64,000 bases of DNA, from positions 124,001-188,000 of the forward strand of contig JAKLDN010000007.1 in NCBI GenBank assembly GCA_022703505.1. Direction: 5' to 3'. The position numbers were made by a program, and so were the translations under genes. The stretch comes from Spirochaetota bacterium (GTDB lineage: Bacteria > Spirochaetota > Spirochaetia > Treponematales > UBA12059). The notes below the pieces were generated by a model that searched no databases, was not told the origin of the DNA, and saw only the letters and a program-made list of their open reading frames with translations. The first letter of the stretch is position 1, and each line of letters starts with the position of its first letter. Below are positions 1-64,000 of the stretch, in pieces.

Positions 1-66
1 CTCTGGGACGGCGGCTCCTGCGTCTTCGAGCTGGAGCCCCGGGGGGCGGGGGAATCGGCCCGCTAG
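1..66 (+). CDS. C-terminal tail of an unidentified protein (partial)
   Basis: An open frame enters from the left edge and stops at a TAG codon at 64-66, leaving 21 residues that end in ESAR. The fragment contains GGSCVFELEP. This resembles the last beta strand of a histidine kinase or anti-sigma-type ATPase domain, which would fit a signalling gene next to the sensory hydrogenase. The fragment is too short to name with confidence. Confidence 0.4.
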   Translation, partial: LWDGGSCVFELEPRGAGESAR

Positions 67-300
67 GGAGGTCCCGGGGACGACGGGTCCCGCCTCCGCG
101 CCGGAACGGGCGGGACGGGACGCCGCGGCGTCTCCCCACGCGATTCTCGTACGGCGGACCGATTCTCCCCGGGGAATGCTTTATCGATAATTTCACATTG
201 CGAAATGAAATTCTAAAACACGATGGACTATACTCTAGGTATTCCTTCCCCAGGATCCGCCGTGCGTACCGCTGGGAAATCCGACCCCGAGAGGAATACT
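67..300 (+). promoter_or_regulatory. Leader region with candidate promoter for the hydrogenase-like sensor
   Basis: This gap of about 230 bases holds no convincing gene. The right half turns AT-rich, and a -10-like TATACT lies at 229-234 with only a weak -35 upstream. If that hexamer is used, transcription starts near 241. The possible ATG at 223 would then be excluded and the ATG at 301 supported. Near the left edge the complementary GGAGG and CCTCC may form a hairpin, but no T-run follows. Confidence 0.3.
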
Positions 301-2421
301 ATGCCAAATTCCTTCCCAGATCGTCCCCTGGTTCCCGTCATCGGGGTGGACGAGGACAAATGCGTGAATTGCCATATGTGCATCGCCGTTTGTCCCGTCA
401 AATTCTGCATCGACGGCTCGGGAGAGAAGGTTTCCATCGACGAGACCCTCTGCATCGGCTGCGGGAGCTGTGTGCGCGCCTGCTCGCAGAAGGCCCGTTA
501 CATCATCGACGACGCCGACCATCTCCTTGAGGATCTGGAACGGGGCGAACGTATCGTCGCGGTAGCCGCCCCGGCCCTCGTGTCGAGCTTCCCGGGGCGG
601 CACCGGAAATTCCTCGGATGGCTCCGCAGCCTCGGCGTCGATGCCTGCTTCGACGTGAGCTTCGGTGCCGAACTGACCGTCCGGTCCTATCTGGACCACA
701 TCCGCACGAACGATCCCCGACTCGTGATCGCCCAGCCCTGTCCGGCGATCGTGAGCTACGTCGAGATCTACCGCCCCGGACTGATCCCCTACCTGGCCCC
801 CGCGGACAGCCCCATGCTCCACACCATCAAGATGATCCGGGAGTACCATCCTGAATATTCCCGCCACAAGGTAGTCGTGGTATCCCCCTGCGCCGCGAAG
901 AAACGCGAGTTCGAGGAGACGGGGATCGGGGACTACAACGTCACGATCCGTTCCTTCCACCGGATCCTCGAGGAGCGGGGCGTCGACCTGGATCATCTGC
1001 CCGAATCTGACTTCGACAATCCTCCTGCGGAACGGGCCGTCCTCTTCTCCACCCCCGGCGGCCTCCTCCGAACCGCCATGCGGGACGCGCCGGGGATTGA
1101 ATCCCGGACCCGCAAGATCGAGGGCCCCGAACTCGTATACCCCTACCTCGACACCCTCCAGTCCTCCCTGGAGTCGGGCATCGCACCCCTCCTGGTGGAT
1201 TGCCTCAACTGCGAGTTCGGCTGCAACGCGGGACCCGGCACGCTGAACCACGGCAAGTCGCCGGACGCCTTCGAGCGGTCCGTGGAGGATCTCGCCGAGG
1301 AACGGCGCCGACGCTACGGGGGGCGGGCCGCGTCCGACCGGGCCGTCCGTCGCCGCCTGGCCAAGGTCGTCTCCGGCCGGTGGAGGCCCGGACTGTACGG
1401 GCGGAACTACGTGGACCGCTCCCCCGACCTCCGTATCCGGGAGCCCGACGACGCACGGCTGGCCGAGATCTACGCGGCCCTGCTCAAGGAGACGGAAAAG
1501 GACCATCTCAACTGCGCCGCCTGCGGCTACAAGACGTGCCGAGGTATGGCCGTGGCCATCCACAACGGCCTGAACAAGAAGGAGAACTGCCACCTCTTCC
1601 GCCAACGCCTGATCGAGCGAGAGCAGACGATCGTCCACGAGGCCAACGCCCGGCTGTACCGGGAGATCCGCCAAGCCACCGGCCAGGTGGACGCGATACG
1701 GACCGCCCTGAACCGGCTGCAGGAGGACGCGGCCTCCCAGTTCTCGGCCATCGAGGAATCCGCGGCGGCCGTGGAGCAGATGGTGGCCACCCTGGGGAAC
1801 GCGAGCTCCATCGCGTCCAGCAAGCGCGGCCAGATGGACCACTTGGCGGAGGAGGCCTCGGCGGGCGGGCGAGACATGGACCGGACCGTGGAATCGATCC
1901 GGAAGGCGACGGGCGGCATGAACGCGATCGACGGCATGATCGCCTCGATCCGGGACGTGTCGGACCGGACGAACCTGCTGGCCATGAACGCGGCCATCCA
2001 GGCCGCCCGGGCGGGGAACGCCGGGAGGGGCTTCGCCGTCGTGGCCGGTGAAATCCGGGGCCTGGCGGAGACGACCGGCCGGAACGTCGGGAGCATCACC
2101 GGGGACCTCTCGGAGATCATCGCCCAAATCCGGGACTCCGACGGCATGGTCTCCCGAACGGGGGACCGGATCCGCTCCATGTCCCGGGACGTCGTGACCA
2201 TGGCGGGGGAGCTGTCCGCCCTGGTCGACTCCCTCGCCGAGCTCTCCTCGGGGGGGTCCCAGGTTACCTCGGGAATCGAGGAACTGCGGAACCTCTCCAT
2301 GGGCGTCAAGGAGGTCTACGGCCAGATGGCCTCCGGAGTCGGATCAATCCTGGAGATGATCAACACCATCGCGGCCATCTCCGAGGAAACCCAGAGAACC
2401 GTGGACACCGCGGGGGGGTGA
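301..2421 (+). CDS. Sensory [FeFe]-hydrogenase-like protein fused to a methyl-accepting chemotaxis domain
   Basis: This is a predicted soluble redox or H2 sensor of 706 aa that would signal to CheA/CheW. Residues 21-61 hold two 4Fe-4S ferredoxin motifs (C21, C24, C27, C31 and C51, C54, C57, C61). The H-cluster region follows: QPCPAIV (C147), SPCAAKK (C197) and NCEFGCNAG (C304, C308). The first motif lacks the second Cys of the catalytic TSCCP motif, as in sensory group C enzymes. A second 4Fe-4S domain (C405, C408, C413, C430) and then a coiled-coil MCP domain follow, with the hairpin tip TNLLAMNAAIQAARAG near 557-572. No membrane segment is visible. The ATG at 301 has AGAGG upstream, whereas the ATG at 223 has no ribosome site. 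No PAS or kinase domain is present. The ligand is inferred. Confidence 0.88.
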   Translation: MPNSFPDRPLVPVIGVDEDKCVNCHMCIAVCPVKFCIDGSGEKVSIDETLCIGCGSCVRACSQKARYIIDDADHLLEDLERGERIVAVAAPALVSSFPGRHRKFLGWLRSLGVDACFDVSFGAELTVRSYLDHIRTNDPRLVIAQPCPAIVSYVEIYRPGLIPYLAPADSPMLHTIKMIREYHPEYSRHKVVVVSPCAAKKREFEETGIGDYNVTIRSFHRILEERGVDLDHLPESDFDNPPAERAVLFSTPGGLLRTAMRDAPGIESRTRKIEGPELVYPYLDTLQSSLESGIAPLLVDCLNCEFGCNAGPGTLNHGKSPDAFERSVEDLAEERRRRYGGRAASDRAVRRRLAKVVSGRWRPGLYGRNYVDRSPDLRIREPDDARLAEIYAALLKETEKDHLNCAACGYKTCRGMAVAIHNGLNKKENCHLFRQRLIEREQTIVHEANARLYREIRQATGQVDAIRTALNRLQEDAASQFSAIEESAAAVEQMVATLGNASSIASSKRGQMDHLAEEASAGGRDMDRTVESIRKATGGMNAIDGMIASIRDVSDRTNLLAMNAAIQAARAGNAGRGFAVVAGEIRGLAETTGRNVGSITGDLSEIIAQIRDSDGMVSRTGDRIRSMSRDVVTMAGELSALVDSLAELSSGGSQVTSGIEELRNLSMGVKEVYGQMASGVGSILEMINTIAAISEETQRTVDTAGG

Positions 2422-2502
2422 CGGATCGGCCATTGGCGGAAACCCGACGCTCCGGTATGATCGATTCCGGGCGGGATGCGACGCATCGTCCCGGAGGAAG
2501 GC

Positions 2503-3330
2503 ATGAAACCGCACGGCACAGTTCCGGGCTCCCGGGAGCTCCGGTTTTTCCTGCTCGCGACCTTCGCCTGGACCTGGTTTTTCTGGCTCGGCCTGGCGGG
2601 TCTGGCCCGGGGGGGCCTGGTATCCGCGGGCACGGCGCCCTTCATCCTCCTCCATATGGCCGGCGGCTTCGGTCCCACGATCCTGGCCCTTGTATGCGCC
2701 GCCCGCCGCGCCGGGGACAGGCCCCTGGCGGGCTTCCTGCATACCTGGCTGCCCGGAAGGCTCAGCCCCGCGGGCTTCGCGGCCCTGGGGGCCGGGTTGG
2801 TCCTGGCGGTCCTCAAGCCCCTCGTCCTTCGGGGCTTGAATCCGGGTACACCGCTCCTGGTCGAGAACTGGCCGGCCATGCTCGCCCTCTTCCCGGTCAT
2901 GATCCTGGGCGGCGGCCTGGAGGAGCCCGGCTGGCGGGGAATCGTGTTCGAGGATTCGGAGCGGCTGAGGTCCGGAGACCTCGGCGCCCTGGCCGGCATG
3001 GCCGTCCTCTGGACCGCCTGGCACCTGCCGCTTTGGCTGATCCCGGGAACTTATCAGAACACGAGCATGGACTTGGTCTCCTTCGGCCTGGGCGTGGGAG
3101 GTTCCACTCTGGTCTTTTACGCCCTCCGGATGAGCGGCGCCTCCGTGGGCTGGTGCGTCCTGGCCCACGCCTTCTACAACACCGCGTTGGGTACTTTCGT
3201 ACCGAACACGAACCTCGCTTCGGATCGCCTGGTTTCCGCGGCGGTTCTCGCGGCGGCCCTCGCCTTCTTCCTGGTTTTCCGAGGCCGGCTCCGGGCGCGT
3301 ACGGTTCGCTCCGGCGACGCTCCCGCCTAA
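2503..3330 (+). CDS. CPBP-family intramembrane metalloprotease (Abi-like)
   Basis: This is a polytopic membrane protein of 275 aa. The CPBP glutamic-type protease motifs are present: EEPGWRG (E140, E141, R145), the histidine in WTAWHLPL (H174) and AHAFYN (H222, N226). Several hydrophobic helices surround them. Family members process prenylated proteins or peptides, and many bacterial ones have no known substrate. The ATG at 2503 is preceded by GGAGG at five-base spacing, so it is preferred over an in-frame ATG at 2476. The gene lies 9 bases upstream of the MBL hydrolase and is probably cotranscribed with it. Confidence 0.85.
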   Translation: MKPHGTVPGSRELRFFLLATFAWTWFFWLGLAGLARGGLVSAGTAPFILLHMAGGFGPTILALVCAARRAGDRPLAGFLHTWLPGRLSPAGFAALGAGLVLAVLKPLVLRGLNPGTPLLVENWPAMLALFPVMILGGGLEEPGWRGIVFEDSERLRSGDLGALAGMAVLWTAWHLPLWLIPGTYQNTSMDLVSFGLGVGGSTLVFYALRMSGASVGWCVLAHAFYNTALGTFVPNTNLASDRLVSAAVLAAALAFFLVFRGRLRARTVRSGDAPA

Positions 3331-3339
3331 GGAGGAGTC

Positions 3340-4236
3340 ATGGCGGAACTTGTCATCGAGGATGTCGGCGGCGGGACGCGGATCGTCCGGGGACCCACGA
3401 ACCTGGGGATCCTCGAAGCCCGGGATGGAACGGCGGTCCTGGTCGATTCGGGCAACGACGAGGACGCGGGCCGGAAGCTCCTGCGCCGCCTGGAGGCGGA
3501 CGGCCTGCGTTTGTCCTTGATCGTGAACACCCACTCCAACGCGGACCACTGCGGGGGAAACGCCTTTCTCCAGGCCCGCACGGGGTGCCGGATAGCGGCC
3601 ACCCGGGAGGAGGCCGCCTTCGTGGAAAACCCCCTCCTGGAGCCCAGCCTCCTGTGGGGCGGGTATCCCCCGGCCTCGCTCCGGAACAAGTTCCTTATGG
3701 CCAAGCCATCCCGGGTCACCGATGTCCTGGCGCCGTCGGGCCCCATCCCGGGTATGGAACTGGAGGCCGTGCCCCTGCCGGGCCACTTCGTGGGGATGAT
3801 CGGGGTGCGTACCCCCGGGGGAGTCCTCTTCTGCGCGGACGCCCTGGCCTCCGCGGAGATCCTGGCCAAGTACCCGGTCTTCTTCCTGTACGACGTGGCG
3901 GCCCACTACCGGACCCTGGACTTCCTGGCGTCCTGCCCGGCGGAGCTCTTCGTCCCGAGCCACGCCGCCCCGGTCCGGGAGATCGGTCCCCTGGTGGAGG
4001 TCAACCGCCGGGCCGTGGACCGGGTGAACGAGGTCGTCCTGGACCTGGCCCGGCCCGAGCCTAGCTGGGAGGATCTCCTGGCCGGGTTGGTGACCCGCCT
4101 GGGGATCGAGCTCAACCACTCCCAGTACGCCCTTGTCCACGCCTCCATCCGGGCCCACCTGGCTTACCTCGCGGATACCGGCGCCCTGGCGACCCGTTTC
4201 GAGTCCGGGAAGCTCCGGGTCGGTTGCCGGCCGTGA
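3340..4236 (+). CDS. MBL-fold metallo-hydrolase
   Basis: This 298-aa protein has the metallo-beta-lactamase fold signature in a variant form. THSNADHCGG stands for HxHxDH, with the second His replaced by Asn. LPGHFVG supplies a further His, FCADAL the bridging Asp and PSHAAP the last His. The C-terminal third is an alpha-helical extension, as in several hydrolases of small thioesters or glutathione conjugates. The substrate cannot be told from sequence. The start has a strong GGAGGA site and follows the CPBP gene closely. The missing His may alter the metal site. Confidence 0.85.
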   Translation: MAELVIEDVGGGTRIVRGPTNLGILEARDGTAVLVDSGNDEDAGRKLLRRLEADGLRLSLIVNTHSNADHCGGNAFLQARTGCRIAATREEAAFVENPLLEPSLLWGGYPPASLRNKFLMAKPSRVTDVLAPSGPIPGMELEAVPLPGHFVGMIGVRTPGGVLFCADALASAEILAKYPVFFLYDVAAHYRTLDFLASCPAELFVPSHAAPVREIGPLVEVNRRAVDRVNEVVLDLARPEPSWEDLLAGLVTRLGIELNHSQYALVHASIRAHLAYLADTGALATRFESGKLRVGCRP

Positions 4237-4241
4237 GGAAT

Positions 4242-4266
4242 TTGACTTTTCCCTATATATTATAAA
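4242..4266 (+). promoter_or_regulatory. AT-rich promoter-like patch upstream of the DUF2892 gene
   Basis: A sharply AT-rich stretch follows the MBL stop codon. It contains TTGACT at 4242-4247 and TATAAA at 4261-4266. The 13-base spacing is too short for a classical sigma-70 promoter, so the exact elements are uncertain. The composition contrast with the GC-rich surroundings still suggests a promoter. Confidence 0.3.
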
Positions 4267-4298
4267 CCTTGAATATAGGATTTTTCTTGGAGGCTATC

Positions 4299-4502
4299 AT
4301 GACCCAGAACATGGGAACCATCGATCGAGTCATCCGCATCGCCGCCGCGATCGGGATCGCCGTCCTGTATGCCGTAGGTCTGATTTCCGGGACCACCGCC
4401 ATCGTCCTGGGGTTTTTCGCGGTCGTCTTCCTGGCGACCAGCTTCCTGGGCTTCTGCCCGCTCTACGTCCCCTTCAAGATTTCGACTCGGAAGAAGGGCT
4501 GA
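4299..4502 (+). CDS. DUF2892 (YgaP-like) small membrane protein
   Basis: This 67-aa protein has two transmembrane helices and matches the DUF2892 pattern: an N-terminal NMGTIDRVIR, a hydrophobic hairpin and a C-terminal GFCPLYVPF motif with one conserved Cys. In some bacteria the domain is fused to rhodanese. Its role is unknown, and a link to sulfur or redox handling is only suggested by that fusion. The ATG at 4299 has a GGAGG site five bases away. An upstream in-frame TTG at 4269 lies within the promoter-like region and is less likely. Confidence 0.85.
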   Translation: MTQNMGTIDRVIRIAAAIGIAVLYAVGLISGTTAIVLGFFAVVFLATSFLGFCPLYVPFKISTRKKG

Positions 4503-4553
4503 AGCAACTCGAAGGCACTTCACCGGATTCGTGTATGTCTGTATCTTGGGGAT

Positions 4554-5411
4554 ATGGACATACCCCTCCAAGCCATCCATGCCCGCACCTCCATCCGTTC
4601 CTATGACGAGGTGGCCCTCTCGTCCGGCGACCGTGAGGTCCTTGTCCGGACCTTCCAGGACTGTTTACCCGGTCCTTTCGGAGGCCGGCCGAGGTTCGCC
4701 CTGACCGAGTCAGGGGCCCTCGGCTCCGGCGGGAGGATCGGCACCTACGGGGTGATCCGGGGCGCGCCGGCGTACATCGCGGGCGCGGTCAAACCGGAGC
4801 CCTTCGCCTTCGTGGACTTCGGATACTGCCTGGAAGGCGTCGTCCTGGCCGCGACGGACCGGGGCCTGGGCACCTGCTGGCTCGGGGGCTTCTTCGACCG
4901 AAGGGCCGCCTCCCGGATCCTGGGCCTGGGTCCCGGGGAGGTGGTGCCCGCGGCGAGCCCCGTGGGCCGCCCCGCGGAGGGACGAAGAACCCTGATGGAG
5001 CGGGTCATCCGGGGCTCCGCGGGATCCTCCCGTCGCAAACCCTTCGAGACCCTCTTCTTCGACGGGGGCTTCGACCGGCCGCTCTCGCCCAAGGAGGCGG
5101 GACCCTGGGCGGAGGTCCTGGAGTGCGTGCGGATCGGACCCTCCGCCTCGAACAAGCAGCCTTGGAGGATCCTCCGGGACGCCTCGGCGGAAACTCCCGC
5201 CTTCCACCTCTTCCTGGACGAGGACCGGTTGTACAGCCGGGCCATACCGGGAATCCTCCTCCAGGACCTGGACGCGGGGATCGCGATGCGGCACTTCGAG
5301 GCCGCCGCCCGTGCCCTGGGCCTGCCGGGCGGGTGGTCGCGGCTTGAGCCCTCCCCGCCCGTCCCGAAGACCTCCTTCAAGTACGTTTCCACATGGACAG
5401 AACCGCATTGA
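4554..5411 (+). CDS. Nitroreductase-family protein
   Basis: This 285-aa protein resembles the long nitroreductase family sometimes called the TM1586-type domain. ARTSIRSY at the N-terminus is the FMN-phosphate binding loop. GTCWLGGF in the middle and a second half with SASNKQPWR follow, so the two lobes of an FMN-binding fold sit in one chain. The substrate is unknown and an NAD(P)H-dependent reductase activity is likely. The ribosome site is weak (GGGGAT next to the ATG). The mlaE-like gene begins 43 bases downstream. Confidence 0.8.
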   Translation: MDIPLQAIHARTSIRSYDEVALSSGDREVLVRTFQDCLPGPFGGRPRFALTESGALGSGGRIGTYGVIRGAPAYIAGAVKPEPFAFVDFGYCLEGVVLAATDRGLGTCWLGGFFDRRAASRILGLGPGEVVPAASPVGRPAEGRRTLMERVIRGSAGSSRRKPFETLFFDGGFDRPLSPKEAGPWAEVLECVRIGPSASNKQPWRILRDASAETPAFHLFLDEDRLYSRAIPGILLQDLDAGIAMRHFEAAARALGLPGGWSRLEPSPPVPKTSFKYVSTWTEPH

Positions 5412-5454
5412 TTCGAAGGCCGTCCTGATCCATACTGTATCCAGGACACCCCGG

Positions 5455-6231
5455 ATGATCGACTCGATCGGCAAAGCGGTTCGCGGAAAACTCGATTCCT
5501 TCCTCTACGGCCTGGGTTTCTTCGTGAGCGTGCTCCGGGAGACCGGGCGCTTCTTCCGCCGCCGCCAGGTGGGCTACAAGGTCCTGGTCATGCAGATCCT
5601 GTTCACGGGCTTCGAAGCCCTCCGCATCAACGCGGTCATGTCCCTGGGAATCGGGGCGGCGATCATCGTGATCGGCACCTCCCTCCTGCCCCAGTTCGGC
5701 CAAAGCCAGCTTTTGTACACCATCCTGATCATCGTGATCACCCGGGAGCTCGGGCCCCTGCTCACGGCCTTCGTGGTGATCGCCCGGTCCGGGACCGCCA
5801 TCGCCACGGAGCTGGGGACCATGGTGGTGAGCCACGAGATCGAGGCCTACTTGTCGGTGGGGGTGAATCCGATCTCCTACCTCGTGGTGCCCCGGTTCCT
5901 GGGGATGGTGGCGTCCATGCTCATCCTGACCATCTACTTCAACATCTTCGGGCTCCTGGGTTCCTTCCTGGTGGTCCAGGTGGTGCGCCCCGTGGGCTTC
6001 CAGGAGTACTTCCGCAACCTCCTCACCACGCTCACCGTCTCGGACATCCTCTCGGGGCTGGGCAAGAGCGTCATCTTCGGGGCGATCACCTCCGTGGTCG
6101 CCACCTACCAGGGCTTCTCGGTCACCCGGGCGTCCACGGAGATCCCCGTGGCGGGCATCCGCGCGGTGGGCCAGAGCTTCATGCTCTGCATCCTGGCGGA
6201 CGTGGTGATCACCCTGATGCAGTACGTGTGA
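5455..6231 (+). CDS. mlaE: MlaE-family ABC transporter permease
   Basis: This 258-aa polytopic inner-membrane protein has the MlaE family hallmarks: RELGPLLTAFVVIARSG, a central GTMVVSHEIEAY segment and conserved aromatic helices. With the next two genes it would form an MCE-type transporter that moves phospholipids between inner and outer membranes. The ATG at 5455 gives the usual family length. An open frame continues further upstream but has no good start. The gene is first in a tight mlaE-mlaF-mlaD operon followed by two lipoprotein genes. Confidence 0.9.
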   Translation: MIDSIGKAVRGKLDSFLYGLGFFVSVLRETGRFFRRRQVGYKVLVMQILFTGFEALRINAVMSLGIGAAIIVIGTSLLPQFGQSQLLYTILIIVITRELGPLLTAFVVIARSGTAIATELGTMVVSHEIEAYLSVGVNPISYLVVPRFLGMVASMLILTIYFNIFGLLGSFLVVQVVRPVGFQEYFRNLLTTLTVSDILSGLGKSVIFGAITSVVATYQGFSVTRASTEIPVAGIRAVGQSFMLCILADVVITLMQYV

Positions 6232-6238
6232 GGCGGCG

Positions 6239-7108
6239 ATGGGCGAGGAAGCGGCGAATCCCGTCATAGAGCTGCGCTCCGTCACGACCTTCTCGGGGGG
6301 CTACCAGATCCTGAAGGACGTGTCCGTGTCCTTCATCGAAGGGGCGACCACCGCGGTCCTGGGCTCGGCGGGGAGCGGGAAGAGTGCCCTCCTCAAGACC
6401 GCCGCGGGGCTCGTGGTCCCCGATTCCGGATCGGTCCTCTTCCGGGGCGCGTCCCTGGCTTCCTTCTCCGAGGACGAGGAGCGGTACTTCCGGAGCCGCA
6501 CCTCCTTCGTGTTCCAGGACTCTGCCCTCTGGGCGAACCAGACCATCCTCAACAACATCGCCCTGCCCCTGCGGGTCCACCGGCACTGGATGGGGGAGAG
6601 CGAGATCGCCGAGCGGATCCGGGAGGTGCTCGCCCGGGTGGGATACGACGAGGGCCTGGCTCTGCGGCCCGCGGAGCTCTCCGCCGGGGAGCAGAAGCTG
6701 GTCTCCATCGCCCGCGCCCTGGTCCTGGATCCCGAGCTCGTCTTCCTGGACGAGCCCGCCTCGGGCCTGGACGAGGATGCCAAGGAGAGGGTCCAGGAGG
6801 TGCTGGATTCCCTGCGGGACGCGGGGAAGTCCGTCCTCCTGGTGACCAACGACATGGGCTGGGTGCACCGGGTAGCGGACCGGATCGTGATCATCCGGGA
6901 CGGTCGCATCGCCGCCGCGGGGCTCTACGACGAGGTCGTGGCCAGCGAGGTCCCCGAGACCGCGGGACTGGTCGCCCGGCTCCGGGCCCGGGGCGCCCGC
7001 GCCCGGAACGCCCCGGAGTCGCCGGTCACCGTGGTCCGTCCGGCACGGGAACCTTCCGAAGGCGAGAGGTCCGCCGACAACGGGGCGGACGAGGAGAGAG
7101 GTTCATGA
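6239..7108 (+). CDS. mlaF: MlaF-family ABC transporter ATPase with altered H-loop
   Basis: This 289-aa nucleotide-binding subunit is the partner of the MlaE-like permease. Walker A is GSAGSGKSALL, the Q-loop is FVFQDSALW, the signature is LSAGEQK and Walker B is LVFLDEPASGLD. The switch position reads LLVTNDM, so the conserved H-loop His is an Asn. A charged tail of about 40 residues follows the ATPase core. The gene starts 7 bases after mlaE and its stop overlaps the mlaD start in ATGA. The missing His may slow hydrolysis or indicate a different catalytic arrangement. Confidence 0.9.
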   Translation: MGEEAANPVIELRSVTTFSGGYQILKDVSVSFIEGATTAVLGSAGSGKSALLKTAAGLVVPDSGSVLFRGASLASFSEDEERYFRSRTSFVFQDSALWANQTILNNIALPLRVHRHWMGESEIAERIREVLARVGYDEGLALRPAELSAGEQKLVSIARALVLDPELVFLDEPASGLDEDAKERVQEVLDSLRDAGKSVLLVTNDMGWVHRVADRIVIIRDGRIAAAGLYDEVVASEVPETAGLVARLRARGARARNAPESPVTVVRPAREPSEGERSADNGADEERGS

Positions 7109-8202
7109 AGTTCCGCATCAAGCACGCAGACCGCATCGTAGGGCTCTTCGTCCTCGTAGCCGTGGGGCTCCTCTGCGCCATCGTGATCCTCCTGGGGGCC
7201 AACCAGCGCTGGTTCGCCAAGAACTACGAGTTCAAGTCCCGCTTCACCTCCGGCACGGGCATTCCCCCGGGCACGCCCATCCTCATGCGGGGTTTCCAGA
7301 TCGGAAAGATCAAGAAGATCACCCTGACCGAGGAGAACCAGGTGGACGTGGTCTTCGACATCTACGACACCTACTATCCCAAGGTCCGCCAGCACTCGAT
7401 CCTGGAGCTTTCCGTGTCCCCTATCGGCCTGGGGAGCCAACTCCTCTTCCATCCGGGAAAGGGCGAGGAGGTCCTGGCCGAGGGTTCCTACATCCCCGCC
7501 GCGGATACCGCGGAAGGCCAGGCCGTCATCGAGCAGGAGCTCGCGGAGATCCCTCCCCGGGATGACACCGTCTCCCGCCTCATCGCGGGCCTCAATCCCC
7601 TGCTGGAGAACGCCAGCCGCACCCTGGTCACCGTGAACCGGACCCTGACGGAGGTGAACCGTGCCCTGGCGGGCCAGAGCACCGGACCCCTGGGCTCCAT
7701 CGTCGGCGACGTGTCCAAGGCGGCCTCGGAACTCCCCCGGGCGGTCGCGGGGGCCTCGAACCTGATCGAGGACGTGGAAGGCCGGACGGACGCCCTGCTC
7801 ACGGAGCTCCAGGGCATCCTGGCCTCCGTCAACGAGGTCTCCGCGAGCCTGGCCAAGGCCGCCAAGGAGATGGAGGATCCCACGGGCCTGGTGCCCAAGC
7901 TCCTGGATCCCAAGGGCTCCCTGAAGACCTTCCTGGACGACAACAACGCCCTCTATAACAAGGTCCTGGGCATGATGGGGGACGTGGAGCGCAGCATCCG
8001 GAGCCTTCGGGAGATCATGGGGTCCCTGAGCTCCGAGATGCCCAAGATCGCCTCCCTCCTGGAGGAGGGCAAGACCACCCTGCAGAAGACCCAGGATGTT
8101 CTGGAGGGCCTGGCCAACAACCCGCTGCTGCGCAAGGGAATTCCCGAGCGGCAGGAGCAGCAGTCGCTCTACCGCAGCATACGGGAGGGGGATTTCCAAT
8201 GA
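7105..8202 (+). CDS. mlaD: MlaD-family MCE-domain protein
   Basis: This 365-aa protein has one N-terminal transmembrane helix (about residues 11-31) and an MCE domain at about 35-125, containing GIPPGTPILMRGFQIGK and LSVSPIGLGSQLLFHPG. A long helical C-terminal region rich in Leu and Val heptads follows, probably forming a periplasmic tube or coiled-coil. It is the lipid-binding periplasmic part of the transporter. It overlaps mlaF upstream and the TPR lipoprotein downstream by 4 bases each, which indicates translational coupling. Confidence 0.9.
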   Translation: MKFRIKHADRIVGLFVLVAVGLLCAIVILLGANQRWFAKNYEFKSRFTSGTGIPPGTPILMRGFQIGKIKKITLTEENQVDVVFDIYDTYYPKVRQHSILELSVSPIGLGSQLLFHPGKGEEVLAEGSYIPAADTAEGQAVIEQELAEIPPRDDTVSRLIAGLNPLLENASRTLVTVNRTLTEVNRALAGQSTGPLGSIVGDVSKAASELPRAVAGASNLIEDVEGRTDALLTELQGILASVNEVSASLAKAAKEMEDPTGLVPKLLDPKGSLKTFLDDNNALYNKVLGMMGDVERSIRSLREIMGSLSSEMPKIASLLEEGKTTLQKTQDVLEGLANNPLLRKGIPERQEQQSLYRSIREGDFQ

Positions 8203-9188
8203 GCGCAAACCTGTCGGCCTTCCCGGGCCGCGCCCCCCGCCGGGGCCGACCGGCCGCCCGGTCCTTCCTGGTTCCGGTAACCCTGGCCGCGGCGGTCCTC
8301 TCGGCCTGTTCCACGGCGCCCAAGCCCGTCGCGGAGGTCGTGGCCCGGAAAAACCAGGCGGCCGAGTACTCCAAGCTCGGGGACGGTTTCCTGGCCAAGC
8401 GGGACTACGCCTCGGCCCAGCGCTTCTACGAGGAGTCCCTCCGGGAAAACCGCGCGGTGGACAACACCGAGGGCGTGGCCATCTCCATGAACTCCATCGG
8501 CCGGGTCTACCTGGCCGCGGGCCGCTTGGACGACGCGGAGGCGACCTTCCGGGAAGCCCTGGATTACGCCGGTCCCCTGAAGAACCCGTCCTTCCGGGCC
8601 CTGGCCCTGGCCAACCTGGGTGAGGCGCTCTATGCCCGAGGAGACGGAGCCGCGGCGATGGAGGCCTTCCAGGAAGCCCTGCCCCTGGCCGCCCGGGACG
8701 AGCGGACCCTGGCGGTCCTCCTCCACGATCGTGCCGTGGTGTATCGGGATCAGGGCGAGTGGGCGGCCGCGGAATCCGACCTCAGGCGGGCGGCGGGGAT
8801 CAACCAGCGGCTCAAGCGTCTGGCCGAGTACGGGGCCAACCTGTACCTGCTGGGAAACATCGCACACAAGAAGGGGAACTCCGAGGCCGCCCTGGACCTG
8901 CTCCGGCAGGCCCTGGAGGCGGACCGGAAGGCGGAGAACTCCGCCGGGATCGCGGCGGACCTGGAAGCCCTGGCCGTCCTGTCCCGGGGCCTGGGATCGA
9001 GGGAGGACGCCTTCCACTACTACCGCCGGGCCTTCGACGTCTTCGTTACCCTGGACTCCGCGGAAGCCGCCCTGCGCTGCGCGGAAGCCCTGGCGGTCTT
9101 GGCCGCGGAGCTGGGGCGGCCCGAGGACGTCCGGCGGTACCGGGAGTACGCCGCCCGGATACGATCCTCCCTCGATGCCCGGCCCTGA
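8199..9188 (+). CDS. TPR-repeat lipoprotein
   Basis: This 329-aa protein has a signal peptide ending in the lipobox VLSAC, so it is probably a lipoprotein. At least six tetratricopeptide repeats follow, for example KLGDGFLAKRDYASAQRFYE and NLGEALYARGDGAAAMEAFQ. TPR lipoproteins act as scaffolds. Its position, coupled by a 4-base overlap to mlaD, suggests it assembles or bridges the lipid-transport machine in the periplasm. No enzymatic motif is seen. Confidence 0.85.
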   Translation: MSANLSAFPGRAPRRGRPAARSFLVPVTLAAAVLSACSTAPKPVAEVVARKNQAAEYSKLGDGFLAKRDYASAQRFYEESLRENRAVDNTEGVAISMNSIGRVYLAAGRLDDAEATFREALDYAGPLKNPSFRALALANLGEALYARGDGAAAMEAFQEALPLAARDERTLAVLLHDRAVVYRDQGEWAAAESDLRRAAGINQRLKRLAEYGANLYLLGNIAHKKGNSEAALDLLRQALEADRKAENSAGIAADLEALAVLSRGLGSREDAFHYYRRAFDVFVTLDSAEAALRCAEALAVLAAELGRPEDVRRYREYAARIRSSLDARP

Positions 9189-9930
9189 TCCGGGGCGGGG
9201 CGGCGAACCCGACGCGTGCCTGTTCGGCCGCCTCCGGACCGGGGCGCGCCGGAGGGGGTTTGCCCTTCTGGCCGCCGCGGTCCTTGCAGGATGCGCGACC
9301 GCCCCGGCCGGGCGGGGACTCCCGCCCTCGGTGAAGCGCTTCCTGGACAGGAACGGCTGGAACCTGGCCGGCTACGAGTCGAGCGACCTGGAATCCCCGG
9401 CCGGGTACTTCTTTCACGACAGGAGCTACTCGTCTCCGGCCCCGCCGGACCTCGTCTGGAAGGCCTACACGGCCCTGGAACCCTCGGCGGCGTGGAAGAC
9501 TTCCCGTACCCGCCCGGGGGTAGTCTGGGATCCCTCCGGGTCCCGGCTCTACGCCGCCGGCGAGACCGCTCCCCCCTTCTCGCCGGGGCAGGTCCTCGTC
9601 CTGGACGTCCGGATCCTCGGACCCTTCCGTATCCCGGCGTCCTTCCGGATCACCCGGATCGACGAGCCGGAGCGCCTGATCGAGTTCGTCTACCTGAAGC
9701 GGAACCTGTCCAACGGGGTCCAGCGGATCCGGTTCCTGGAACGGGCCGGCCCCGACGGAAGCCCCTCCACGGTGATCGTGCATTCCACCTGGTACCGCAG
9801 CGGCCGCCCCTTCCGGGACAGGTCGCTCTACGGTCCGATCCATGCCCGCATCATCGACGCCTTCCACGCCGGGGTGTTCCGTAAAAGCGGCCTGATCCTC
9901 GACAGGCCGGTCCGGAACGCCCCGGAATGA
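9175..9930 (+). CDS. Lipoprotein, possibly START/SRPBCC-like
   Basis: This 251-aa protein has a hydrophobic signal ending in the lipobox VLAGC near residue 40. The mature part has alternating strands and a long C-terminal helix (FRDRSLYGPIHARIIDAFHA), which resembles a helix-grip lipid-binding fold. That assignment is an inference. It starts inside the end of the TPR gene (14-base overlap), so it is probably the last gene of the lipid-transport operon. A lipid-binding lipoprotein would suit that role. Confidence 0.7.
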   Translation: MPGPDPGRGGEPDACLFGRLRTGARRRGFALLAAAVLAGCATAPAGRGLPPSVKRFLDRNGWNLAGYESSDLESPAGYFFHDRSYSSPAPPDLVWKAYTALEPSAAWKTSRTRPGVVWDPSGSRLYAAGETAPPFSPGQVLVLDVRILGPFRIPASFRITRIDEPERLIEFVYLKRNLSNGVQRIRFLERAGPDGSPSTVIVHSTWYRSGRPFRDRSLYGPIHARIIDAFHAGVFRKSGLILDRPVRNAPE

Positions 9931-9953
9931 AGCCCGACGGGCCCCGATCCGTC

Positions 9954-9982
9954 TAGACCCTTTTTTATCGATATGGTATCCT
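9954..9982 (+). promoter_or_regulatory. Candidate sigma-70 promoter for the small lipoprotein gene
   Basis: TAGACC at 9954-9959 and TATCCT at 9977-9982 are separated by 17 bases, and both match four of six consensus positions. A run of six T lies in the spacer. The elements stand 20 bases before the ATG at 10002. Confidence 0.4.
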
Positions 9983-10001
9983 GGGTCATCCGGGAGATGT
10001 C

Positions 10002-10376
10002 ATGAACTCGAATTCCGGCGGAGGTTTCCGCCCCCTAGTCCTTTTCGCCCTCGCCCTGACCCTCGCGTCCTGCGCCGGGCTCAGCTACAGCCACACCGGA
10101 CGCATCTGGGACTTGCCGGGCACGAATCCCGTCGTGAGCGACACGATCGCCCCGCTCCGGGACGTGACCCTGGCGGTCACCGGCAGCCTGGAATCCGGCT
10201 CCGTGACCGTGAGGGTATACGCGGACTCCGCCGTCCGGGGAACCCTGGACATCGTCCCGGCGGCCTCCGTGAGTGAGCGGAAAACCTTCGAGTACGCGCC
10301 CGGACTCTGGAGATTCGAAGCCGAAGCCTCGGACGGGAGCGCCGGAAGCCTTTACATCGAGATCGAGGACCGATAA
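10002..10376 (+). CDS. Small lipoprotein of unknown function
   Basis: This 124-aa protein has a signal peptide ending in the lipobox LTLASC. The mature region is about 95 residues, mostly predicted beta strands (VTLAVTGSLESGSVTVRVYA and a C-terminal SLYIEIEDR). That is typical of a small beta-sandwich periplasmic lipoprotein. I do not recognise a family. A GGGAG ribosome site precedes the ATG. It faces the UMP kinase gene convergently, with a short inverted repeat (ATCGGGG / CCCCGAT) between them. Confidence 0.7.
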   Translation: MNSNSGGGFRPLVLFALALTLASCAGLSYSHTGRIWDLPGTNPVVSDTIAPLRDVTLAVTGSLESGSVTVRVYADSAVRGTLDIVPAASVSERKTFEYAPGLWRFEAEASDGSAGSLYIEIEDR

Positions 10377-10401
10377 GGCCGGACCGGAAACATCGGGGAG
10401 A

Positions 10402-11088
10402 TCAGCCCCCGATCACCGTACCCGTGAAGGGTCCGCCCTCCAGGATGGCCCGGAGGTTGGGCAGGTCGCGGCCCGCGGCGCAGACCACCCGGAGGCCCAG
10501 CTCCTGGGCCCTGCGGCTGGCCACGGGATCGAAGGGGACGTTCTTGCCCGGCACCCACTCGTCGCCCACCAGGGCGCGGAACTCCGCCCAGCCGATGGAG
10601 TCGATGGGCCGGGCGGCGGGGTCCAGCCTGGGGTCCGCCGTATAGACCTTGGCGATGTTGGATAGGTTCACGATCGTGCCGGCCCCGAAGAGCTCCGCCA
10701 GGAGCACGGAGTCGTAGTCCGTGGAGAAGCCCGGCTTCCACCCCGCCGCGACCAGGACCCGTCCGGGGAAGATCCCCACCGCGGTCGGGTCGATCACCAC
10801 CTCCCGGGGACAGAGCTCCCCGAAGAGGGCCTTCACGAGCTGGGCGTTCAGGCGGGTCGCCATGATCCCCACCCAGTCCTGGGCGTCCGGATCGGCGCGG
10901 CGGGCCGTCTCCCGGTAGGCCTTCTGCCATTCCCGGGCGGGTCCCCCGCCCCCCACCACCAGGATCAGCCTGCGCTCGGGATCCTCCTCGAGCCAGGCCG
11001 TGGACAGGGCCAGGAAATCCCGCAGGAAGGGGACATCGGGCTTGTCCGGGGCGACGATGGAGCCGCCCAGGGAGATCACGGTCGTCAA
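10402..11088 (-). CDS. pyrH: UMP kinase, archaeal type
   Basis: This 228-aa amino-acid-kinase-fold enzyme phosphorylates UMP to UDP in pyrimidine nucleotide synthesis. Motifs include VISLGGSIVAPD at the N-terminus, VVGGGGPAREWQ for phosphate binding, GWKPGFSTDYDSVLLAE for UMP binding and LSNIAKVYTADPR. The short form and the GW(K)PG-STD motif are those of the archaeal-type family, which also occurs in spirochaetes, rather than the usual bacterial PyrH. It is transcribed opposite to the upstream lipoprotein genes. Confidence 0.85.
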   Translation of the reverse strand: MTTVISLGGSIVAPDKPDVPFLRDFLALSTAWLEEDPERRLILVVGGGGPAREWQKAYRETARRADPDAQDWVGIMATRLNAQLVKALFGELCPREVVIDPTAVGIFPGRVLVAAGWKPGFSTDYDSVLLAELFGAGTIVNLSNIAKVYTADPRLDPAARPIDSIGWAEFRALVGDEWVPGKNVPFDPVASRRAQELGLRVVCAAGRDLPNLRAILEGGPFTGTVIGG

Positions 11089-11137
11089 GGTTACCTCACA
11101 GTTTCAGCGTTCGGATCTATGGTTCCGGGCTTTCCTC

Positions 11138-12244
11138 TCAAAAATCGGAAGTGCCGAAGAAGTCGTCGTCGTCCCCGCCCAGGCCCGGGAAGCCCGCTCC
11201 GCCCTCGTTGCGCAGGGCGTAGAGCCGTTCGGCGTAGCGGAAGAAGGCCATCATCTTGGCCAGCCTATCCCGCTCGTCCCGGAACTGCCGCAGGAAGGCC
11301 CCCGCGGTCAGGCCGGGCCGGAGCTCCGCCCGCTCCCCGGGGGTACCGGAAACCAGGTCCACCGCCTCGTCCAGGCGGTAGTAGATGCGCTCGAAGAGGA
11401 AGAGGATCTTCCGAAGCTCCAGGAAGCTTTGGACCAGTTCCTTCTTTTCTCGGAGGGTGTCCGCGGATCGGGGATTGACCCGGGTGCCCGCCTTGTCCTC
11501 CTCGATCCACTTCCGCAGGGCGGCTTTCCGCTGCAAATCGTCCAGGGCCGCCGTGAAGCGGACGCTCAGGTCCGCGTAGCGCTTCTCGTAGAACGCTACG
11601 ACCCGGGCGGGATTGGCCCGGAAGGCCTCGATCTCGTCCGCGATCCAGCGCTTGGCGAACTCGTCCGGATTGGATACCGCGACGGGAAGCAGGCGGAGCC
11701 GCTCCGCGGGGCGCTTTTCCACGGCCTTGCCGGCGGGCACCTGCACGGTGGACTCCCCGTCCGAGGTCTCCACGGCCCCTTCGGTGCAGAAGATCACGAT
11801 GTTGCCGGACACGGAGGTGGATACCCCGAACTCGGTGCCCCGGACTCCCATGACCGCGGTGTCCGTCCGCACCTGGAGGGTGGGGGAGCCGGAGAGCTTG
11901 GCCACCTTGGATCCGATCTGCCCGGCCACCAGCTCCAGGGTCGTCTTGGAGCCCGAAGAGTCCTGGGACATCCGGACGTAGACGGCCGATCGGGGCTTGA
12001 CGGAAAGGGACCCGCGCATCCCCGTGGACCGGTTCAGGGCGATGACCGCCGCGCCGTCGGGGCCGGTCTTGATGAAATCGTCCACCTGGACCTCGTCGCC
12101 GATGTTCAGGTCCCCCAGGCTCTTGCCGCCCCGGCTCAGGGTCACGTCGCCCTCTACGTACTCGATCTCCCCGAAGAGAGTCTGGGCGGCGGCGGCCGAC
12201 ACGACTGTGAGCAGACACGCGGCTATGACGATCAGGCGTTTCAT
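11138..12244 (-). CDS. FecR-domain secreted protein
   Basis: This 368-aa protein starts MKRLIVIAACLLTVVSAAAA, a signal peptide. A FecR domain follows at about residues 25-160, with the recognisable VQVRTDTAVMGVRGTEFGV strand pattern. The C-terminal half is helical and charged and ends in a Gly/Asp-rich tail. FecR domains usually sense or bind at the cell surface. This one lacks the transmembrane anti-sigma part, so a structural or adhesion role is as likely as regulation. The GGGAGGAG site upstream of the ATG at 12244 decides the start. A perfect 12-bp hairpin lies upstream. Confidence 0.75.
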   Translation of the reverse strand: MKRLIVIAACLLTVVSAAAAQTLFGEIEYVEGDVTLSRGGKSLGDLNIGDEVQVDDFIKTGPDGAAVIALNRSTGMRGSLSVKPRSAVYVRMSQDSSGSKTTLELVAGQIGSKVAKLSGSPTLQVRTDTAVMGVRGTEFGVSTSVSGNIVIFCTEGAVETSDGESTVQVPAGKAVEKRPAERLRLLPVAVSNPDEFAKRWIADEIEAFRANPARVVAFYEKRYADLSVRFTAALDDLQRKAALRKWIEEDKAGTRVNPRSADTLREKKELVQSFLELRKILFLFERIYYRLDEAVDLVSGTPGERAELRPGLTAGAFLRQFRDERDRLAKMMAFFRYAERLYALRNEGGAGFPGLGGDDDDFFGTSDF

Positions 12245-12275
12245 CCCTCGCTCCTCCCTAGTCCAATCGGGCTGC

Positions 12276-12301
12276 CCGAGGCCGGAAGATTCCGGCCTCG
12301 G
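12276..12301. terminator. Perfect 12-bp inverted repeat between the surface-protein and FecR genes
   Basis: CCGAGGCCGGAA at 12276-12287 pairs perfectly with TTCCGGCCTCGG at 12290-12301 across a 2-base gap. It lies downstream of the repeat-protein stop and upstream of the FecR gene on the minus strand. No T-run follows, so it may be a factor-dependent terminator, an mRNA stabiliser or a protein site. Confidence 0.4.
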
Positions 12302-12399
12302 ATACCCCGGGTTCACGGTTCAGTATATCTCGCGGGTAGCGGGAAATCGAGCGGGCCGGGGGCGGTCGCGCCGGGCCGTTCCCGGCACGCCCCTCGGTC

Positions 12400-13563
12400 T
12401 CAGAAGCTCAGGCCCAGGAAGACCTTGGGCCAGGCGGTGAACTCCAGGCCCCAGGCGTCCCCGCTCCACCCGCCCGTCCGGAACGAGGATGCCCGGAGGC
12501 GGTCGGGGACATAGGATCCCCAGGCCGGGACGTCGAAGTCCGTCTCGATCCCCAGGACGGCCTTGAAACCGAGGACCGGGATGTTCAGGGCGGCCCGTAC
12601 GGAGGGATAGGGCCGGATGAGGGCCAGGAAGGCGTCCTCGTCGTCGGCGTCCGCCGCCGTTTCCATCGCGGCCCTGCGGTCCGCGTAGAGCTCCTGTTCC
12701 GCGCAGACCTCGAAGTCCAGGCCGCCGTCGCCGATGCGGATCCGGTGGCCCCATCCCAGTCCCACGACCAGGGAGTCCGAGTCCACGAACCAGTCCTCGG
12801 ATCCCACGCCTCCGTAGTACACCGAGTACAGGGAGGCGGTGCCCGTCCGGTAGGCGAGGTAGGTCATGTCCTCGGCGGGTATGTACTGGAGGCCGATCTC
12901 GTTGACCCCGTTGCCGATGATGTTGACCAGGCCCAGGGCCACCCCGTCCAGCCGGTCCGCCACGTTCACGAGTCCGATCATGGGACCGGAGACCCGTTCC
13001 GCGGCGTTGAAGACCCCGGCGACCATGCCGCCGTCCACGGTGTCCGCGATGTTGAAGACCCCGGAAGCCTGGAAGCCTTCCACTTTACGGGCGATGTTGA
13101 AGACTCCGGATCCCTGGAAGCCCTCCACGTCCCGGGCGATATTGAAGACCCCGGATCCCTGGAAGCCCTCCACGTCCCGGGCGATGTTGAAGACCCCGGA
13201 TCCCTGGAAGCCTTCCACGTCCCGGGCCAGGTTGAAGACCCCGGAGGCCTGGATTCCCTCGACGTTCCCGACCCCGGACCCGATCCAGCCGAAGGCGGCG
13301 GAGGTGTCGTAGAGGCCGAAGGGCGGGAACTGGATGCCGGGGACGAAGGAGAAGACGAAGGGGGAGAACGGTCGGCCGGAATCCTCCGCGTCCGAGGGGT
13401 CGGTCGCGCTGGAAGGATCCGAAGGCTCCGCGGTTCGGCCGTACTTGTCGCGGGCCTTCTGCAGTACGGATTGTTCGTCCGGTTCGGAAAGGTCCTGGGC
13501 GTAGACCCCGGGCAGCCGCGCGCACATCGCCGCGGCGATCACGAAAAACACGATACGTTTCAT
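12400..13563 (-). CDS. Surface protein with 15-residue GVFN repeats (LA_2272-like)
   Basis: This 387-aa protein has a signal peptide (MKRIVFFVIAAAM to VYAQ) and an acidic Ser/Asp/Pro linker. Then come tandem 15-residue repeats of the form VEGFQGSGVFNIARD at residues 101-175, which decay to residue 215 (GPMIGLVN, GVALGLVN). A C-terminal beta-rich region ends in Phe, as outer-membrane barrels do. The repeat resembles the leptospiral LA_2272 surface repeat family, whose function is unknown. GGGGAG precedes the chosen ATG at 13563, and an upstream ATG would add residues before the signal peptide. Three central repeats are almost identical in DNA. Confidence 0.75.
   Translation of the reverse strand: MKRIVFFVIAAAMCARLPGVYAQDLSEPDEQSVLQKARDKYGRTAEPSDPSSATDPSDAEDSGRPFSPFVFSFVPGIQFPPFGLYDTSAAFGWIGSGVGNVEGIQASGVFNLARDVEGFQGSGVFNIARDVEGFQGSGVFNIARDVEGFQGSGVFNIARKVEGFQASGVFNIADTVDGGMVAGVFNAAERVSGPMIGLVNVADRLDGVALGLVNIIGNGVNEIGLQYIPAEDMTYLAYRTGTASLYSVYYGGVGSEDWFVDSDSLVVGLGWGHRIRIGDGGLDFEVCAEQELYADRRAAMETAADADDEDAFLALIRPYPSVRAALNIPVLGFKAVLGIETDFDVPAWGSYVPDRLRASSFRTGGWSGDAWGLEFTAWPKVFLGLSF
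13039..13263 (-). repeat. Tandem 45-bp coding repeats, five copies
   Basis: Five consecutive 45-base units encode residues 101-175 of the surface protein. The three central units differ by only a few bases, while the outer ones carry substitutions such as ASGVFNLA. The unit length is a multiple of three, so slippage would change repeat number without breaking the frame. Weaker copies continue to about 12919. Confidence 0.85.
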
Positions 13564-13706
13564 GGCACTCCCCTTGGGCAGGCGAGCAGGTACGTGCCCC
13601 CGTACGGGGCGCACGTGGAACACTATATCGCGGCCGCCGCGAAAAACCGGGCCGGGCGCGAAATTCCGTTAAAATACTATCGATTCCCGGGAGGCTCTGC
13701 AAGGCC

Positions 13707-14324
13707 TCATCGGGCGAAGAACTCGACCACCCGTCCTATGCGGCCCGGGACCGAGGCTTCCTCCGGTACCGGCGCGGATGCCACCCGGGCCGCCCGGCCT
13801 CCATCTTCCCGGGCCAGCCATGAGGGCAGGCGCGCGGCCCCTTCCGAGGCCGTCCGTTCGCGGACGAGGCGGGCCAGGGACTCCGGGGCCCGGAGCTCCA
13901 GGGCGTCCCCGGGGCGCAGGGCCGCGCTCGGGATGTCCAGGGTCCGGCCGTTGACCGCGACGTGTCCGTGGCTGACGAGCTGGCGGGCCTGGGCCCGGGA
14001 GACCGCCCAGCCCAGGCGGTAGACGACGTTGGAGAGCCGGGCCTCCAGGAAGACCAGCAGGGCGGCGCTGGTGGAGCCGCCCGCCCGCCGGGCCTTCTCG
14101 TAGAGGTTCTTGAGCTGGCGACGTCCCAGGCCGTAGGCGGTCCGGTACTTCCGGGTCTCCCGGAGCTGGTCCGCGTATTCCGAGGTCTTGCGGGGGGAGT
14201 AGCGGGGAGGCTTTCCCGGGGGGTGGGGCTTGCGATCCAGGAGACGGTCGAACTTCGGGTTTCCGAAGACGTTCAGCCCGAGAGCGCGTACGATCTTGCC
14301 CTTAGGTTCTCGGGTGCGGGACAT
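13707..14324 (-). CDS. rpsD: 30S ribosomal protein S4
   Basis: This 205-aa protein matches S4 along its length: the N-terminal helical domain, the core RRQLKNLYEKARR, and the S4 RNA-binding domain with LEARLSNVVYRLGWAVSRAQARQLVSHGHVAVNG reported here only in outline (about residues 92-125). It binds 16S rRNA and nucleates 30S assembly. The N-terminus lacks the Cys residues of zinc-binding S4 forms. GGAGG precedes the ATG. It stands alone, away from the usual rpsM-rpsK-rpsD-rpoA cluster. Confidence 0.95.
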   Translation of the reverse strand: MSRTREPKGKIVRALGLNVFGNPKFDRLLDRKPHPPGKPPRYSPRKTSEYADQLRETRKYRTAYGLGRRQLKNLYEKARRAGGSTSAALLVFLEARLSNVVYRLGWAVSRAQARQLVSHGHVAVNGRTLDIPSAALRPGDALELRAPESLARLVRERTASEGAARLPSWLAREDGGRAARVASAPVPEEASVPGRIGRVVEFFAR

Positions 14325-14387
14325 GGTTCCTCCGCGGGGGCCCCTCGCGCCGCGAACCGTGGGCTTTCCGCCGGATGATCGGGAATG

Positions 14388-14393
14388 ATTATA
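14388..14393 (-). promoter_or_regulatory. -10 element (TATAAT) upstream of rpsD
   Basis: On the minus strand a perfect TATAAT lies in a markedly AT-rich patch about 65 bases upstream of the rpsD start. A TTGACA is present further upstream, but 26 bases away, so the matching -35 is unclear. Confidence 0.35.
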
Positions 14394-14421
14394 ATATAAG
14401 TAATCTATACGACGGATCCTG

Positions 14422-15387
14422 TCAATCCCCGATCAGCTTGTTCCTATACAGGTGGTCGCAGAAGAAGCAGATGTCGTCTGTCATGCCCGGGAACTTCACC
14501 CCCGAGGCTTCCAGCTCCCGGCGGCGCGCGTCCAGGCCCTTCTCGTAGACCAGGCGGACGTGGGGATTCGCCCGGGCGGATTCCATGAGGCTGTCGTAGT
14601 CGTCGTCCCGGATGTTCCCGACGATCAGGGAGGGATTCTCGTTGGCGAAACCGCAGCAGACGGCCACGGAGCCGTCGGGGTGGACGTAGAAGACGTTGCC
14701 CGGACCCTCGCAGAAGTCCTCCCGGAACCACCGGTCTTCGCCCCAGCCGGTCTCGGTCCCGGCGGCGGAGCGGGGGAACCGCAGGATCGGAATGTCCAGG
14801 ACCTCCCCGGCCGCGGCCTCCTCCCGGCGGGGAGCCGCGTCCGCGATCCCCCGGGGTTCGCCGGTCCGGGGGACCAGGCGGCCGCCCAGGCGCTCCGCCA
14901 GGACGCGCAGGCCCTCGAGCCAGGGACCCTCGTCCGGGGCCCGGACCGAGAGGATCTCGGCGCAGTCCTTCCGGCCCCAGATGCGGAAGACCGCGGACAG
15001 GAAGGCCGCCAGGCGCCCGGGGTCCTGGTCGTGGAAGGCGTCCGCGCTCACCCCGAAGGTCCCGTCGAACCCCGCCTCGTACAGGGCCGAGAGGGACTCC
15101 TCGAGGTCGGCCGGGTCCGCGAACCAGTCGCCGTTGGTCATCAGCCGGTCGAAGTAGAGGCCCGAGGCGACCGCGGTCCGGGACACCTCGGCCAGGAAGT
15201 CGGGCCGGAGGAAGGGTTCGCCCCCGCTGAACCCGACGCGCTCGATACCGCCCCGGGCGCAGCGCTCCAGGAAGGCCGAGGCCTCCGGGGCGGAGAGCTC
15301 CTCGGGGCCGCGCCGGACCCGGCAATGGGAGCACGCGAGGTTGCACCGGGACGTGGGGGCGAAGATGACCTGGACGGGCTGGAACAC
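14422..15387 (-). CDS. Radical SAM protein with C-terminal SPASM-like cysteines
   Basis: This 321-aa protein carries the radical SAM motif SRCNLACSHCR (CxxxCxxC) near the N-terminus and GFSGGEPFLRPD as the GGE motif. The C-terminal part has FCEGPGNVFYVHPDGSVAVC and a final CFFCDHLYRN, resembling SPASM/twitch iron-sulfur domains of peptide-modifying or oxidising enzymes. The substrate is unknown and no precursor peptide is evident nearby. GGGAGG precedes a GTG at 15387, which I prefer over an upstream GTG at 15435 with no ribosome site. Confidence 0.8.
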   Translation of the reverse strand: MFQPVQVIFAPTSRCNLACSHCRVRRGPEELSAPEASAFLERCARGGIERVGFSGGEPFLRPDFLAEVSRTAVASGLYFDRLMTNGDWFADPADLEESLSALYEAGFDGTFGVSADAFHDQDPGRLAAFLSAVFRIWGRKDCAEILSVRAPDEGPWLEGLRVLAERLGGRLVPRTGEPRGIADAAPRREEAAAGEVLDIPILRFPRSAAGTETGWGEDRWFREDFCEGPGNVFYVHPDGSVAVCCGFANENPSLIVGNIRDDDYDSLMESARANPHVRLVYEKGLDARRRELEASGVKFPGMTDDICFFCDHLYRNKLIGD

Positions 15388-15560
15388 GGGACCTCCCGGC
15401 CGAGGGCTTCTCGGCGCGAGCTTCGATCTTTGCACGGCACCGGGAAAGATGCAACCGCGGGAAGGAAAAATGAGGGCCCCGGGGCCGGGAATCGAAATCC
15501 CCCGGGCTCCGGGATATAGTAGAGGCGGCTCCGCCTCCGCGGACGCCGGGAGGTTCGCCC

Positions 15561-17150
15561 ATGTCCAGGAAGTCCCGATCCGGCCGGAACGTACGTCCCC
15601 TCGCAGCTCCGACGGCCGCCCTCGCGGTCCTCGCCCTTACCGCGGTCCTGGCCGCTTCCTGCTCGATCTCCAGGCCGTCCCCCATGGTCGGCCGGCCGCC
15701 GGAAGGGGAGCTCAAGGAGGAACTAGCCCTTCCCGCCCCGATGGCCCAGAAGTCCATGATGATGGACCGGGCGGCCCCTCCGCCCGCGGACGGAACCGGA
15801 ACCCCCTCGTCCGAGGAGTACAAGGGACTTCCGGAAAATCCCTTCAAGCTCGCCAAGGACGAACGGTTCTCCACCTTCTCCGCGGACGTGGATACCGCCT
15901 CGTACTCCAACATCCGCCGCTTCCTCAACGAGGGGCGCCTGCCTCCCCCCGAGGCGGTCCGGATCGAGGAGCTCCTCAACTACTTCGACTACGGCTGGAA
16001 GGAGCCCGCGGGCGCGGAGCCCATCGCCCTTTCCGCGGAGTCCGCCGCCTCCCCCTGGAGCTCCGGCCGGGTCCTCCTGGCCCTGGGCCTGCGGACCCGG
16101 ACCGTCTCCGCGGCCAACCTGCCCCCGGCCAACCTGGTCTTCCTGGTGGACACCTCGGGCTCCATGTCCGACCCGGACAAGCTGCCCCTGGTGAAGCGGG
16201 CCTTCTCCCTCCTGGCGGAGACCCTGCGGCCCCAGGACCGGGTGTCCCTGGTGGCCTACGCCGGATCCGCGGGCCTCGTCCTGCCGCCCACCCCGGGCAC
16301 GGAGAAAGGGAAAATCCTCGCGGCCCTGGAAGCCCTGGAGTCCGGGGGCTCCACCGCGGGGGGCCAGGGCATCGTCCTGGCCTACGACACGGCCCTGCAG
16401 AATTTCCGCAAGGGCGGGAACAACCGGGTGATCCTGGCCACCGACGGGGACTTCAACGTGGGCCTGTCCAGCGAGTCCGAGCTGGTGAAGCTGATCGAGT
16501 CCTACCGGAACCGGGGCGTCTTCCTCTCCGTCCTGGGCTTCGGCACGGGCAACTACAAGGACGCCAAGATGGAGGCCCTGGCGGACAAGGGCAACGGGAA
16601 CTTCGCCTACATCGACTCCGTGGAGGAGGCCCGGAAGGTCCTGATCGAGGAGATGGGGGCGACCCTGCTGACCGCGGCCAAGGACGTGAAGCTCCAGGTC
16701 GAGTTCGATCCCGCGGTCGTGAAGTCCTGGCGCCTGATCGGCTACGAGAACCGGATCCTGGCCAAGGAGGATTTCACGGACGACAAGAAGGACGCGGGCG
16801 AGATGGGGGCGGGCCACCGGGTCACCGCCCTGTACGAGATCGAGCCCGTCTCCCCCGCCCCCGGAGCGGGTCTGGGTATCCTGCGGGTGCGGTACAAGAA
16901 GCCCGACCAGGACCAGAGCGCCCAGCTGGAGTTGGCCCTTGCGGACGCCCGGGGCTCCCTGTCGAACGCCTCCGGGGACCTGCGCTTCGCGGCCGCCGTG
17001 GCCGCCTACGGCATGATCCTCCGGGGCTCGGAGCACCGGGGCCGGGCGGACTGGAAGCTGGTCCTGGACCTGGCCCGGGGCGCCGCCGGGGATTCCGACC
17101 GCCGGGCCGAGTTCGTGACCCTGGCCGAGAAGGCCTCGGGCCTGAAGTGA
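15561..17150 (+). CDS. VWA-domain lipoprotein (YfbK family)
   Basis: This 529-aa protein has a long N-terminus with the lipobox VLAASC and a Pro/Met-rich linker. A YfbK-type N-terminal domain at about 100-180 (FSTFSADVDTASYSNIRR) comes next. A von Willebrand A domain begins near residue 190 with the MIDAS motif DTSGSMS at about 197. A C-terminal DUF3520-like domain closes the protein. VWA lipoproteins of this family are surface or periplasmic, bind metal and probably mediate protein contacts. The true role is unknown. Its stop overlaps the next gene start as GTGA. Confidence 0.88.
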   Translation: MSRKSRSGRNVRPLAAPTAALAVLALTAVLAASCSISRPSPMVGRPPEGELKEELALPAPMAQKSMMMDRAAPPPADGTGTPSSEEYKGLPENPFKLAKDERFSTFSADVDTASYSNIRRFLNEGRLPPPEAVRIEELLNYFDYGWKEPAGAEPIALSAESAASPWSSGRVLLALGLRTRTVSAANLPPANLVFLVDTSGSMSDPDKLPLVKRAFSLLAETLRPQDRVSLVAYAGSAGLVLPPTPGTEKGKILAALEALESGGSTAGGQGIVLAYDTALQNFRKGGNNRVILATDGDFNVGLSSESELVKLIESYRNRGVFLSVLGFGTGNYKDAKMEALADKGNGNFAYIDSVEEARKVLIEEMGATLLTAAKDVKLQVEFDPAVVKSWRLIGYENRILAKEDFTDDKKDAGEMGAGHRVTALYEIEPVSPAPGAGLGILRVRYKKPDQDQSAQLELALADARGSLSNASGDLRFAAAVAAYGMILRGSEHRGRADWKLVLDLARGAAGDSDRRAEFVTLAEKASGLK

Positions 17151-18133
17151 GCCCTTCCCGGGCTCCCGCCGGGGAGAAGGCGGCGGGCGTCGACCCCGCG
17201 GTCCTGGCCTGGCTCCTGGCCGGAGACGTGTCGGTCCAATACCGCGTCCGCCGGGACCTCCTCGGCCGGGACGAGCGGGAACTGGCCTCCCTGCGCGCCC
17301 GTATACCCCTCGAAGGCTGGGGCCGGCGCTTCCTGGAAGCCCGGGATCCCGGAACCCGGATGTGGGGCGGGGGCCCCTATATGCCCAAGTGGGTCAGCAC
17401 CCACTACACCCTGATGGACCTCCTTAACCTGGGCTTCCCCGGGGACCACCCCGCCTTCCGGGAGGGCGTGGAGCTCCTGCTGGAGCGCTTCCTGGGACCC
17501 GACGGGGGGATCTACGTGGCCAAGACCGTCCGGACCGCCGACGTCTGCGTCAGCGCCATGGTCCTTTCCCTGGTCCTGTACTCGGGGATCCGGGACGAGC
17601 GGGCCCGCAGGATCCTCTCCTACCTTGCGGCCCACCGCCAGCCCGACGGGGGCTGGAACTGCTTCGATGTCCGGTCCGCGGCGTCCTCCTTCGCCACGAC
17701 GCTCTCCGTGCTGGAAGCCCTCGAGGACGCCGGAAAGGCGGGCCTCGCCCCGGCGATGGAGCTCGACCGGCTTTCCCGGGGCGGGGAGGAATGGCTCCTG
17801 GCCCGGCGCCTGTACTTCGGGCTCAGGAGCGGGCGGATCGCCAACCCCGAGTTCCCGTACCTCTCCTTCCCCTGCCGGTGGAAGTACGACGTCCTCCGGG
17901 CACTGTCGTACTTCGCCCGTGCGGGCCGGCCCTTCGACCCGCGCATGACGGACGCCCTGGCCCTCCTGCGCGGGAAGCGCCGGAAGGACGGGACCTGGCC
18001 GGTCCAGCGGAAGCATCCCGGGGCGGTGCACTTCGACATGGAGAAGACCGGCGGCCCGAGCCGCTGGAACACCCTGCGGGCCCTCGTGGTCCTGGGCGCC
18101 TACGGGAAGGCGGCGGGGGTGGAGGTATCTTGA
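17147..18133 (+). CDS. Alpha/alpha-toroid (prenyltransferase/squalene-cyclase-like repeat) protein
   Basis: This 328-aa protein contains repeated helical units with QPDGGWNCFD and KRRKDGTWPVQ (QW-type motifs), typical of the terpenoid-cyclase/prenyltransferase toroid fold. The catalytic DxDD motif of cyclases is not seen, so an enzymatic role is doubtful. It begins with GTG in a GTGA overlap with the VWA lipoprotein gene, so the two are translationally coupled. A second toroid-like protein is encoded at 20699-21703. Confidence 0.65.
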   Translation: MSPSRAPAGEKAAGVDPAVLAWLLAGDVSVQYRVRRDLLGRDERELASLRARIPLEGWGRRFLEARDPGTRMWGGGPYMPKWVSTHYTLMDLLNLGFPGDHPAFREGVELLLERFLGPDGGIYVAKTVRTADVCVSAMVLSLVLYSGIRDERARRILSYLAAHRQPDGGWNCFDVRSAASSFATTLSVLEALEDAGKAGLAPAMELDRLSRGGEEWLLARRLYFGLRSGRIANPEFPYLSFPCRWKYDVLRALSYFARAGRPFDPRMTDALALLRGKRRKDGTWPVQRKHPGAVHFDMEKTGGPSRWNTLRALVVLGAYGKAAGVEVS

Positions 18134-18173
18134 AGGGCCGGGATCGGACCTCGCCGGGTGCCGGGGCCGCCCC

Positions 18174-19535
18174 GTGAGCCGGGCGGCGGCCGGCCGGCCC
18201 GAGCCCCTGAGCCTCCGGGAGGCCCGCGCCTTGGCCCTTGCCGCGGGGGCGGGCTTTCCCCCCGCCTTCCCGGCGGGGACGGAGGGCGTCGCCCGGGCGG
18301 TGGAGGCCCTGGGCTTCGTGCAGATCGACACCATCTCGGTGGTCCGCCGCGCCCACGAGCACATCCTCTGGAGCCGTGTCCCCGACCCGGGCTTTTCGGC
18401 CGTTCCGGCCCTGGAGGGTGTCGGGGGAGGCGAACGCCGCCTGGTGGAGTACTGGGCCCACGCGGCCGCCTACCTTCCCGTGGAGGAGTGGCGCTACTGC
18501 CTGCCCCGGATGGAGCGGATCCGGGCGGAGGGCCACGAGTGGTTCCGCGCGGAACCCGAGGTGGTTTCCCGGGTACGGGACCGGGTGGCCGCGGAAGGAC
18601 CCCTGTCGGCCAAGGACTTCCAGGAAAGCCTGAGCGGCCCCCGGGGCTGGTGGGACTGGAAGCCCGCCAAGGTGGCCCTGGAGTACCTGTTCCACTCGGG
18701 CGAGCTCGCCTGCGCGACGCGGCGGGGCTTCCAGAAGGTCTACGACCTCGCGGAGCGGCAGATCCCCGCGGCCCACGCGGGACCCGCCCCGACGGAGGCC
18801 GAGCTTTCCGCTCGGCACGTGGAACGCGCCGCCCGGTCCCTGGGGATCTTCACGAAGGCCCAGGCGGCCTACCAGCGGAAGGACGGCCTGGCCGGGATGG
18901 ACGCCGCCCTGGACGCCGCGGTCGAGGCGGGGACCCTGGTCCCCGCGGCCGTCGAGGGCCTGGGCCCCGGCTGGTATGCCCGGCGGGATCTCCTCGGGCA
19001 AACGGCGACAGACCCCGGTGTCGACGGGGCGGACGGTGGAGCCGGACACTCGAGCCCCGCGGTCCCGGCCCGCCCCCGGGCCTTCGTCTTATCCCCCTTC
19101 GACCCCTTCCTGATCGATCGGCGGAGGACCGCCCGGCTCTGGGACTTTGACTACACCCTGGAGTGCTACGTCCCCGCGGCCAAACGCGCCTTCGGATACT
19201 TCACCCTGCCGATCCTGTACGCCCCGGGGGACGGCGGGGAGGCGCGATTCGCCGGGCTTCTGGACGCCAAGGCGGACCGCCGGCGCCGGACCCTGGTCCT
19301 GCGGAGGCTGCGCCTGGCCCGCGGGGGCTCCGTTGCGCCCTCAGGCTCGGCCGATGCCGCGCTGAATCCCGTCAAACCCGCCGACCTGGCCCGGTCCGTC
19401 GCGGCCGAGCTCGCACGCTTCGCGGCCTTCCAGGGGGCGGAGGTCCTGGAATTGGAAGTCCTGGAGACCGACGACCCGCGCCTGGAGAAGGCCTTCCGGC
19501 GTGAGTTTGCGCGCGTATCCGAGGCATTACACTGA
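18174..19535 (+). CDS. ycaQ: YcaQ/AlkX-type winged-helix DNA glycosylase
   Basis: This 453-aa protein belongs to the HTH_42 (YcaQ/AlkZ) superfamily, whose members unhook interstrand DNA crosslinks and excise bulky alkyl adducts. The catalytic QxD motif of the YcaQ branch is visible as FVQIDT (Q50, D52). Winged-helix domains follow, with VEYWAHAAAYLP and the conserved FDPFLIDRRR and LWDFDYTLECYVPAAKR blocks near 310-345. It starts with GTG 40 bases after the toroid gene. Residues 275-300 form a Gly/Pro-rich insertion. Confidence 0.88.
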   Translation: MSRAAAGRPEPLSLREARALALAAGAGFPPAFPAGTEGVARAVEALGFVQIDTISVVRRAHEHILWSRVPDPGFSAVPALEGVGGGERRLVEYWAHAAAYLPVEEWRYCLPRMERIRAEGHEWFRAEPEVVSRVRDRVAAEGPLSAKDFQESLSGPRGWWDWKPAKVALEYLFHSGELACATRRGFQKVYDLAERQIPAAHAGPAPTEAELSARHVERAARSLGIFTKAQAAYQRKDGLAGMDAALDAAVEAGTLVPAAVEGLGPGWYARRDLLGQTATDPGVDGADGGAGHSSPAVPARPRAFVLSPFDPFLIDRRRTARLWDFDYTLECYVPAAKRAFGYFTLPILYAPGDGGEARFAGLLDAKADRRRRTLVLRRLRLARGGSVAPSGSADAALNPVKPADLARSVAAELARFAAFQGAEVLELEVLETDDPRLEKAFRREFARVSEALH

Positions 19536-19558
19536 CTGGAAGGCTTGGAACCATAGAG

Positions 19559-19670
19559 CCAACAAGATGTACAAGATTAAGAAAGATCAACAAGATAGAG
19601 ATAAAAGATCTGTGATTTCTTTCATTCTTCCATCCTGTTCATCCACCTAACATCCTGTTCATCTTGTTGG
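19559..19670. repeat. ACAGGAT-type inverted repeat, copy 1 (no gene)
   Basis: Left arm 19559-19596 (CCAACAAGATGTACAAGAT and onward) faces right arm 19631-19670 (ending ATCCTGTTCATCTTGTTGG), with a short AT-rich loop. The arms are built from units of about 9 bases of the form (G)AACA(A/G)GAT. This is the most diverged copy of the dispersed family. Confidence 0.75.
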
Positions 19671-19766
19671 ATCTATCGTATGACACCTCCCGGCCGATTT
19701 GCAGGAACGAGACCGGGCCGGTCGCCCGCCTAGCCTTTCCGCGATTTTCGGGATACCATCCCCGGC

Positions 19767-20702
19767 ATGAGCGCATCCACCTCTTCCCGCGACCAGACCC
19801 TCGGCCTGGCGGCCCTGGCCGTCTGCGCCCTCCTGTGGAGTCTGGCGGGGCTGTTCATCAAGATCATCGACTGGAATCCCATGGCCATCGCCGGGGCACG
19901 CTCGGCCATCGCGGGGCTCTTCCTCCTGGCCTGGATCCGCAAGCCCCGGATCACCTTCTCCTTCCCCCAGCTCGGGGCTGCCCTGTCCAGCGCGGCCACG
20001 ATGCTGCTGTTCGTGTACGCCAACAAGGCCACCACCTCGGCCAACGCCATCCTCCTCCAGTACGGGGCGCCCATCTACACGGCGATCCTGGGGATCTTCC
20101 TGCTCAAGGAGAAGCCCCGGCTGGAGCACTTCGCGGCCTTCCTGGCGGTGGCGGCGGGGATGGTCCTCTTCTTCCTGGGTGACCTCGGGGGCGGGAGCCT
20201 CCTGGGGGACCTGGCGGGCGTGGCCTCGGGGGTGACCTTCGCGATGTACTACGTCTTCCTGCGGATGCAGAAGGACGGGTCCCCCCTGGAGTCCAACCTC
20301 CTGGCCCACGGCTTCACCGCCGTGATCGCCCTGGTCTGGGCCTGCTTCCTCCCGGCGCCGAAGGTGACCTGGGCTTCCGGGGCGGCCATCGTCACCCTGG
20401 GGGTCTTCCAGGTGGGGCTGGCCGCGGTTTTCCTGTCCTTCGGGATCAAGCGGGTCACGGCCGTCCAGGGGATCCTGGTGGCCGCCATCGAGCCCATCGC
20501 CAACCCCGTCTGGGTCTTCCTGGCCACCGGGGAGGCCCCGGGTCCCAATTCCATCATCGGGGGAGCCGTCATCATCGCGGCCGTGCTGGCCTCGTCCGTC
20601 GTGTCCATGCGGCGGGACGCCCTGGCGGCGGAGCGGGCCCTGACCTCCGGATCCGGCACCCCCATGATGGTGGATTCCGGGAATCCCCGGACCGCGGACT
20701 AG
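19767..20702 (+). CDS. EamA-family (DMT) transporter
   Basis: This 311-aa protein has ten hydrophobic helices in two EamA repeats. ALLWSLAGLFIKIIDWNP opens the first, and GAPIYTAILGIFLLKEKP is the conserved motif at the end of it. The family exports amino acids, nucleosides or other metabolites, and the substrate cannot be assigned. The hydrophilic C-terminal tail of about 35 residues is probably cytosolic. It is transcribed convergently with the downstream minus-strand operon, whose last stop codon is only bases away. Confidence 0.85.
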   Translation: MSASTSSRDQTLGLAALAVCALLWSLAGLFIKIIDWNPMAIAGARSAIAGLFLLAWIRKPRITFSFPQLGAALSSAATMLLFVYANKATTSANAILLQYGAPIYTAILGIFLLKEKPRLEHFAAFLAVAAGMVLFFLGDLGGGSLLGDLAGVASGVTFAMYYVFLRMQKDGSPLESNLLAHGFTAVIALVWACFLPAPKVTWASGAAIVTLGVFQVGLAAVFLSFGIKRVTAVQGILVAAIEPIANPVWVFLATGEAPGPNSIIGGAVIIAAVLASSVVSMRRDALAAERALTSGSGTPMMVDSGNPRTAD

Positions 20703-21703
20703 TCCCGACCGCCCATCCGCGCCTCGATCCTCGCGATCGCGAGGCCGATCCAGGGGGAGGCTTCCTTCTTCTGCCCGAAATCCCAGGCCTTGTAGGGCTG
20801 GTAGGCGGACTCGGGGACGAAGGTTCCGTCCGGCCGCGCCTTCGAGCGAAGCACGCCGAGCATGTCCAGGAATCGGGGGTCCCCCCGGGCCTTCGGGAAG
20901 CGAGACAGGACGTCCGATACGTGCAGGATGTCGTACCAGAGCCCCGGGGCCTTTAGCTTCCGGAAATCCGTTCCCATGTAGAACATGTAGGGGTGCCGCT
21001 CCGCGCTCCGCGCCCAGGAGTCCAGGAGGGCCTCGATGCCGGCGTCCGCCTCGGGGCCCTCCGCGAGGTCCCGGGCCTCGGGATCCGCCGGGGCCTCCTC
21101 CCGGAGGGACGCCAACAGCTCCAGCAGGATCAGGGTGGCGAAGGGGCAGGGATCGGACTTCTTGCCGGGGCCCCGGAAGGAACCCAGCTCCGGGGCGACC
21201 CGGCAGGGCCAGCCGAAGGGCTCGGACAGGGCGACCAAGGACCGGATTCCCCGGCGGACGAGGGGCTCCGAGGCGCCCCCGAAGCGGACCCGGGCGCGCA
21301 GGAGGATGGGGGCGTCGCAGAGGGCCCAGGCCCAGGTCTCGACCCCGCTGCCTCCGAAGTGCTCGGGGTAGGTCATGGGCAGGCGGGGGATCCCGTCGGG
21401 CCCCGTCCGCTCGCGGATGCGGGCGACCGCGGCCCCGATCGCCGGAGCGACCCCGTCCCCGAGCCACGACCCGGCCAGGAGCTCCGCCAGGAAGCCCAGG
21501 GAGTGGAAGGTCTGGGAGGGACTGCGGTGGCTGGCCAGGACGGTGCCGGGCCAGGAGGCGACGTCGGAAAGGAGGACCCGGACCTCGGGCGCGGCCAGCA
21601 GGTCCGCAAGGGCCGCCCGGGACTCCGGGGCGGCCGGCGGGACACCTTCCAGGTCGATGAGGCGGCGGTACCGGACCCAGGGAGGGCCGGCCTCGGACTT
21701 CAC
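20699..21703 (-). CDS. Hypothetical alpha/alpha-toroid-like protein
   Basis: This 334-aa, mostly helical protein has a GTG start in a GTGA overlap with the upstream C-GCAxxG-C-C gene. Features include FHSLGFLAELLAGSWLG, HPYMFYMGTDFRKLKAPG and the C-terminal RSKARPDGTFVPESAYQPYK. The last motif (PDGTF) resembles QW-like loops of toroid proteins such as that encoded at 17147-18133. No catalytic motif is identified. It is the last gene of the peptide-use operon and its function is unknown. Confidence 0.55.
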   Translation of the reverse strand: MKSEAGPPWVRYRRLIDLEGVPPAAPESRAALADLLAAPEVRVLLSDVASWPGTVLASHRSPSQTFHSLGFLAELLAGSWLGDGVAPAIGAAVARIRERTGPDGIPRLPMTYPEHFGGSGVETWAWALCDAPILLRARVRFGGASEPLVRRGIRSLVALSEPFGWPCRVAPELGSFRGPGKKSDPCPFATLILLELLASLREEAPADPEARDLAEGPEADAGIEALLDSWARSAERHPYMFYMGTDFRKLKAPGLWYDILHVSDVLSRFPKARGDPRFLDMLGVLRSKARPDGTFVPESAYQPYKAWDFGQKKEASPWIGLAIARIEARMGGRD

Positions 21704-22158
21704 CGGGCGATTCTCCCCCGCTCCGCCAGGATCTCCTCCACGATCTCGGCGCACTTCCCGATCAGGGGATCGCAGACCTTGGCGGTCAGGCCCAGGCGCT
21801 TGGACTCCTCCCGACCCTCGGCGGTGGAGATGTCCACCCCCAGGAGGACCCGGCATTCCGTGGAGGGGGCGATCTCCTCCACCCGGCGCAGGTAGTCCCG
21901 GACGATCTCGTAGCAGAGCTCCTTGGTCGCCAGGTCCGAGCCCTCCTCGTTGCCGAAGGCCGCTCCCAGGGCCAGGGCTCCCCCGTTGATCGCCCCGCAG
22001 AGGAGTTGGCGGCGGCCCAGGCCGGCCCCCAGGGTGGTGGCCAGGCGGTGGGCCTGCTTCGGGTCCACCCCCAGGTCCCCGGCGAAGGCGACCAGGACGG
22101 ACTGGGCGCAGTTGGAGCCCGAGGCGTGGAGCTCCCGGGCGCGATCGGATCTAGTCAT
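21700..22158 (-). CDS. C-GCAxxG-C-C family redox-type protein
   Basis: This 152-aa protein has the family's spaced cysteines: SNCAQSVLVAF near the N-terminus, LLCGAINGGALALG (CGAxxGG) in the middle, then ELCYEIV, TECRVLLG and KVCDPLIGKC. Such proteins often accompany redox enzymes and transporters in anaerobes, and their exact function is unknown. An AAAGGA site supports the ATG at 22158, inside the end of the amidohydrolase gene (8-base overlap). An upstream in-frame start at 22254 lies deep in that gene and is not favoured. Confidence 0.8.
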   Translation of the reverse strand: MTRSDRARELHASGSNCAQSVLVAFAGDLGVDPKQAHRLATTLGAGLGRRQLLCGAINGGALALGAAFGNEEGSDLATKELCYEIVRDYLRRVEEIAPSTECRVLLGVDISTAEGREESKRLGLTAKVCDPLIGKCAEIVEEILAERGRIAR

Positions 22159-23335
22159 GGCGGTTCCTTTCGGCCTCGAAGTCGGCGCGCATCCGGGCGC
22201 GCAGGTCCGGATCCAGGAGGGCCCGGAGACTGGCCCGGGCCAGGATCCGGGCACCCTTGACCAGGGCCTCGTGGGCCAGGGGCCCCGTGGTCGAGGCCGC
22301 GAACTCCCGGGTGTGCCAGGTGTAGGGCTTGTCGATGATGGACAGGGTGGGCTGGAGGGCGGGACAGCGCATGGACACGTTCCCCACGTCCGAGGAGCCC
22401 TGGGGGCCCGGGGAGGGGCCGAAGGGGGCCCCGGCCTCGGTGAAGACCTCCTCCATCATCGTCTCCGCGGCGTCGTTGGGCCGCATCTCGTCGAAGGAGA
22501 GCTCGAAGTTGCTCCACTCCACCTCCGTGTCCGTGGCCTGGGCGCAGCCCTTGGCGGCCTCCAGGACCTTCTTGACAACCGTGTCCAGGTAGGCCCGCCG
22601 GGCGGCGCGGAAGTAGAAGCGGACCGTGGCCGCCTCGGGGACGATGTTGCAGGCCGCCCCGCCCTGGGTGTAGATCCCGTGGATCCGGACGTCCGGGCGG
22701 ACGTGCTGGCGCAGCATGTCCAGGGCGTGGAAGAAGAGCTGGGCCCCGTTCAGGGCGTTCCGTCCCTCCCAGGGGGAGGCTGCGGCGTGGGCGGTCTTGC
22801 CCTTGAAGCGGAACTCGAAGGAATCCATGGCCAGGCAGCGATACCGGACGTAGGACTTCTCCCCTCCGGAATGGATCATCAGGGCCAGGTCCCGGTCGTC
22901 GAACAGGCCCTTCGCGGACATGAGGATCTTGGCCCCGTTCGACTCCTCCGCGGGGGTGCCCGTGACCCAGAGCTCGCCCCCGATCTTCCCCATCAGGGGA
23001 GCCAGGGCGGCCCCGGCCAAAAGGGACATGGCCCCGTGGACGTTGTGGCCGCAGGCGTGGCCGATCTCCGGCAGGGCGTCGTACTCCGCCAGGAGGGCAA
23101 CCTTGCCGCCGGTGCCCGAGGAGACCGTGGCGTTGTAGGCCGTGGGGATCCCGAAGAAGGGGTGCTCCACCCGGAAGCCCGCGTCCCGGAGGAAATCCGC
23201 GTGGGCCTTGCTGGAACGGACCTCCTGTTCGGAGATCTCGGGATCCGCGGCCATTGCATCGCTCAGGGAGATCGCCCGGGGGGCCAGGCGGTCGACGACG
23301 GCGTCCAGCTCGGGCAGAAACTGCTTGTAGTCCAT
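22151..23335 (-). CDS. M20-family amidohydrolase (AbgB-like)
   Basis: This 394-aa zinc hydrolase is of the M20D/AbgB type, which cleaves N-acyl amino acids or p-aminobenzoyl-glutamate-like amides. Metal ligands are visible in GHACGHNVHGA and GTPAEESNGAK. The dimerisation lid contains FKGKTAHAAASPWEGRNAL, and GSSDVGNVS lies near the C-terminus. Its context with a YfcC-type carrier and an N-acyl-D-amino-acid deacylase suggests uptake and hydrolysis of acylated amino acids or dipeptides. AAAGGA precedes the ATG. Confidence 0.88.
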   Translation of the reverse strand: MDYKQFLPELDAVVDRLAPRAISLSDAMAADPEISEQEVRSSKAHADFLRDAGFRVEHPFFGIPTAYNATVSSGTGGKVALLAEYDALPEIGHACGHNVHGAMSLLAGAALAPLMGKIGGELWVTGTPAEESNGAKILMSAKGLFDDRDLALMIHSGGEKSYVRYRCLAMDSFEFRFKGKTAHAAASPWEGRNALNGAQLFFHALDMLRQHVRPDVRIHGIYTQGGAACNIVPEAATVRFYFRAARRAYLDTVVKKVLEAAKGCAQATDTEVEWSNFELSFDEMRPNDAAETMMEEVFTEAGAPFGPSPGPQGSSDVGNVSMRCPALQPTLSIIDKPYTWHTREFAASTTGPLAHEALVKGARILARASLRALLDPDLRARMRADFEAERNRHD

Positions 23336-23356
23336 GGATGGAATCCTTTCGATCGC

Positions 23357-24700
23357 TTATTTCATCGGGGGACGGGTGAGAAGGCGGCCGACCGCGGGGC
23401 GGGTCACTTCTCCCTTTTCCAGGGCGACCTTTCCGTTCACGATCACGTACTCGATCCCCTCCGGCGGGGCCAGTTGGTCCTGGAAGGTGGCCTTGTCCTT
23501 GAGGCGCTCCGGGGAGAAGAGGACCAGGTCCGCCGGGGCTCCGATCGCCAGGACCCCCGAGGAAAGGAAGGCCATGGAAGCCGGGAGGCTCGTGGCGTGG
23601 CGGACCGCCTCGGGCCAGGAGAGCCCCGCCTCCCGGAGCCACCGGAGGGCCCGGGGGAAGGTGCCCGCCGCCCGGGGATGGCCCTGGCCCTGGTGCAGGA
23701 CCCCGTCGGAGGCCACCGCGCACTTCGGGTGGGTCAGGCAGAGCCGGATCTCCGCCTCGTTCATCACGTGGGCGATGATCAGGGCGTGGGGATCGTTGGC
23801 CCTCAGGTCCTCGTAGGAGGCGGGGGTCAGGCGGCCGCCCTTGTACTTGCCCGAGGCGGCTTCCAGGCTCTCCAGGCCCTTTTTCCACCGCTCCTCGAAG
23901 CCGGGGTCGAAGACCGCGGAGCCTATGTAGGTGCAGAAGGCCGCGTAGGGGTAGCAGTCCATGGTGACGTCCAGGCCCTCGGACCGGGCTCGGTCGGTCA
24001 TCCGCAGGGCCTCGGCTGAGTGGCCGAAGGCGGTCATGGAGCCGATGTGGGAGATCTGGACCCGTACCCGGTGGCGCCGGGCCAGGTCGATCATCTCCTG
24101 GACGGCCTTTAGGCATTCGGGGCCGTCGTAGCGGATATGGGACGAGACCACCCGCTCGGGGTACCGGGCCGCCACGGCGCACAGGGCGTCGATTTCCCGG
24201 GGGCTCGTGTTGGGGGCGTACTCCAAGCCGAAGGAGAGCCCCAGGGAGCCCAGGTCCAGCTCGTTCCGAAGGAGGGCCTCCATGCGGGCGATCTCCGCCT
24301 CCGTGGCGGGGCGATACTCGTCGTCGATGCCGACCTCCCGGCGGAGGTAGCGGTGCCCGGTCTGGTAGCCCAGGTTGAGCCACGGGGCCGGCCGGGCGGC
24401 CCGGATGTCCCGCAGGAGGGGGCCGGAGCCGCAGTTGCCGGCTATCGCGGTGGTCACCCCCTGACGGAGCAGGGCCAGCTGGATCGTGTCCGGGTCCTCC
24501 AGCTCCTCGTCGTGCATGTGGGTGTCGATGAAGCCCGGAGAGACCAGGAGTCCCGCGGCGTCGATGACCCGGGCCGCCGACGGGGCTTCCGGCCCCAGGA
24601 AGGCGATGCGGCCGCCCTCGATTCCGACGTTCAAGGCGCGCTCCGTACCCGCGGCGGGATCCAGGGCGGTCCCCCCCCGTACCAGGATGTCCAGGCTCAT
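23357..24700 (-). CDS. N-acyl-D-amino-acid deacylase / D-aminoacylase family
   Basis: This 447-aa amidohydrolase-superfamily enzyme has the metal-binding FIDTHMHDEE near residue 65, GNCGSG, SHIRYDG, QISHIGS and VASDGVLHQGQGHPR, matching D-aminoacylase/N-acyl-D-amino-acid deacylases. It would release D-amino acids from acylated forms. GGGGGA before the ATG at 24700 favours that start over an ATG five codons upstream. It is separated from the YfcC carrier gene by a hairpin followed by T-runs and from the amidohydrolase gene by 21 bases. Confidence 0.85.
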   Translation of the reverse strand: MSLDILVRGGTALDPAAGTERALNVGIEGGRIAFLGPEAPSAARVIDAAGLLVSPGFIDTHMHDEELEDPDTIQLALLRQGVTTAIAGNCGSGPLLRDIRAARPAPWLNLGYQTGHRYLRREVGIDDEYRPATEAEIARMEALLRNELDLGSLGLSFGLEYAPNTSPREIDALCAVAARYPERVVSSHIRYDGPECLKAVQEMIDLARRHRVRVQISHIGSMTAFGHSAEALRMTDRARSEGLDVTMDCYPYAAFCTYIGSAVFDPGFEERWKKGLESLEAASGKYKGGRLTPASYEDLRANDPHALIIAHVMNEAEIRLCLTHPKCAVASDGVLHQGQGHPRAAGTFPRALRWLREAGLSWPEAVRHATSLPASMAFLSSGVLAIGAPADLVLFSPERLKDKATFQDQLAPPEGIEYVIVNGKVALEKGEVTRPAVGRLLTRPPMK

Positions 24701-24716
24701 GCGTTCCCCCTTCATG

Positions 24717-24752
24717 AAAACAAAAGGCGGCGAGGGACCGTCCCCCGCCGCC
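24717..24752 (-). terminator. Intrinsic terminator or attenuator between carrier and deacylase genes
   Basis: On the minus strand a GGCGGCG / CGCCGCC stem is extended by four further pairs across a mismatch and closed by a 3-base loop. It is followed by TTTTGTTTTC. It lies after the YfcC-type gene stop and just before the deacylase start, so it should lower expression of the downstream hydrolases relative to the carrier. Confidence 0.65.
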
Positions 24753-24783
24753 CGTCGTGAATTATCTTACTACAAGATCCGGG

Positions 24784-26172
24784 CTACTGCCAGTTGATGG
24801 CCACCGCGATGGCCATGAAGATCATCTGGGCCACGAGCAGCCAGCCGAAGAAGGGCACGAAGTACTTCCACCACTTGTCGATCGGCACTTTAGCGATGGA
24901 GCAGATGACCGGCAGGGCCGTGGTGGGCCACAGGACGTTGGAGAAGCCGTCGCCGAACTGGAAGGCCAGGACGGCGGTCTGGCGGGTGATGCCCAGGAGA
25001 TCCGACAGGGGGGCCATGATCGGCATGGTCGTGGCGGCCTGGCCGGAGCCCGAGGGGATGAAGAAGTTGATCAGGGTCTGGACGATCAGCATGCCCTCCG
25101 CGGCCAGCCACCGGGGCAGGTAGGACAGGGGAGTCGCCATGGCGTTGATGACCGTGTCGATGATCTTGGCTTCCCGCATCACGATCAGGATGCCTCGGGA
25201 GAGACCGACCACCAGGGCGCCGAACACGATGTCCTTGGCGCCTTCCAGGAAGGTCACGGCGATCTTGCTGGGTCCCCAGCCGGCCATGAAGCCCGCGGCC
25301 ACGCCCATGATGATGAAGAGGCCCGCCAGCTCGTCGAAGTACCAGCCCTTGACGATGACGCCCCAGACCAGGAGGCCGACGATGACGGCCACCCACAGGA
25401 GGATCAGCTTGTCACGGCCGGTGAGCTTCTTCTGGACGAGCTCGTCATGGTTGAGGGCCAGGCTGCCCATGTCCATGCCCTTGAGGATGGACTTGGAGGG
25501 ATCCTTCTTGACCTTGATCGCGTACAGGAGGGTGTAGACCACGGCCATGGTGACATGAACGAACCAGACGATGATCCGGAAGCCCATGCCCGAGAAGAGG
25601 GGAAGCTCCGCCACCTTCTGCGCCACGCCCACGGTGAAGGGGTTCATGAAGGCCGCGGCGAAGCCCATGGCCACCGCCAAGGAGACGATGCTCATGCCTA
25701 CCAGGGCGTCGTAGCCCATGGCTATGGCCAGGCCCACGAAGAGGGGAATGAAGCCGAAGGTCTCTTCGTACATCCCGAACACGGAGCCGCCCAGGGCGAA
25801 GATGTACATGAAGATGGGAATGATGATGATCTCTTTCCCCTTCAGCACTCTGAGCAACCAGCCAATGAAGGAATGGAGGGCCCCCGTCTGCAGAACGATG
25901 TAGAAGGACGCATAGACGAAGAAGATGAAGAAGACCACGTCCGCCGCGTCGATGCTTCCCTTCTGGACGGAGATGAAGGTGTCGAAGAAACTCAGGGGAT
26001 TCTGTTCGACCTTGTGGAAGGTCCCGGGAACCACGACCGTGCGGCCGGAATTCGGGTCCTTTGCCCGGTCGAACTCGCCGGCGGGTATGATGTAGGACCC
26101 GATGGCGGCCACGACGATCAGGGCGAACAGGATGACGTAGGTGTGCGGAACTTTCATGACTTTCGAGCTCAT
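24784..26172 (-). CDS. YfcC-family carrier (C4-dicarboxylate/basic amino-acid anaerobic carrier type)
   Basis: This 462-aa polytopic inner-membrane protein has about 12 helices. VPHTYVILFALIVVAAIGSYIIPAGEF is the family's N-terminal signature (residues 8-34, abbreviated here as VPHTYVILF...IPAGEFDR). NFFIPSGSGQAATTMPIMAP and FGDGFSNVLWPTTA are the two conserved transport motifs. YfcC/ArcD-like carriers take up amino acids or peptide-derived substrates. It heads an operon of acyl-amino-acid hydrolases. A strong GGAGGAG ribosome site precedes the start. Confidence 0.88.
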   Translation of the reverse strand: MSSKVMKVPHTYVILFALIVVAAIGSYIIPAGEFDRAKDPNSGRTVVVPGTFHKVEQNPLSFFDTFISVQKGSIDAADVVFFIFFVYASFYIVLQTGALHSFIGWLLRVLKGKEIIIIPIFMYIFALGGSVFGMYEETFGFIPLFVGLAIAMGYDALVGMSIVSLAVAMGFAAAFMNPFTVGVAQKVAELPLFSGMGFRIIVWFVHVTMAVVYTLLYAIKVKKDPSKSILKGMDMGSLALNHDELVQKKLTGRDKLILLWVAVIVGLLVWGVIVKGWYFDELAGLFIIMGVAAGFMAGWGPSKIAVTFLEGAKDIVFGALVVGLSRGILIVMREAKIIDTVINAMATPLSYLPRWLAAEGMLIVQTLINFFIPSGSGQAATTMPIMAPLSDLLGITRQTAVLAFQFGDGFSNVLWPTTALPVICSIAKVPIDKWWKYFVPFFGWLLVAQMIFMAIAVAINWQ

Positions 26173-26410
26173 GCGTTGCTCCTCCTTAAGGAGTTGGGGT
26201 GGGCCGCCTCTTCTGAGGCGTGCGGATCGACTCCTCCTTCTCCCGGACGCACGGGACCTGGGGGTGGATACAAAACCTCTGAAAGTGTAGGTGGTCGAAT
26301 TTGCGGCGTCAATGGAAAGGATGAAAATATATCCGAAAGCGGAACGGAGGCGGTCCGGTTCGGCCCGGGCGCCCTCGGAAGGCCGGTTCGGCCGCCGCGG
26401 CCGGAGCCGC

Positions 26411-26950
26411 CTAGGAGCCCGACCGGTAGAGTGCCGCGTACTCCACGTAGTGGGGGGCCGTGGCCGCCACCCGGGACCGGTCCTCCCCGGAGAGCTCCCG
26501 GATCACCCTGCCCGGCACCCCCGCGAAGAGGGTGTTCGGCGGAACCTCGACCCCCTCCCGCACCAGGGTACCCGCGGCGATCAGGGCGCCCTCCCCGACG
26601 ACCGCCCCGTCCAGGACGATCGCCCCGATGCCGATCAGGCATCCGGATTTGAGCACGCAGCCGTGGAGAGACACCGAGTGCCCCACCGAAGCCTCGTCCT
26701 CTATGCTAAGAGAAAACTTGCGCTTGGTGACGTGGAGCATGCACAGGTCCTGGACGTTCACCCGCGCTCCGATCCGGATCGAGTTGACGTCCCCCCGGAT
26801 CACCGTGTTGAACCAGACCGAGGAGCCTTCCCCGATCTCCACGTCCCCGATGATCCGCACCCCGTCGCAGAGGAAGACCGAGGGGTGGATGCGGGGAATC
26901 ATCCCCTTATAGGGAAGGACGCTGACGTTCGGGGGCGGCTGGAAGGTCAT
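26411..26950 (-). CDS. Gamma-carbonic-anhydrase-like hexapeptide protein
   Basis: This 179-aa left-handed beta-helix protein has IRGDVNSIRIGARVNVQD followed by LHV and GHSVSLHGC, which provide the three zinc-binding His residues of gamma-class carbonic anhydrases (YrdA/PaaY group). A C-terminal helix RVAATAPHYVEYAALYR is also present. It may hydrate CO2 or serve as a metal-binding thioesterase-like protein, as some family members do. The gene is monocistronic and divergent from the regulator at 27319. Confidence 0.85.
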   Translation of the reverse strand: MTFQPPPNVSVLPYKGMIPRIHPSVFLCDGVRIIGDVEIGEGSSVWFNTVIRGDVNSIRIGARVNVQDLCMLHVTKRKFSLSIEDEASVGHSVSLHGCVLKSGCLIGIGAIVLDGAVVGEGALIAAGTLVREGVEVPPNTLFAGVPGRVIRELSGEDRSRVAATAPHYVEYAALYRSGS

Positions 26951-27085
26951 ACCTATACCTATTATGCGTATCTAAGGTCCGTGTCAATCCGCGAAGGGTC
27001 GCCCGGGGTACCGGGAGTTCGGAAAGCCGAACCGTCCTTGGAGGCCCTCCTTCGCGGCTATTCGTCGAATATCTCGGCCCCCAGG

Positions 27086-27114
27086 TTGATCTTCCGTAAC
27101 CTCCGCGCTATAGT
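27086..27114 (+). promoter_or_regulatory. Sigma-70-like promoter for the winged-helix regulator
   Basis: TTGATC at 27086-27091 and TATAGT at 27109-27114 stand 17 bases apart, and the -10 matches five of six consensus positions. The predicted start near 27121 falls in the palindrome that follows. Confidence 0.55.
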
Positions 27115-27135
27115 GTTGTTCACGGATTGAACAAC
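27115..27135. promoter_or_regulatory. Operator-like palindrome GTTGTTCA-N5-TGAACAAC
   Basis: A perfect 8-bp inverted repeat with a 5-base spacer directly abuts the -10 element and covers the predicted transcription start. A dimeric winged-helix protein bound here would block RNA polymerase, so autoregulation by the product of the gene at 27319 is the simplest reading. Confidence 0.5.
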
Positions 27136-27318
27136 TCGGGCGGCCGCGGCCGAGGAGCCCTAAAAGCACCTCGCGCGCCCCGCCCCTCAAGGACCCCTCC
27201 GGGACGGGGAGCGCGTTGCGGCCGCCTCCGACCCCCGGCCGGGGCGTCGTGACTACGGGGAAAAAAGCGCTCCCCCGGGGCGCCGGCCCCATCCTGCCCA
27301 TCCGGAAAACCAAACAGC

Positions 27319-27885
27319 ATGCAAACCGACACCGAACTGGCGGTCCTCGAAAACCTCTACGGATCCGGCAAGGCCGAATCCTCCCGGGCGCCCACCCAAC
27401 GGGCCCTGGCCCGGACGGCGGGACTGTCCCTGGGCATGACGAACGTCCTTTTAAAGCGCTTCACCGAGAAGGGCTGGGTGACGGTCAAGCGGGTGAACGC
27501 CCGGAACCTCCACTACGCCCTGACGCCGGAAGGGGTCCAGGAGATCGCGCGGCGCACCTACCGGTACCTCAAGCGCACCGCCCGGAGTACCGCCCTGTAC
27601 CGGGATCTCCTGGAGGAGCACGTCCTGGCCGCCAAGCGGGAGGGCGTCCGTACCCTGGTCCTGGCGGGGCCGAGCGACCTGGACTTCATCCTGGAGTACG
27701 TCTGCGAGCGGCACGGCCTGGTTTTCCTGAAGACCGCGGATCCCGTCCGGGCCCGGGCCCTGGACGGGCCGGAGGTCCGTACCGTCTACGCCGAGGGCGT
27801 GCCCGAGGAAGCCCGTCTCCCGGGCTCCCGGGGCTTGGCCGACATCCTGGCCGGCCGCGCCTCCGGAGCGGAGGGGGGGGAGTGA
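27319..27885 (+). CDS. MarR-like winged-helix regulator with C-terminal domain
   Basis: This 188-aa protein begins with a winged helix (about residues 8-85): TQRALARTAGLSLGMTNVLL is the helix-turn-helix and RFTEKGWVTVKRVNARNLHY the wing. It resembles regulators placed at the head of exopolysaccharide clusters. A C-terminal domain of about 85 residues (VRTLVLAGPSDLDFILEYV) has alternating strand and helix, suggesting a small Rossmann-like ligand domain. It stands at the entrance to the polysaccharide locus behind an operator-like palindrome, so control of that locus is plausible. Confidence 0.75.
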   Translation: MQTDTELAVLENLYGSGKAESSRAPTQRALARTAGLSLGMTNVLLKRFTEKGWVTVKRVNARNLHYALTPEGVQEIARRTYRYLKRTARSTALYRDLLEEHVLAAKREGVRTLVLAGPSDLDFILEYVCERHGLVFLKTADPVRARALDGPEVRTVYAEGVPEEARLPGSRGLADILAGRASGAEGGE

Positions 27886-27897
27886 TGGAATACTGCC

Positions 27898-28011
27898 GTG
27901 ATCATTAAGATATTCGGGCGGATCCCGGATATGCTGACGGGCATCGAGGCGTATCTCGACATGATCCGGAAGGCTTCGGGAGTATACTGGTCGAGACGGA
28001 GGCGGGCATGA
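27898..28011 (+). CDS. Possible 37-aa small protein upstream of the MNT gene
   Basis: A GTG-started frame of 37 codons (containing GRIPDMLTGIEAYLDMIRK, ending WSRRRRA) reaches into the MNT antitoxin start with an ATGA overlap. It would encode a short amphipathic helix with a basic tail. No homology is recognised and the ribosome site is poor, so this could be chance. It is recorded because of the coupling-type overlap. Confidence 0.2.
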   Translation: MIIKIFGRIPDMLTGIEAYLDMIRKASGVYWSRRRRA

Positions 28012-28358
28012 ACGGTGATGATTCGAGCAGAATCCTGGAAGCGGATGAAACTCTAGGAGATATTGTCGACATATTAGTTTTGGCCGTGAATCCGGATAGG
28101 ATTTTCCTGTTCGGATCACGAAGCCGGGAGTCGGAAGTCACGGGCAGCGATTATGATCTGCTGATCGTCAAAAACGGCGTGTCGAACGAACGAGAGGTAT
28201 CCCGTGCGGCATATCGCTCACTTTTGGATCATGGTTCCGCGGTTCCGGTGGATATCCTGGTTGCCGATGAAGAGAGGCTTGAAATCGCACGAGGAAAGAT
28301 AGGGAACGTGCTTGCCGGGGCGCTCGTGGACGGGGTCAAGATCTATGAAAGAGCATGA
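28008..28358 (+). CDS. MNT-type nucleotidyltransferase antitoxin
   Basis: This 116-aa minimal nucleotidyltransferase has the GSx10DxD active site (LFGSRSRESEVTGSDYDLLI). In HEPN/MNT toxin-antitoxin pairs the MNT protein neutralises the HEPN RNase, in studied cases by adding AMP groups to it. The next gene, overlapping by 14 bases, is a HEPN protein broken by a stop codon. Here the antitoxin looks intact and its partner does not. Base composition is lower in GC than the flanking genes, which fits acquisition. Confidence 0.85.
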   Translation: MNGDDSSRILEADETLGDIVDILVLAVNPDRIFLFGSRSRESEVTGSDYDLLIVKNGVSNEREVSRAAYRSLLDHGSAVPVDILVADEERLEIARGKIGNVLAGALVDGVKIYERA

Positions 28359-28728
28359 AGAATGGCTTTCCCGCGCAAGAAGCTGCCTGGCCTTGGCAAG
28401 AACGCAGAAGGCCGATGAGATCATATATGAGGATCTTTGCTTCCAGGCGCAGCAATCTGTCGAAAAAGGCCTGAAGGCTTTGCTGATATTCTTCGGGGAG
28501 AGACCCCCGAGAACCCATGATTAGGTTTCGCTGCTACATACCGTCGGGAAGTACGCGGCAATTCCGGAGAGCATCCGGGAAACGGTTATCCTCAATGACT
28601 ATGCCGTTCAAATGCGGTATCCCGGCGAGTACACTCCGGTATCCGAGGATGAACTCCGTGAAGCGGTCAGGCTCGCCGGAGGCTGTTATTCATGGGTTTT
28701 CGGTATAATCAGGAAAGAACATGGCTAA
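28345..28728 (+). pseudogene. HEPN-domain toxin interrupted by an in-frame TAG
   Basis: The frame starts MKEHEEWLSRARSCLALAR and runs 59 codons through the catalytic HEPN motif RPPRTH (Rx4H). It meets TAG at 28522-28524, then continues uninterrupted to TAA at 28726-28728 with VSLLHTVGKYAAIPE and onward. Full length would be 127 residues, normal for HEPN toxins. Family members usually have a hydrophobic residue after THD, so a Leu codon TTG changed to TAG is likely. The product is probably a truncated, inactive toxin. Confidence 0.8.
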
Positions 28729-28774
28729 ATCAGGCACTGGGCGGATTCAGGACCGACAACCATGGAGGATTCGA

Positions 28775-29494
28775 ATGCTCGGGATTCTCCTTCTGGCCGC
28801 CGCCGCGCCGGGCCTATCCGCCCAACCCCAGCCCTTCCGGAACCTGAGCTCCGAGGAGGCCGCCGCGGTCTCCGCCGGGAAGAGCGTCTTCCGCCGGCCC
28901 TCAGGCTGGAAGGACCTGTCCGTTCCGGTCGCGGCTCCCTTCGCCAAGGATATCGAGGATACGGTCCGGAAGCTGGGAGCCAACTACGTCGGGGAGGTGG
29001 TCCTGGTCCTGCCCAAGGCCTCCAATCCGGATCTGCTGGTCATCCTGGCCCGGAACCTGGCGGACGTGGAGAGCCACGTGGGCATCCCCTACTGGTCCCG
29101 GCGGTACGGGAAGAACTTCGACCTCTTCACCTGGGTGAAGGTCCTGGAGCGGACCGGCGGCGGGTCCGAGGGCGGACTCACCTCGGAGCAGTACATGAAG
29201 CCCTTCGACCCCTACCGGGCCCGGTACTCCTGGAGCCTCCGGGGGGACCGCCTCTCGTTCCTGTCCACAAACCTGAGCCACCTGTCCTACGACGGGAAGA
29301 AGGCTGTATCTCCCGGGGAGATGGTCTGGCGCCTGGAGGCCTACGCCGAGGGGGACCGCTGGGTCCTCTACGGGATCGGGGCGGTCAAGGCCTTCGACAT
29401 GCTGGGCCTCCTGCGGGACCGCCTCTCGGAGTCCTTCATGGGGCGCATCGAGGCGTTCTTCGGGTACATGTATAGGAAAGGCGTGGAACTATAG
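28775..29494 (+). CDS. Secreted protein of unknown function (spirochaetal DUF6675-like)
   Basis: This 239-aa protein begins MLGILLLAAAAPGLSAQ, a signal peptide. The start is fixed by GGAGG six bases before the ATG. The mature part contains LGANYVGEVVLVLPK, IPYWSRRYGKNFDLFTWVK and LRDRLSESFMGRIEAFFGYM. It resembles periplasmic or surface proteins of about 240-280 residues in spirochaetes, a recollection I cannot verify here. No enzyme motif is seen. It lies just upstream of the polysaccharide exporter genes, separated by a single-armed ACAGGAT repeat. Confidence 0.65.
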   Translation: MLGILLLAAAAPGLSAQPQPFRNLSSEEAAAVSAGKSVFRRPSGWKDLSVPVAAPFAKDIEDTVRKLGANYVGEVVLVLPKASNPDLLVILARNLADVESHVGIPYWSRRYGKNFDLFTWVKVLERTGGGSEGGLTSEQYMKPFDPYRARYSWSLRGDRLSFLSTNLSHLSYDGKKAVSPGEMVWRLEAYAEGDRWVLYGIGAVKAFDMLGLLRDRLSESFMGRIEAFFGYMYRKGVEL

Positions 29495-29498
29495 GGAA

Positions 29499-29535
29499 GA
29501 CAGGATGGACAGGATGAGGGAAGATAGACAAGATG
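29499..29535 (+). repeat. ACAGGAT-type repeat, copy 2 (single arm)
   Basis: Three to four units (GACAGGATGGACAGGATG, then GATAGACAAGATGG) lie between the secreted-protein gene and wzm. No opposing ATCCTGT arm is present, so this looks like half of an element. Confidence 0.6.
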
Positions 29536-29570
29536 GGGCGTAAAAACTTACGGTACCGCAAGGAGCGGAA

Positions 29571-30434
29571 ATGAAGGCTGCCGGGAACGCGTCGACGGGG
29601 GATTGGGACATCGTTATAACCGCGAAGGACAAGCTGTTGTCTTTCGACTTCAAGGAGCTCTTCCAGTACCGGGACCTGATCAAGCTGCTCATCCGGCGCG
29701 ACTTCGTGGCGGTGTACAAGCAGACCATCCTGGGCCCTCTGTGGTTCCTTTTCCATCCCATCATGTCCACGATCGTGTACATGTTCGTGTTCGGGAACAT
29801 CGCCAAGATCGGAACGGACAACATCCCCCGGCCTCTCTTCTATTTTTCCGGGACCATGCTCTGGACCTTCTTTGCCACCACGTTGCAGAAGTCTTCGGAC
29901 ACCTTCATCGTGAACGCCCCCATCTACGGAAAGGTCTACTTCCCGCGGTTCTCCATGCCCATCGTCTACGCGGTGAACAGTTTCTTCACCCTGGCCATCC
30001 AGTTCGTGTGCCTGCTGGCCATCTACGTCGTCTACCTGGTGTCGGGCTACTCCTTCCACCCGTCCTGGTGGCTCCTGGCGACGCCGATTCTAGTCCTTCA
30101 GACCGCCCTGCTCAGCCTTGGGATCGGCATCATGGTGTCCGCCCTGACCACCCGCTACCGGGACTTCCGGAACCTGATCCATTTCGGACTCCAGATGATG
30201 ATGTACGTCACGCCCGTCGTGTATCCCATGTCCGAGGTCCCGGCCCGGCTGAAACCCCTGGTTATGCTGAATCCCCTGACCCCCGTGATGGAGCTGTTCC
30301 GGCATGCCCTGCTGGGCGGCGGAGAAGGAAACCTGACCCTGTGGGCCGTCAGCCTTGTCGAGACGGCGGCGGTGTTCTGGCTGGGAATGCGCGTGTTCAA
30401 CCACAACGAGCGGACGTTCATCGACGTCGTATAA
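29571..30434 (+). CDS. wzm: ABC-2 type polysaccharide export permease (Wzm)
   Basis: This 287-aa inner-membrane protein has six helices. VYKQTILGPLWFLFHPI is the conserved amphipathic N-terminal motif and YRDFRNLIHFGLQMMMY with TPVVYP the family motif near the C-terminus. It would carry undecaprenyl-linked O-antigen or capsule across the inner membrane together with the ATPase encoded 9 bases downstream. AAGGAG precedes the ATG. No Wzx flippase or Wzy polymerase is seen in the window, so export is by the ABC route. Confidence 0.9.
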   Translation: MKAAGNASTGDWDIVITAKDKLLSFDFKELFQYRDLIKLLIRRDFVAVYKQTILGPLWFLFHPIMSTIVYMFVFGNIAKIGTDNIPRPLFYFSGTMLWTFFATTLQKSSDTFIVNAPIYGKVYFPRFSMPIVYAVNSFFTLAIQFVCLLAIYVVYLVSGYSFHPSWWLLATPILVLQTALLSLGIGIMVSALTTRYRDFRNLIHFGLQMMMYVTPVVYPMSEVPARLKPLVMLNPLTPVMELFRHALLGGGEGNLTLWAVSLVETAAVFWLGMRVFNHNERTFIDVV

Positions 30435-30443
30435 GGGAGCATC

Positions 30444-31238
30444 ATGGCCGCGATCATCCAGGTGGAAGGCGTAAGCAAGGAATACCGTCTCGGCGTCATC
30501 GGAAACGGAAGCCTCTACAAGGACTTCCAAAGCTGGATGGCCAAGATCCGGGGGAAGGAGGATCCCTGGACCAAGATCGGGGCGGTGTCCAAGTTCGGGA
30601 AGCGGGACCGGTTCTGGGCCCTGAAGGACGTTAGCTTCGAAGTGGAGGCCGGGGACCGCCTGGGCATCATCGGCCGGAACGGGGCCGGGAAGTCCACGCT
30701 CCTCAAGATCCTGTCCCGGATCACCGCGCCCACGGCCGGGACGATCCGGATGCGGGGGCGCCTGGCCAGCCTGCTGGAGGTCGGGACGGGCTTCCACCAG
30801 GAACTCACGGGACGGGAGAACATCTACCTGAACGGAGCCATCCTGGGTATGACCAAGGCCGACATCGACCGGAACTTCGACGAGATCGTGGCCTTTTCCG
30901 AGATCGAGAGCGAGTTCATCGACACCCCCGTCAAGCGGTACTCCAGCGGGATGTACGTGCGCCTGGCCTTCGCGGTGGCCGCCCACCTGACCTCGGAGAT
31001 CCTGGTGGCCGACGAGGTGCTGGCGGTGGGGGACGCCAAGTTCCAGGACAAGTGCCTGGGCAAGATGAGGGACGTCAGCCTGAACCAGGGCCGGACTGTC
31101 CTGTTCGTCAGCCACAACATCGGAGCTCTAGCGAAGCTTTGCAATAAAGGCATCCTACTGGAGCACGGGACTCTGACGGCGACCGGAGAGGCGGCGGAGG
31201 TGATCCGTATATATGAAAATTCACTGGAGAACAATTAA
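30444..31238 (+). CDS. wzt: Polysaccharide ABC exporter ATPase (Wzt, short form)
   Basis: This 264-aa ATPase has Walker A GRNGAGKST, the family sequence LASLLEVGTGFHQELTGREN, signature YSSGMYVRLAFA, Walker B ILVADEVLAVGD and H-loop LFVSHN. It ends at the ATPase core and lacks the C-terminal beta-sandwich that recognises capped O-antigens. The exported polymer is therefore probably not length-controlled by a terminal modification. It pairs with Wzm. The next glycosyltransferase gene begins 37 bases after its stop, or overlaps it if an upstream start is used. Confidence 0.9.
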   Translation: MAAIIQVEGVSKEYRLGVIGNGSLYKDFQSWMAKIRGKEDPWTKIGAVSKFGKRDRFWALKDVSFEVEAGDRLGIIGRNGAGKSTLLKILSRITAPTAGTIRMRGRLASLLEVGTGFHQELTGRENIYLNGAILGMTKADIDRNFDEIVAFSEIESEFIDTPVKRYSSGMYVRLAFAVAAHLTSEILVADEVLAVGDAKFQDKCLGKMRDVSLNQGRTVLFVSHNIGALAKLCNKGILLEHGTLTATGEAAEVIRIYENSLENN

Positions 31239-31275
31239 ATTCCTAATAAATAACCATCAACCCAGGAGCCTCATC

Positions 31276-32286
31276 ATGAAGGGCTTTTTTCGGATTTTCC
31301 AACCTATATATTCCAAAATACTATGGCTGCTCCCGCAGTCCCTTACGGACGTGCTGTTCTATACGTCCCAGAAGCCCTTTCTCCATGCGGCTTCCAAGGC
31401 CGGGGTTCCGTGCCCGGCCGCGCCGAAGGATCCCTTTTTTTCGTTCGTGGTTCTACAATACAATCATCCTGAATTGACCCGACGATGCATCCAGTCGATC
31501 AATAAGTTGCCGATTCCCGGCGGAAAGTCGATCGTCATCGTGGATAACGGCTCAACGGACGGGGCCGGAGACATCATCGAGAAGGAGTTTGAGGGGAGTG
31601 CGGGTATCCAGATTCTCAGGATAGAGAAGAACTTGGGATTCGCGCGGGGCAATAATGAGGGATATAAACTGGCTCGAAGGATCCGGGAACCGGATTTTCT
31701 ATGCCTGGTCAACAGCGATATCGTTTTTCCATCCCCCGACTTCGCCGTCGCCGTGGCGAAAGAGTATTCAAAAAGCCGGTTTTCCGTCCTAGGACCGGAC
31801 CTTCAACCGCCTGGGAGGTTAAAGCTCCACCAGAATCCGATGAGGCTTAGGTTCCGGACAATCCAGGAAGCAGGGTTAATCCTGCGCCGCTTGGAGGAAG
31901 AATTGGCCCTGTTGAAATCCGGGTGCTTTGTCCCTCCCCCACCCCGACGCCCCGCGCCGGGCAGGCCGGTGAATTCCATCCGCCGCCAGGGGGCCATCGT
32001 GCTTCATGGCGCGGCCTATATCCTGTCCCGCGCGTTCCTGGATGATGTTTCCGTTCCGTTCGACGATCGGACCTTCATGTACGGGGAGGAGGAGATATTC
32101 TGCCTCCGCTCCTACTTGCGGGGGCATCGCCTGGTATATACTCCCCGTATACGGTTGCTGCACGACGGGGAAGGTTCGTCCGCCGATATCGACCCGGTTC
32201 CGCGTCGCATTTTTAGGAATGAGCAAAGCGTCCAGTCAATAAAAATATTTATTGATATTGTTTCGACAGATGAAAAACTGTGTTGA
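31276..32286 (+). CDS. Family 2 glycosyltransferase (rhamnosyltransferase-like)
   Basis: This 336-aa protein has a GT-A fold: FSFVVLQYNHPELTRRCIQS, IVIVDNGSTDGAG, NLGFARGNNEGY and the nucleotide-binding LVNSDIVF in place of DxD. MYGEEEIFCLRSYLRG lies in the acceptor region. The pattern matches GT2 enzymes that add rhamnose or similar sugars. AGGAG eight bases before the ATG at 31276 favours this start over the ATG at 31213, which overlaps wzt. GC content begins to fall toward its 3' end, at the edge of the AT-rich island. Confidence 0.82.
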   Translation: MKGFFRIFQPIYSKILWLLPQSLTDVLFYTSQKPFLHAASKAGVPCPAAPKDPFFSFVVLQYNHPELTRRCIQSINKLPIPGGKSIVIVDNGSTDGAGDIIEKEFEGSAGIQILRIEKNLGFARGNNEGYKLARRIREPDFLCLVNSDIVFPSPDFAVAVAKEYSKSRFSVLGPDLQPPGRLKLHQNPMRLRFRTIQEAGLILRRLEEELALLKSGCFVPPPPRRPAPGRPVNSIRRQGAIVLHGAAYILSRAFLDDVSVPFDDRTFMYGEEEIFCLRSYLRGHRLVYTPRIRLLHDGEGSSADIDPVPRRIFRNEQSVQSIKIFIDIVSTDEKLC

Positions 32287-32535
32287 CTCACGCTTAAGTT
32301 GGCACAATTTTTCATGCTCGCAGATTTTTTTCTAAGGCCACATAGTGAGACCTCCCTCCTTGGCGGTATGAAGACGGATGTGTAATAAAATCATTCGCAT
32401 TCTTTCAGTTTTAAGCTAGGTCAACATCGAATTACTGGTACTACTGAACCGGTAAACATATATTGACCTAAATAACTAATCTTGTTATATATAATGTCTG
32501 AATTATTGTATTACGATTAATAACAGAGGCAAAAC
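32287..32535. other. AT-rich junction at the left edge of the low-GC island
   Basis: This 249-base gap marks a sharp drop in GC content. It has no convincing gene. It holds the promoter described separately, and the genes that follow differ strongly in codon use from those before. Confidence 0.6.
32463..32491 (+). promoter_or_regulatory. Promoter for the low-GC sugar gene set
   Basis: TTGACC at 32463-32468 and TATATA at 32486-32491 stand 17 bases apart. A TATAAT overlapping the latter is at 32490-32495. The elements are 45 to 70 bases upstream of the legB-like start. Confidence 0.45.
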
Positions 32536-33534
32536 ATGAACCTAAATGGAAGAAGAGTACTTGTAACAGGAGCCGATGGGTTCATTGGTAGTCACTTAGT
32601 AGAACAACTAGTTCGTGAAGGCTCTTTTGTTCGTGCGCTAGCTTATTATAATTCATTTGGTACTTGGGGTTGGCTCGATTCACTACCTGGGGAAATTCGT
32701 GATAACATTCATATAGTATCAGGAGATATCCGTGATTCTAATTGTGTTCGTTCAATTGTAAAAAATAATGATATTATATTTCATCTCGCTGCTCTAATAG
32801 CCATCCCCTTCTCATATCAATCTCCAGATTCTTATGTGGATACAAATATCAAGGGAACTCTAAATGTACTTCAAGCCTCAAGAGATTTTGAAGTCGAAAA
32901 GGTTCTAATAACCTCCACGTCAGAAGTATATGGTACTGCAAGGTATGTCCCGATCAACGAAGCACACCCGTTGCAGGCGCAATCTCCGTATAGTGCAAGC
33001 AAGATAGGTGCTGACAGAATAGCAGAATCATTCTATAGGTCATTTAATACCCCCGTCACTATTGTGCGACCTTTTAATACATATGGTCCTAGGCAATCTG
33101 CCCGCGCAATTATTCCGACTATACTAATTCAACTCCTCTCAGGTATCCATGATATTAAACTTGGTAGCCTTCATCCCACTAGGGATTTCCTTTATGTTCA
33201 GGATACTGTTGAAGGATTTATTGCGATTGCAAAGTCTGACAAAGTGGCTGGTGAAGAGATAAACATTGCTACAGGTATAGAGATATCTATAGGCGATCTT
33301 TTATCAAAGATTATTGATAAGCTTGGAGTATCAATAAACTTACAGGTCGAAGATACTAGAGTGAGGCCAAGTAAATCAGAGGTTGAACGGCTTCTCGGAA
33401 GTAATGAAAAAATTTGTCGATTAACCGATTGGATACCTAGAATAAATCTTGACATGGGACTTGAAGAGACCATCCGTTGGTTTGCAATTCAAGATAATTT
33501 AAAGAAATATAAAGCTTCAATTTATAATATTTAA
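32536..33534 (+). CDS. legB: LegB-like NAD-dependent nucleotide-sugar 4,6-dehydratase
   Basis: This 332-aa short-chain dehydrogenase/reductase closely follows the LegB pattern: LVTGADGFIGSHLVEQL, WGWLDSLPGEI, FHLAALIAIPFSYQSPDSYV, STSEVYG with the YSASK catalytic pair, and RPFNTYGPRQSARA. LegB proteins act on GDP- or UDP-GlcNAc early in legionaminic-acid synthesis. The other leg genes (legC, G, I, F) are absent, so here it probably feeds a 6-deoxy-sugar route with the next two genes. It is strongly AT-rich relative to the genome. Confidence 0.82.
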   Translation: MNLNGRRVLVTGADGFIGSHLVEQLVREGSFVRALAYYNSFGTWGWLDSLPGEIRDNIHIVSGDIRDSNCVRSIVKNNDIIFHLAALIAIPFSYQSPDSYVDTNIKGTLNVLQASRDFEVEKVLITSTSEVYGTARYVPINEAHPLQAQSPYSASKIGADRIAESFYRSFNTPVTIVRPFNTYGPRQSARAIIPTILIQLLSGIHDIKLGSLHPTRDFLYVQDTVEGFIAIAKSDKVAGEEINIATGIEISIGDLLSKIIDKLGVSINLQVEDTRVRPSKSEVERLLGSNEKICRLTDWIPRINLDMGLEETIRWFAIQDNLKKYKASIYNI

Positions 33535-33544
33535 GGAAAAGATA

Positions 33545-34258
33545 ATGCATGCAATTATAATGGCCGGTGGAAAGGGCACTAGGCTCAAACCGTATACTAC
33601 CCTAATACCAAAACCATTAGTGCCAATTGGCAATGAAAGAGCAATTTTAGAAATTATCTTGATGCAGCTAATAAAACACAAGATAAATCGAGTCACACTT
33701 TGCGTAAACCATTTAGCTAATCTTATTATGGCATATTTTGGCGATGGATCTAGATGGGGTGTAAAAATTGATTATTCTATAGAAGAAACACCACTAAGTA
33801 CTATTGGTCCACTAACGCTCATAGACAATTTAGAAGAAAATTTTATTGTAATGAACGGTGATGTGCTATGTGATATAGATTTCTCAGCGTTCTATAATAA
33901 GCACGTTGATGAAAAAAGAGATGTGACTGTTGCAGTAGCAAAACGTGAGACTAAAGTGGACTTCGGGGTCATAACGTATAACGCAGATAATAAGATAACT
34001 GATTTCTATGAGAAGCCAGTTAGCCTAATAAATGTGAGTATGGGTATTTATTGTATAAATAAAAAGGTAATTTTAAATCTTGAGCGTGGGGTAAAATTCG
34101 GGTTTGACGATCTTATGTATCAAGGGGTTCGTGAAAATCTTGGTTTCTCAGTCTTTCCCTTCGATGGTTTTTGGTTGGACATTGGACGACCTGAGGATTA
34201 TGATTTCTGTAATGAAAATTATGAAAGTCTTAAGTATAGGTTGGGGCTAGGTACTTGA
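33545..34258 (+). CDS. Sugar-1-phosphate nucleotidyltransferase
   Basis: This 237-aa NTP-transferase-fold enzyme has IIMAGGKGTRLKPYT with TLIPKPLVPIG, the NTP-binding signature. FIVMNGDVLCDIDF supplies the metal-binding Asp and FYEKPV the sugar-binding lysine region. The length and sequence resemble heptose- or mannose-1-phosphate guanylyltransferases (HddC-like), but the nucleotide cannot be told. It lies 10 bases after the dehydratase gene and would make that enzyme's activated sugar. Its stop overlaps the next start as TTGA. Confidence 0.8.
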   Translation: MHAIIMAGGKGTRLKPYTTLIPKPLVPIGNERAILEIILMQLIKHKINRVTLCVNHLANLIMAYFGDGSRWGVKIDYSIEETPLSTIGPLTLIDNLEENFIVMNGDVLCDIDFSAFYNKHVDEKRDVTVAVAKRETKVDFGVITYNADNKITDFYEKPVSLINVSMGIYCINKKVILNLERGVKFGFDDLMYQGVRENLGFSVFPFDGFWLDIGRPEDYDFCNENYESLKYRLGLGT

Positions 34259-35118
34259 AAATACTTGTTACGGGTTCGTGTGGATTTACGGGCCAAAATC
34301 TTATGGCCCTTCTAAGGACGTATAAAGAGGATGAACTCTTTAGTTGTGACTTGTCTGGAATAGTTTCGGATTCACATTCTATTGTGAATTTTAATGATTC
34401 TCACCAAGTACAGAATATCGTTGAATCTATAAAACCAGATCTGGTTTATCATCTAATCGGATCATTTTCAAATAGTTACGAAATCGATTATGCAAATAAT
34501 GTGTTATCCACTCGCAATCTCATTGAGGCCCTTATAACATCAAAAGTAAAAGCTAGAGTATTTGTCTTAGGAACCGCAGCTGAATATGGCGCTGTGGAAA
34601 AAACTCAGAATCCTGTTTCTGAAAATGCAAAACTAAATCCAGGTACTATTTATGGTCTAACCAAGTGCATGCAGACACTAATGATGAGTTATTATGTCCG
34701 ATGCTATAAGTTAGATATTGTTATGGCAAGACCCTTCAATCTGTCTGGGGACGGGGTTTCAAAATTGCTTCTTTTGGGCAATCTACAAGAGCAGATAACT
34801 GCATATATTACGGGAAAGATTTCCCGAATAACATTAGGAGATCTTAGCCAAAGACGTGATTTTCTAAGTATTGAAAATGCCTGCAGAGACTACATTTTTA
34901 TTGCTAAGTATGGAGAAACTGGTGAGATATATAATGTTGGGTCTGGGCGATCAACTTTAGTCGAAGAGCAAGTGAAGCTAGAACTAAAAAAATATGGGAT
35001 ACCTTGGGATTGCATTGAAATAATTGGTCACCATGGGATTAATAACGTTGATGAAATATATGCAGATATATCGAAATTGGCTACTTTGAAGAAGAAGGTT
35101 AGAAAAGATGAGTATTGA
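34255..35118 (+). CDS. NAD(P)-dependent nucleotide-sugar reductase/epimerase (RMD-like)
   Basis: This 287-aa SDR-family enzyme has KILVTGSCGFTGQNL for cofactor binding, LGTAAEYGAV, the catalytic YGLTK and MARPFNLSG. The pattern is close to GDP-4-dehydro-6-deoxymannose reductases. It would reduce the 4-keto intermediate made by the LegB-like dehydratase. The TTG start overlaps the preceding stop codon in TTGA and gives the expected N-terminal glycine-rich loop at once. It overlaps the large glycosyltransferase gene by 11 bases. Confidence 0.78.
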   Translation: MKILVTGSCGFTGQNLMALLRTYKEDELFSCDLSGIVSDSHSIVNFNDSHQVQNIVESIKPDLVYHLIGSFSNSYEIDYANNVLSTRNLIEALITSKVKARVFVLGTAAEYGAVEKTQNPVSENAKLNPGTIYGLTKCMQTLMMSYYVRCYKLDIVMARPFNLSGDGVSKLLLLGNLQEQITAYITGKISRITLGDLSQRRDFLSIENACRDYIFIAKYGETGEIYNVGSGRSTLVEEQVKLELKKYGIPWDCIEIIGHHGINNVDEIYADISKLATLKKKVRKDEY

Positions 35119-37435
35119 TAAAAAAAATGCTGATGCCGTTTCATCTAGATACAAAGATAAGTTATTCGTCCAATTGATCACTAGTTTTAATTGCGATAAG
35201 GTGCTATGGGCTCTATTTCGGTTAAAGCGTTGGGTTTATTGTCTTGATATTGGTTTGCTAAAAGAATTATTAGACAACTTAATTAGGTTATGGGGAAAAG
35301 CTAATCAGAATATTACTCGATTCATTTTTTTCATTCGGAAATTTTATGTATCAGGAAAGAGAAAAATTGGGTGTTATCTGAAAAAAAATGGTTTGATTTG
35401 GAGTAGTTATAAGCAAGTAAAAGCATGGTATTCAAAAATTATCATCATGTATATGAAACATATTAAAATGAAGAATACTATTGACGAAGATCAACGGAGT
35501 TCAATTCTAGACATTCAAGATTCTTGGCCGGACGAAATTCCTTTGTTAAGTGTGGTCATTCCTTGCTTTAATTACGGGAAGTATATTCTTGAGGCTTTGG
35601 AATCTCTGTTTATGCAAACCTTTCGAGATTTTGAAATTATTATTGTAGATGGAGGATCAGACGATAAAGAAACAATTGAAATTCTGCAGTCAATTGTAGC
35701 CCCTAATATAAAAGTTTTTTTAAGGCCTGAGCGCCATTTGGTAGGCGATAACAGAAATTTTGGAATAGAAAAAGCACAGGGTAAATATATTTGCTGTCTT
35801 GATCCAGATGATAAATTACTTCCACAGTATTTTGAAAAGGCGCTTTTTTTTGTAGAAAAATATGGTTTTGATATAGTTCATCCTTCAGTCCAATGCTTCC
35901 ATGAAAGTAATTATCTTTGGCAATCAAGGGATACTTCTTTTATACAGCAGATAACAATAGGTAATCATATTGCCACGACTGCTGTTTTCCGCAAAGCGGC
36001 TTGGGGGGCTGTGGGAGGGTACCATGATTGGGGTATTGGAGAGAATCATGTACCAGAAGATTGGGACTTTTGGACAAGACTTCTCGGAAGAGGTTATCGC
36101 TCTAAAGCTCTTCGTGAACCATTGATGCTTTATCGTGTTCATAGTGCTGGCTTAACTGCAGGAGCAAAAATGAAACATGAGCGTCAAGTTGATCATATTT
36201 GGGAAAATTGTAGACACTACGCAATTGATTATTTAGCATCCAAAGGTAAGCTATTACCGCCAGAGTATGGTCATCGTTCTTACATATCTTCCAATCGAGG
36301 TGTTACATGTAAAAACAATAATAAATCATTAATTATTGCTTTGCCCTGGTTTACGATTGGCGGTGCTGAGCGAGTAATAGCACAGTTGATAAAGCATTTA
36401 TTAGATAAACAATGGAATGTAATTGTTGTAACTTCATCAAAGGCACTAGAGAAACAAGGTAATGGTAGGACTGCATTCGGTTTGGATTCAAGTATCTTTT
36501 ATGATTATGCAAACTTTCTTGCTTCAGATGAAGAGTATTTTGATTTTACAAAATACTTGATCGAGGCATATAATGTTGGGTTACTATTCATAGTAGGTAG
36601 TTTGTTTTTTTATAATAATCTTTATAAAATTAAAAAAATATTCCCGTCATTGAAAATTATCGATCAGCATTTTAATGAGTTTGGTCATCTGAATAGCTAT
36701 ATTAGAAATAGAACTTATATAAACAAAACCATACTTGCGACAGATTCTCTTAAGGCCTACTTAGACGCACATATAAAAGATAGCAATATTGAATCGCAGG
36801 TAATACTTCATGGAATAGATACTGATCGGGAATTTAATCCAATGAAAGTAATTCCAAATGTCCTAGGCTTTATTCATTCCGATTTACCCGTAGTTGGCTA
36901 TTTTGGTCGTTTCTCGGATGAAAAACGACCAGACTTATTTGTTGAACTAGCTGCTAGACTCAATGAGCTAGGTATGTACTATAATTATCTCATGGTTGGT
37001 GATGGGGATCATTTTAAGAAAGTTCAAGATAGTATTCAAAGTAAGGGACTGACTCCCTATTTCTATCTGACAGGTTTTGTTGCAGATATTAAGCCTTTTT
37101 TGAGGAATTGCAGTTTGGTGATTATTCCATCAATAGTTGAAGGGGTTCCTTTAATTCTACTTGAGGCTCTTTCTTTCGGTATTCCTGTAGTAGCATCTGC
37201 TGTTGGTGGAATACCCAGGGTTTTGAAATCTGGAGAATTTGGGAAAGCATGTGATCCTGCTAATTTCAATTCCTATATTGATGCGGTTGTTGATATTATG
37301 AAAGACAATGATAACTGGTTGGAGAAATCTAAAAAAGCAAGATCGCACATAGTAAGAAACTATGGGGTACATCATATGCTTAGTAAATATCAACAAGTAT
37401 TTGAGGAAGTGGTTATGACTGGATCCAAGGCGTGA
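35108..37435 (+). CDS. Two-domain glycosyltransferase (GT2 plus GT4)
   Basis: This 775-aa protein joins two transferases. Residues 1-140 are basic and helical and may contact the membrane. Residues about 145-400 form a GT2 domain with LSVVIPCFNYGKYILEALES, IIIVDGGSDD and the metal motif LDPDDK. Residues about 410-770 form a GT4 domain with IIALPWFTIGGAERVIAQL, VVGYFGRFSDEKRPDL and the sugar-nucleotide motif EGVPLILLEALSFGIPVVAS. It could add two successive sugars to the repeating unit. Very AT-rich, it is the last gene before the insertion sequence. Confidence 0.82.
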   Translation: MSIDKKNADAVSSRYKDKLFVQLITSFNCDKVLWALFRLKRWVYCLDIGLLKELLDNLIRLWGKANQNITRFIFFIRKFYVSGKRKIGCYLKKNGLIWSSYKQVKAWYSKIIIMYMKHIKMKNTIDEDQRSSILDIQDSWPDEIPLLSVVIPCFNYGKYILEALESLFMQTFRDFEIIIVDGGSDDKETIEILQSIVAPNIKVFLRPERHLVGDNRNFGIEKAQGKYICCLDPDDKLLPQYFEKALFFVEKYGFDIVHPSVQCFHESNYLWQSRDTSFIQQITIGNHIATTAVFRKAAWGAVGGYHDWGIGENHVPEDWDFWTRLLGRGYRSKALREPLMLYRVHSAGLTAGAKMKHERQVDHIWENCRHYAIDYLASKGKLLPPEYGHRSYISSNRGVTCKNNNKSLIIALPWFTIGGAERVIAQLIKHLLDKQWNVIVVTSSKALEKQGNGRTAFGLDSSIFYDYANFLASDEEYFDFTKYLIEAYNVGLLFIVGSLFFYNNLYKIKKIFPSLKIIDQHFNEFGHLNSYIRNRTYINKTILATDSLKAYLDAHIKDSNIESQVILHGIDTDREFNPMKVIPNVLGFIHSDLPVVGYFGRFSDEKRPDLFVELAARLNELGMYYNYLMVGDGDHFKKVQDSIQSKGLTPYFYLTGFVADIKPFLRNCSLVIIPSIVEGVPLILLEALSFGIPVVASAVGGIPRVLKSGEFGKACDPANFNSYIDAVVDIMKDNDNWLEKSKKARSHIVRNYGVHHMLSKYQQVFEEVVMTGSKA

Positions 37436-37464
37436 GTGAAATCAATCTTGATTGGTATATGTGA

Positions 37465-37521
37465 GGATATCTGAACCTCCGTTGACTATGTAAGTATATG
37501 TCAACCGAGGTTCAGATATCC
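37465..37521. repeat. 22-bp near-perfect inverted repeat with 13-base loop
   Basis: GGATATCTGAACCTCCGTTG(AC) at 37465-37486 pairs with the arm at 37500-37521, with a single C/C mismatch. It lies between the glycosyltransferase stop and the left end of the insertion sequence. No T-run follows. It could be a strong terminator, an end of an older mobile element or a target palindrome favoured by insertion. Confidence 0.6.
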
Positions 37522-37538
37522 CCAGGTACATTTCTGTG

Positions 37539-38732
37539 TGTACAGAGCGATAAATTACCTGACAGTAGCCCCCGGATGGACACAATCAGCCGGCCTCCTT
37601 TTCCTCAACCAGGAGGCCGTCGATGAACGCCTGGTAGGGCGTTCTGCCGTTCATGTTTCGGCCCTGGTGAGCGCGTTCTTGATTATAGATTTTTAGGTAG
37701 CCATCCAGGTCAACCTGCATCTCATCAATGGATTCATAGAACTTGGTTCGGCCGACAATCCGGAAATGCTCGTCCAGCAGGGTGCGGTGAAGACGCTCGA
37801 CGATGCCGTTGCTCTGAGGCCTGCGGACTTGCGTGGTCCGATGTTCGATGTCTTCCAGCTGGAGGAATAGCTCGAAGGGATGCTGATCCGGACGTCCGCA
37901 GAACTCCCGGCCGTTGTCGCTGAGGATGGTGTGGATCCGCGCCCCGTGTTCCTCGAAGAAGGGAAGGACGCGTTCGTTGAGGACGTGGACAGACGTGATG
38001 GGGATCTTAGAGTTGTACAGGTGCCCCCAGGCGTACCGTGAGTGGCAATCGACGACGGTTTGCAGATAGACCTTCCCGATGCCTTTGAGGTTCCCGACCA
38101 TGAAGGTGTCGATCGCGACAAGCTGACCTGTAAAGTCAGCCTGGATATGACGTTCCCGGAACTCCGGATCGAACCGTTCAAGGAGGCGGATCTCCTGTTC
38201 CGAAAGCTCCATACCGGTTTCCCTGGCGTGCTGTTCAAGGCGGAGCAATCTCTGGTGTTTGGATAACAGGTTGTGCCTCTGCCAGACGCCGCGGATGGCT
38301 CCCGCTCCGATGTGGATTCCCCGGAGAAGGAGCTGTTGGCTGACCTTGAGGCTTCCCTGGGTCGGGTACTCAAGGCAGTAGTCGAGAAGGACTTGTTCCA
38401 GCTCTTCAGATAGACGGCTTGGGTGGGGGTTGCGGGGACCGCGGACTTTGTCCAGGAGAGCCTCGGAGCCAATGGTTTGGAAGTTCCTGCGGATCTCGTA
38501 GAACTGTTGGCGAGAATACCCCATGATCTTGCAGGCTTTGGAGACGTTGTCGAGGTCGGAAGCGAGTTCCAGGAGCGTGAGCTTCCTGCGGGCAGCTTTC
38601 TGCGCTATAGTGGCGTTGGTGGTCATTCCGTTCTCCCTTGGTGAACTGTTTTAGCGGTAAAACCATTCTACCATCCGGGGGCGGGTGACCGCCATTTTTC
38701 ATTTCCTGTAAGGTAATTTCTCGCTCAAAACA
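37539..38732 (-). mobile_element. IS481-family insertion sequence with 7-bp target duplication
   Basis: The 1194-bp element begins TGTACAGAGCGATAAATTAC and ends with the inverted form of TGTTTTGAGCGAGAAATTAC. The 27-bp termini match at 22 positions. TTCTGTG stands directly outside both ends (37532-37538 and 38733-38739), a 7-bp target-site duplication. The transposase fills the minus strand. TGT ends, size and the DDE transposase fit IS481. The intact ends and duplication point to a fairly recent insertion into the polysaccharide locus. Confidence 0.88.
37586..38626 (-). CDS. IS481-family DDE transposase
   Basis: This 346-aa protein has an N-terminal helix-turn-helix region (DNVSKACKIMGYSRQQFYEI) and an integrase core. 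Catalytic acids are in AIDTFMVG (D173), TILSDNGREF (D237) and QSNGIVERLHRTLLDE (E277). NQERAHQGRNMNGRTPYQAF is the conserved C-terminal block of IS481 and related IS3-like transposases. The gene is intact and oriented opposite to the polysaccharide genes. Its GC content is between that of the island and that of the host genome. Confidence 0.92.
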   Translation of the reverse strand: MTTNATIAQKAARRKLTLLELASDLDNVSKACKIMGYSRQQFYEIRRNFQTIGSEALLDKVRGPRNPHPSRLSEELEQVLLDYCLEYPTQGSLKVSQQLLLRGIHIGAGAIRGVWQRHNLLSKHQRLLRLEQHARETGMELSEQEIRLLERFDPEFRERHIQADFTGQLVAIDTFMVGNLKGIGKVYLQTVVDCHSRYAWGHLYNSKIPITSVHVLNERVLPFFEEHGARIHTILSDNGREFCGRPDQHPFELFLQLEDIEHRTTQVRRPQSNGIVERLHRTLLDEHFRIVGRTKFYESIDEMQVDLDGYLKIYNQERAHQGRNMNGRTPYQAFIDGLLVEEKEAG

Positions 38733-38867
38733 TTCTGTGCTATAATAGTGTTGCTGGTTGTTCCGATCTTCTATGGTGAAGAGTTTTTAGGCAAAACCAG
38801 CCTACTATCTGGGACCGGGAGGACCGCCAGTTTTCATGTCCTTTCATGAAATTTTCCGCTCAAATCA
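38733..38867 (-). mobile_element. Relic of a second, related IS481-like right end
   Basis: Immediately outside the intact element the sequence repeats that element's right end in degenerate form. CTGTGCTATAATAGTGTTGC mirrors CTGCGCTATAGTGGCGTTGG at the transposase N-terminus. GGACCGCCAGTTTTCATG mirrors GACCGCCATTTTTCAT, and TTTCCGCTCAAATCA mirrors TTTCTCGCTCAAAACA at the tip. This is a decayed copy of a sister element, cut off where the intact IS inserted. Confidence 0.7.
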
Positions 38868-38921
38868 AGTCACACCTTTATAACGTCAGTTTTACGAAAA
38901 CAATTATTTGGTTGGTTTAAT

Positions 38922-40121
38922 ATGATTATAGCCTTGCGAATTGCAATTCTAGCTTCTGAATCAATGAGCGGTGGAAACAACGTAGTTTTCGAGCATGCTG
39001 GGAATCTTGTCGACCGCGGCTATAAAGTGACAATGGTTGTAGATGGGGAAGTCGACAAAAAAAAACTTTCTTGGCATCGGCGTGGTTCTGAGTTGGAATG
39101 GATTTCGCTTGAGCTAGCAAAGCAACACACTTATGACATTGCAATTGCGACGTTTTGGCGTACATGCTACAAAATTATTAGTATTCCTGCTAGCCGATAT
39201 TTATATTTTAATCAGTCTGTTGAGTCGCGGTTTTTCCCCGATGAAGATACTTTGAATCGAAGTTTTTCAGAGCTAACTTATTGTTTGGGTTTTTATATAG
39301 TTACTGAGGCGAGTTGGATAAAAACTTATATTAAAGAACATTACAATCAAGATGCTTTTTTTGTTCCAAATGGCGTTAATAAGGAAATATTCAAGTTAGA
39401 CGGCCCCTGTTATGCTTCTAGAAATCATGGCAATCTTAGGGTCCTAGTTGAAGGACCTTTAAATATTCCATTTAAAAATGTTCAACGCACCATAGATCTA
39501 TGTCGTCAGGCCGGTGTCGATGAAGTATGGCTTCTAACGAGCACAGTTGCCACACATGTTGACGGGGTAGACCAGTTATTCTCCAGGGTACCTATTGCTG
39601 AGACGCCTCCGATATACCGGTCATGTGACGCGATTGTCAAACTTAGTTTTATTGAAGGTATGTTTGGTCCACCACTAGAAATGTTTCACTGTGGAGGAAC
39701 AGCAGTTGTTTATAATGTCACAGGACATGAGGAGTATATACGCAACGGGCATAATGCTCTCGTGGCCGAAATGGGCGATGAATCAGCTGTTCTTCAACAT
39801 CTAAGGCGATTGAGAGAAGATCCGGAATTGCTTGCTACATTAAAGGCTCATGCTTTGGAAACTGCTCGTGATTGGATAGATTGGAATTCCTCAACCGATC
39901 GATTTGAGTTTGCTCTTCAAGAAATAGTAGAAAAATTTCCTTTAAACGCTTGTACTGTAATTACCAAAACAAGACTAGTTAATACTCTTGCATCTCATGC
40001 GTCTACGACCACTCAGGTAAACTTAGAAGCTTCATTTTTTAAATTATCTTTTAGAAAGTTTTTTATTCTGACAGGACGTTTTCTTGTGAGAAAGATAAAG
40101 AAGAGATTTGGCATATACTAA
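38922..40121 (+). CDS. Family 4 glycosyltransferase
   Basis: This 399-aa GT-B protein has AILASESMSGGNNVVFEHAG as the N-terminal nucleotide-fold loop, VTEASWIKTYIKEHY, FFVPNGVNKEIF as the linker strand and SFIEGMFGPPLEMFHCGGTA as a variant EX7E sugar-nucleotide motif. A basic hydrophobic tail (SFRKFFILTGRFLVRKIKKR) may tie it to the membrane. It is AT-rich like the genes left of the insertion sequence, so the IS split an originally continuous island. Donor and acceptor are unknown. Confidence 0.78.
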   Translation: MIIALRIAILASESMSGGNNVVFEHAGNLVDRGYKVTMVVDGEVDKKKLSWHRRGSELEWISLELAKQHTYDIAIATFWRTCYKIISIPASRYLYFNQSVESRFFPDEDTLNRSFSELTYCLGFYIVTEASWIKTYIKEHYNQDAFFVPNGVNKEIFKLDGPCYASRNHGNLRVLVEGPLNIPFKNVQRTIDLCRQAGVDEVWLLTSTVATHVDGVDQLFSRVPIAETPPIYRSCDAIVKLSFIEGMFGPPLEMFHCGGTAVVYNVTGHEEYIRNGHNALVAEMGDESAVLQHLRRLREDPELLATLKAHALETARDWIDWNSSTDRFEFALQEIVEKFPLNACTVITKTRLVNTLASHASTTTQVNLEASFFKLSFRKFFILTGRFLVRKIKKRFGIY

Positions 40122-40214
40122 GCGGCCACTTACTATTATTACCAAAAACTAAGAGGAATGAGTCATTTCTCCTTTACTCAGTACTTTTATTCTCGTATCA
40201 ATTTGTAATCAAAT

Positions 40215-40228
40215 CTTTGTATACAAAG
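40215..40228. promoter_or_regulatory. 14-bp perfect palindrome upstream of rfbA
   Basis: CTTTGTATACAAAG lies 32 bases before the rfbA start in the AT-rich leader (40122-40259). It could be an operator, or contribute a -10-like TATACA. No regulator can be linked to it from sequence alone. Confidence 0.3.
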
Positions 40229-40259
40229 AAATCTTCCAAATCTCTATTGGAGGAGCAAG

Positions 40260-41138
40260 ATGAAAGGTCTCATTCTCGCGGGTGGGACTGCAACGCGCTT
40301 GTTCCCGGCGACAAGGTCGGTTTCCAAGCAAATGCTGCCGGTCTTCGACAAGCCGATGATCTACTATCCCCTGTCCACGCTGATGCTGGCGGGAATCCGG
40401 GAAGTCCTGGTGATTTCCACCCCCCGGGATGTTCCCCACTTCCGGGACCTTCTGGGGGACGGTTCCCGTCTGGGGATGCGCTTTGAATACGCGGTCCAGG
40501 ATAAGCCGAGGGGCCTGGCGGACGCGTTTATCGTGGGGGAGCGGTTCATCGGTCGGGACCAGAGTGCCTTGGTGTTGGGAGACAATGTTTTTTACGGCCA
40601 GGGGTTTACGGCCATGCTCGAGAGAGCCGCCGGCCGTGAGACCGGAGCTACCATCTTCGGGTATCCCGTAAAGGACCCTTCGTCTTTCGGTGTCGTGGAG
40701 TTCGACAAATCCGGTAAGGCGATATCGATCGAAGAGAAACCCGCAGTGCCCAAATCCCACTACGCGGTCCCGGGCCTGTATTTTTACGATACCGACGTGG
40801 TCGAAATCGCCAAATCCGTCCAGCCATCCGCCCGGGGAGAAATCGAGATTACGAGCGTTAACAATGAATACCTTGGGCGAGGAGATCTGTATGTGGAGCG
40901 GCTGGGTCGAGGCTTCGCATGGCTCGATACCGGGAGTCCTGCCACTCTCCTCGAAGCCTCCAACTTCGTGGAGACCGTCCAGCGTCGTCAGGGGCTCTAC
41001 ATTGCATGCATCGAGGAAATAGCCTTTCAGCGAGGCTGGATAGGCGCCCGGGAGCTCGTGTCCGCCGCGGAAGAAATGGGAAAGACGGATTATTCGGCCT
41101 ACCTCCGCTATTTGGCCGAGGAAACCCCATGGGCATAG
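40260..41138 (+). CDS. rfbA: Glucose-1-phosphate thymidylyltransferase
   Basis: This 292-aa enzyme makes dTDP-glucose, the first step to dTDP-L-rhamnose. [16 protein letters not shown] and [20 protein letters not shown] form the nucleotide site, VLGDNVFYG holds a metal-binding Asp, and EYLGRGDL with FAWLDTGS is conserved toward the C-terminus. The usual GxGTRL loop reads GTATRL here. GGAGGAG precedes the ATG. It heads rfbACDB, in which every gene overlaps or almost touches the next, and it marks the return from the AT-rich island to higher GC. Confidence 0.93.
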
Positions 41139-41665
41139 AAGTCAAGCAGTGCCCGATCCCGGGCTTGCTGGAAATTCAGCCCCGAATCTTCGGCGATTCA
41201 AGGGGGTACTTCTTCGAATCCTGGTCGGCGCGGGATTACGAGGCGGCGGGAATACGAACTCGGTTTGTGCAGGACAACGAGTCCTTCTCTTGTCGTGGGG
41301 TCCTTCGGGGTCTCCATTTCCAAAAAGATCGTCCCCAGGGGAAACTTGTTCGCGCCGTACGCGGGGAAATCTTTGATGTGGCCGTGGATATCCGGCCGGA
41401 ATCTCCGAACAGGTATAGGTGGCATTCGGTGATCCTGTCGGGAGATCGGCACAATCTATTTTATATCCCACCCGGCTTCGCCCATGGTTTCCTAGTGCTT
41501 TCCGAGACGGCGATATTTTCCTACAAGTGCACGGACTTCTACTTCCCGGAGGATGAGGGCGGTTTGGCATGGGATGACCCAAAACTGGATATAGCCTGGC
41601 CTTCTTTGGGCATGGAGTACATTCTGTCCGAGAAGGATCGTAGAAACCCGAGGCTGCCGATATGA
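41129..41665 (+). CDS. rfbC: dTDP-4-dehydrorhamnose 3,5-epimerase
   Basis: This 178-aa cupin-fold enzyme catalyses double epimerisation of dTDP-4-keto-6-deoxyglucose. [15 protein letters not shown] opens the fold, and [13 protein letters not shown] carries the catalytic His. [10 protein letters not shown] and [15 protein letters not shown] complete the signature. It starts inside the last codons of rfbA (10-base overlap), and its stop overlaps rfbD as ATGA. Confidence 0.94.
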
Positions 41666-42540
41666 TCTGGGTAGTCGGCGACAAGGGAATGTTGGGACAG
41701 GAGATTGGCGGACTCCTGAAGGTTGAGGGGTTGAAGTGGGTCGGGAGCGACCGGGAAGTGGATTTTCTGGATCCTGTCGCGCTCCGGGAGTTTGCGAAAG
41801 AGAACTCTCCCTCCCATATCGTCAATTGTGCCGCGTATACGGCGGTGGATCGTGCCGAGGACGAGGAGGCTCTAGCGCTCAGGCTGAATGCCGAAGGACC
41901 GGAAAACCTGGCGAAGCTTTCGGTGGATTTCGGGGCGAGACTCATTCACATATCCACGGATTATGTTTTTTCGGGAGACTCCTCCGTTCCCTATACGGAA
42001 TCGGAACCTGTCAACCCCTCGGGCGCGTACGGGCGTACCAAGGCGGAGGGCGAGCGACGGATTCTCGCTGTCGCGCCGGATGCCATAATCATTCGAACCG
42101 CTTGGCTCTATGGTCGCCACGGCCCGAATTTTGTATCGACCATGATTCGTTTAATGAAGGAACGGGATTCCCTGGGTGTTGTGGCTGATCAAAGAGGTTC
42201 TCCCACCTGGGCCCGGGATTTGGCGGCTGCGATTCTCCAAATCGTATCAATTGCGGAATTCCCGTCCGGTATTTACCATTACACGAATGAAGGGGAGACC
42301 ACCTGGCATGAATTCGCCGTGGAGATCCAGAAGCAAGGATTGGAGATGGGAATCCTAAACCGTAGCTGTCCGATTCGAGCTTTGCGCACGGAAGAGTACC
42401 CGACACGCGCAAAACGGCCTAGATACTCAGTACTCGATAAAAGCAAGATTCGCTCTTTCGGAGTATACGTTCCCGAGTGGAGGAGAAGTCTTTATTCGTA
42501 CTTGAGCCAATTAACCATGGAAAATGAAAGGAGTCGGTAA
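41662..42540 (+). CDS. rfbD: dTDP-4-dehydrorhamnose reductase
   Basis: This 292-aa SDR enzyme performs the last step to dTDP-L-rhamnose. WVVGDKGMLGQEIGGL is the cofactor loop (a variant of GxxGxLG). CAAYTAVDRAEDEEALALRL, HISTDYVFSGD and YGRTKAEGE give the family and the catalytic Tyr-Lys pair, and RTAWLYG follows. The ATGA overlap with rfbC and the 2-base gap before rfbB show a single transcription unit. Confidence 0.93.
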   Translation: MIWVVGDKGMLGQEIGGLLKVEGLKWVGSDREVDFLDPVALREFAKENSPSHIVNCAAYTAVDRAEDEEALALRLNAEGPENLAKLSVDFGARLIHISTDYVFSGDSSVPYTESEPVNPSGAYGRTKAEGERRILAVAPDAIIIRTAWLYGRHGPNFVSTMIRLMKERDSLGVVADQRGSPTWARDLAAAILQIVSIAEFPSGIYHYTNEGETTWHEFAVEIQKQGLEMGILNRSCPIRALRTEEYPTRAKRPRYSVLDKSKIRSFGVYVPEWRRSLYSYLSQLTMENERSR

Positions 42541-42542
42541 AC

Positions 42543-43610
42543 ATGCGTACATTCCAGAATCTGTTGGTAACCGGTGGCGCAGGTTTTATCGGGGTAAATT
42601 TCATACGATACCTTTTCCGGGAAACGGATTTTCAAGGAAGGATCATTAACCTGGATTGCTTGACGTATGCGGGTAATCCTGCCAGTCTATCAGCTGTACT
42701 TGATTCATCGGGAGACCGTTACATTTTCGTACATGGGGACATCCGGGATCGAGCGGTAGTCGATAAGGTGATAAAAGACTATTTCGTCGATGGAATAGTC
42801 CATTTTGCCGCGGAAAGCCACGTAGATCGTTCCATTCTCGGCCCGGAAGCATTCATAACTACGAATGTCATTGGGACCTTTACCCTGCTGGAAGCGGCCC
42901 GGCATGCCTGGAAAGATCGGGAAGATGTCCTTTTTCATCACATCAGCACGGATGAAGTTTTCGGCTCACTGGGAGATGAGGGGTATTTCACGGAAAACAC
43001 GCCGTATGATCCCCGGTCACCGTACTCGGCTTCCAAGGCGGGAAGCGATCATCTGGTTCGAGCGTATCATCATACCTACGGATTGCCTGTCACCTTGTCG
43101 AATTGCTCGAACAACTACGGTCCCTACCAGTTTCCCGAGAAGCTGATACCCTTGATGATTCTGAACATGCTTGAGGATAAGCCTCTTCCCGTATACGGGG
43201 ATGGCAGGAACATCCGGGATTGGCTGTATGTGGCGGATCATGCCGCAGCTATTTGGAAGATCATGCAATCCGCGGAACTCGGAAACTCCTATAACGTTGG
43301 CGGAGAAAATGAATGGGAAAACATCCGCCTGCTGGAAAAATTGATCGACATTGTTGCGATGAAGATCGGCAAACCTGCGGAAGCTATCCGCTCCAAGATA
43401 ACCTATGTGAAAGACAGGCCGGGTCACGATCGGAGATACGCGATTGATTGTTCACGGCTCAAGAAGGACCTTGGATGGAACCAATCCGTAACCTTCGATC
43501 AAGGTCTGGAATTGACGGTCGACTGGTACCTGTCGAATCCCGATTGGGTAAACTCCGTCCGGAGCGGGGAGTACCGGTCTTGGCTGGAGCGGAATTACAG
43601 CAAGCGGTAA
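42543..43610 (+). CDS. rfbB: dTDP-glucose 4,6-dehydratase
   Basis: This 355-aa SDR enzyme has LLVTGGAGFIGVNFIRYLF, FAAESHVDRSI, HISTDEVFGSLGDEG (catalytic Thr-Asp-Glu), SPYSASKAGSDH and NNYGPYQFPEKLIPL. It converts dTDP-glucose to the 4-keto-6-deoxy intermediate used by RfbC and RfbD. It is the last gene of the rhamnose set. A 73-base gap with moderate AT content separates it from the uronic acid pathway that follows. Confidence 0.95.
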   Translation: MRTFQNLLVTGGAGFIGVNFIRYLFRETDFQGRIINLDCLTYAGNPASLSAVLDSSGDRYIFVHGDIRDRAVVDKVIKDYFVDGIVHFAAESHVDRSILGPEAFITTNVIGTFTLLEAARHAWKDREDVLFHHISTDEVFGSLGDEGYFTENTPYDPRSPYSASKAGSDHLVRAYHHTYGLPVTLSNCSNNYGPYQFPEKLIPLMILNMLEDKPLPVYGDGRNIRDWLYVADHAAAIWKIMQSAELGNSYNVGGENEWENIRLLEKLIDIVAMKIGKPAEAIRSKITYVKDRPGHDRRYAIDCSRLKKDLGWNQSVTFDQGLELTVDWYLSNPDWVNSVRSGEYRSWLERNYSKR

Positions 43611-43683
43611 AACTCTTTCCATGCATTGCTATTCATAATTACACAAGCATGAGTTGAAATTCTTGCCGGAAAGGTCATTCAGC

Positions 43684-44781
43684 ATGCATACTCTCACACT
43701 CGCCCTGATCGGCTGCGGCCGGATCAGCCACAAGCACATCGAGGCGGCCGTCAAGAACGTGGACCGTCTCCGGCTCGTCGCCTGCTGCGACCCCAAGCTC
43801 GACCGGGCCGAGGCCAAGGCCGCGGAATACCGAAAGGCTTTTCCGGACGCCAAGGTCGCGGTCTACGCGGACTATCGGGAGATGCTCGCCAAGGAGCGGC
43901 CCGACCTCTGCGCGATCGCGACGGAGTCCGGGTACCACCCCCGGATCTCGATGGACTGCTCCGCGGCGGGGGCCCACGTGGTCTGCGAGAAGCCCATGGC
44001 CCTGTCCACCGCGGACGCGGACGCCATGATCGCGGCGGCCCGGAAGGCTGGCCGGACCCTCTCGGTCTGCTTCCAGAACCGCTTCAACGCCCCGGTCCAA
44101 CGGACCCGGACGGCCCTGGAGGCCGGGCGCTTCGGCCGCATGCTCCACGGCATGGTCCAGGTCCGGTGGAACCGCAACGAGGCCTACTACGCCGAGGCTC
44201 CCTGGCGCGGCACCTGGGACCTGGACGGGGGCACCCTCATGAACCAGTGCACCCACGGCATCGACCTTCTCCAGTGGATGATGGGCGAGGACGCCGTCCG
44301 CGTCCAGGCGGCCACCCGCCGTTTCCTCCGGCCCATCGAGGCGGAGGACTTCGGCGCCGCGGTGGTGGAGTTCGCCTCCGGGGCGGTGGGGATCATCGAG
44401 GGGACCGCGGATATCTACCCCACGAACCTGAACGAGACCCTTTCCCTCTTCGGCCAGACCGGGAGCGTGGTGATCGGGGGCCTGGCGGTGAACAAGATCG
44501 AGACCTGGCGCTTCGCGGACGCCGCCGTCGCGGGGGACCCGGAGGATAAGGTCGTGAACCCCGCGGAGAAGGACCCCCCCTCGGTCTACGGCTTCGGACA
44601 CTCGGCCCTGTACGCGGACGTCCTCTCGGCGATCGAGTCCGGCCGGGAGCCCCTGGTCTCCGGGGAGAAGGGCCGCAAGGCGCTGGAGATCATCCTGGCG
44701 ATCTACAAGAGCCAGAAGACCGGCAAGGCCGTGGACCTGCCGTGCGAGTTTTCTACTGTGGAAATGAAGGGCGTTTTCTGA
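43684..44781 (+). CDS. wbpB: UDP-GlcNAcA 3-dehydrogenase (Gfo/Idh/MocA family, WbpB/WlbA-like)
   Basis: This 365-aa oxidoreductase has the N-terminal Rossmann motif LALIGCGRISHKHIEAA, the catalytic-domain CEKPMAL and the active-site QCTHGIDLLQWM. In the WbpB/WlbA route it oxidises C3 of UDP-GlcNAc-uronate before transamination. The assignment rests on its neighbours: WbpE-, WbpD-, WbpA- and WbpI-like genes follow within 8 kb. The ATG at 43684 is preferred over a TTG ten codons upstream. The composition is again very GC-rich. Confidence 0.85.
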   Translation: MHTLTLALIGCGRISHKHIEAAVKNVDRLRLVACCDPKLDRAEAKAAEYRKAFPDAKVAVYADYREMLAKERPDLCAIATESGYHPRISMDCSAAGAHVVCEKPMALSTADADAMIAAARKAGRTLSVCFQNRFNAPVQRTRTALEAGRFGRMLHGMVQVRWNRNEAYYAEAPWRGTWDLDGGTLMNQCTHGIDLLQWMMGEDAVRVQAATRRFLRPIEAEDFGAAVVEFASGAVGIIEGTADIYPTNLNETLSLFGQTGSVVIGGLAVNKIETWRFADAAVAGDPEDKVVNPAEKDPPSVYGFGHSALYADVLSAIESGREPLVSGEKGRKALEIILAIYKSQKTGKAVDLPCEFSTVEMKGVF

Positions 44782-44788
44782 GGAAGAG

Positions 44789-45224
44789 GGACAGGATAAC
44801 AGAATATACAGGATGGACAGGATCAAGAATGATCAAGGATGAGGTATCGGAGCGAATCATCGGTTGTGCTTTTCAAGTGTATAATATTCTGGGATCCGGA
44901 TTCCTGGAAAGTGTCTATAAAAAAGCCTTGGTGATTGAACTAACAAAAGCCGGTCTTACGGTAGAGGAAGAAACACCGATCACGGTCACCTATAAAGGAC
45001 AAATCGTAGGATGGTTTAATGCTGATCTTATAGTCGAAAAGAAGATCATCCTTGAACTGAAAGCGATAGATGTTCTGGCCAAGACTCATGAGATCCAGCT
45101 TGTGAATTATCTGAAGGCCACAGGTATCCCTGTGGGGCTTTTAATTAATTTCGGGACAACCGGAATTCAGATCAAACGGAAGTACAAAGATCCTGTCGAT
45201 CCTGACCATCCTGGTATCCTGTCC
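44789..45224. mobile_element. ACAGGAT-type inverted repeat, copy 3, carrying the GxxExxY gene
   Basis: A 36-nt left arm (44789-44824, GGACAGGATAACAG and onward) and a 36-nt right arm (45189-45224, ending GGTATCCTGTCC) match in inverted orientation at 30 of 36 positions. The gene for a PD-(D/E)XK-type protein starts 4 bases after the left arm, and the right arm lies in its last codons. The arms have the same length and unit period as the gene-less copies nearby. Confidence 0.7.
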
Positions 45225-45245
45225 AAGGAAGAGGAATCCCAATGA
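44829..45245 (+). CDS. GxxExxY protein (predicted PD-(D/E)XK nuclease fold)
   Basis: This 138-aa protein of the GxxExxY family (PDDEXK_3) has the defining GSGFLESVY and then FNADLIVEKKIILELKAID, where D, E and K fit a nuclease active site. LINFGTTGIQIKR is the conserved end of the domain. Residues 121-132 (DPVDPDHPGILS) are encoded by the right inverted arm of the repeat element and lie outside the conserved fold. It is less GC-rich than its neighbours and is inserted between wbpB and wbpE. Its stop overlaps the wbpE start as ATGA. Function is unproven. Confidence 0.82.
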   Translation: MIKDEVSERIIGCAFQVYNILGSGFLESVYKKALVIELTKAGLTVEEETPITVTYKGQIVGWFNADLIVEKKIILELKAIDVLAKTHEIQLVNYLKATGIPVGLLINFGTTGIQIKRKYKDPVDPDHPGILSKEEESQ

Positions 45246-46357
45246 CCGTACCGTTCTACACATCCACCCGCGAGTACGCCGCGCGGAAGGACGAGTTCGA
45301 CGCCGCCGTGCGCTCCGTGATGGAGCGCGGGGACTTCATCCTGGGCTCAGAGGTCGCGGAGTTCGAGCGCGAGGCCGCCGCCTGGCTGGGCGCGAAGTAC
45401 GCCGTGGGCGTGGCCTCGGGTTCCGACGCCCTGGTGATCGCCGCGGACCTCCTGGGCTTCCGGGACGGGGCCGAGGTGCTCACCCCCACGTTCACGTTCT
45501 TCGCCTCCACTTCCTGCGTGTCGCGCCTGGGCGGCAAGCCGGTGCTGGTGGACCTGGACGCGGAGACCCTGAACATGGATCTCCGGGACGCTGAGCGGCG
45601 CATGTCCAAGGCCACCAAGGGCATCATCCCCGTGCACCTCTTCCTACAGCCCACGCCGATGCAGCCGGTGATGGACCTGGCGCGGAAGCGCGGCCTGCGG
45701 GTCCTGGAGGACGCCGCCGAGGCCTGGGGCATGGACTGCCTCGTGGACGGATCGTGGCGCAAGGCGGGCACGGTCGGCGAGATCGGCATCTACTCCTTCT
45801 TCCCCACCAAGACCCTGGGGGCCTACGGGGACGCGGGGCTCATGGTCACCGACGACGAGGAACTGTACAAGAAAATCAAGAGCTACCGGGTCCACGGGAG
45901 CTCCGTGAAGTACCACCACGACTACGTGGGGTACAACTCCCGGCTGGACACCCTCCAGGCGGCGATCTTGCGGGTGAAGATGCGGACCACCGACGCGGCC
46001 GTCGCGGCCCGCGCCCGACACGGGGCGCACTACACGGAGCGACTGTCCCGAGTCCCGGGGCTCCGCCTGCCCAAGATCCTTCCGGGCGGGAAGCCCGTGT
46101 ACTACGTGTTCAACATCTTTGCGCCCCGCCGGGACGAACTCGCGGCCTTCCTCAAGGAGAAGGGGATCGGCACCTCGATCTACTACCCCATCCCCCTGCA
46201 CCTGCAGAAATGTTTCCAGAATCTAGGGTACAAAAAGGGCGACTTCCCGAACGCAGAGCGGGCCTGCGGGGAAGTCCTGGCTCTGCCCATCTTCCCGGAA
46301 CTCACGGACGACGAAGTCGACTACGTTTGCGACCAGATAGAGGCGTTTTATCGCTAA
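45242..46357 (+). CDS. wbpE: DegT/DnrJ/EryC1/StrS aminotransferase (WbpE-like)
   Basis: This 371-aa PLP-dependent sugar aminotransferase has VGVASGSDALVIAADLLG as the phosphate-binding loop, LEDAAEAWG with the PLP ring contact, and FFPTKTLGAYGDAG with the Schiff-base Lys. It would aminate the 3-keto group of UDP-3-keto-GlcNAc-uronate. The start codon overlaps the end of the GxxExxY gene, so its ribosome site (AAGGAAGAGG) lies within that gene. It seems to rely on the inserted element for translation context. Confidence 0.88.
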   Translation: MTVPFYTSTREYAARKDEFDAAVRSVMERGDFILGSEVAEFEREAAAWLGAKYAVGVASGSDALVIAADLLGFRDGAEVLTPTFTFFASTSCVSRLGGKPVLVDLDAETLNMDLRDAERRMSKATKGIIPVHLFLQPTPMQPVMDLARKRGLRVLEDAAEAWGMDCLVDGSWRKAGTVGEIGIYSFFPTKTLGAYGDAGLMVTDDEELYKKIKSYRVHGSSVKYHHDYVGYNSRLDTLQAAILRVKMRTTDAAVAARARHGAHYTERLSRVPGLRLPKILPGGKPVYYVFNIFAPRRDELAAFLKEKGIGTSIYYPIPLHLQKCFQNLGYKKGDFPNAERACGEVLALPIFPELTDDEVDYVCDQIEAFYR

Positions 46358-46360
46358 TAT

Positions 46361-46467
46361 GGACAGGATGAACAGGATGGAGACCGGATGAACAGGATAG
46401 GGCAATATTCGCTCATCCTCATGATTCCATCTTGTTCATCCTTTTCAACATCCTGTACATCCTGTCT
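46361..46467. repeat. ACAGGAT-type inverted repeat, copy 4 (no gene)
   Basis: Left arm 46361-46398 (GGACAGGATGAACAGGATGG and onward) and right arm 46429-46467 (ending ACATCCTGTACATCCTGTCT) pair with a 1-base offset across a 30-base loop. It fills most of the space between wbpE and wbpD. Confidence 0.8.
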
Positions 46468-46485
46468 GATTTCTCGGGAGAACTC

Positions 46486-47049
46486 ATGAGCGACTACTTT
46501 GTACATGAATCGTCCTATGTCGACGAGGGGGCGGTGATCGGGGAGGGGACCAAGGTCTGGCACTTCACCCATGTGATGCCCGGGGCGCGGATCGGGAAGA
46601 AGTGTGTCCTGGGGCAGAACGTGAATGTCGGGAGCAAGGCCGTCCTGGGGGATCGGGTGAAGGTCCAGAACAACGTCTCCCTCTACGACGACGTGGTCCT
46701 GGAGGATGACGTCTTCTGCGGCCCCTCCTGCGTGTTCACCAACGTCATCAATCCCCGGTCCTTCGTGGAGCGCAAGCATGAGTACCTGCGGACGCTGGTG
46801 AAGAAAGGCGCCTCCATCGGTGCCAACGCCACCATCGTGTGCGGCGTGACCCTGGGGGAGTACTGCTTCGTGGGGGCCGGCAGCGTGGTGACCAAGGACG
46901 TGCCCGCCTACGCCCTGGTGCACGGAAACCCGGCCCGGGTCCGGGGCTGGATGTGCCAGTGCGGCGTCAAGCTGGGGGAAGACCTGGTCTGCCCCGAATG
47001 CGGGAAAAAATACAAGAAGGCAGGACCCGGATTAATATTAGAAGAATAG
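46486..47049 (+). CDS. wbpD: Hexapeptide N-acetyltransferase (WbpD-like) with C-terminal zinc-ribbon-like tail
   Basis: This 187-aa left-handed beta-helix acetyltransferase has repeated hexapeptides: [37 protein letters not shown] and [28 protein letters not shown] ends the helix. It would acetylate the 3-amino group made by WbpE. A tail with CQCG and CPECGKKY forms a possible zinc ribbon, as in other members of this group. GGGAG precedes the ATG at 46486. ACAGGAT repeats lie on both sides. Confidence 0.88.
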
Positions 47050-47141
47050 ACAGGATAACAGGATTTCCAGGATGAACAAGATCACTGTTTGGTGATCCCA
47101 TAATTAATCCTGTACATCCTGACAATCCTGTTATCCTGTCT
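47048..47141. repeat. ACAGGAT-type inverted repeat, copy 5 (no gene)
   Basis: Left arm 47048-47083 (AGACAGGATAACAGGATT and onward) and right arm 47106-47141 match at 31 of 36 positions, and the outer 18 are perfect. A smaller ATCAC / GTGAT pair lies near the loop. It begins within the wbpD stop codon and ends 24 bases before wbpA. Confidence 0.85.
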
Positions 47142-47164
47142 TATTTCCAATTTTGGGAGAATGC

Positions 47165-48484
47165 ATGAACTACTATGATTCTATTCTGAAGAAGATCTCC
47201 GACAGGTCCGTCGTGGTCGGCGTCATCGGCCTGGGCTACGTGGGTCTGCCCCTGGCGGTGGCCTTCGCGCGCAAGGGCGTGACGGTCCTGGGCTTCGAGA
47301 AGAGCGGGAAGAAGGCGGAATCCGTCAACGCCGGCAGGAACTACATCGGCGACATTAAGGACGAGGAGTTGGCCGGGGTCGTGAAGGCCGGCAAGCTCTC
47401 GGCGACCACGGACTTTTCCCGCATCCGGGAGTGCGACGCCGCGATCATCTGCGTGCCCACGCCCCTGGACAAGTTCAAGAAGCCCGACATGAGCTTCATC
47501 GAGGCCTCCTGCGTGGACATCGGCAGGAACATGAAGGCCGGCACTTTCGTTTCCCTGGAGAGCACCACATACCCGACTACCACCGAGGACTTCATGAAGC
47601 CCATCTTGGAGCGGGAGTCCGGGTTGAAGGAGGGAGCGGACTTCTGGCTCTGCTTCAGCCCCGAGCGGGTGGATCCGGGCAACAAGGACTACAAGACCGA
47701 CAACACCCCCAAGGTCGTGGGCGCCCTGGGCGAGCAGGCCCGCCAGATCGCACTGGCCCTGTACGGGATCGCGATCCAGCACCTCCACGCCGTCAGCTCA
47801 CCCCGGGCCGCGGAGATGGTCAAGATCCTGGAGAACACCTATCGCCTGGTGAACATCTCCCTTATCAACGAACTGGCCCTGCTTTCGGGCAAGATGGACA
47901 TCAACATCTGGGAGGTCATCGAGGCGGCCAAGACCAAGCCCTACGGGTTCCAGGCCTTCTATCCCGGTCCCGGGATCGGCGGCCACTGCATCCCCCTGGA
48001 CCCCTTCTACCTGGAGTACATCGCCAAGGGCTTCAACTTCGATCTGACCATGATCAACACGGCCGGCAATATCAACAACCTCATGCCCTACCGGATGATG
48101 AACAAGATCGCCTTCGCCCTGAACCGGCACAAAAAAGCCCTGAACGGCTCCACGATTCTTTTCCTGGGGGTGGCCTACAAGCCGGACATCGACGATCCCC
48201 GGGAGAGTCCGGCTCTCCTGGTGATGGAGGCGGTGGCCAAGAAGGGCGCCAGGGTCCTCTACCACGACCCGTACATACCCGAGGTGACCGACGACCACGG
48301 TAAGACCTGGAAGGGCGTGGAGTTGACGGACGAAATCCTGTCCTCCGCGGACTGCGTGGTCTTCACCACGAATCATGCCTGCTTCGATGTTGAGCGCATC
48401 GTGGAGAAGGCCGGGTTGGTGGTGGATACCCGAAACGCGGTCAAGCGGGTGCACATCGAGGACGGGAAGGTGTTCAAGCTGTGA
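47165..48484 (+). CDS. wbpA: UDP-N-acetylglucosamine 6-dehydrogenase (WbpA-like)
   Basis: This 439-aa nucleotide-sugar dehydrogenase has [19 protein letters not shown] for NAD binding, [27 protein letters not shown] and the catalytic Cys in [32 protein letters not shown] lies in the C-terminal domain. It oxidises UDP-GlcNAc to the uronate that enters the WbpB/E/D/I route. GGGAG stands five bases before the ATG at 47165. A repeat element occupies its leader. Confidence 0.93.
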
Positions 48485-48491
48485 GGATTAC

Positions 48492-49478
48492 ATGGAATAC
48501 GATTTAGTATCCATAATCATACCGGTCTACAACGGATCGAATTATCTTTCGGAAGCCATCGAGAGCGTCGTAAATCAGACCTACCGGGAAGTGGAGATCC
48601 TTGTGATCAATGACGGCTCCACGGACGATGGGGCTACCCGGCGAATCGCGTAGGGGTTCGAGGAAGTCAGATATTTCGAGAAGAAGAATGGGGGGGTAGC
48701 GTCCGCTTTGAATTTCGGGATAGAGCGGATGCAGGAAAAATTCTTCTCCTGGTTGAGCCATGACGATCTATATTATCCGGACAAGATCGAGAAACAGGTC
48801 GCGTTCTACTATACGCTGGGCATCGAAAAGGCGATCATTTATTCCCACGAAGATCAAATTGACGGCCAGGGCAGAATCATTAAACGGACCCGGCCCTTCA
48901 AGAAGAGCGCCGAACCGTTGCCGTATACGTTGCTTTATAAAAGATTCATCGGCGGTTGTTCCCTGTTGATTCCGAGCCACGCATTCTCGAGCGTTGGATG
49001 GTTCAACGAAAGCCTGAAAACTGTCCAGGACTATGATCTTTGGTTCAGGATGTTAAAAAAAGGATATTCGTTCATGTATTGTCCAATCGCCTCGGATCAA
49101 TCCCGCAGACATCCGAACCAAGACTCAAAGACGAAAAAAGATCTACACAAGAAAGAAGCGGATTTTCTCTTGCTACGGACATTGATCAGCCTGCCCAAGG
49201 ATATGTGGCTAACCAACCAAAAGAACAGGATAAAAGCAGTCGCAAAGCTATACCTTCATTATTTGCTACAGGGGCACATTCTCGCCGCGAACTATATAAG
49301 AGCCAAAGTGCTACCGGCAATGGAAACAGGATGTGGATCGTTTCGTTTTAGTATGTTTTATCTTTGGCTTCCGATGCTTTTTTCTTCATGGGTTTTCAAA
49401 AAAGGCATGGTCAAGCTCGAGAAGACGTTCAAGAAACTGCAACTTCGATTTAGAAGATGCTTTCGATTTATCGATTAG
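48492..49478 (+). pseudogene. Family 2 glycosyltransferase interrupted by an in-frame TAG
   Basis: The frame opens [18 protein letters not shown] with [12 protein letters not shown] and stops at TAG (48651-48653) after 53 codons. It continues in the same frame as GFEEVRYFEKKNGGVASALN and LSHDDLYYPDKI to 49478. A complete GT2 of 328 residues results if the TAG is ignored, and both halves belong to one typical GT-A domain. A nonsense change of a Glu, Lys or Gln codon is likely. GC content here is intermediate. Confidence 0.82.
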
Positions 49479-49487
49479 GGGGCGACT

Positions 49488-50642
49488 GTGCTCAAGCTGC
49501 TTGTAGTTCCATCACGATATCCCAACGACTTCAACAAGCTGCAAGGGTCTTTTTATCGCGAACAATCCTTGGCTCTCGCGAAACTTCAAATTGATGTTAG
49601 AGTCCTGGCCGTTGTAGGGTACTCCTTGAAGGAAATCCTGAAAAACAGGAAAATACTCGGAACACGGAAAGAATACCTGGATTCCGGAGTTTTGACCGTC
49701 GTCCGAAGTGTCTTCAATGTGCCAAAGCTGAAGCGTTTGAATTATTTCTTTCGAGCCGTGCTCGGTCTCTCGGAATACAATAAACTTTGTGCTGATTGGA
49801 AACCGGATATCATACTTGCACATTCCTTTGCCGGGGGTGATATCGCGGGAAGGATTTCAGATCGTACCCGGATACCTTTCGCTATCACGGAACACTCTTC
49901 GAAGTTTTTCAAGAAGCTGCATTTCTACGAAGCGCTCAAAGCTCAAGAGGTATTTCGAAAGGCTTCTCGCCGTTGGGCGGTGAGTCCCGCCCTGGCGAAC
50001 CAACTTCGGCAAACCTTCGATCTTACGTTCGAGACTATGCCCAATTCGGTGGACAAAGATATGTTCAAGCCCGGTGGAAGAGTCCGTAGTGCAGGTGACC
50101 CTGTCGTTTTCTTGAACATCGGAAACCTTGTCCCCGTAAAACGCACCTATGAGTTGATCTTGGCGTTCCATCATGCCCGGATCAAGTGTTCTCTGCCGTT
50201 GAAGCTGCGTATCGTGGGCGGTGGTCCCGAAAGAAAGCGGTTGGAAAGGCTGATCGTCAAGCTTGAGGAGCAAGCGATGATCGAGCTTGTAGGGACGCTG
50301 CCTCGCGACAAGGTGGCCAACATTATCGCTGAATCCGATTGTCTCGTCGTCGCCAGCCGAGTCGAGACCTTCGGTGTTGTGATTATAGAATCTCTGTCCT
50401 GCGGAGTACCTGTCATTTCGACCCGGTGCGGCGGACCGGAGCATATTCTGGCCGAGGCCCCGTTCTGTAGTCTGGTGGAAGATGTCGATAAATCCTTGGC
50501 CTCCAAGATGATCGAATTCGCGGAGAGAGGATCCGTGGACCGGGAAGCGATCCGGACATTCGCCGTCGAACGGTATTCCGCGGAAGCGGTGGCAAGAAGA
50601 TATATTGAGGAATTGTCTAGTATTATCACCCAACCGAAATAA
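49488..50642 (+). CDS. Family 4 glycosyltransferase
   Basis: This 384-aa GT-B enzyme has LVVPSRYPNDFNKLQGSFYR at the N-terminus, ITEHSSKFFK, PNSVDKDMF, FLNIGNLVPVKRTYELILAF and the C-terminal EX7E motif ETFGVVIIESLSCGVPVIST. This is a standard retaining transferase for O-antigen assembly. The GTG start has GGGGG upstream and is 9 bases after the broken GT2 frame. GC content is lower than in the wbp genes, so this gene and the preceding one may have come together by transfer. Confidence 0.85.
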   Translation: MLKLLVVPSRYPNDFNKLQGSFYREQSLALAKLQIDVRVLAVVGYSLKEILKNRKILGTRKEYLDSGVLTVVRSVFNVPKLKRLNYFFRAVLGLSEYNKLCADWKPDIILAHSFAGGDIAGRISDRTRIPFAITEHSSKFFKKLHFYEALKAQEVFRKASRRWAVSPALANQLRQTFDLTFETMPNSVDKDMFKPGGRVRSAGDPVVFLNIGNLVPVKRTYELILAFHHARIKCSLPLKLRIVGGGPERKRLERLIVKLEEQAMIELVGTLPRDKVANIIAESDCLVVASRVETFGVVIIESLSCGVPVISTRCGGPEHILAEAPFCSLVEDVDKSLASKMIEFAERGSVDREAIRTFAVERYSAEAVARRYIEELSSIITQPK

Positions 50643-50677
50643 TTGCACTCTAGGAAGCTTGTACGAGAAGGAGCGAT

Positions 50678-51784
50678 ATGGTCAGGAAAAGTGTCCTTCA
50701 CATCTCCACGGCTCACCGTGCCCTTGACACGAGGATCTTCCATAAGGAATGCGTCTCTCTGTCCCGGGCAGGATTCGACGTCACCGTAATGGCCCGGCAC
50801 GACAGGGACGAGAAGGTCTCCGGTGTGCGGATCATCGGTCTACCCACGGACCGGAACCGATTTATCCGTATGTTTTTTGGTCCGTTCCGGGCGTTATATG
50901 GAGCTTTAGGACAGCATGTGGACGTGGCGCACTTCCACGACCTTGAGTTGTTTCCCGTGATGCTGGCCCTGAAGGCCGTCGGCAAGAAGGTGGTGTTTGA
51001 TTACCATGAGAACTACACAGCCCAGGTGATGGGAAAAAAATACTTGGGTTCGGATTGTGTCCGGATGTTCATCCGAACCATCGTGCGCCGGATGGAGAAG
51101 GGCATCGATCGAATGGCGGACGCCGTAGTGGCCGCGACGGATCCGATCAGCTTCCTTCATGACTCACCCTTGAAGGTCACGATCAACAATTTCGCAATCC
51201 TGGAGACGATCGACCGGATCGCCCCGGCGGTAGTCGAAAAAAAGAGGCCCGTCGTGGTGTACTCCGGCGCGCTCCGAGCGGATCGCTGCATCCGTGAAAT
51301 CGTCGGGGCTATGAACCGGGTCGGGAATGAGGCGGAACTTTGGCTGATGGGAGCATGGAGTTCCCCGGTTTTCAGGGAAGAGTGTCTGGGTCTGTCGGAA
51401 AAGGGGAATGTCAAGGATCTTGGTTTCCTGGATTTCGAGACGATGTACTCCTTCATTAAGGCCGGCGATGTCGGGATCGCTCTGTCCCGGCCCCACGGGA
51501 ATTCCTTGGAAGGCCAGCCGAACAAATTGTTTGAGTATGCCGCTTGCGGAAAACCGATCATTACTTCCGATTTTCTGTACCGCAGAAAACTTTTAGGCGA
51601 GGCCGCGGCATATGTGGATCCCTTGGATCCTGAATCGATAGCCTACGCTATCCTGGACGTTGTCCGAAACCCGGAAAGGGCGGCAGCAACGGGTCGCCGC
51701 GGGAGGCTTCTGACGGAGGAACGGTTCTCTTGGGAATCAGAGGCGAGGAAATTAGTCGATCTTTATCGAACGCTGGTTAACTGA
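50678..51784 (+). CDS. Family 4 glycosyltransferase
   Basis: This 368-aa GT-B protein has VLHISTAHRALDTRIFHKEC, an opening common in O-antigen glycosyltransferases. FHDLELFPVMLALK, FDYHENYTAQVM, VVYSGALRADRCIREIVGAM and LEGQPNKLFEYAACGKPIIT follow. AAGGAG lies before the ATG. It is one of the enzymes that would assemble the uronic-acid-containing repeating unit, and the donor sugar is not determined. It is separated by 59 bases from the epimerase gene. Confidence 0.85.
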   Translation: MVRKSVLHISTAHRALDTRIFHKECVSLSRAGFDVTVMARHDRDEKVSGVRIIGLPTDRNRFIRMFFGPFRALYGALGQHVDVAHFHDLELFPVMLALKAVGKKVVFDYHENYTAQVMGKKYLGSDCVRMFIRTIVRRMEKGIDRMADAVVAATDPISFLHDSPLKVTINNFAILETIDRIAPAVVEKKRPVVVYSGALRADRCIREIVGAMNRVGNEAELWLMGAWSSPVFREECLGLSEKGNVKDLGFLDFETMYSFIKAGDVGIALSRPHGNSLEGQPNKLFEYAACGKPIITSDFLYRRKLLGEAAAYVDPLDPESIAYAILDVVRNPERAAATGRRGRLLTEERFSWESEARKLVDLYRTLVN

Positions 51785-51843
51785 TATTATTCGAATCATC
51801 GATCATTGAGACGTGCTAATCGACTATATGAAAGGATTTTACG

Positions 51844-52962
51844 TTGTCCATCGTCCCTACATTGATCACGATAATCGGTGCCCGTCCTCAGTTCATTAAG
51901 GCCGCCGCGGTCTCGGCCCGTCTTGCCTCCGCGGGAATCCGTGAAGACATACTCCACACGGGACAGCACTACGACGCGAATATGTCCGGGAACTTTTTCT
52001 CCGAGTTAGGGATTCCCGAACCCCGGTGGAATCTTGAGTCGGGCTCCGGAAAGCACGGCGCCCAGACGGCCAAGATGCTGTCCGGGATCGAGGAGATCCT
52101 GGAGGCGGAACGTCCTTCCGCGGTCCTCCTGTACGGGGACACTACTTCTACCCTTGCGGGGGCCCTGGCCGCGGTCAAGCTGGGGATTCCCGTCGCACAT
52201 ATCGAGGCGGGACTTCGAAGGTATGACCGGACGATCCCAGAAGAGGTAAATCGGAGACTCACGGACCATGTTTCTGATCTTTTATTCGCGCCCACGAAGA
52301 CCGCAATGGAAAACCTCAGGAAAGAAGGGCTCCTAGAAGGAGCCCACCTGGTGGGGGACGTGATGCTAGATCTCGCACTGGATACCAGGGCAGGGGAGAC
52401 CTACGGCCTGGTCCCTCTCCGGTTCGGACTTGCGTCTCGCGGTTATGTGTACGCTACGATCCACCGTCAGGAAAATACGGATGTCCCTGAAAAAGCCCGA
52501 ATCATATGGGAATCGTTTTGCTCCTTGGCGGAGGATGGGATTCCGATCGTATTGCCTCTCCATCCCAGAACCCGAAGAAAGCTCGCCGAACTGGGAATCC
52601 AAGTGGATAGGAGACCTGGAAGGTTTTCCGTACTGGATCCGGTATCCTACAAGGAGTCCATCTCCCTGGCCGGGAATGCTAGATTTGTGGCGACGGATTC
52701 CGGCGGAGTCCAGAGAGAAAGCGGCTTCCTGGGTGTCCCCTGCGTGATCATCAACTACTCCACAGGTTGGGAAGAAGTCTTGTCGGGTGGAGGCGCCGTA
52801 CTTTTAGGAAAAGATTTTTCTCGGCTGAAAGACCTCCTTAAATCGGCATGGAAGAATCCTCCGACGGTGTCGGACGTGGGTAAAGAATTCGGCGGGGGGA
52901 AGGCCTCATCCCGGATCGTCGAAATCCTTCATGATTATCTTGAGACCGTGATCCAGGTTTAG
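51844..52962 (+). CDS. wbpI: UDP-GlcNAc 2-epimerase family enzyme (WbpI/WecB-like)
   Basis: This 372-aa enzyme has TIIGARPQFIKAAAVS, HTGQHYDANMSGNFF, LLYGDTTSTLAGALAA, HIEAGLRRYDRTIPEEVNRR and TDSGGVQRESGFLG, all hallmarks of non-hydrolysing 2-epimerases. With WbpA, B, E and D it would convert the 2,3-diacetamido-glucuronate to the mannuronate form. WecB activity on plain UDP-GlcNAc is the alternative. It begins with TTG, preceded by AAAGGA at the proper distance. Confidence 0.87.
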   Translation: MSIVPTLITIIGARPQFIKAAAVSARLASAGIREDILHTGQHYDANMSGNFFSELGIPEPRWNLESGSGKHGAQTAKMLSGIEEILEAERPSAVLLYGDTTSTLAGALAAVKLGIPVAHIEAGLRRYDRTIPEEVNRRLTDHVSDLLFAPTKTAMENLRKEGLLEGAHLVGDVMLDLALDTRAGETYGLVPLRFGLASRGYVYATIHRQENTDVPEKARIIWESFCSLAEDGIPIVLPLHPRTRRKLAELGIQVDRRPGRFSVLDPVSYKESISLAGNARFVATDSGGVQRESGFLGVPCVIINYSTGWEEVLSGGGAVLLGKDFSRLKDLLKSAWKNPPTVSDVGKEFGGGKASSRIVEILHDYLETVIQV

Positions 52963-52973
52963 GAAGGATCCTC

Positions 52974-53606
52974 ATGGCAAACAAACGCCGCATCCTCGTC
53001 CTGGCCCCCCATACGGACGACGGGGAGCTGGGCTGCGGGGCCGCCATCGCCCGGTTCGTGGAGCAGGGGGCCGAGGTCCACTACGTGGCCTTCTCCACGG
53101 CCAAGGAGTCCGTGCCCGCGGGGCTTCCGGAGAACATCCTGGAGGTCGAGGTCCGGGAGGCCACCCGGAGGCTCGGGATCCTACCGGAGAACCTTCACGT
53201 CTTCGGGTACACGGTTCGGAAGCTGAGCTACGTCCGGCAGGACATCCTGGAGGACATGGTCAAACTCCGGAACGCCCTGTCCCCGGACTTGGTGCTCATG
53301 CCCTCCCGGAACGACCTGCATCAGGACCATTCCACGGTGGCCTCCGAGGCGCTGCGGGCTTTCAAGAACACCTCCATCCTGGCCTATGAGCTTCCCTGGA
53401 ACACCATCGACTTCTCGACCCAGGGCTTCGTGGTCGTGGAGCCCCGGCATGTGGACCGCAAGATCGAGGCCCTGGCGGCCTACGGGTCCCAGAAGATGCG
53501 GAAGTACATGGATCCCGAATATGTCCGGGGCTGGGCTCGGACCCGGGGGGTGCAGATCGGCCGTGACTTCGCGGAGGCTTTCGAGGTGATCCGATGGATC
53601 CTGTAG
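52974..53606 (+). CDS. PIG-L family N-deacetylase
   Basis: This 210-aa zinc deacetylase has LAPHTDDGELGCGAAIARF (the AHPDD-type metal motif, here PHTDD) and the second metal site DLHQDHSTVA. PIG-L enzymes remove acetyl groups from GlcNAc-containing lipids or sugars. The gene overlaps the following LpxD-like acyltransferase by 13 bases, suggesting deacetylation followed by re-acylation of a sugar amine on the polysaccharide precursor or lipid. The surroundings are GC-rich and typical of the genome. Confidence 0.85.
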   Translation: MANKRRILVLAPHTDDGELGCGAAIARFVEQGAEVHYVAFSTAKESVPAGLPENILEVEVREATRRLGILPENLHVFGYTVRKLSYVRQDILEDMVKLRNALSPDLVLMPSRNDLHQDHSTVASEALRAFKNTSILAYELPWNTIDFSTQGFVVVEPRHVDRKIEALAAYGSQKMRKYMDPEYVRGWARTRGVQIGRDFAEAFEVIRWIL

Positions 53607-54592
53607 CCTGGCCGAGCCTGGCCTTCTCCGGCACGACGGCCGTCGAGGCGGCGGAACGGTTCCCCGAGGACCTGGATCTTTCCGCGCCAGCCCGGGACTT
53701 GCTGTCGGACCGGTCATTCCTCGGCCCCTCCACCGCGGCGGAGCCCCGGGACGGGACGATACTTTTCCTGCAGGCCGCCGGACCGGAGGCCCTCGGACGT
53801 CTGGCCGGCCTGCGGGGCTGCCTGGTCCTCCTGCCGGCCGGAGCGGGTCCGGGCCCCCTGGCTCAGGAGAACGCGGTCCTCTTCGCCCGCAATCCGAAGT
53901 ACGCCTATGCTCTTCTCATGACCGAGCTTTTCCCCCTGGTCCTCCAGCGGGGGACGTATTCGGCGGAACCACTCCCGGGTGTCCGGGCGGACCCGGGCTT
54001 TGTTCTGGACGAGGGCGTGACGATCGAGCCCTTCGTCACGATCGGCCGGGACGTCGTCATCGGTCCAGGAACGTACGTCATGAAGGGTGCGGCCCTCGGA
54101 CCCCGGGTCCGGATCGGACGGGACTGCTTGATCGGCGAGGGCGCGGTGATCGGGGATCCGGGCTTCGGCTTCGCCTTCGACGGGGACCGGCCTCCCCTGC
54201 GGATCCCCCAGTTGGGGGGCGTGGTGATCGGGGATCGGGCGGAGATCGGGGCTCTTTCCTGCGTGGATTCGGGAACCATCGACGCTACGGTAGTGGAAGA
54301 GGACGTCAAGATGAACAGCCACGTCCACATAGCCCACAACTGCAGGATCGGGAAGGGATCCGTCCTCGGAGCCGCCGTCAGCATCTCCGGAAGCACCCGC
54401 CTCGGAGAGCGATGTTGGTTGGGGCCCGGAACCGTGGTGAGGAACAAGGTCATCCTCGGCGACGGGGTGACCGCGGGGATGGGTGCCGTAATTGTCAAGG
54501 ACGTGGCCGCCCATCAGACGGTGGTCGGCCTTCCCGCCAAGCCCACGGGGAACGAGGTTCCCTGGTATCTATCCGAGAAGGGGACGCCGTGA
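53594..54592 (+). CDS. LpxD-like sugar N-acyltransferase
   Basis: This 332-aa protein has an N-terminal alpha/beta domain (about 1-110) and a left-handed beta-helix. EGAVIGDPGFGFAFDGDR, GVVIGDRAEIGALSCVDSG and SHVHIAHNCRIGKGSVLG are LpxD signatures, with the catalytic His in HIAHN. In lipid A synthesis LpxD adds 3-hydroxyacyl chains to UDP-3-O-acyl-glucosamine. Here, in a polysaccharide locus and coupled to a PIG-L deacetylase, it may acylate a different amino sugar. Start and stop overlap both neighbours (GTGA downstream). Confidence 0.78.
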   Translation: MDPVAWPSLAFSGTTAVEAAERFPEDLDLSAPARDLLSDRSFLGPSTAAEPRDGTILFLQAAGPEALGRLAGLRGCLVLLPAGAGPGPLAQENAVLFARNPKYAYALLMTELFPLVLQRGTYSAEPLPGVRADPGFVLDEGVTIEPFVTIGRDVVIGPGTYVMKGAALGPRVRIGRDCLIGEGAVIGDPGFGFAFDGDRPPLRIPQLGGVVIGDRAEIGALSCVDSGTIDATVVEEDVKMNSHVHIAHNCRIGKGSVLGAAVSISGSTRLGERCWLGPGTVVRNKVILGDGVTAGMGAVIVKDVAAHQTVVGLPAKPTGNEVPWYLSEKGTP

Positions 54593-55857
54593 ACATCTGG
54601 ATCGTCTGCCCCTACGCGGGGTCCGTCCGGCATGGGATGAATTACCGCCCCTACTACTTCGGCCGGGAGTTCGCCCGGGCGGGGCACCGGGTCGTCGTGG
54701 TGTCCGGCTCGTACTCCCACCAGTTCGTGCGCCTTCCGGAGACGACGGGGACCTACACCAGGGAAACCCTGGACGGCATGGAATACGTGTGGATCAAGGT
54801 GCCCCGGTACCGCTCATCCGGGGATCCTGTCCGGACCTTGGGCTGGGCCCTATTCTGCCTACGCGTGGGCGGTGTCGCTCGCCTGGGCCTGCCGAGGCCG
54901 GACGCGATCGTCGTGTCCTCGCCCGTGCCGTACCCCTTAGTGCCCGCCGCTCGCCTGGCCCGCCGCTTCGGCGCGAGGCTCGTGTTCGACGTCCGGGACC
55001 TTTGGCCCCTCAGCCTCACCGCCCTGGGCGGGTATTCGCAGCGGCATCCCTTCATCCGCCTGACCCAATGGGTCGAGGATTTCGCCTGCCGCAGGGCCGA
55101 CCTGGTGGTCTCCGCCCTCCCGAACGCCCTGGAGCACATGTCCTCCCGAGGCCTGGATCCGGGCCGTTTCCTCTGGGTGTCCAACGGGGTGGACCCCGGG
55201 GACGCGGAAGCCGCGGAAGAAACCGATGTCGGGAGCATCGCCGGCGCACGCCCCGTTGCCTCCCGAGACGGCGAGTTCCACGTCTGCTACGCGGGCTCCT
55301 TCCACGAGCGTAACGTAGCCCTGGTCTTCGTGGAGGCCGCAGACCTGCTTCGGAAGCGGGGTATCGGCATCCGGTTCCACTTCCTAGGGAAGGACGGGGG
55401 CGGCAAGCCCGCCCTCCAGGCCCGGGCTCGGGAACTCGGGGCGGACAACGTGGTCTTCCACGATCCCATCCCGAGGTCCTCCATGCAGGGCTTCCTGGCC
55501 GGGATGGACGCCTGCCTGGCGGGCACCAAGGCCAGCCCCCTGTACCGCTTCGGGATCTCTTTGACCAAGCAGTTCGACTACATGCTGGCGGGCAAGCCCG
55601 TCGTCCTGTCCTCCAACGCCGTGGGGGACATCGTCAGCCGCACAGGCTGCGGGCTGGTCGTGGCCCCGGAGGATCCCGGAGCCGCCGCGGAGGCGATCGA
55701 GACCCTGGCCCGGATGGATCCCGCCGCCCGGGAGGAGATGGGACGCCGGGGCCGGGAGGCCCTGCTGGCGGAGTTCACCTACCCCAAGCTCGCGGCCCGG
55801 TTCCTGGAGGGGATTCAATCGGCGGTTGACCGTGGACGGTCCGGTCCTCGGGGATGA
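54589..55857 (+). CDS. Family 4 glycosyltransferase (WbuB-like)
   Basis: This 422-aa GT-B enzyme resembles WbuB-type transferases of O-antigen clusters: IWIVCPYAGSVRHGMNYRPY, FVRLPETTGTYTRETLDG, DVRDLWPLSLTALG, WVSNGVDP and YRFGISLTKQFDYMLAGKPV. The GTG start lies in a GTGA overlap with the acyltransferase gene, and its stop overlaps the next gene as ATGA. The PIG-L, LpxD-like, glycosyltransferase and glycosidase genes therefore form one tightly coupled unit. Confidence 0.85.
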   Translation: MNIWIVCPYAGSVRHGMNYRPYYFGREFARAGHRVVVVSGSYSHQFVRLPETTGTYTRETLDGMEYVWIKVPRYRSSGDPVRTLGWALFCLRVGGVARLGLPRPDAIVVSSPVPYPLVPAARLARRFGARLVFDVRDLWPLSLTALGGYSQRHPFIRLTQWVEDFACRRADLVVSALPNALEHMSSRGLDPGRFLWVSNGVDPGDAEAAEETDVGSIAGARPVASRDGEFHVCYAGSFHERNVALVFVEAADLLRKRGIGIRFHFLGKDGGGKPALQARARELGADNVVFHDPIPRSSMQGFLAGMDACLAGTKASPLYRFGISLTKQFDYMLAGKPVVLSSNAVGDIVSRTGCGLVVAPEDPGAAAEAIETLARMDPAAREEMGRRGREALLAEFTYPKLAARFLEGIQSAVDRGRSGPRG

Positions 55858-57011
55858 GGGCTTCTCTCGGCGCGATTTCCGTCTCGACTGCGGCGGTTTT
55901 CCTTGCCTCGGTCCTGTTCCTGTCGTGCGCCTCCCCGGGCCCCGCCCAAGCCCCCCGTCCGGGCTCGGTCAACCCTCGGCCGGGACCCGGGAAATCGTAC
56001 TTCGTGGAGGCTTTCCGCATCGGATGGTACGATAGCGTGCGGAACCCCGCGAATCCGAGGAGGCTTGCGGAAGCGGGATTCGACGTGGTGATGCCGTACG
56101 CCGGGAGTTTTTCCCTCGACCAGGTCCGGGAGTACCTCTCGGCCGCGGAAAAGGCGGGTATCGGAGTGCATATGGACGTGCCCCGCTACACCTACCGCGG
56201 GGCCGAGGGGAACGCCCTGGAGACGTTCATCCGGACCGTGCGGGACAATCCTTCCATCATCTCCTGGTATCTGGCCGATGAACCGGAATGGAGGCCGGGG
56301 CACAGCCCAGGACTACTAGAACGGGCATATTCCAGGGTGCGGGCCCTGGATGCCGAACGGGATATCGTACAAGTCTTCATGTTCCCCTTTCGGGCAGGAG
56401 CGTACCGGGGGTCCATGGACAGGATCTGGATCGATTGGTATCCCGTTCGCGCCGGATCCCGCGAACACCGGGCGTTCCGGGGTGGTCGGTACGCGGATCG
56501 GATGAAGTCGTTCGGAACCACGGCGGATCGACTGGGTCTGCCGTTGACGGTCGTTGTTCAGGGCTATGGCGAGGGGGTGGACGGAAAGCCCCAGTTCGGC
56601 CGGCGCCTGCCGACACCGAGCGAGACCCGGTACATGTTCTGGGCCTCCTTCCTGTCCCGCCCCGAGGAGATCCTCTACTGGACGCTCTACCGAACCCGGT
56701 CCGTCTGGCTGGAGGAGTCCCTCCTTCCCGAGGTGCGGGCCTTCCGGGAGCGCTTCCCCGACGCGGTCGAGTACGTTCCGGACCCGGGCTTCCGGATCCG
56801 GGGCGGCAAGGCCGACTCCATCCTCCTGGGGAACGGCCGAGGGGATTTCTGGTTGGTGGTCTTGGACCAGGAGGGGAGGGATCATAAAATCATCCTCCAA
56901 GCCCCGGCGGGATACGCCTTTGCGGGCGGCCCCGGGATAGCAGCCCGGGAAACCGGTTTCCATCTTGGACCCTACGGGGTCCAACTACTGGAGATATCGG
57001 AGATACCCTGA
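55854..57011 (+). CDS. Lipoprotein with glycosidase-like TIM-barrel features
   Basis: This 385-aa protein has a signal peptide ending in the lipobox LFLSC. GFDVVMPYAG, SIISWYLADEPEWRPGHS and DRIWIDWYPV fit a (beta/alpha)8 glycoside-hydrolase-like fold with an acidic residue after WYLADE. A small beta domain closes the chain (about 300-385). It may trim or modify the surface polysaccharide. No glycosidase family is assigned with confidence. It is coupled by an ATGA overlap to the glycosyltransferase gene. Confidence 0.65.
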   Translation: MRASLGAISVSTAAVFLASVLFLSCASPGPAQAPRPGSVNPRPGPGKSYFVEAFRIGWYDSVRNPANPRRLAEAGFDVVMPYAGSFSLDQVREYLSAAEKAGIGVHMDVPRYTYRGAEGNALETFIRTVRDNPSIISWYLADEPEWRPGHSPGLLERAYSRVRALDAERDIVQVFMFPFRAGAYRGSMDRIWIDWYPVRAGSREHRAFRGGRYADRMKSFGTTADRLGLPLTVVVQGYGEGVDGKPQFGRRLPTPSETRYMFWASFLSRPEEILYWTLYRTRSVWLEESLLPEVRAFRERFPDAVEYVPDPGFRIRGGKADSILLGNGRGDFWLVVLDQEGRDHKIILQAPAGYAFAGGPGIAARETGFHLGPYGVQLLEISEIP

Positions 57012-57130
57012 ATCTCCCGCCTATCCGCGCCGGGGCTTTGACGGTACAATACCCAGGTTTGCGGCCGGACTGCACGGCCCCGGGCAAACCCGAGCTGGTA
57101 GACCGGATTACGAAATTCGGAGGTCCTGAT

Positions 57131-58609
57131 TTGAAACGATCCGCAATTTTCCTGATCATAGCTCTTGTGGCGACCGCGTCCTTCGCCCAGCAGGTCCCGG
57201 TGCCCCAGGGGGCGGACCTGGTCGACGACTTCGGGGACGGAAGCCTCTCCCTCTTCTTCGACTTCTCCGGCGGGTACGACGAGAACCTCATCGTGAACGG
57301 CGGCGGGGGCCTGCAGTACTTCGGGGAGAACTTCGCCCTGACCGCGGAGGCCTACCTCCGCAAGGACGACGTCTACTCCGGGACCAGCGCCAACACCGCC
57401 ACGGGCGGAATGGGGGGTCTCTACTTCTGGATGGAAGCCGGGGGGGTCGCCTATCGGGCGGGGAACCTCTCCTTCCGGGCCGGCCGCCTGCCTCACTACG
57501 ACTACGTCGACTCCCCGTACTCTCTCTTCATCAACGGGGATGGCCTTACGGCCAACCTCCTGGAGTTCACGTACGACGACGGGCGTTTCCTCTACTCCTC
57601 CCGGTGGATGGAGCTGAACCGGAACTCGGATGCTATAACGACCGTATACCCGATAGGCTTCCCGGATCGGGGCTCGAACCTCCACACCTTCGCAGTCCGC
57701 TTCGGGGACATGACCTTCGGAATTCAGGATGCCATCACTTACGCCGGAAAATCCTTCGATTTCGAGTACTTCATCTCCCCCATCCCCGCCTACATCATCC
57801 AGGACGCCCGGCGCCAGGGCGGCCGGCCCTGGACCGAGACCGGGGAGGAGAACAACATCATCGGGATCTTCTGGACCTGGGACCGGACGGAGGGCTGGGA
57901 TTTTCATGCCCAGTGGCTTTTGGACGACGGCAACCTCCACTGGTTGAACCCTTCGGCTTTCCCGACCAACCAGCCCTACAAGATGGCCTGGGCAGGGGGC
58001 GCTTCCAAGGAGACCCCCTACGGGCGTTTCTCCTTCTATCATGCCGGGGCGACCAAGTACACCTTCGAACCTTCCTATGGGCTACCCGGCCGGGAATACG
58101 GCTACGCCTATTTCCCGGACGTGGTCTTCCGCCTCAAGGGCTCCCCCACGGACACGGCCATCCCCTTCGAGACCATGATGCTGGGCTACAAGTACGGGGA
58201 AAACAACCTGGCCTTCCTGGGGGCCTGGAACGGGGATCTAGCGGGCTTCGGTTTGGGAGCTTCCGTGGAATTCACGATCTCCGGGTCCAAGAGTCCCGCC
58301 AATGCCTGGCACGAGTACAATTACAACCCCGACAACGGTACGGAGTTGTTGAATGAAGACCGCCTGGAGTGGAAGGTCCTGGCTTCCCTCGGGGCCACCC
58401 GGAGGATTTGGAAGCTAGACCTATACGCGGGTCTAGCCCTGGGGTACGTGATCAACGAGCTGGAGCTAGCGGCCTCGGGAGAGACAGCAGTCGAGACGCA
58501 GTACACCGACGTTCCGTATGAACAGCTCCAGATCTGGCGCCCCTCCACGACAAGCCGCTTCCTCTGGGCCGCCACGGTGGGCGGCCGCTACCGCATCAAG
58601 ATCAAGTAG
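57131..58609 (+). CDS. Outer-membrane beta-barrel protein (Wzi-like candidate)
   Basis: This 492-aa protein begins MKRSAIFLIIALVATASFA, a signal peptide, from a TTG preceded by GGAGG. The body is a series of amphipathic strands rich in Tyr, Phe, Trp and Gly (SLSLFFDFSGGYDENLIV, FRAGRLPHYDYVDSPYSLF), ending in a strand RFLWAATVGGRYRIKIK. Length and position in a polysaccharide locus suggest a Wzi-type capsule or O-antigen surface-attachment barrel, but the sequence alone does not prove it. A terminator hairpin follows. Confidence 0.6.
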   Translation: MKRSAIFLIIALVATASFAQQVPVPQGADLVDDFGDGSLSLFFDFSGGYDENLIVNGGGGLQYFGENFALTAEAYLRKDDVYSGTSANTATGGMGGLYFWMEAGGVAYRAGNLSFRAGRLPHYDYVDSPYSLFINGDGLTANLLEFTYDDGRFLYSSRWMELNRNSDAITTVYPIGFPDRGSNLHTFAVRFGDMTFGIQDAITYAGKSFDFEYFISPIPAYIIQDARRQGGRPWTETGEENNIIGIFWTWDRTEGWDFHAQWLLDDGNLHWLNPSAFPTNQPYKMAWAGGASKETPYGRFSFYHAGATKYTFEPSYGLPGREYGYAYFPDVVFRLKGSPTDTAIPFETMMLGYKYGENNLAFLGAWNGDLAGFGLGASVEFTISGSKSPANAWHEYNYNPDNGTELLNEDRLEWKVLASLGATRRIWKLDLYAGLALGYVINELELAASGETAVETQYTDVPYEQLQIWRPSTTSRFLWAATVGGRYRIKIK

Positions 58610-58624
58610 CTGTTCTTCGGTATT

Positions 58625-58663
58625 AAACGGCGCGTTGCCGGGGATCCCGGGGCGCGCCGTTTT
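58625..58663 (+). terminator. Intrinsic terminator after the beta-barrel gene
   Basis: AAACGGCGCG and CGCGCCGTTT form a 10-bp stem with an inner CCGGGGATCCCGGGG hairpin, followed by TTTTC. It lies 16 bases after the stop codon. A TATAAT follows at 58666-58671 and may serve the next gene. Confidence 0.75.
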
Positions 58664-58726
58664 CATATAATCAAGCAGTATTCCTAGGCGTCCGGTGGCG
58701 CCGTACCAAATCCTGGAGAAGTATTG

Positions 58727-60178
58727 ATGAAATCCAAGCTGTCCTCTATTCTTCTAACCTGTTTTCTTGCCGTGATGCTCCCTTTCGACTTGTCCGCTCA
58801 GAATGTTACCACCGTCTACCGAATCGAATCCGTGGAATACCGGATCGAAGGCCGGACCCGGGAGAAAGCGTTGGCGGACAGGTTGGAGATCGCGATCGGG
58901 CGGGAATTCCGGGACCTGGCATCTCTGGAGGCCTATGTCGCGGATCGCAGGCAGGTGCTGGTGAACCAGCGTGTTCTGGAGGACGCTGAACTTCTGTATT
59001 CGATCGGTGAACCGGTCGACAGCGTACTGCCGGTTCGATTGACAGTACGCGCCCGGGATACCTGGAACCTGATCATCCTTCCCTATCCAAAGTACAGCAC
59101 GAACGACGGGCTTCTTCTAAGCATGCGCCTACGGAACTACAACTTCCTGGGCACCATGGAGACGCTGTATCTGGACTTGGATTACCGCTACGACGAGAGC
59201 GGGAACCAGTCCTTCGGGATCGGGACAGAGTTTACATACCCCTTTCAGTCGGCCGGATTGGACTGGAGCGTCCACACCGAACAGGATTTTGCGGTATCCC
59301 TGGCTGGCCTGATTTCCTATGTTGGTCAGCAGACCCTGAGGCTCCATCTCGGGGAGGATTCTTTCAAACGGACGATTCGGGTCGGACAGAAGTTTCTCTG
59401 GAACCAATACGCGGAAGACGACGCCGACCTTGACCACCTGGTTTTGCATTCTTTGACGGGTATCAGCACGGATTTTAGACTGCTTTCACTGGGCGGCCTT
59501 GGGTATCTCACCCTTACCCCGGACCTGGAGGCCGGCTGGAAGTACCGGGTGGACGGTACGGAGATTTCCCCGGACCGGAAGGGCCCCTATGTCACCGGAT
59601 CCTATTCGCTCGGTGCTGGTCGTGTGGACTGGTCCGGGAATCTCCGGCAAGGGACTTTGGTGAGTCTATACAACGCCTACACTTACAATCTGCAAAGTAC
59701 GGACTGGACTATTGTGGCCATAGCCCAGGCAAGGCACCACGAGTCATGGTTCGGTAACCGCCTGGGCCTGAATTCCCGTTTGACCCTGTACGGTAGTTTT
59801 CTGGGGGTGGCCTCCGATATCGGAGGCTATATCCGGGGAATCCCCGACGCGTATATCGACGCCGACTACGCGGTATTCGCGAACTTGGATCTCCCGATCC
59901 GGCTCTTCGACTTCAAGCCTTCTATCCTGATCAAGAAAAAGTGGTTCGATTTCGAGGCCCACGCCTCGCCCTTTGTAGACGCCGCTCTGGTACGGCCCGG
60001 GGAGGCAGCGGATTTCGAGCCATACCTCTGCGCTGGGTTAGAGCTTTTTGGTTTCCTGAAACAGGCGCGGTCCATCTACGCCCGATTGTCCCTGGGCGTA
60101 GACGCACTGGGCTACCTGGACACCCGGAGCCTATCGGGCAACTACGAGCTCTTCTTCGGGCTGGGACACGACTACTGA
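58727..60178 (+). CDS. Outer-membrane protein with POTRA-like N-terminus and beta-barrel
   Basis: This 483-aa protein has a signal peptide (MMKSKLSSILLTCFLAVMLP). A domain of about 90 residues follows, resembling POTRA or surface-antigen motifs (YRIESVEYRIEGRTREKALA, VNQRVLEDAELLYSI). A long beta-barrel-like region then runs to GNYELFFGLGHDY with a C-terminal aromatic. The layout resembles BamA/TamA-type assembly factors in shortened form. GGAGA precedes the ATG. It might help place the polysaccharide or its attachment proteins in the outer membrane, which is an inference. Confidence 0.6.
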   Translation: MKSKLSSILLTCFLAVMLPFDLSAQNVTTVYRIESVEYRIEGRTREKALADRLEIAIGREFRDLASLEAYVADRRQVLVNQRVLEDAELLYSIGEPVDSVLPVRLTVRARDTWNLIILPYPKYSTNDGLLLSMRLRNYNFLGTMETLYLDLDYRYDESGNQSFGIGTEFTYPFQSAGLDWSVHTEQDFAVSLAGLISYVGQQTLRLHLGEDSFKRTIRVGQKFLWNQYAEDDADLDHLVLHSLTGISTDFRLLSLGGLGYLTLTPDLEAGWKYRVDGTEISPDRKGPYVTGSYSLGAGRVDWSGNLRQGTLVSLYNAYTYNLQSTDWTIVAIAQARHHESWFGNRLGLNSRLTLYGSFLGVASDIGGYIRGIPDAYIDADYAVFANLDLPIRLFDFKPSILIKKKWFDFEAHASPFVDAALVRPGEAADFEPYLCAGLELFGFLKQARSIYARLSLGVDALGYLDTRSLSGNYELFFGLGHDY

Positions 60179-60191
60179 GCCCGATGACCGA

Positions 60192-61448
60192 TCATCGGGA
60201 GCCGAAGCCGGTCAGCATAGTCCAGATCGTCTTAACGACGATCAGGAAGTCCAGGGTAAAGGAGAGGCGCTTCACGTAGTAGAGGTCCGCGGCCAGCTTT
60301 TCCGCGGTCTCCGTTTCGTTGGCCGCGTATCCCAGTGTCACCTGGGCCCAGCCGGTGATTCCGGGCCGGACGATGTGCCGGAGCTGGTAGTAAGGGATGG
60401 TCCGCTCGAAGTCCTGGACGAAGGGCACCTGTTCGGGACGGGGGCCGATAAGGCTCATGTCCCCCCGCAGGACGTTCCAGAACTGGGGCAGTTCGTCGAT
60501 CCGCGTTTTCCGGAGGAAGGCGCCTAGTCGGGTGATCCGGGCATCCCCCTTGACGGCGAAGGCGGCTCCGTGCCTTTCCGCGTCCTGCCGCATTGACCGG
60601 ATCTTGAAGATGCGGAAGGGACGGCCCCGGCGACCCACACGCATCTGGGAGTAGAGGGCTCGGCCAGGGGATTCCAGCCGTACGGCCGTCATGGCCATGA
60701 GGACAATCGGGATCCAGAGGGGCGCGGCCAGGACGATCAGGACGGTGTCGGTGAGGCGCTTGAGGGCGATATAGACTTGTCCCTTCTGGAAGGCCAGGGT
60801 GCGGGCCGTGGTCAGATGGTCCAGGAGGATGGTCCCCGTCTCGGTTTCCAGGAAGTCCTCCGTGGAAATGACGGGCACGCCCTCCATCACGCAGCGGGAC
60901 ACGAAGGCCAGCCAGTATTCCGGGAGCACCTGCTCGAAATCTACGATCACGGCGTCCAGGTCCTCCGGTAGGAGTTCCGGGGAAGCCAGGGGGACGAGCC
61001 GGCAGTTGGGGAAAGGTTGGCTGAAGAGGTCATATCCCCCCGGTACCACGGCAAAGGTATACATTCCGAATCTTCGTCTCAGGAGGAATTCCAGTGTGAA
61101 CCAGGCGTTGGTAAAAAGGATGTATATCGTCAGAAAGCCCAGGCTAAAATAGACCCGTGCCGCCGCCAACGCCATGAACAAGAGGAGTCCGAAGGCCGTG
61201 GCAGTGAAGTTCACGACCAGGGGATTCGTCGCGGTGGGGTGGACCCGAAGCCGTGCCAGGGCCCAGGATAGCAAGGCGTACGCAACGGCCGCTCCGACGA
61301 CGATAGGCACGGCGTTCGGCAGGATCCGGCCGTCCCGGGCGAAGGGGAACTCGACAACGGAAATCCAGGTAAGTGCGATTGCGCCCACTGCACTCCAGGC
61401 GGCGGCAAAGAGTTTGGAAAGGCTGTGCTTCCGGAGCTTTTCCTTCAA
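60192..61448 (-). CDS. Polyprenyl-phosphate sugar-1-phosphate transferase (WbaP/WcaJ-like)
   Basis: This 418-aa protein starts with several transmembrane helices and a central nucleotide-binding-like domain (VPGGYDLFSQPFPNCRLVPL, about residues 138-205). The catalytic domain of phosphoglycosyltransferases follows: KRLTDTVLIVLAAPLW, FKIRSMRQDAERHG, RKTRIDELPQFWNVLRGDMS and GPRPEQVPF. It would attach the first sugar phosphate to undecaprenyl phosphate, starting the repeating unit. A TTG at 61448 with GAGGA six bases upstream is preferred over the TTG at 61454. It is convergent with the barrel gene. Confidence 0.88.
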   Translation of the reverse strand: MKEKLRKHSLSKLFAAAWSAVGAIALTWISVVEFPFARDGRILPNAVPIVVGAAVAYALLSWALARLRVHPTATNPLVVNFTATAFGLLLFMALAAARVYFSLGFLTIYILFTNAWFTLEFLLRRRFGMYTFAVVPGGYDLFSQPFPNCRLVPLASPELLPEDLDAVIVDFEQVLPEYWLAFVSRCVMEGVPVISTEDFLETETGTILLDHLTTARTLAFQKGQVYIALKRLTDTVLIVLAAPLWIPIVLMAMTAVRLESPGRALYSQMRVGRRGRPFRIFKIRSMRQDAERHGAAFAVKGDARITRLGAFLRKTRIDELPQFWNVLRGDMSLIGPRPEQVPFVQDFERTIPYYQLRHIVRPGITGWAQVTLGYAANETETAEKLAADLYYVKRLSFTLDFLIVVKTIWTMLTGFGSR

Positions 61449-61541
61449 GAACAATCCTCAATCCATCATGATATAGTGAAGTATCATACGTATCTATCAT
61501 GAGCTAAGTCAATGATGAATACTAATCTACATCCCTGCCGC

Positions 61542-61568
61542 ACGGCCGCTCTCCGGGGCGGCCGTTTT
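61542..61568 (+). terminator. Terminator-like hairpin with T-rich tail in an intergenic region
   Basis: ACGGCCGC and GCGGCCGT form an 8-bp stem with an 8-base loop, followed by TTTCGTTTCC on the plus strand. No plus-strand gene ends here. It might terminate a short transcript started from the AT-rich segment at about 61470-61520, or stop antisense transcription. Confidence 0.35.
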
Positions 61569-61606
61569 CGTTTCCGGGTCCCGGGTCTCCGGCTGCCCGG
61601 GCCGCC

Positions 61607-61637
61607 GCGCGAAGAACCGCGAAGCGGTTCTTCGCGC
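61607..61637. repeat. Perfect 14-bp hairpin upstream of the TPR gene promoter
   Basis: GCGCGAAGAACCGC and GCGGTTCTTCGCGC pair perfectly around a GAA loop. The hairpin ends 3 bases before the -35 element of the next promoter. It could be a regulator site or a transcription barrier protecting that promoter. Confidence 0.5.
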
Positions 61638-61640
61638 GCC

Positions 61641-61670
61641 TTGACAACACTTCTTTCCACGTCCGATACT
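61641..61670 (+). promoter_or_regulatory. Strong promoter adjacent to a leaderless start
   Basis: TTGACA at 61641-61646 (perfect consensus) and GATACT at 61665-61670 are 18 bases apart. Transcription would start about seven bases later, at or next to the ATG at 61678, so the mRNA may have no leader. Confidence 0.55.
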
Positions 61671-61677
61671 TGGGGCC

Positions 61678-63057
61678 ATGGCGCCCGTCGTGCCCATCCT
61701 CATAGCGGTCATCTTCGTCTCCTTCGCCGCCCTGATCCTGGGGGTGGTCCTGGGCCGGGGAGGCAAGCGGACCAAGACGGGAGGCCGCCTGAAGGCCCGG
61801 GACCGGGCCCAGATACTGAAGGAGGCGGACCGCCGCCTGGCCTCGAACCCCAAGGACCCGGACGCCCTCCAGGCCCTGGGGGACCTCTACTGGGGGGAGA
61901 AGGCCTGGGAGAACGTCTTCAAGACCTACGGGGTCCTGGTCGAGGTGGCCACGGGCAACCCGGAGATGGACGAGTTCACCTTCAACGCCCGTTACGGGAT
62001 CGCCGCGGTGTACCTGGGCAAGCCGGAGGAGGCCTACAAGGGGCTCCTCATCGCCCGGACCTTCAAGCAGGACGACTTCGAGGTCAACTTCAACCTGGGG
62101 TTGATCGAGTACCAGAAGCGTCAGTTCGAGAAGGCACTGGTCCTCCTGAACCAGGCGGCCCAGGCCAAGCCGGACCACGCCCCGACCCTGCGTCACCTGG
62201 GACACGCCCAGTTCAAGGCCAAGCGCTACAAGGAAGCCCTGGTCAACCTGCGCAAGGCCGCGGAACTCGAGCCCGAGGACAAGGACTCCCTCTTCGCCAT
62301 GGGGGAGTGCTACTACGAGCTGGGGCAGAACGACCAGGCCATACGGATCTTCTCCCACCTCCGGGCCGACCCCAAGCTGGGGCCCAACGCCTCCCTCTTC
62401 TCGGGAACCCTCCAGCTGAACATGCGGCAGTTCCAGAAGGCCATCATGGACTTCGAGATCGGCCTGCGGCATCCCGAGATCCCCGTGGAGACCCTGGTGG
62501 AGCTCAAGTACCGCCTCGCCGCGGCCTACCTCCGGGCCCAGGAGCTGGCCAAGGCGGTGACGGTCCTGAACGAGATCCAGTCCATCTTCCCCAACTACAA
62601 GGACGTCCCCGCCCAGCTGGCCAAGTACCGGGAGCTGAACTCCAACCGCAACCTGCAGGTCTACCTGATGGGCGCCACGGGGGAGTTCGTGACCCTGTGC
62701 CGCCGGATCGCCCTGTCCTTCTTCCCCAAGGCCAAGGTCAAGATCACGGACATCGCGGTGAACAAGAACGATTGGGCGGATATCCTCACCGAGGTGGAGA
62801 CCTCCAAGTGGCAGGACATCATCCTGTTCCGGTTCATCCGCTCCACGGGCACGGTCGGGGAGCTCACGGTGCGGGACTTCCACGCACGCCTGAAGGACGT
62901 CAAGGCCGGGAAGGGCTACGTCGTCTCCGCCGGGGTCTTCTCCGACGAGGCCCGGCGCTTCGTGGAGGCCCGGCTCCTGGACCTCCTGGACAAGGACCAG
63001 CTGGCCAAGCTCTTGCATACCGTGGACTCCGGGGTCCGGGACATCATCTCGGACTGA
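61678..63057 (+). CDS. Membrane-anchored TPR protein with Mrr-like C-terminal domain
   Basis: This 459-aa protein has an N-terminal transmembrane helix (about 5-26) and about seven TPR units at 40-320 (FNLGLIEYQKRQFEKALVLL, LRHLGHAQFKAKRYKEALVN). A domain at about 325-455 follows the Mrr-type endonuclease fold: TVGELTVRDFHARLKDVKAG and GYVVSAGVFSDEARRFVEAR. The usual catalytic QxK strand reads LFRFIR, so nuclease activity is doubtful. It may bind nucleic acid or protein at the membrane. There is no clear ribosome site, which fits a leaderless transcript. Confidence 0.75.
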   Translation: MAPVVPILIAVIFVSFAALILGVVLGRGGKRTKTGGRLKARDRAQILKEADRRLASNPKDPDALQALGDLYWGEKAWENVFKTYGVLVEVATGNPEMDEFTFNARYGIAAVYLGKPEEAYKGLLIARTFKQDDFEVNFNLGLIEYQKRQFEKALVLLNQAAQAKPDHAPTLRHLGHAQFKAKRYKEALVNLRKAAELEPEDKDSLFAMGECYYELGQNDQAIRIFSHLRADPKLGPNASLFSGTLQLNMRQFQKAIMDFEIGLRHPEIPVETLVELKYRLAAAYLRAQELAKAVTVLNEIQSIFPNYKDVPAQLAKYRELNSNRNLQVYLMGATGEFVTLCRRIALSFFPKAKVKITDIAVNKNDWADILTEVETSKWQDIILFRFIRSTGTVGELTVRDFHARLKDVKAGKGYVVSAGVFSDEARRFVEARLLDLLDKDQLAKLLHTVDSGVRDIISD

Positions 63058-63073
63058 CCGTACTTCCGCCGGA

Positions 63074-63739
63074 TCAAGCCCGCAGAATCACCAGGCAGCG
63101 TTCCTCATCCAGGAAGGGCACCGACAGGGGCAGGACCTCGGCCCGGACCGCGAGGGGCCCCAGGACGGGATCCGGGGCGAGAGCCGCCAGCTCCTCCCGG
63201 GCGGTCTGGAGCCGTCCCTTGTACGCGGCGATCGCCCCGCCAGCCTTCACAAGCTTCCTAACGCTAAGGAAGAGCTTCCTCTCCGAAAAGGGCCGGAAGG
63301 CCCGGAAGGTGACCAGATCGTAGGGGCCGCCCGGGGCCCGCTCCGCCTCGGCCTGGGAGATCGTCACGTTGGAAAGGCCCAGGCGGGCCTTCTGGTTCTC
63401 CAGGAACCGGACCCGCCTCTCCATGCGCTCCACCAGGGTCACCGCGGATTCGGGCAGGAAGATCGCCAGGGGGATGCCCGGGAGGCCCGCCCCGCTCCCG
63501 AGGTCGGCCACGCGCCCGAGGGGCAGGCCGAGCCCGCGCAGGACCGGCAGGGCGGCCAGGGAGTCCAGGACGTGCTTGACGACGAGCTCGTCCCCGGACG
63601 CCTTCACGAGGCCGTAGGCGGGGTTCCAGAGCTCGATCTCCTCGATGTACCGGGCGAGGCGGGCCAGGCGGTCTTGACCGGGGTCCAGGCCCAGGGCGGA
63701 AAGTCCCCGGGAGAGCAGGTCGATGTTGACTGCGGGCAT
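63074..63739 (-). CDS. rsmG: 16S rRNA (guanine-N7) methyltransferase RsmG
   Basis: This 221-aa SAM-dependent methyltransferase modifies G527 (E. coli numbering) of 16S rRNA. NPAYGLVKASGDELVVKHVLDSL near residues 40-63 and VADLGSGAGLPGIPLAIFLP as the SAM-binding loop are diagnostic, with YDLVTFRAFRPF after them. The start is MPAVNIDLLSRGL at 63739. It is convergent with the TPR gene and lies downstream of a flagellar gene on the same strand, but away from the gidA-parA cluster seen in many bacteria. Confidence 0.93.
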   Translation of the reverse strand: MPAVNIDLLSRGLSALGLDPGQDRLARLARYIEEIELWNPAYGLVKASGDELVVKHVLDSLAALPVLRGLGLPLGRVADLGSGAGLPGIPLAIFLPESAVTLVERMERRVRFLENQKARLGLSNVTISQAEAERAPGGPYDLVTFRAFRPFSERKLFLSVRKLVKAGGAIAAYKGRLQTAREELAALAPDPVLGPLAVRAEVLPLSVPFLDEERCLVILRA

Positions 63740-63871
63740 GGGGGGATTGTAGCAGAGACGGGGGGAATCAGGAATCCGGACTCAGGAGTCAGGACTCGGG
63801 GCCCAACCGGGCGCCGGCGGATTCGTATCGGTCGTCGGCCGTCAGGGGATCGGACCGTCGCCTCGCTCCTG
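63740..63871. other. Short intergenic region with small inverted repeats
   Basis: This gap between flgJ and rsmG contains overlapping GACTC / GAGTC palindromes (CGGACTCAGGAGTCAGGACT) and nothing else recognised. Confidence 0.4.
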
Positions 63872-64000
63872 CTACCGGACTCCCGTCAACTGCAGGTACA
63901 CCTGGTCCGAGAGCCCGAAGCCCGCCGCCTTCGTCATGTCCTTGGCGTACTCGTCGTAGAGCATGTCCTGGAAGATGTCCTCCGCCTGGCCGCCGTCCAG
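63872..64000 (-). CDS. flgJ: Rod-binding protein, FlgJ N-terminal type (partial)
   Basis: The frame runs in from the right edge on the minus strand and ends at TAG (63872-63874), giving 42 residues. GGQAEDIFQDMLYDEYAKD and GFGLSDQVYLQL are the conserved core of the FlgJ rod-binding domain. In spirochaetes FlgJ is a short rod-binding protein without the muramidase domain, and it helps assemble the rod of the periplasmic flagella. The gene continues outside the window. Confidence 0.8.
   Translation of the reverse strand: MDGGQAEDIFQDMLYDEYAKDMTKAAGFGLSDQVYLQLTGVR

Follow-up and report, generated by a model that had tools for sequence, protein, structure and literature searches.

A GxxExxY nuclease gene enclosed by inverted heptamer arrays probably drives a class of mobile DNA that has been overlooked

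In a 64,000-nucleotide stretch of a Spirochaetota genome (the window), a small gene of the GxxExxY family lies between two inverted arms, and hairpins with arms of the same kind and no gene are found close by. To our knowledge, GxxExxY proteins have no assigned function. The locus raises the question of whether gene and arms together form a mobile unit and, if so, what moves it. An earlier note on this DNA read them as an autonomous element accompanied by small derivatives that had lost the gene.

The window element and its nuclease

The element measures 436 bp from arm to arm (44789–45224, forward strand). The left arm (44789–44824, forward strand) is made of ACAGGAT-type units spaced about 9 nt apart. 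Comparison of the arms places its inverted counterpart, the right arm, at 45189–45224 on the reverse strand, inside the coding region. The two arms, each 36 nt long and separated by 364 nt, are 83% complementary, which agrees with the 30 of 36 matching positions given in the earlier note. The gene (44829–45245, forward strand, 138 aa), identified from its open reading frame, profile matches and predicted fold, begins with an ATG 4 bases past the left arm, also as described. The right arm had been taken to supply the last codons of the gene. It is indeed coding, but the reading frame extends 7 codons beyond it to 45245, where the stop codon shares ATGA with the start codon of the next gene. This gene is the sole GxxExxY copy in its genome.

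The protein, a member of the PDDEXK_3/GxxExxY family, matches TIGR04256 and PF13366 (E values 3.8e-43 and 3.8e-42; 146.6 bits against a cut-off of 35 and 143.8 against 22). This nuclease family is its only profile match; it is neither a Y1 HUH transposase nor a member of PF05635. The PD-(D/E)XK-type residues attributed to the family are kept as E27, D66, E76xK78 and Q90xxxY94, and D66, K78, Q90 and Y94 are invariant across 16 aligned sequences. The closest match of the predicted structure (pLDDT 88.5, pTM 0.80) is the Cas4-type nuclease SSO0001 (4ic1; E 3e-5, Z 10.9, rmsd 7.0 over 107 residues), followed by nucleases of the lambda-exonuclease type and the Hjc resolvase (1gef, Z 7.9). The modelled fold, which shows no function by itself, is compatible with nuclease activity at DNA ends or junctions. 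As modelled, GxxExxY proteins share fold and QxxxY-type motif with Cas4, RecB, lambda exonuclease and Hjc; they differ from these in being a minimal domain of ~120 residues carried on arm-bracketed elements, in the window outside any known repair or CRISPR operon.

The units of the arms are not confined to the gene. With up to 2 mismatches allowed, the window contains 17 copies of the unit pair ACAGGATNNACAGGAT, where 0.25 are expected; with up to 1 mismatch, the whole genome contains 61+68 copies and none of the reversed control pattern. Both gene-less hairpins that had been pointed out near the gene, at 46361–46467 and 47048–47141, are real; the second is nearest in sequence to the gene's arms and matches them in register (86% and 88%). 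A diverged hairpin of the same family (19562–19667) lies between open reading frames outside the polysaccharide locus, and just upstream of the open reading frame at 29571 there is a left half-arm (29500–29535, forward strand), for which an inverted partner was not found. Gene-less hairpins outnumber the single gene many times in this genome, and their units are spaced 9-11-9, unlike those of the gene-bearing arms. A genome of the same genus, G001, has ACAGGAT sites and hairpins without any GxxExxY gene.

At three loci of the window's genome (L006, L008 and L017), hairpins of the CACGGAG or CACAGAG type have an ACAGGAT hairpin nested close to their centre. Such nesting suggests that older palindromes were entered near their middle, as if this were a favoured target of the ACAGGAT hairpins.

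Arms around other GxxExxY genes

GxxExxY genes were sampled from relatives, from the window's phylum and from named genomes, the last scanned with a single protein. For each gene, the 200 nt upstream were aligned to the reverse complement of the 200 nt downstream, and a score of at least 28 was taken as the threshold. This score was reached by 58% of 96 full-length GxxExxY genes and by 0.3% of 659 control intervals with the same geometry in the same loci. It was also reached by 4.5% of mismatched gene pairs in this first sample and by 6% of 135 ordinary open reading frames from the same loci and the window. A second phylum, to which the Phocaeicola metagenome-assembled genome behind locus L138 belongs, was later examined at the same threshold, along with a few further genomes. 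There, 72% of 36 genes reached it, none of 135 intervals did, and mismatched pairs did so in 11% of cases. Mismatched pairs lie above zero because unit sequences are common to genes of different genomes. The mismatched-pair, same-locus and ordinary-frame controls rule out chance similarity of low-complexity flanks. Inverted arms are thus far more frequent around GxxExxY genes than around control intervals, as the earlier note had suggested checking, and about 42% of the genes in the first sample (n=96) have no detectable arms.

The arms are arrays of heptamers with a dominant lag of 8–10 nt in 66 of 77 left arms, and the left arm is usually purine-rich. ACAGGAT did not hold up as the general unit: other GxxExxY genes use CACAGAG, CACGGAG, CGCAAAG or CACAGAT, and CGCAGAG and others are also found. 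Extra gene-less copies adjoin many GxxExxY genes. At five loci (L065, L066, L067, L072 and L084), clustered near-identical repeats adjoin the gene, and some of these repeats reproduce its hairpin without the gene. In genome G223, which has no GxxExxY match, CACAGAG unit pairs recur on one strand of contigs C2 and C6 every ~108–125 bp, like a tandem array.

Arm type follows the protein. Arms were labelled from flanking DNA alone as T (units ending GAT) or G (units ending GAG or AAG), and a tree of the protein domain was built after labelling. On the tree of 49 labelled genes the label changes once, compared with a mean of 12.4 changes in shuffles, none of 500 shuffles being as low. With the second phylum added, 4 changes are needed (shuffled mean 15.6), because three T-like genes fall inside the G side. 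The classes were defined after the first loci had been seen and many forks are weak, which limits the precision of these counts and not their direction. Host lineage alone was rejected as the source of arm type, since opposite types occur within one genus: the window's genome has T arms and G002 has G arms, and likewise G010 has T and G015 has G. Arm type is therefore not simply host ancestry.

GxxExxY matches exceed the cut-off in 63 of 296 sampled genomes of the window's phylum and in 120 of 247 of the second. A single genome has up to 14 matches, and many copies are decayed. The G-type unit pair is present in 38 of the 63 positive genomes and in 28 of the 233 others (odds ratio 11, P 3e-14, genome size and ancestry uncontrolled).

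Copies, direct repeats and empty sites

The clearest signs of movement come from genome G177, in which five copies of one 482–500-bp element occupy unrelated sites. A 259-bp derivative with an internal deletion and a decayed copy are present as well. The ends of this element read CTGAC[AT]TCT[AG]CCCACA, and its inner arrays are of the same general kind as those described above. Of the five copies and the 259-bp derivative, three are flanked by direct repeats of 9 bp that match at 8–9 positions (AGTATGCAC/AGTATGCAC, TGTGAATAC/TGTGAAAAC and AATATGACG/CATATGACG); two more have weaker direct repeats and the sixth has none. None of the other multi-copy genomes yielded unit copies of comparable clarity.

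A near-perfect 9-bp repeat is also flush with the window element on both sides (GAGGAAGAG at 44780–44788 and AAGGAAGAG at 45225–45233, forward strand), and is a candidate target-site duplication. The right copy is part of the ribosome-binding-site region of the following gene, and the repeat could instead reflect constraint on that motif. In a set of 56 elements with arms, 7 have near-flush 9-mers that agree at 8 or more of 9 positions (0.76 expected), and 4 have perfect ones (0.04 expected). Likely target duplications, which the earlier note had proposed to look for, are seen at several copies in G177 and at a few other elements, with a candidate at the window element, and at none of 21 gene-less hairpins of the window's genome. 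Most of the 9-bp duplications come from a single genome, and a minority of loci have them.

Empty orthologous sites, the other sign of movement that had been proposed, were found for both nearby hairpins. The two genes on either side of the 46361 hairpin directly overlap each other in G001, where the matches abut at C57:16820/16821; the 47048 hairpin is absent from the same place in G001, G009 and G010. In the window, the first of these insertions (46354–46485) parts the two genes that overlap in G001 and adds a stop codon and a ribosome-binding-like sequence, and translation of the two genes may thereby be uncoupled.

G001 and G009 have no GxxExxY gene at the slot of the window's gene. In G010, which belongs to another genus, the same slot holds a GxxExxY gene 61% identical to it, which has arms of ACAGGAT units and another gene-less hairpin next to it; the two genes may go back to one old insertion or to two. 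For GxxExxY, dN/dS is well below 1 in the majority of between-genome comparisons, and it is above 1 between two G177 copies (L088 and L094). This combination is as expected if working copies sustain the lineage while single copies decay. A phage vehicle was rejected, there being no match among 50,697 phage records. Eight plasmid records matched, 0 of them predicted to be mobilizable.

What moves the element

That GxxExxY elements are mobile is well supported. An autonomous element accompanied by derivatives without the gene, as first suggested, draws strong comparative support from bracketing in two phyla, by the arm class following the protein clade, by the G177 copies and their deletion derivative, and by the empty sites. 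This picture fits less well in that arms are mostly not of the ACAGGAT type and that the hairpins of the window's genome are many, differently spaced and free of duplications; the nuclease as mobiliser is our inference from the association. The best explanation, which we favour with some reserve, is that the nuclease mobilises the element by recognising its own arms.

The following mechanism is proposed. The element would be a small selfish mobile DNA of ~430–500 bp with the GxxExxY nuclease as its only gene and inverted arrays of heptamer units, spaced 8–10 nt, as its ends. Most likely, the units repeated in these ends are what the nuclease recognises, either as duplex or as folded hairpin. 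It would cut these ends, the target, or both, and host repair or replication would help to copy the element elsewhere. Hairpins that have the same arms and no gene would be non-autonomous derivatives moved in trans. Arm binding and cleavage by the nuclease, and the chemistry of integration, are inferred steps. We know of no joining activity for a nuclease alone; without strand transfer of its own, the nuclease would need host repair or another enzyme.

Several known systems resemble this arrangement. In common with RAYT (TnpA-REP) systems, one small enzyme gene stands beside dispersed palindromes, enzyme and repeat are apparently matched, and a genome holds many gene-less copies. RAYTs are Y1 HUH transposases, and REPs are single hairpins tagged GTAG or CGTC (PMC2817692, PMC3733652). 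By contrast, the GxxExxY element has a PD-(D/E)XK nuclease and two inverted heptamer arrays that enclose the gene. RAYT genes lie near palindromes that each form a hairpin singly. Inverted ends, the internal-deletion derivative and the 9-bp direct repeats of G177 recall insertion sequences and MITEs, but the GxxExxY element carries no transposase gene, and a parent insertion sequence with the G177 ends was not found in G177.

These likenesses give rise to the strongest alternative, namely that the element is mobile with GxxExxY as its passenger. The ends would then be moved in trans by an unlinked DDE transposase or a RAYT, and the nuclease would serve, for example, defence or keeping of the locus. 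The G177 ends and duplications do resemble those of a DDE transposon, the window's genome has five Y1_Tnp matches, and its gene-less hairpins far exceed its single gene. However, a passenger would not be expected to have its protein clade tracked by arm class. Moreover, no other paired copy of the element ends was found at up to 2 mismatches in the draft assembly of G177 (one genome), and none of the Y1_Tnp genes is near any of the ACAGGAT sites listed. We regard the passenger reading as unlikely.

A further alternative places the element at the RNA level. IVS elements of ~430 bp have a terminal inverted stem around one small ORF of unclear function; the stems are cut by RNase III, and it has been proposed that such elements are mobile and depend on the ORF for their mobility (PMC4990558). 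The GxxExxY element is similar in size and in having terminal inverted repeats that form a stem around a single small ORF. Its arms might therefore fold in transcripts and be processed, making insertions mild, with the protein acting on that RNA or on its own expression and dispersal being incidental or ancient. The transcript of the element folds better than shuffles (z -4.8), and in genomes of this phylum 13 of 25 S23p/IVP genes (PF05635) exceed the threshold for inverted tandem arrays. Against this, GxxExxY belongs to PF13366 and not to the S23p/IVP four-helix bundle family, 0 of 23 S23p/IVP genes have GxxExxY-type units, and the predicted fold is nearest to DNA nucleases. Classic IVSs lie in 23S rRNA genes, whereas the window element lies between operon genes and GxxExxY elements generally in protein-coding operons or intergenic DNA; an Rfam search of 44000–48000 gave no match. 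The arms also pair imperfectly, and the G177 direct repeats point to DNA insertion. The RNA-level reading is, on balance, quite improbable.

Outside rRNA, S23p/IVP genes are also seen between inverted arrays of GTGAATNNG, TAATTGG and AAAGTTG (L151/L247, at C7:621644–621952 of the window's genome, and L144–L169). They look like a parallel class of element, of which GxxExxY elements would be the nuclease-bearing counterpart.

It is highly doubtful that GxxExxY serves the host, or has been domesticated, as a nuclease for removing or repairing palindromes and is kept near them as its work site: purifying selection, Hjc-like fold matches and the occupied slot in another genus would suit this, but the patchy distribution (63 of 296 genomes), the many decayed copies and the up to 14 matches in one genome are unlike a housekeeping gene.

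An earlier description of the association between GxxExxY and arms was not found in the open-access papers searched, which leave part of the literature uncovered; no relevant paper turned up there on the repeat units or on PDDEXK_3, and GxxExxY had only incidental mentions. We consider it an evenly balanced proposition that GxxExxY is the mobilising enzyme of a previously undescribed class of transposable element, in which a single Cas4-like PD-(D/E)XK nuclease recognises its own inverted heptamer arrays without a known transposase or recombinase, and whose matching hairpins are seeded in many bacterial genomes. Tying GxxExxY to a class of dispersed repeats gives a common orphan gene a testable role. 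If the proposal is true, many unexplained intergenic hairpins would be footprints of one kind of element, and if the nuclease alone drives movement, it would represent a new route to transposition, with matched pairs of enzyme and repeat.
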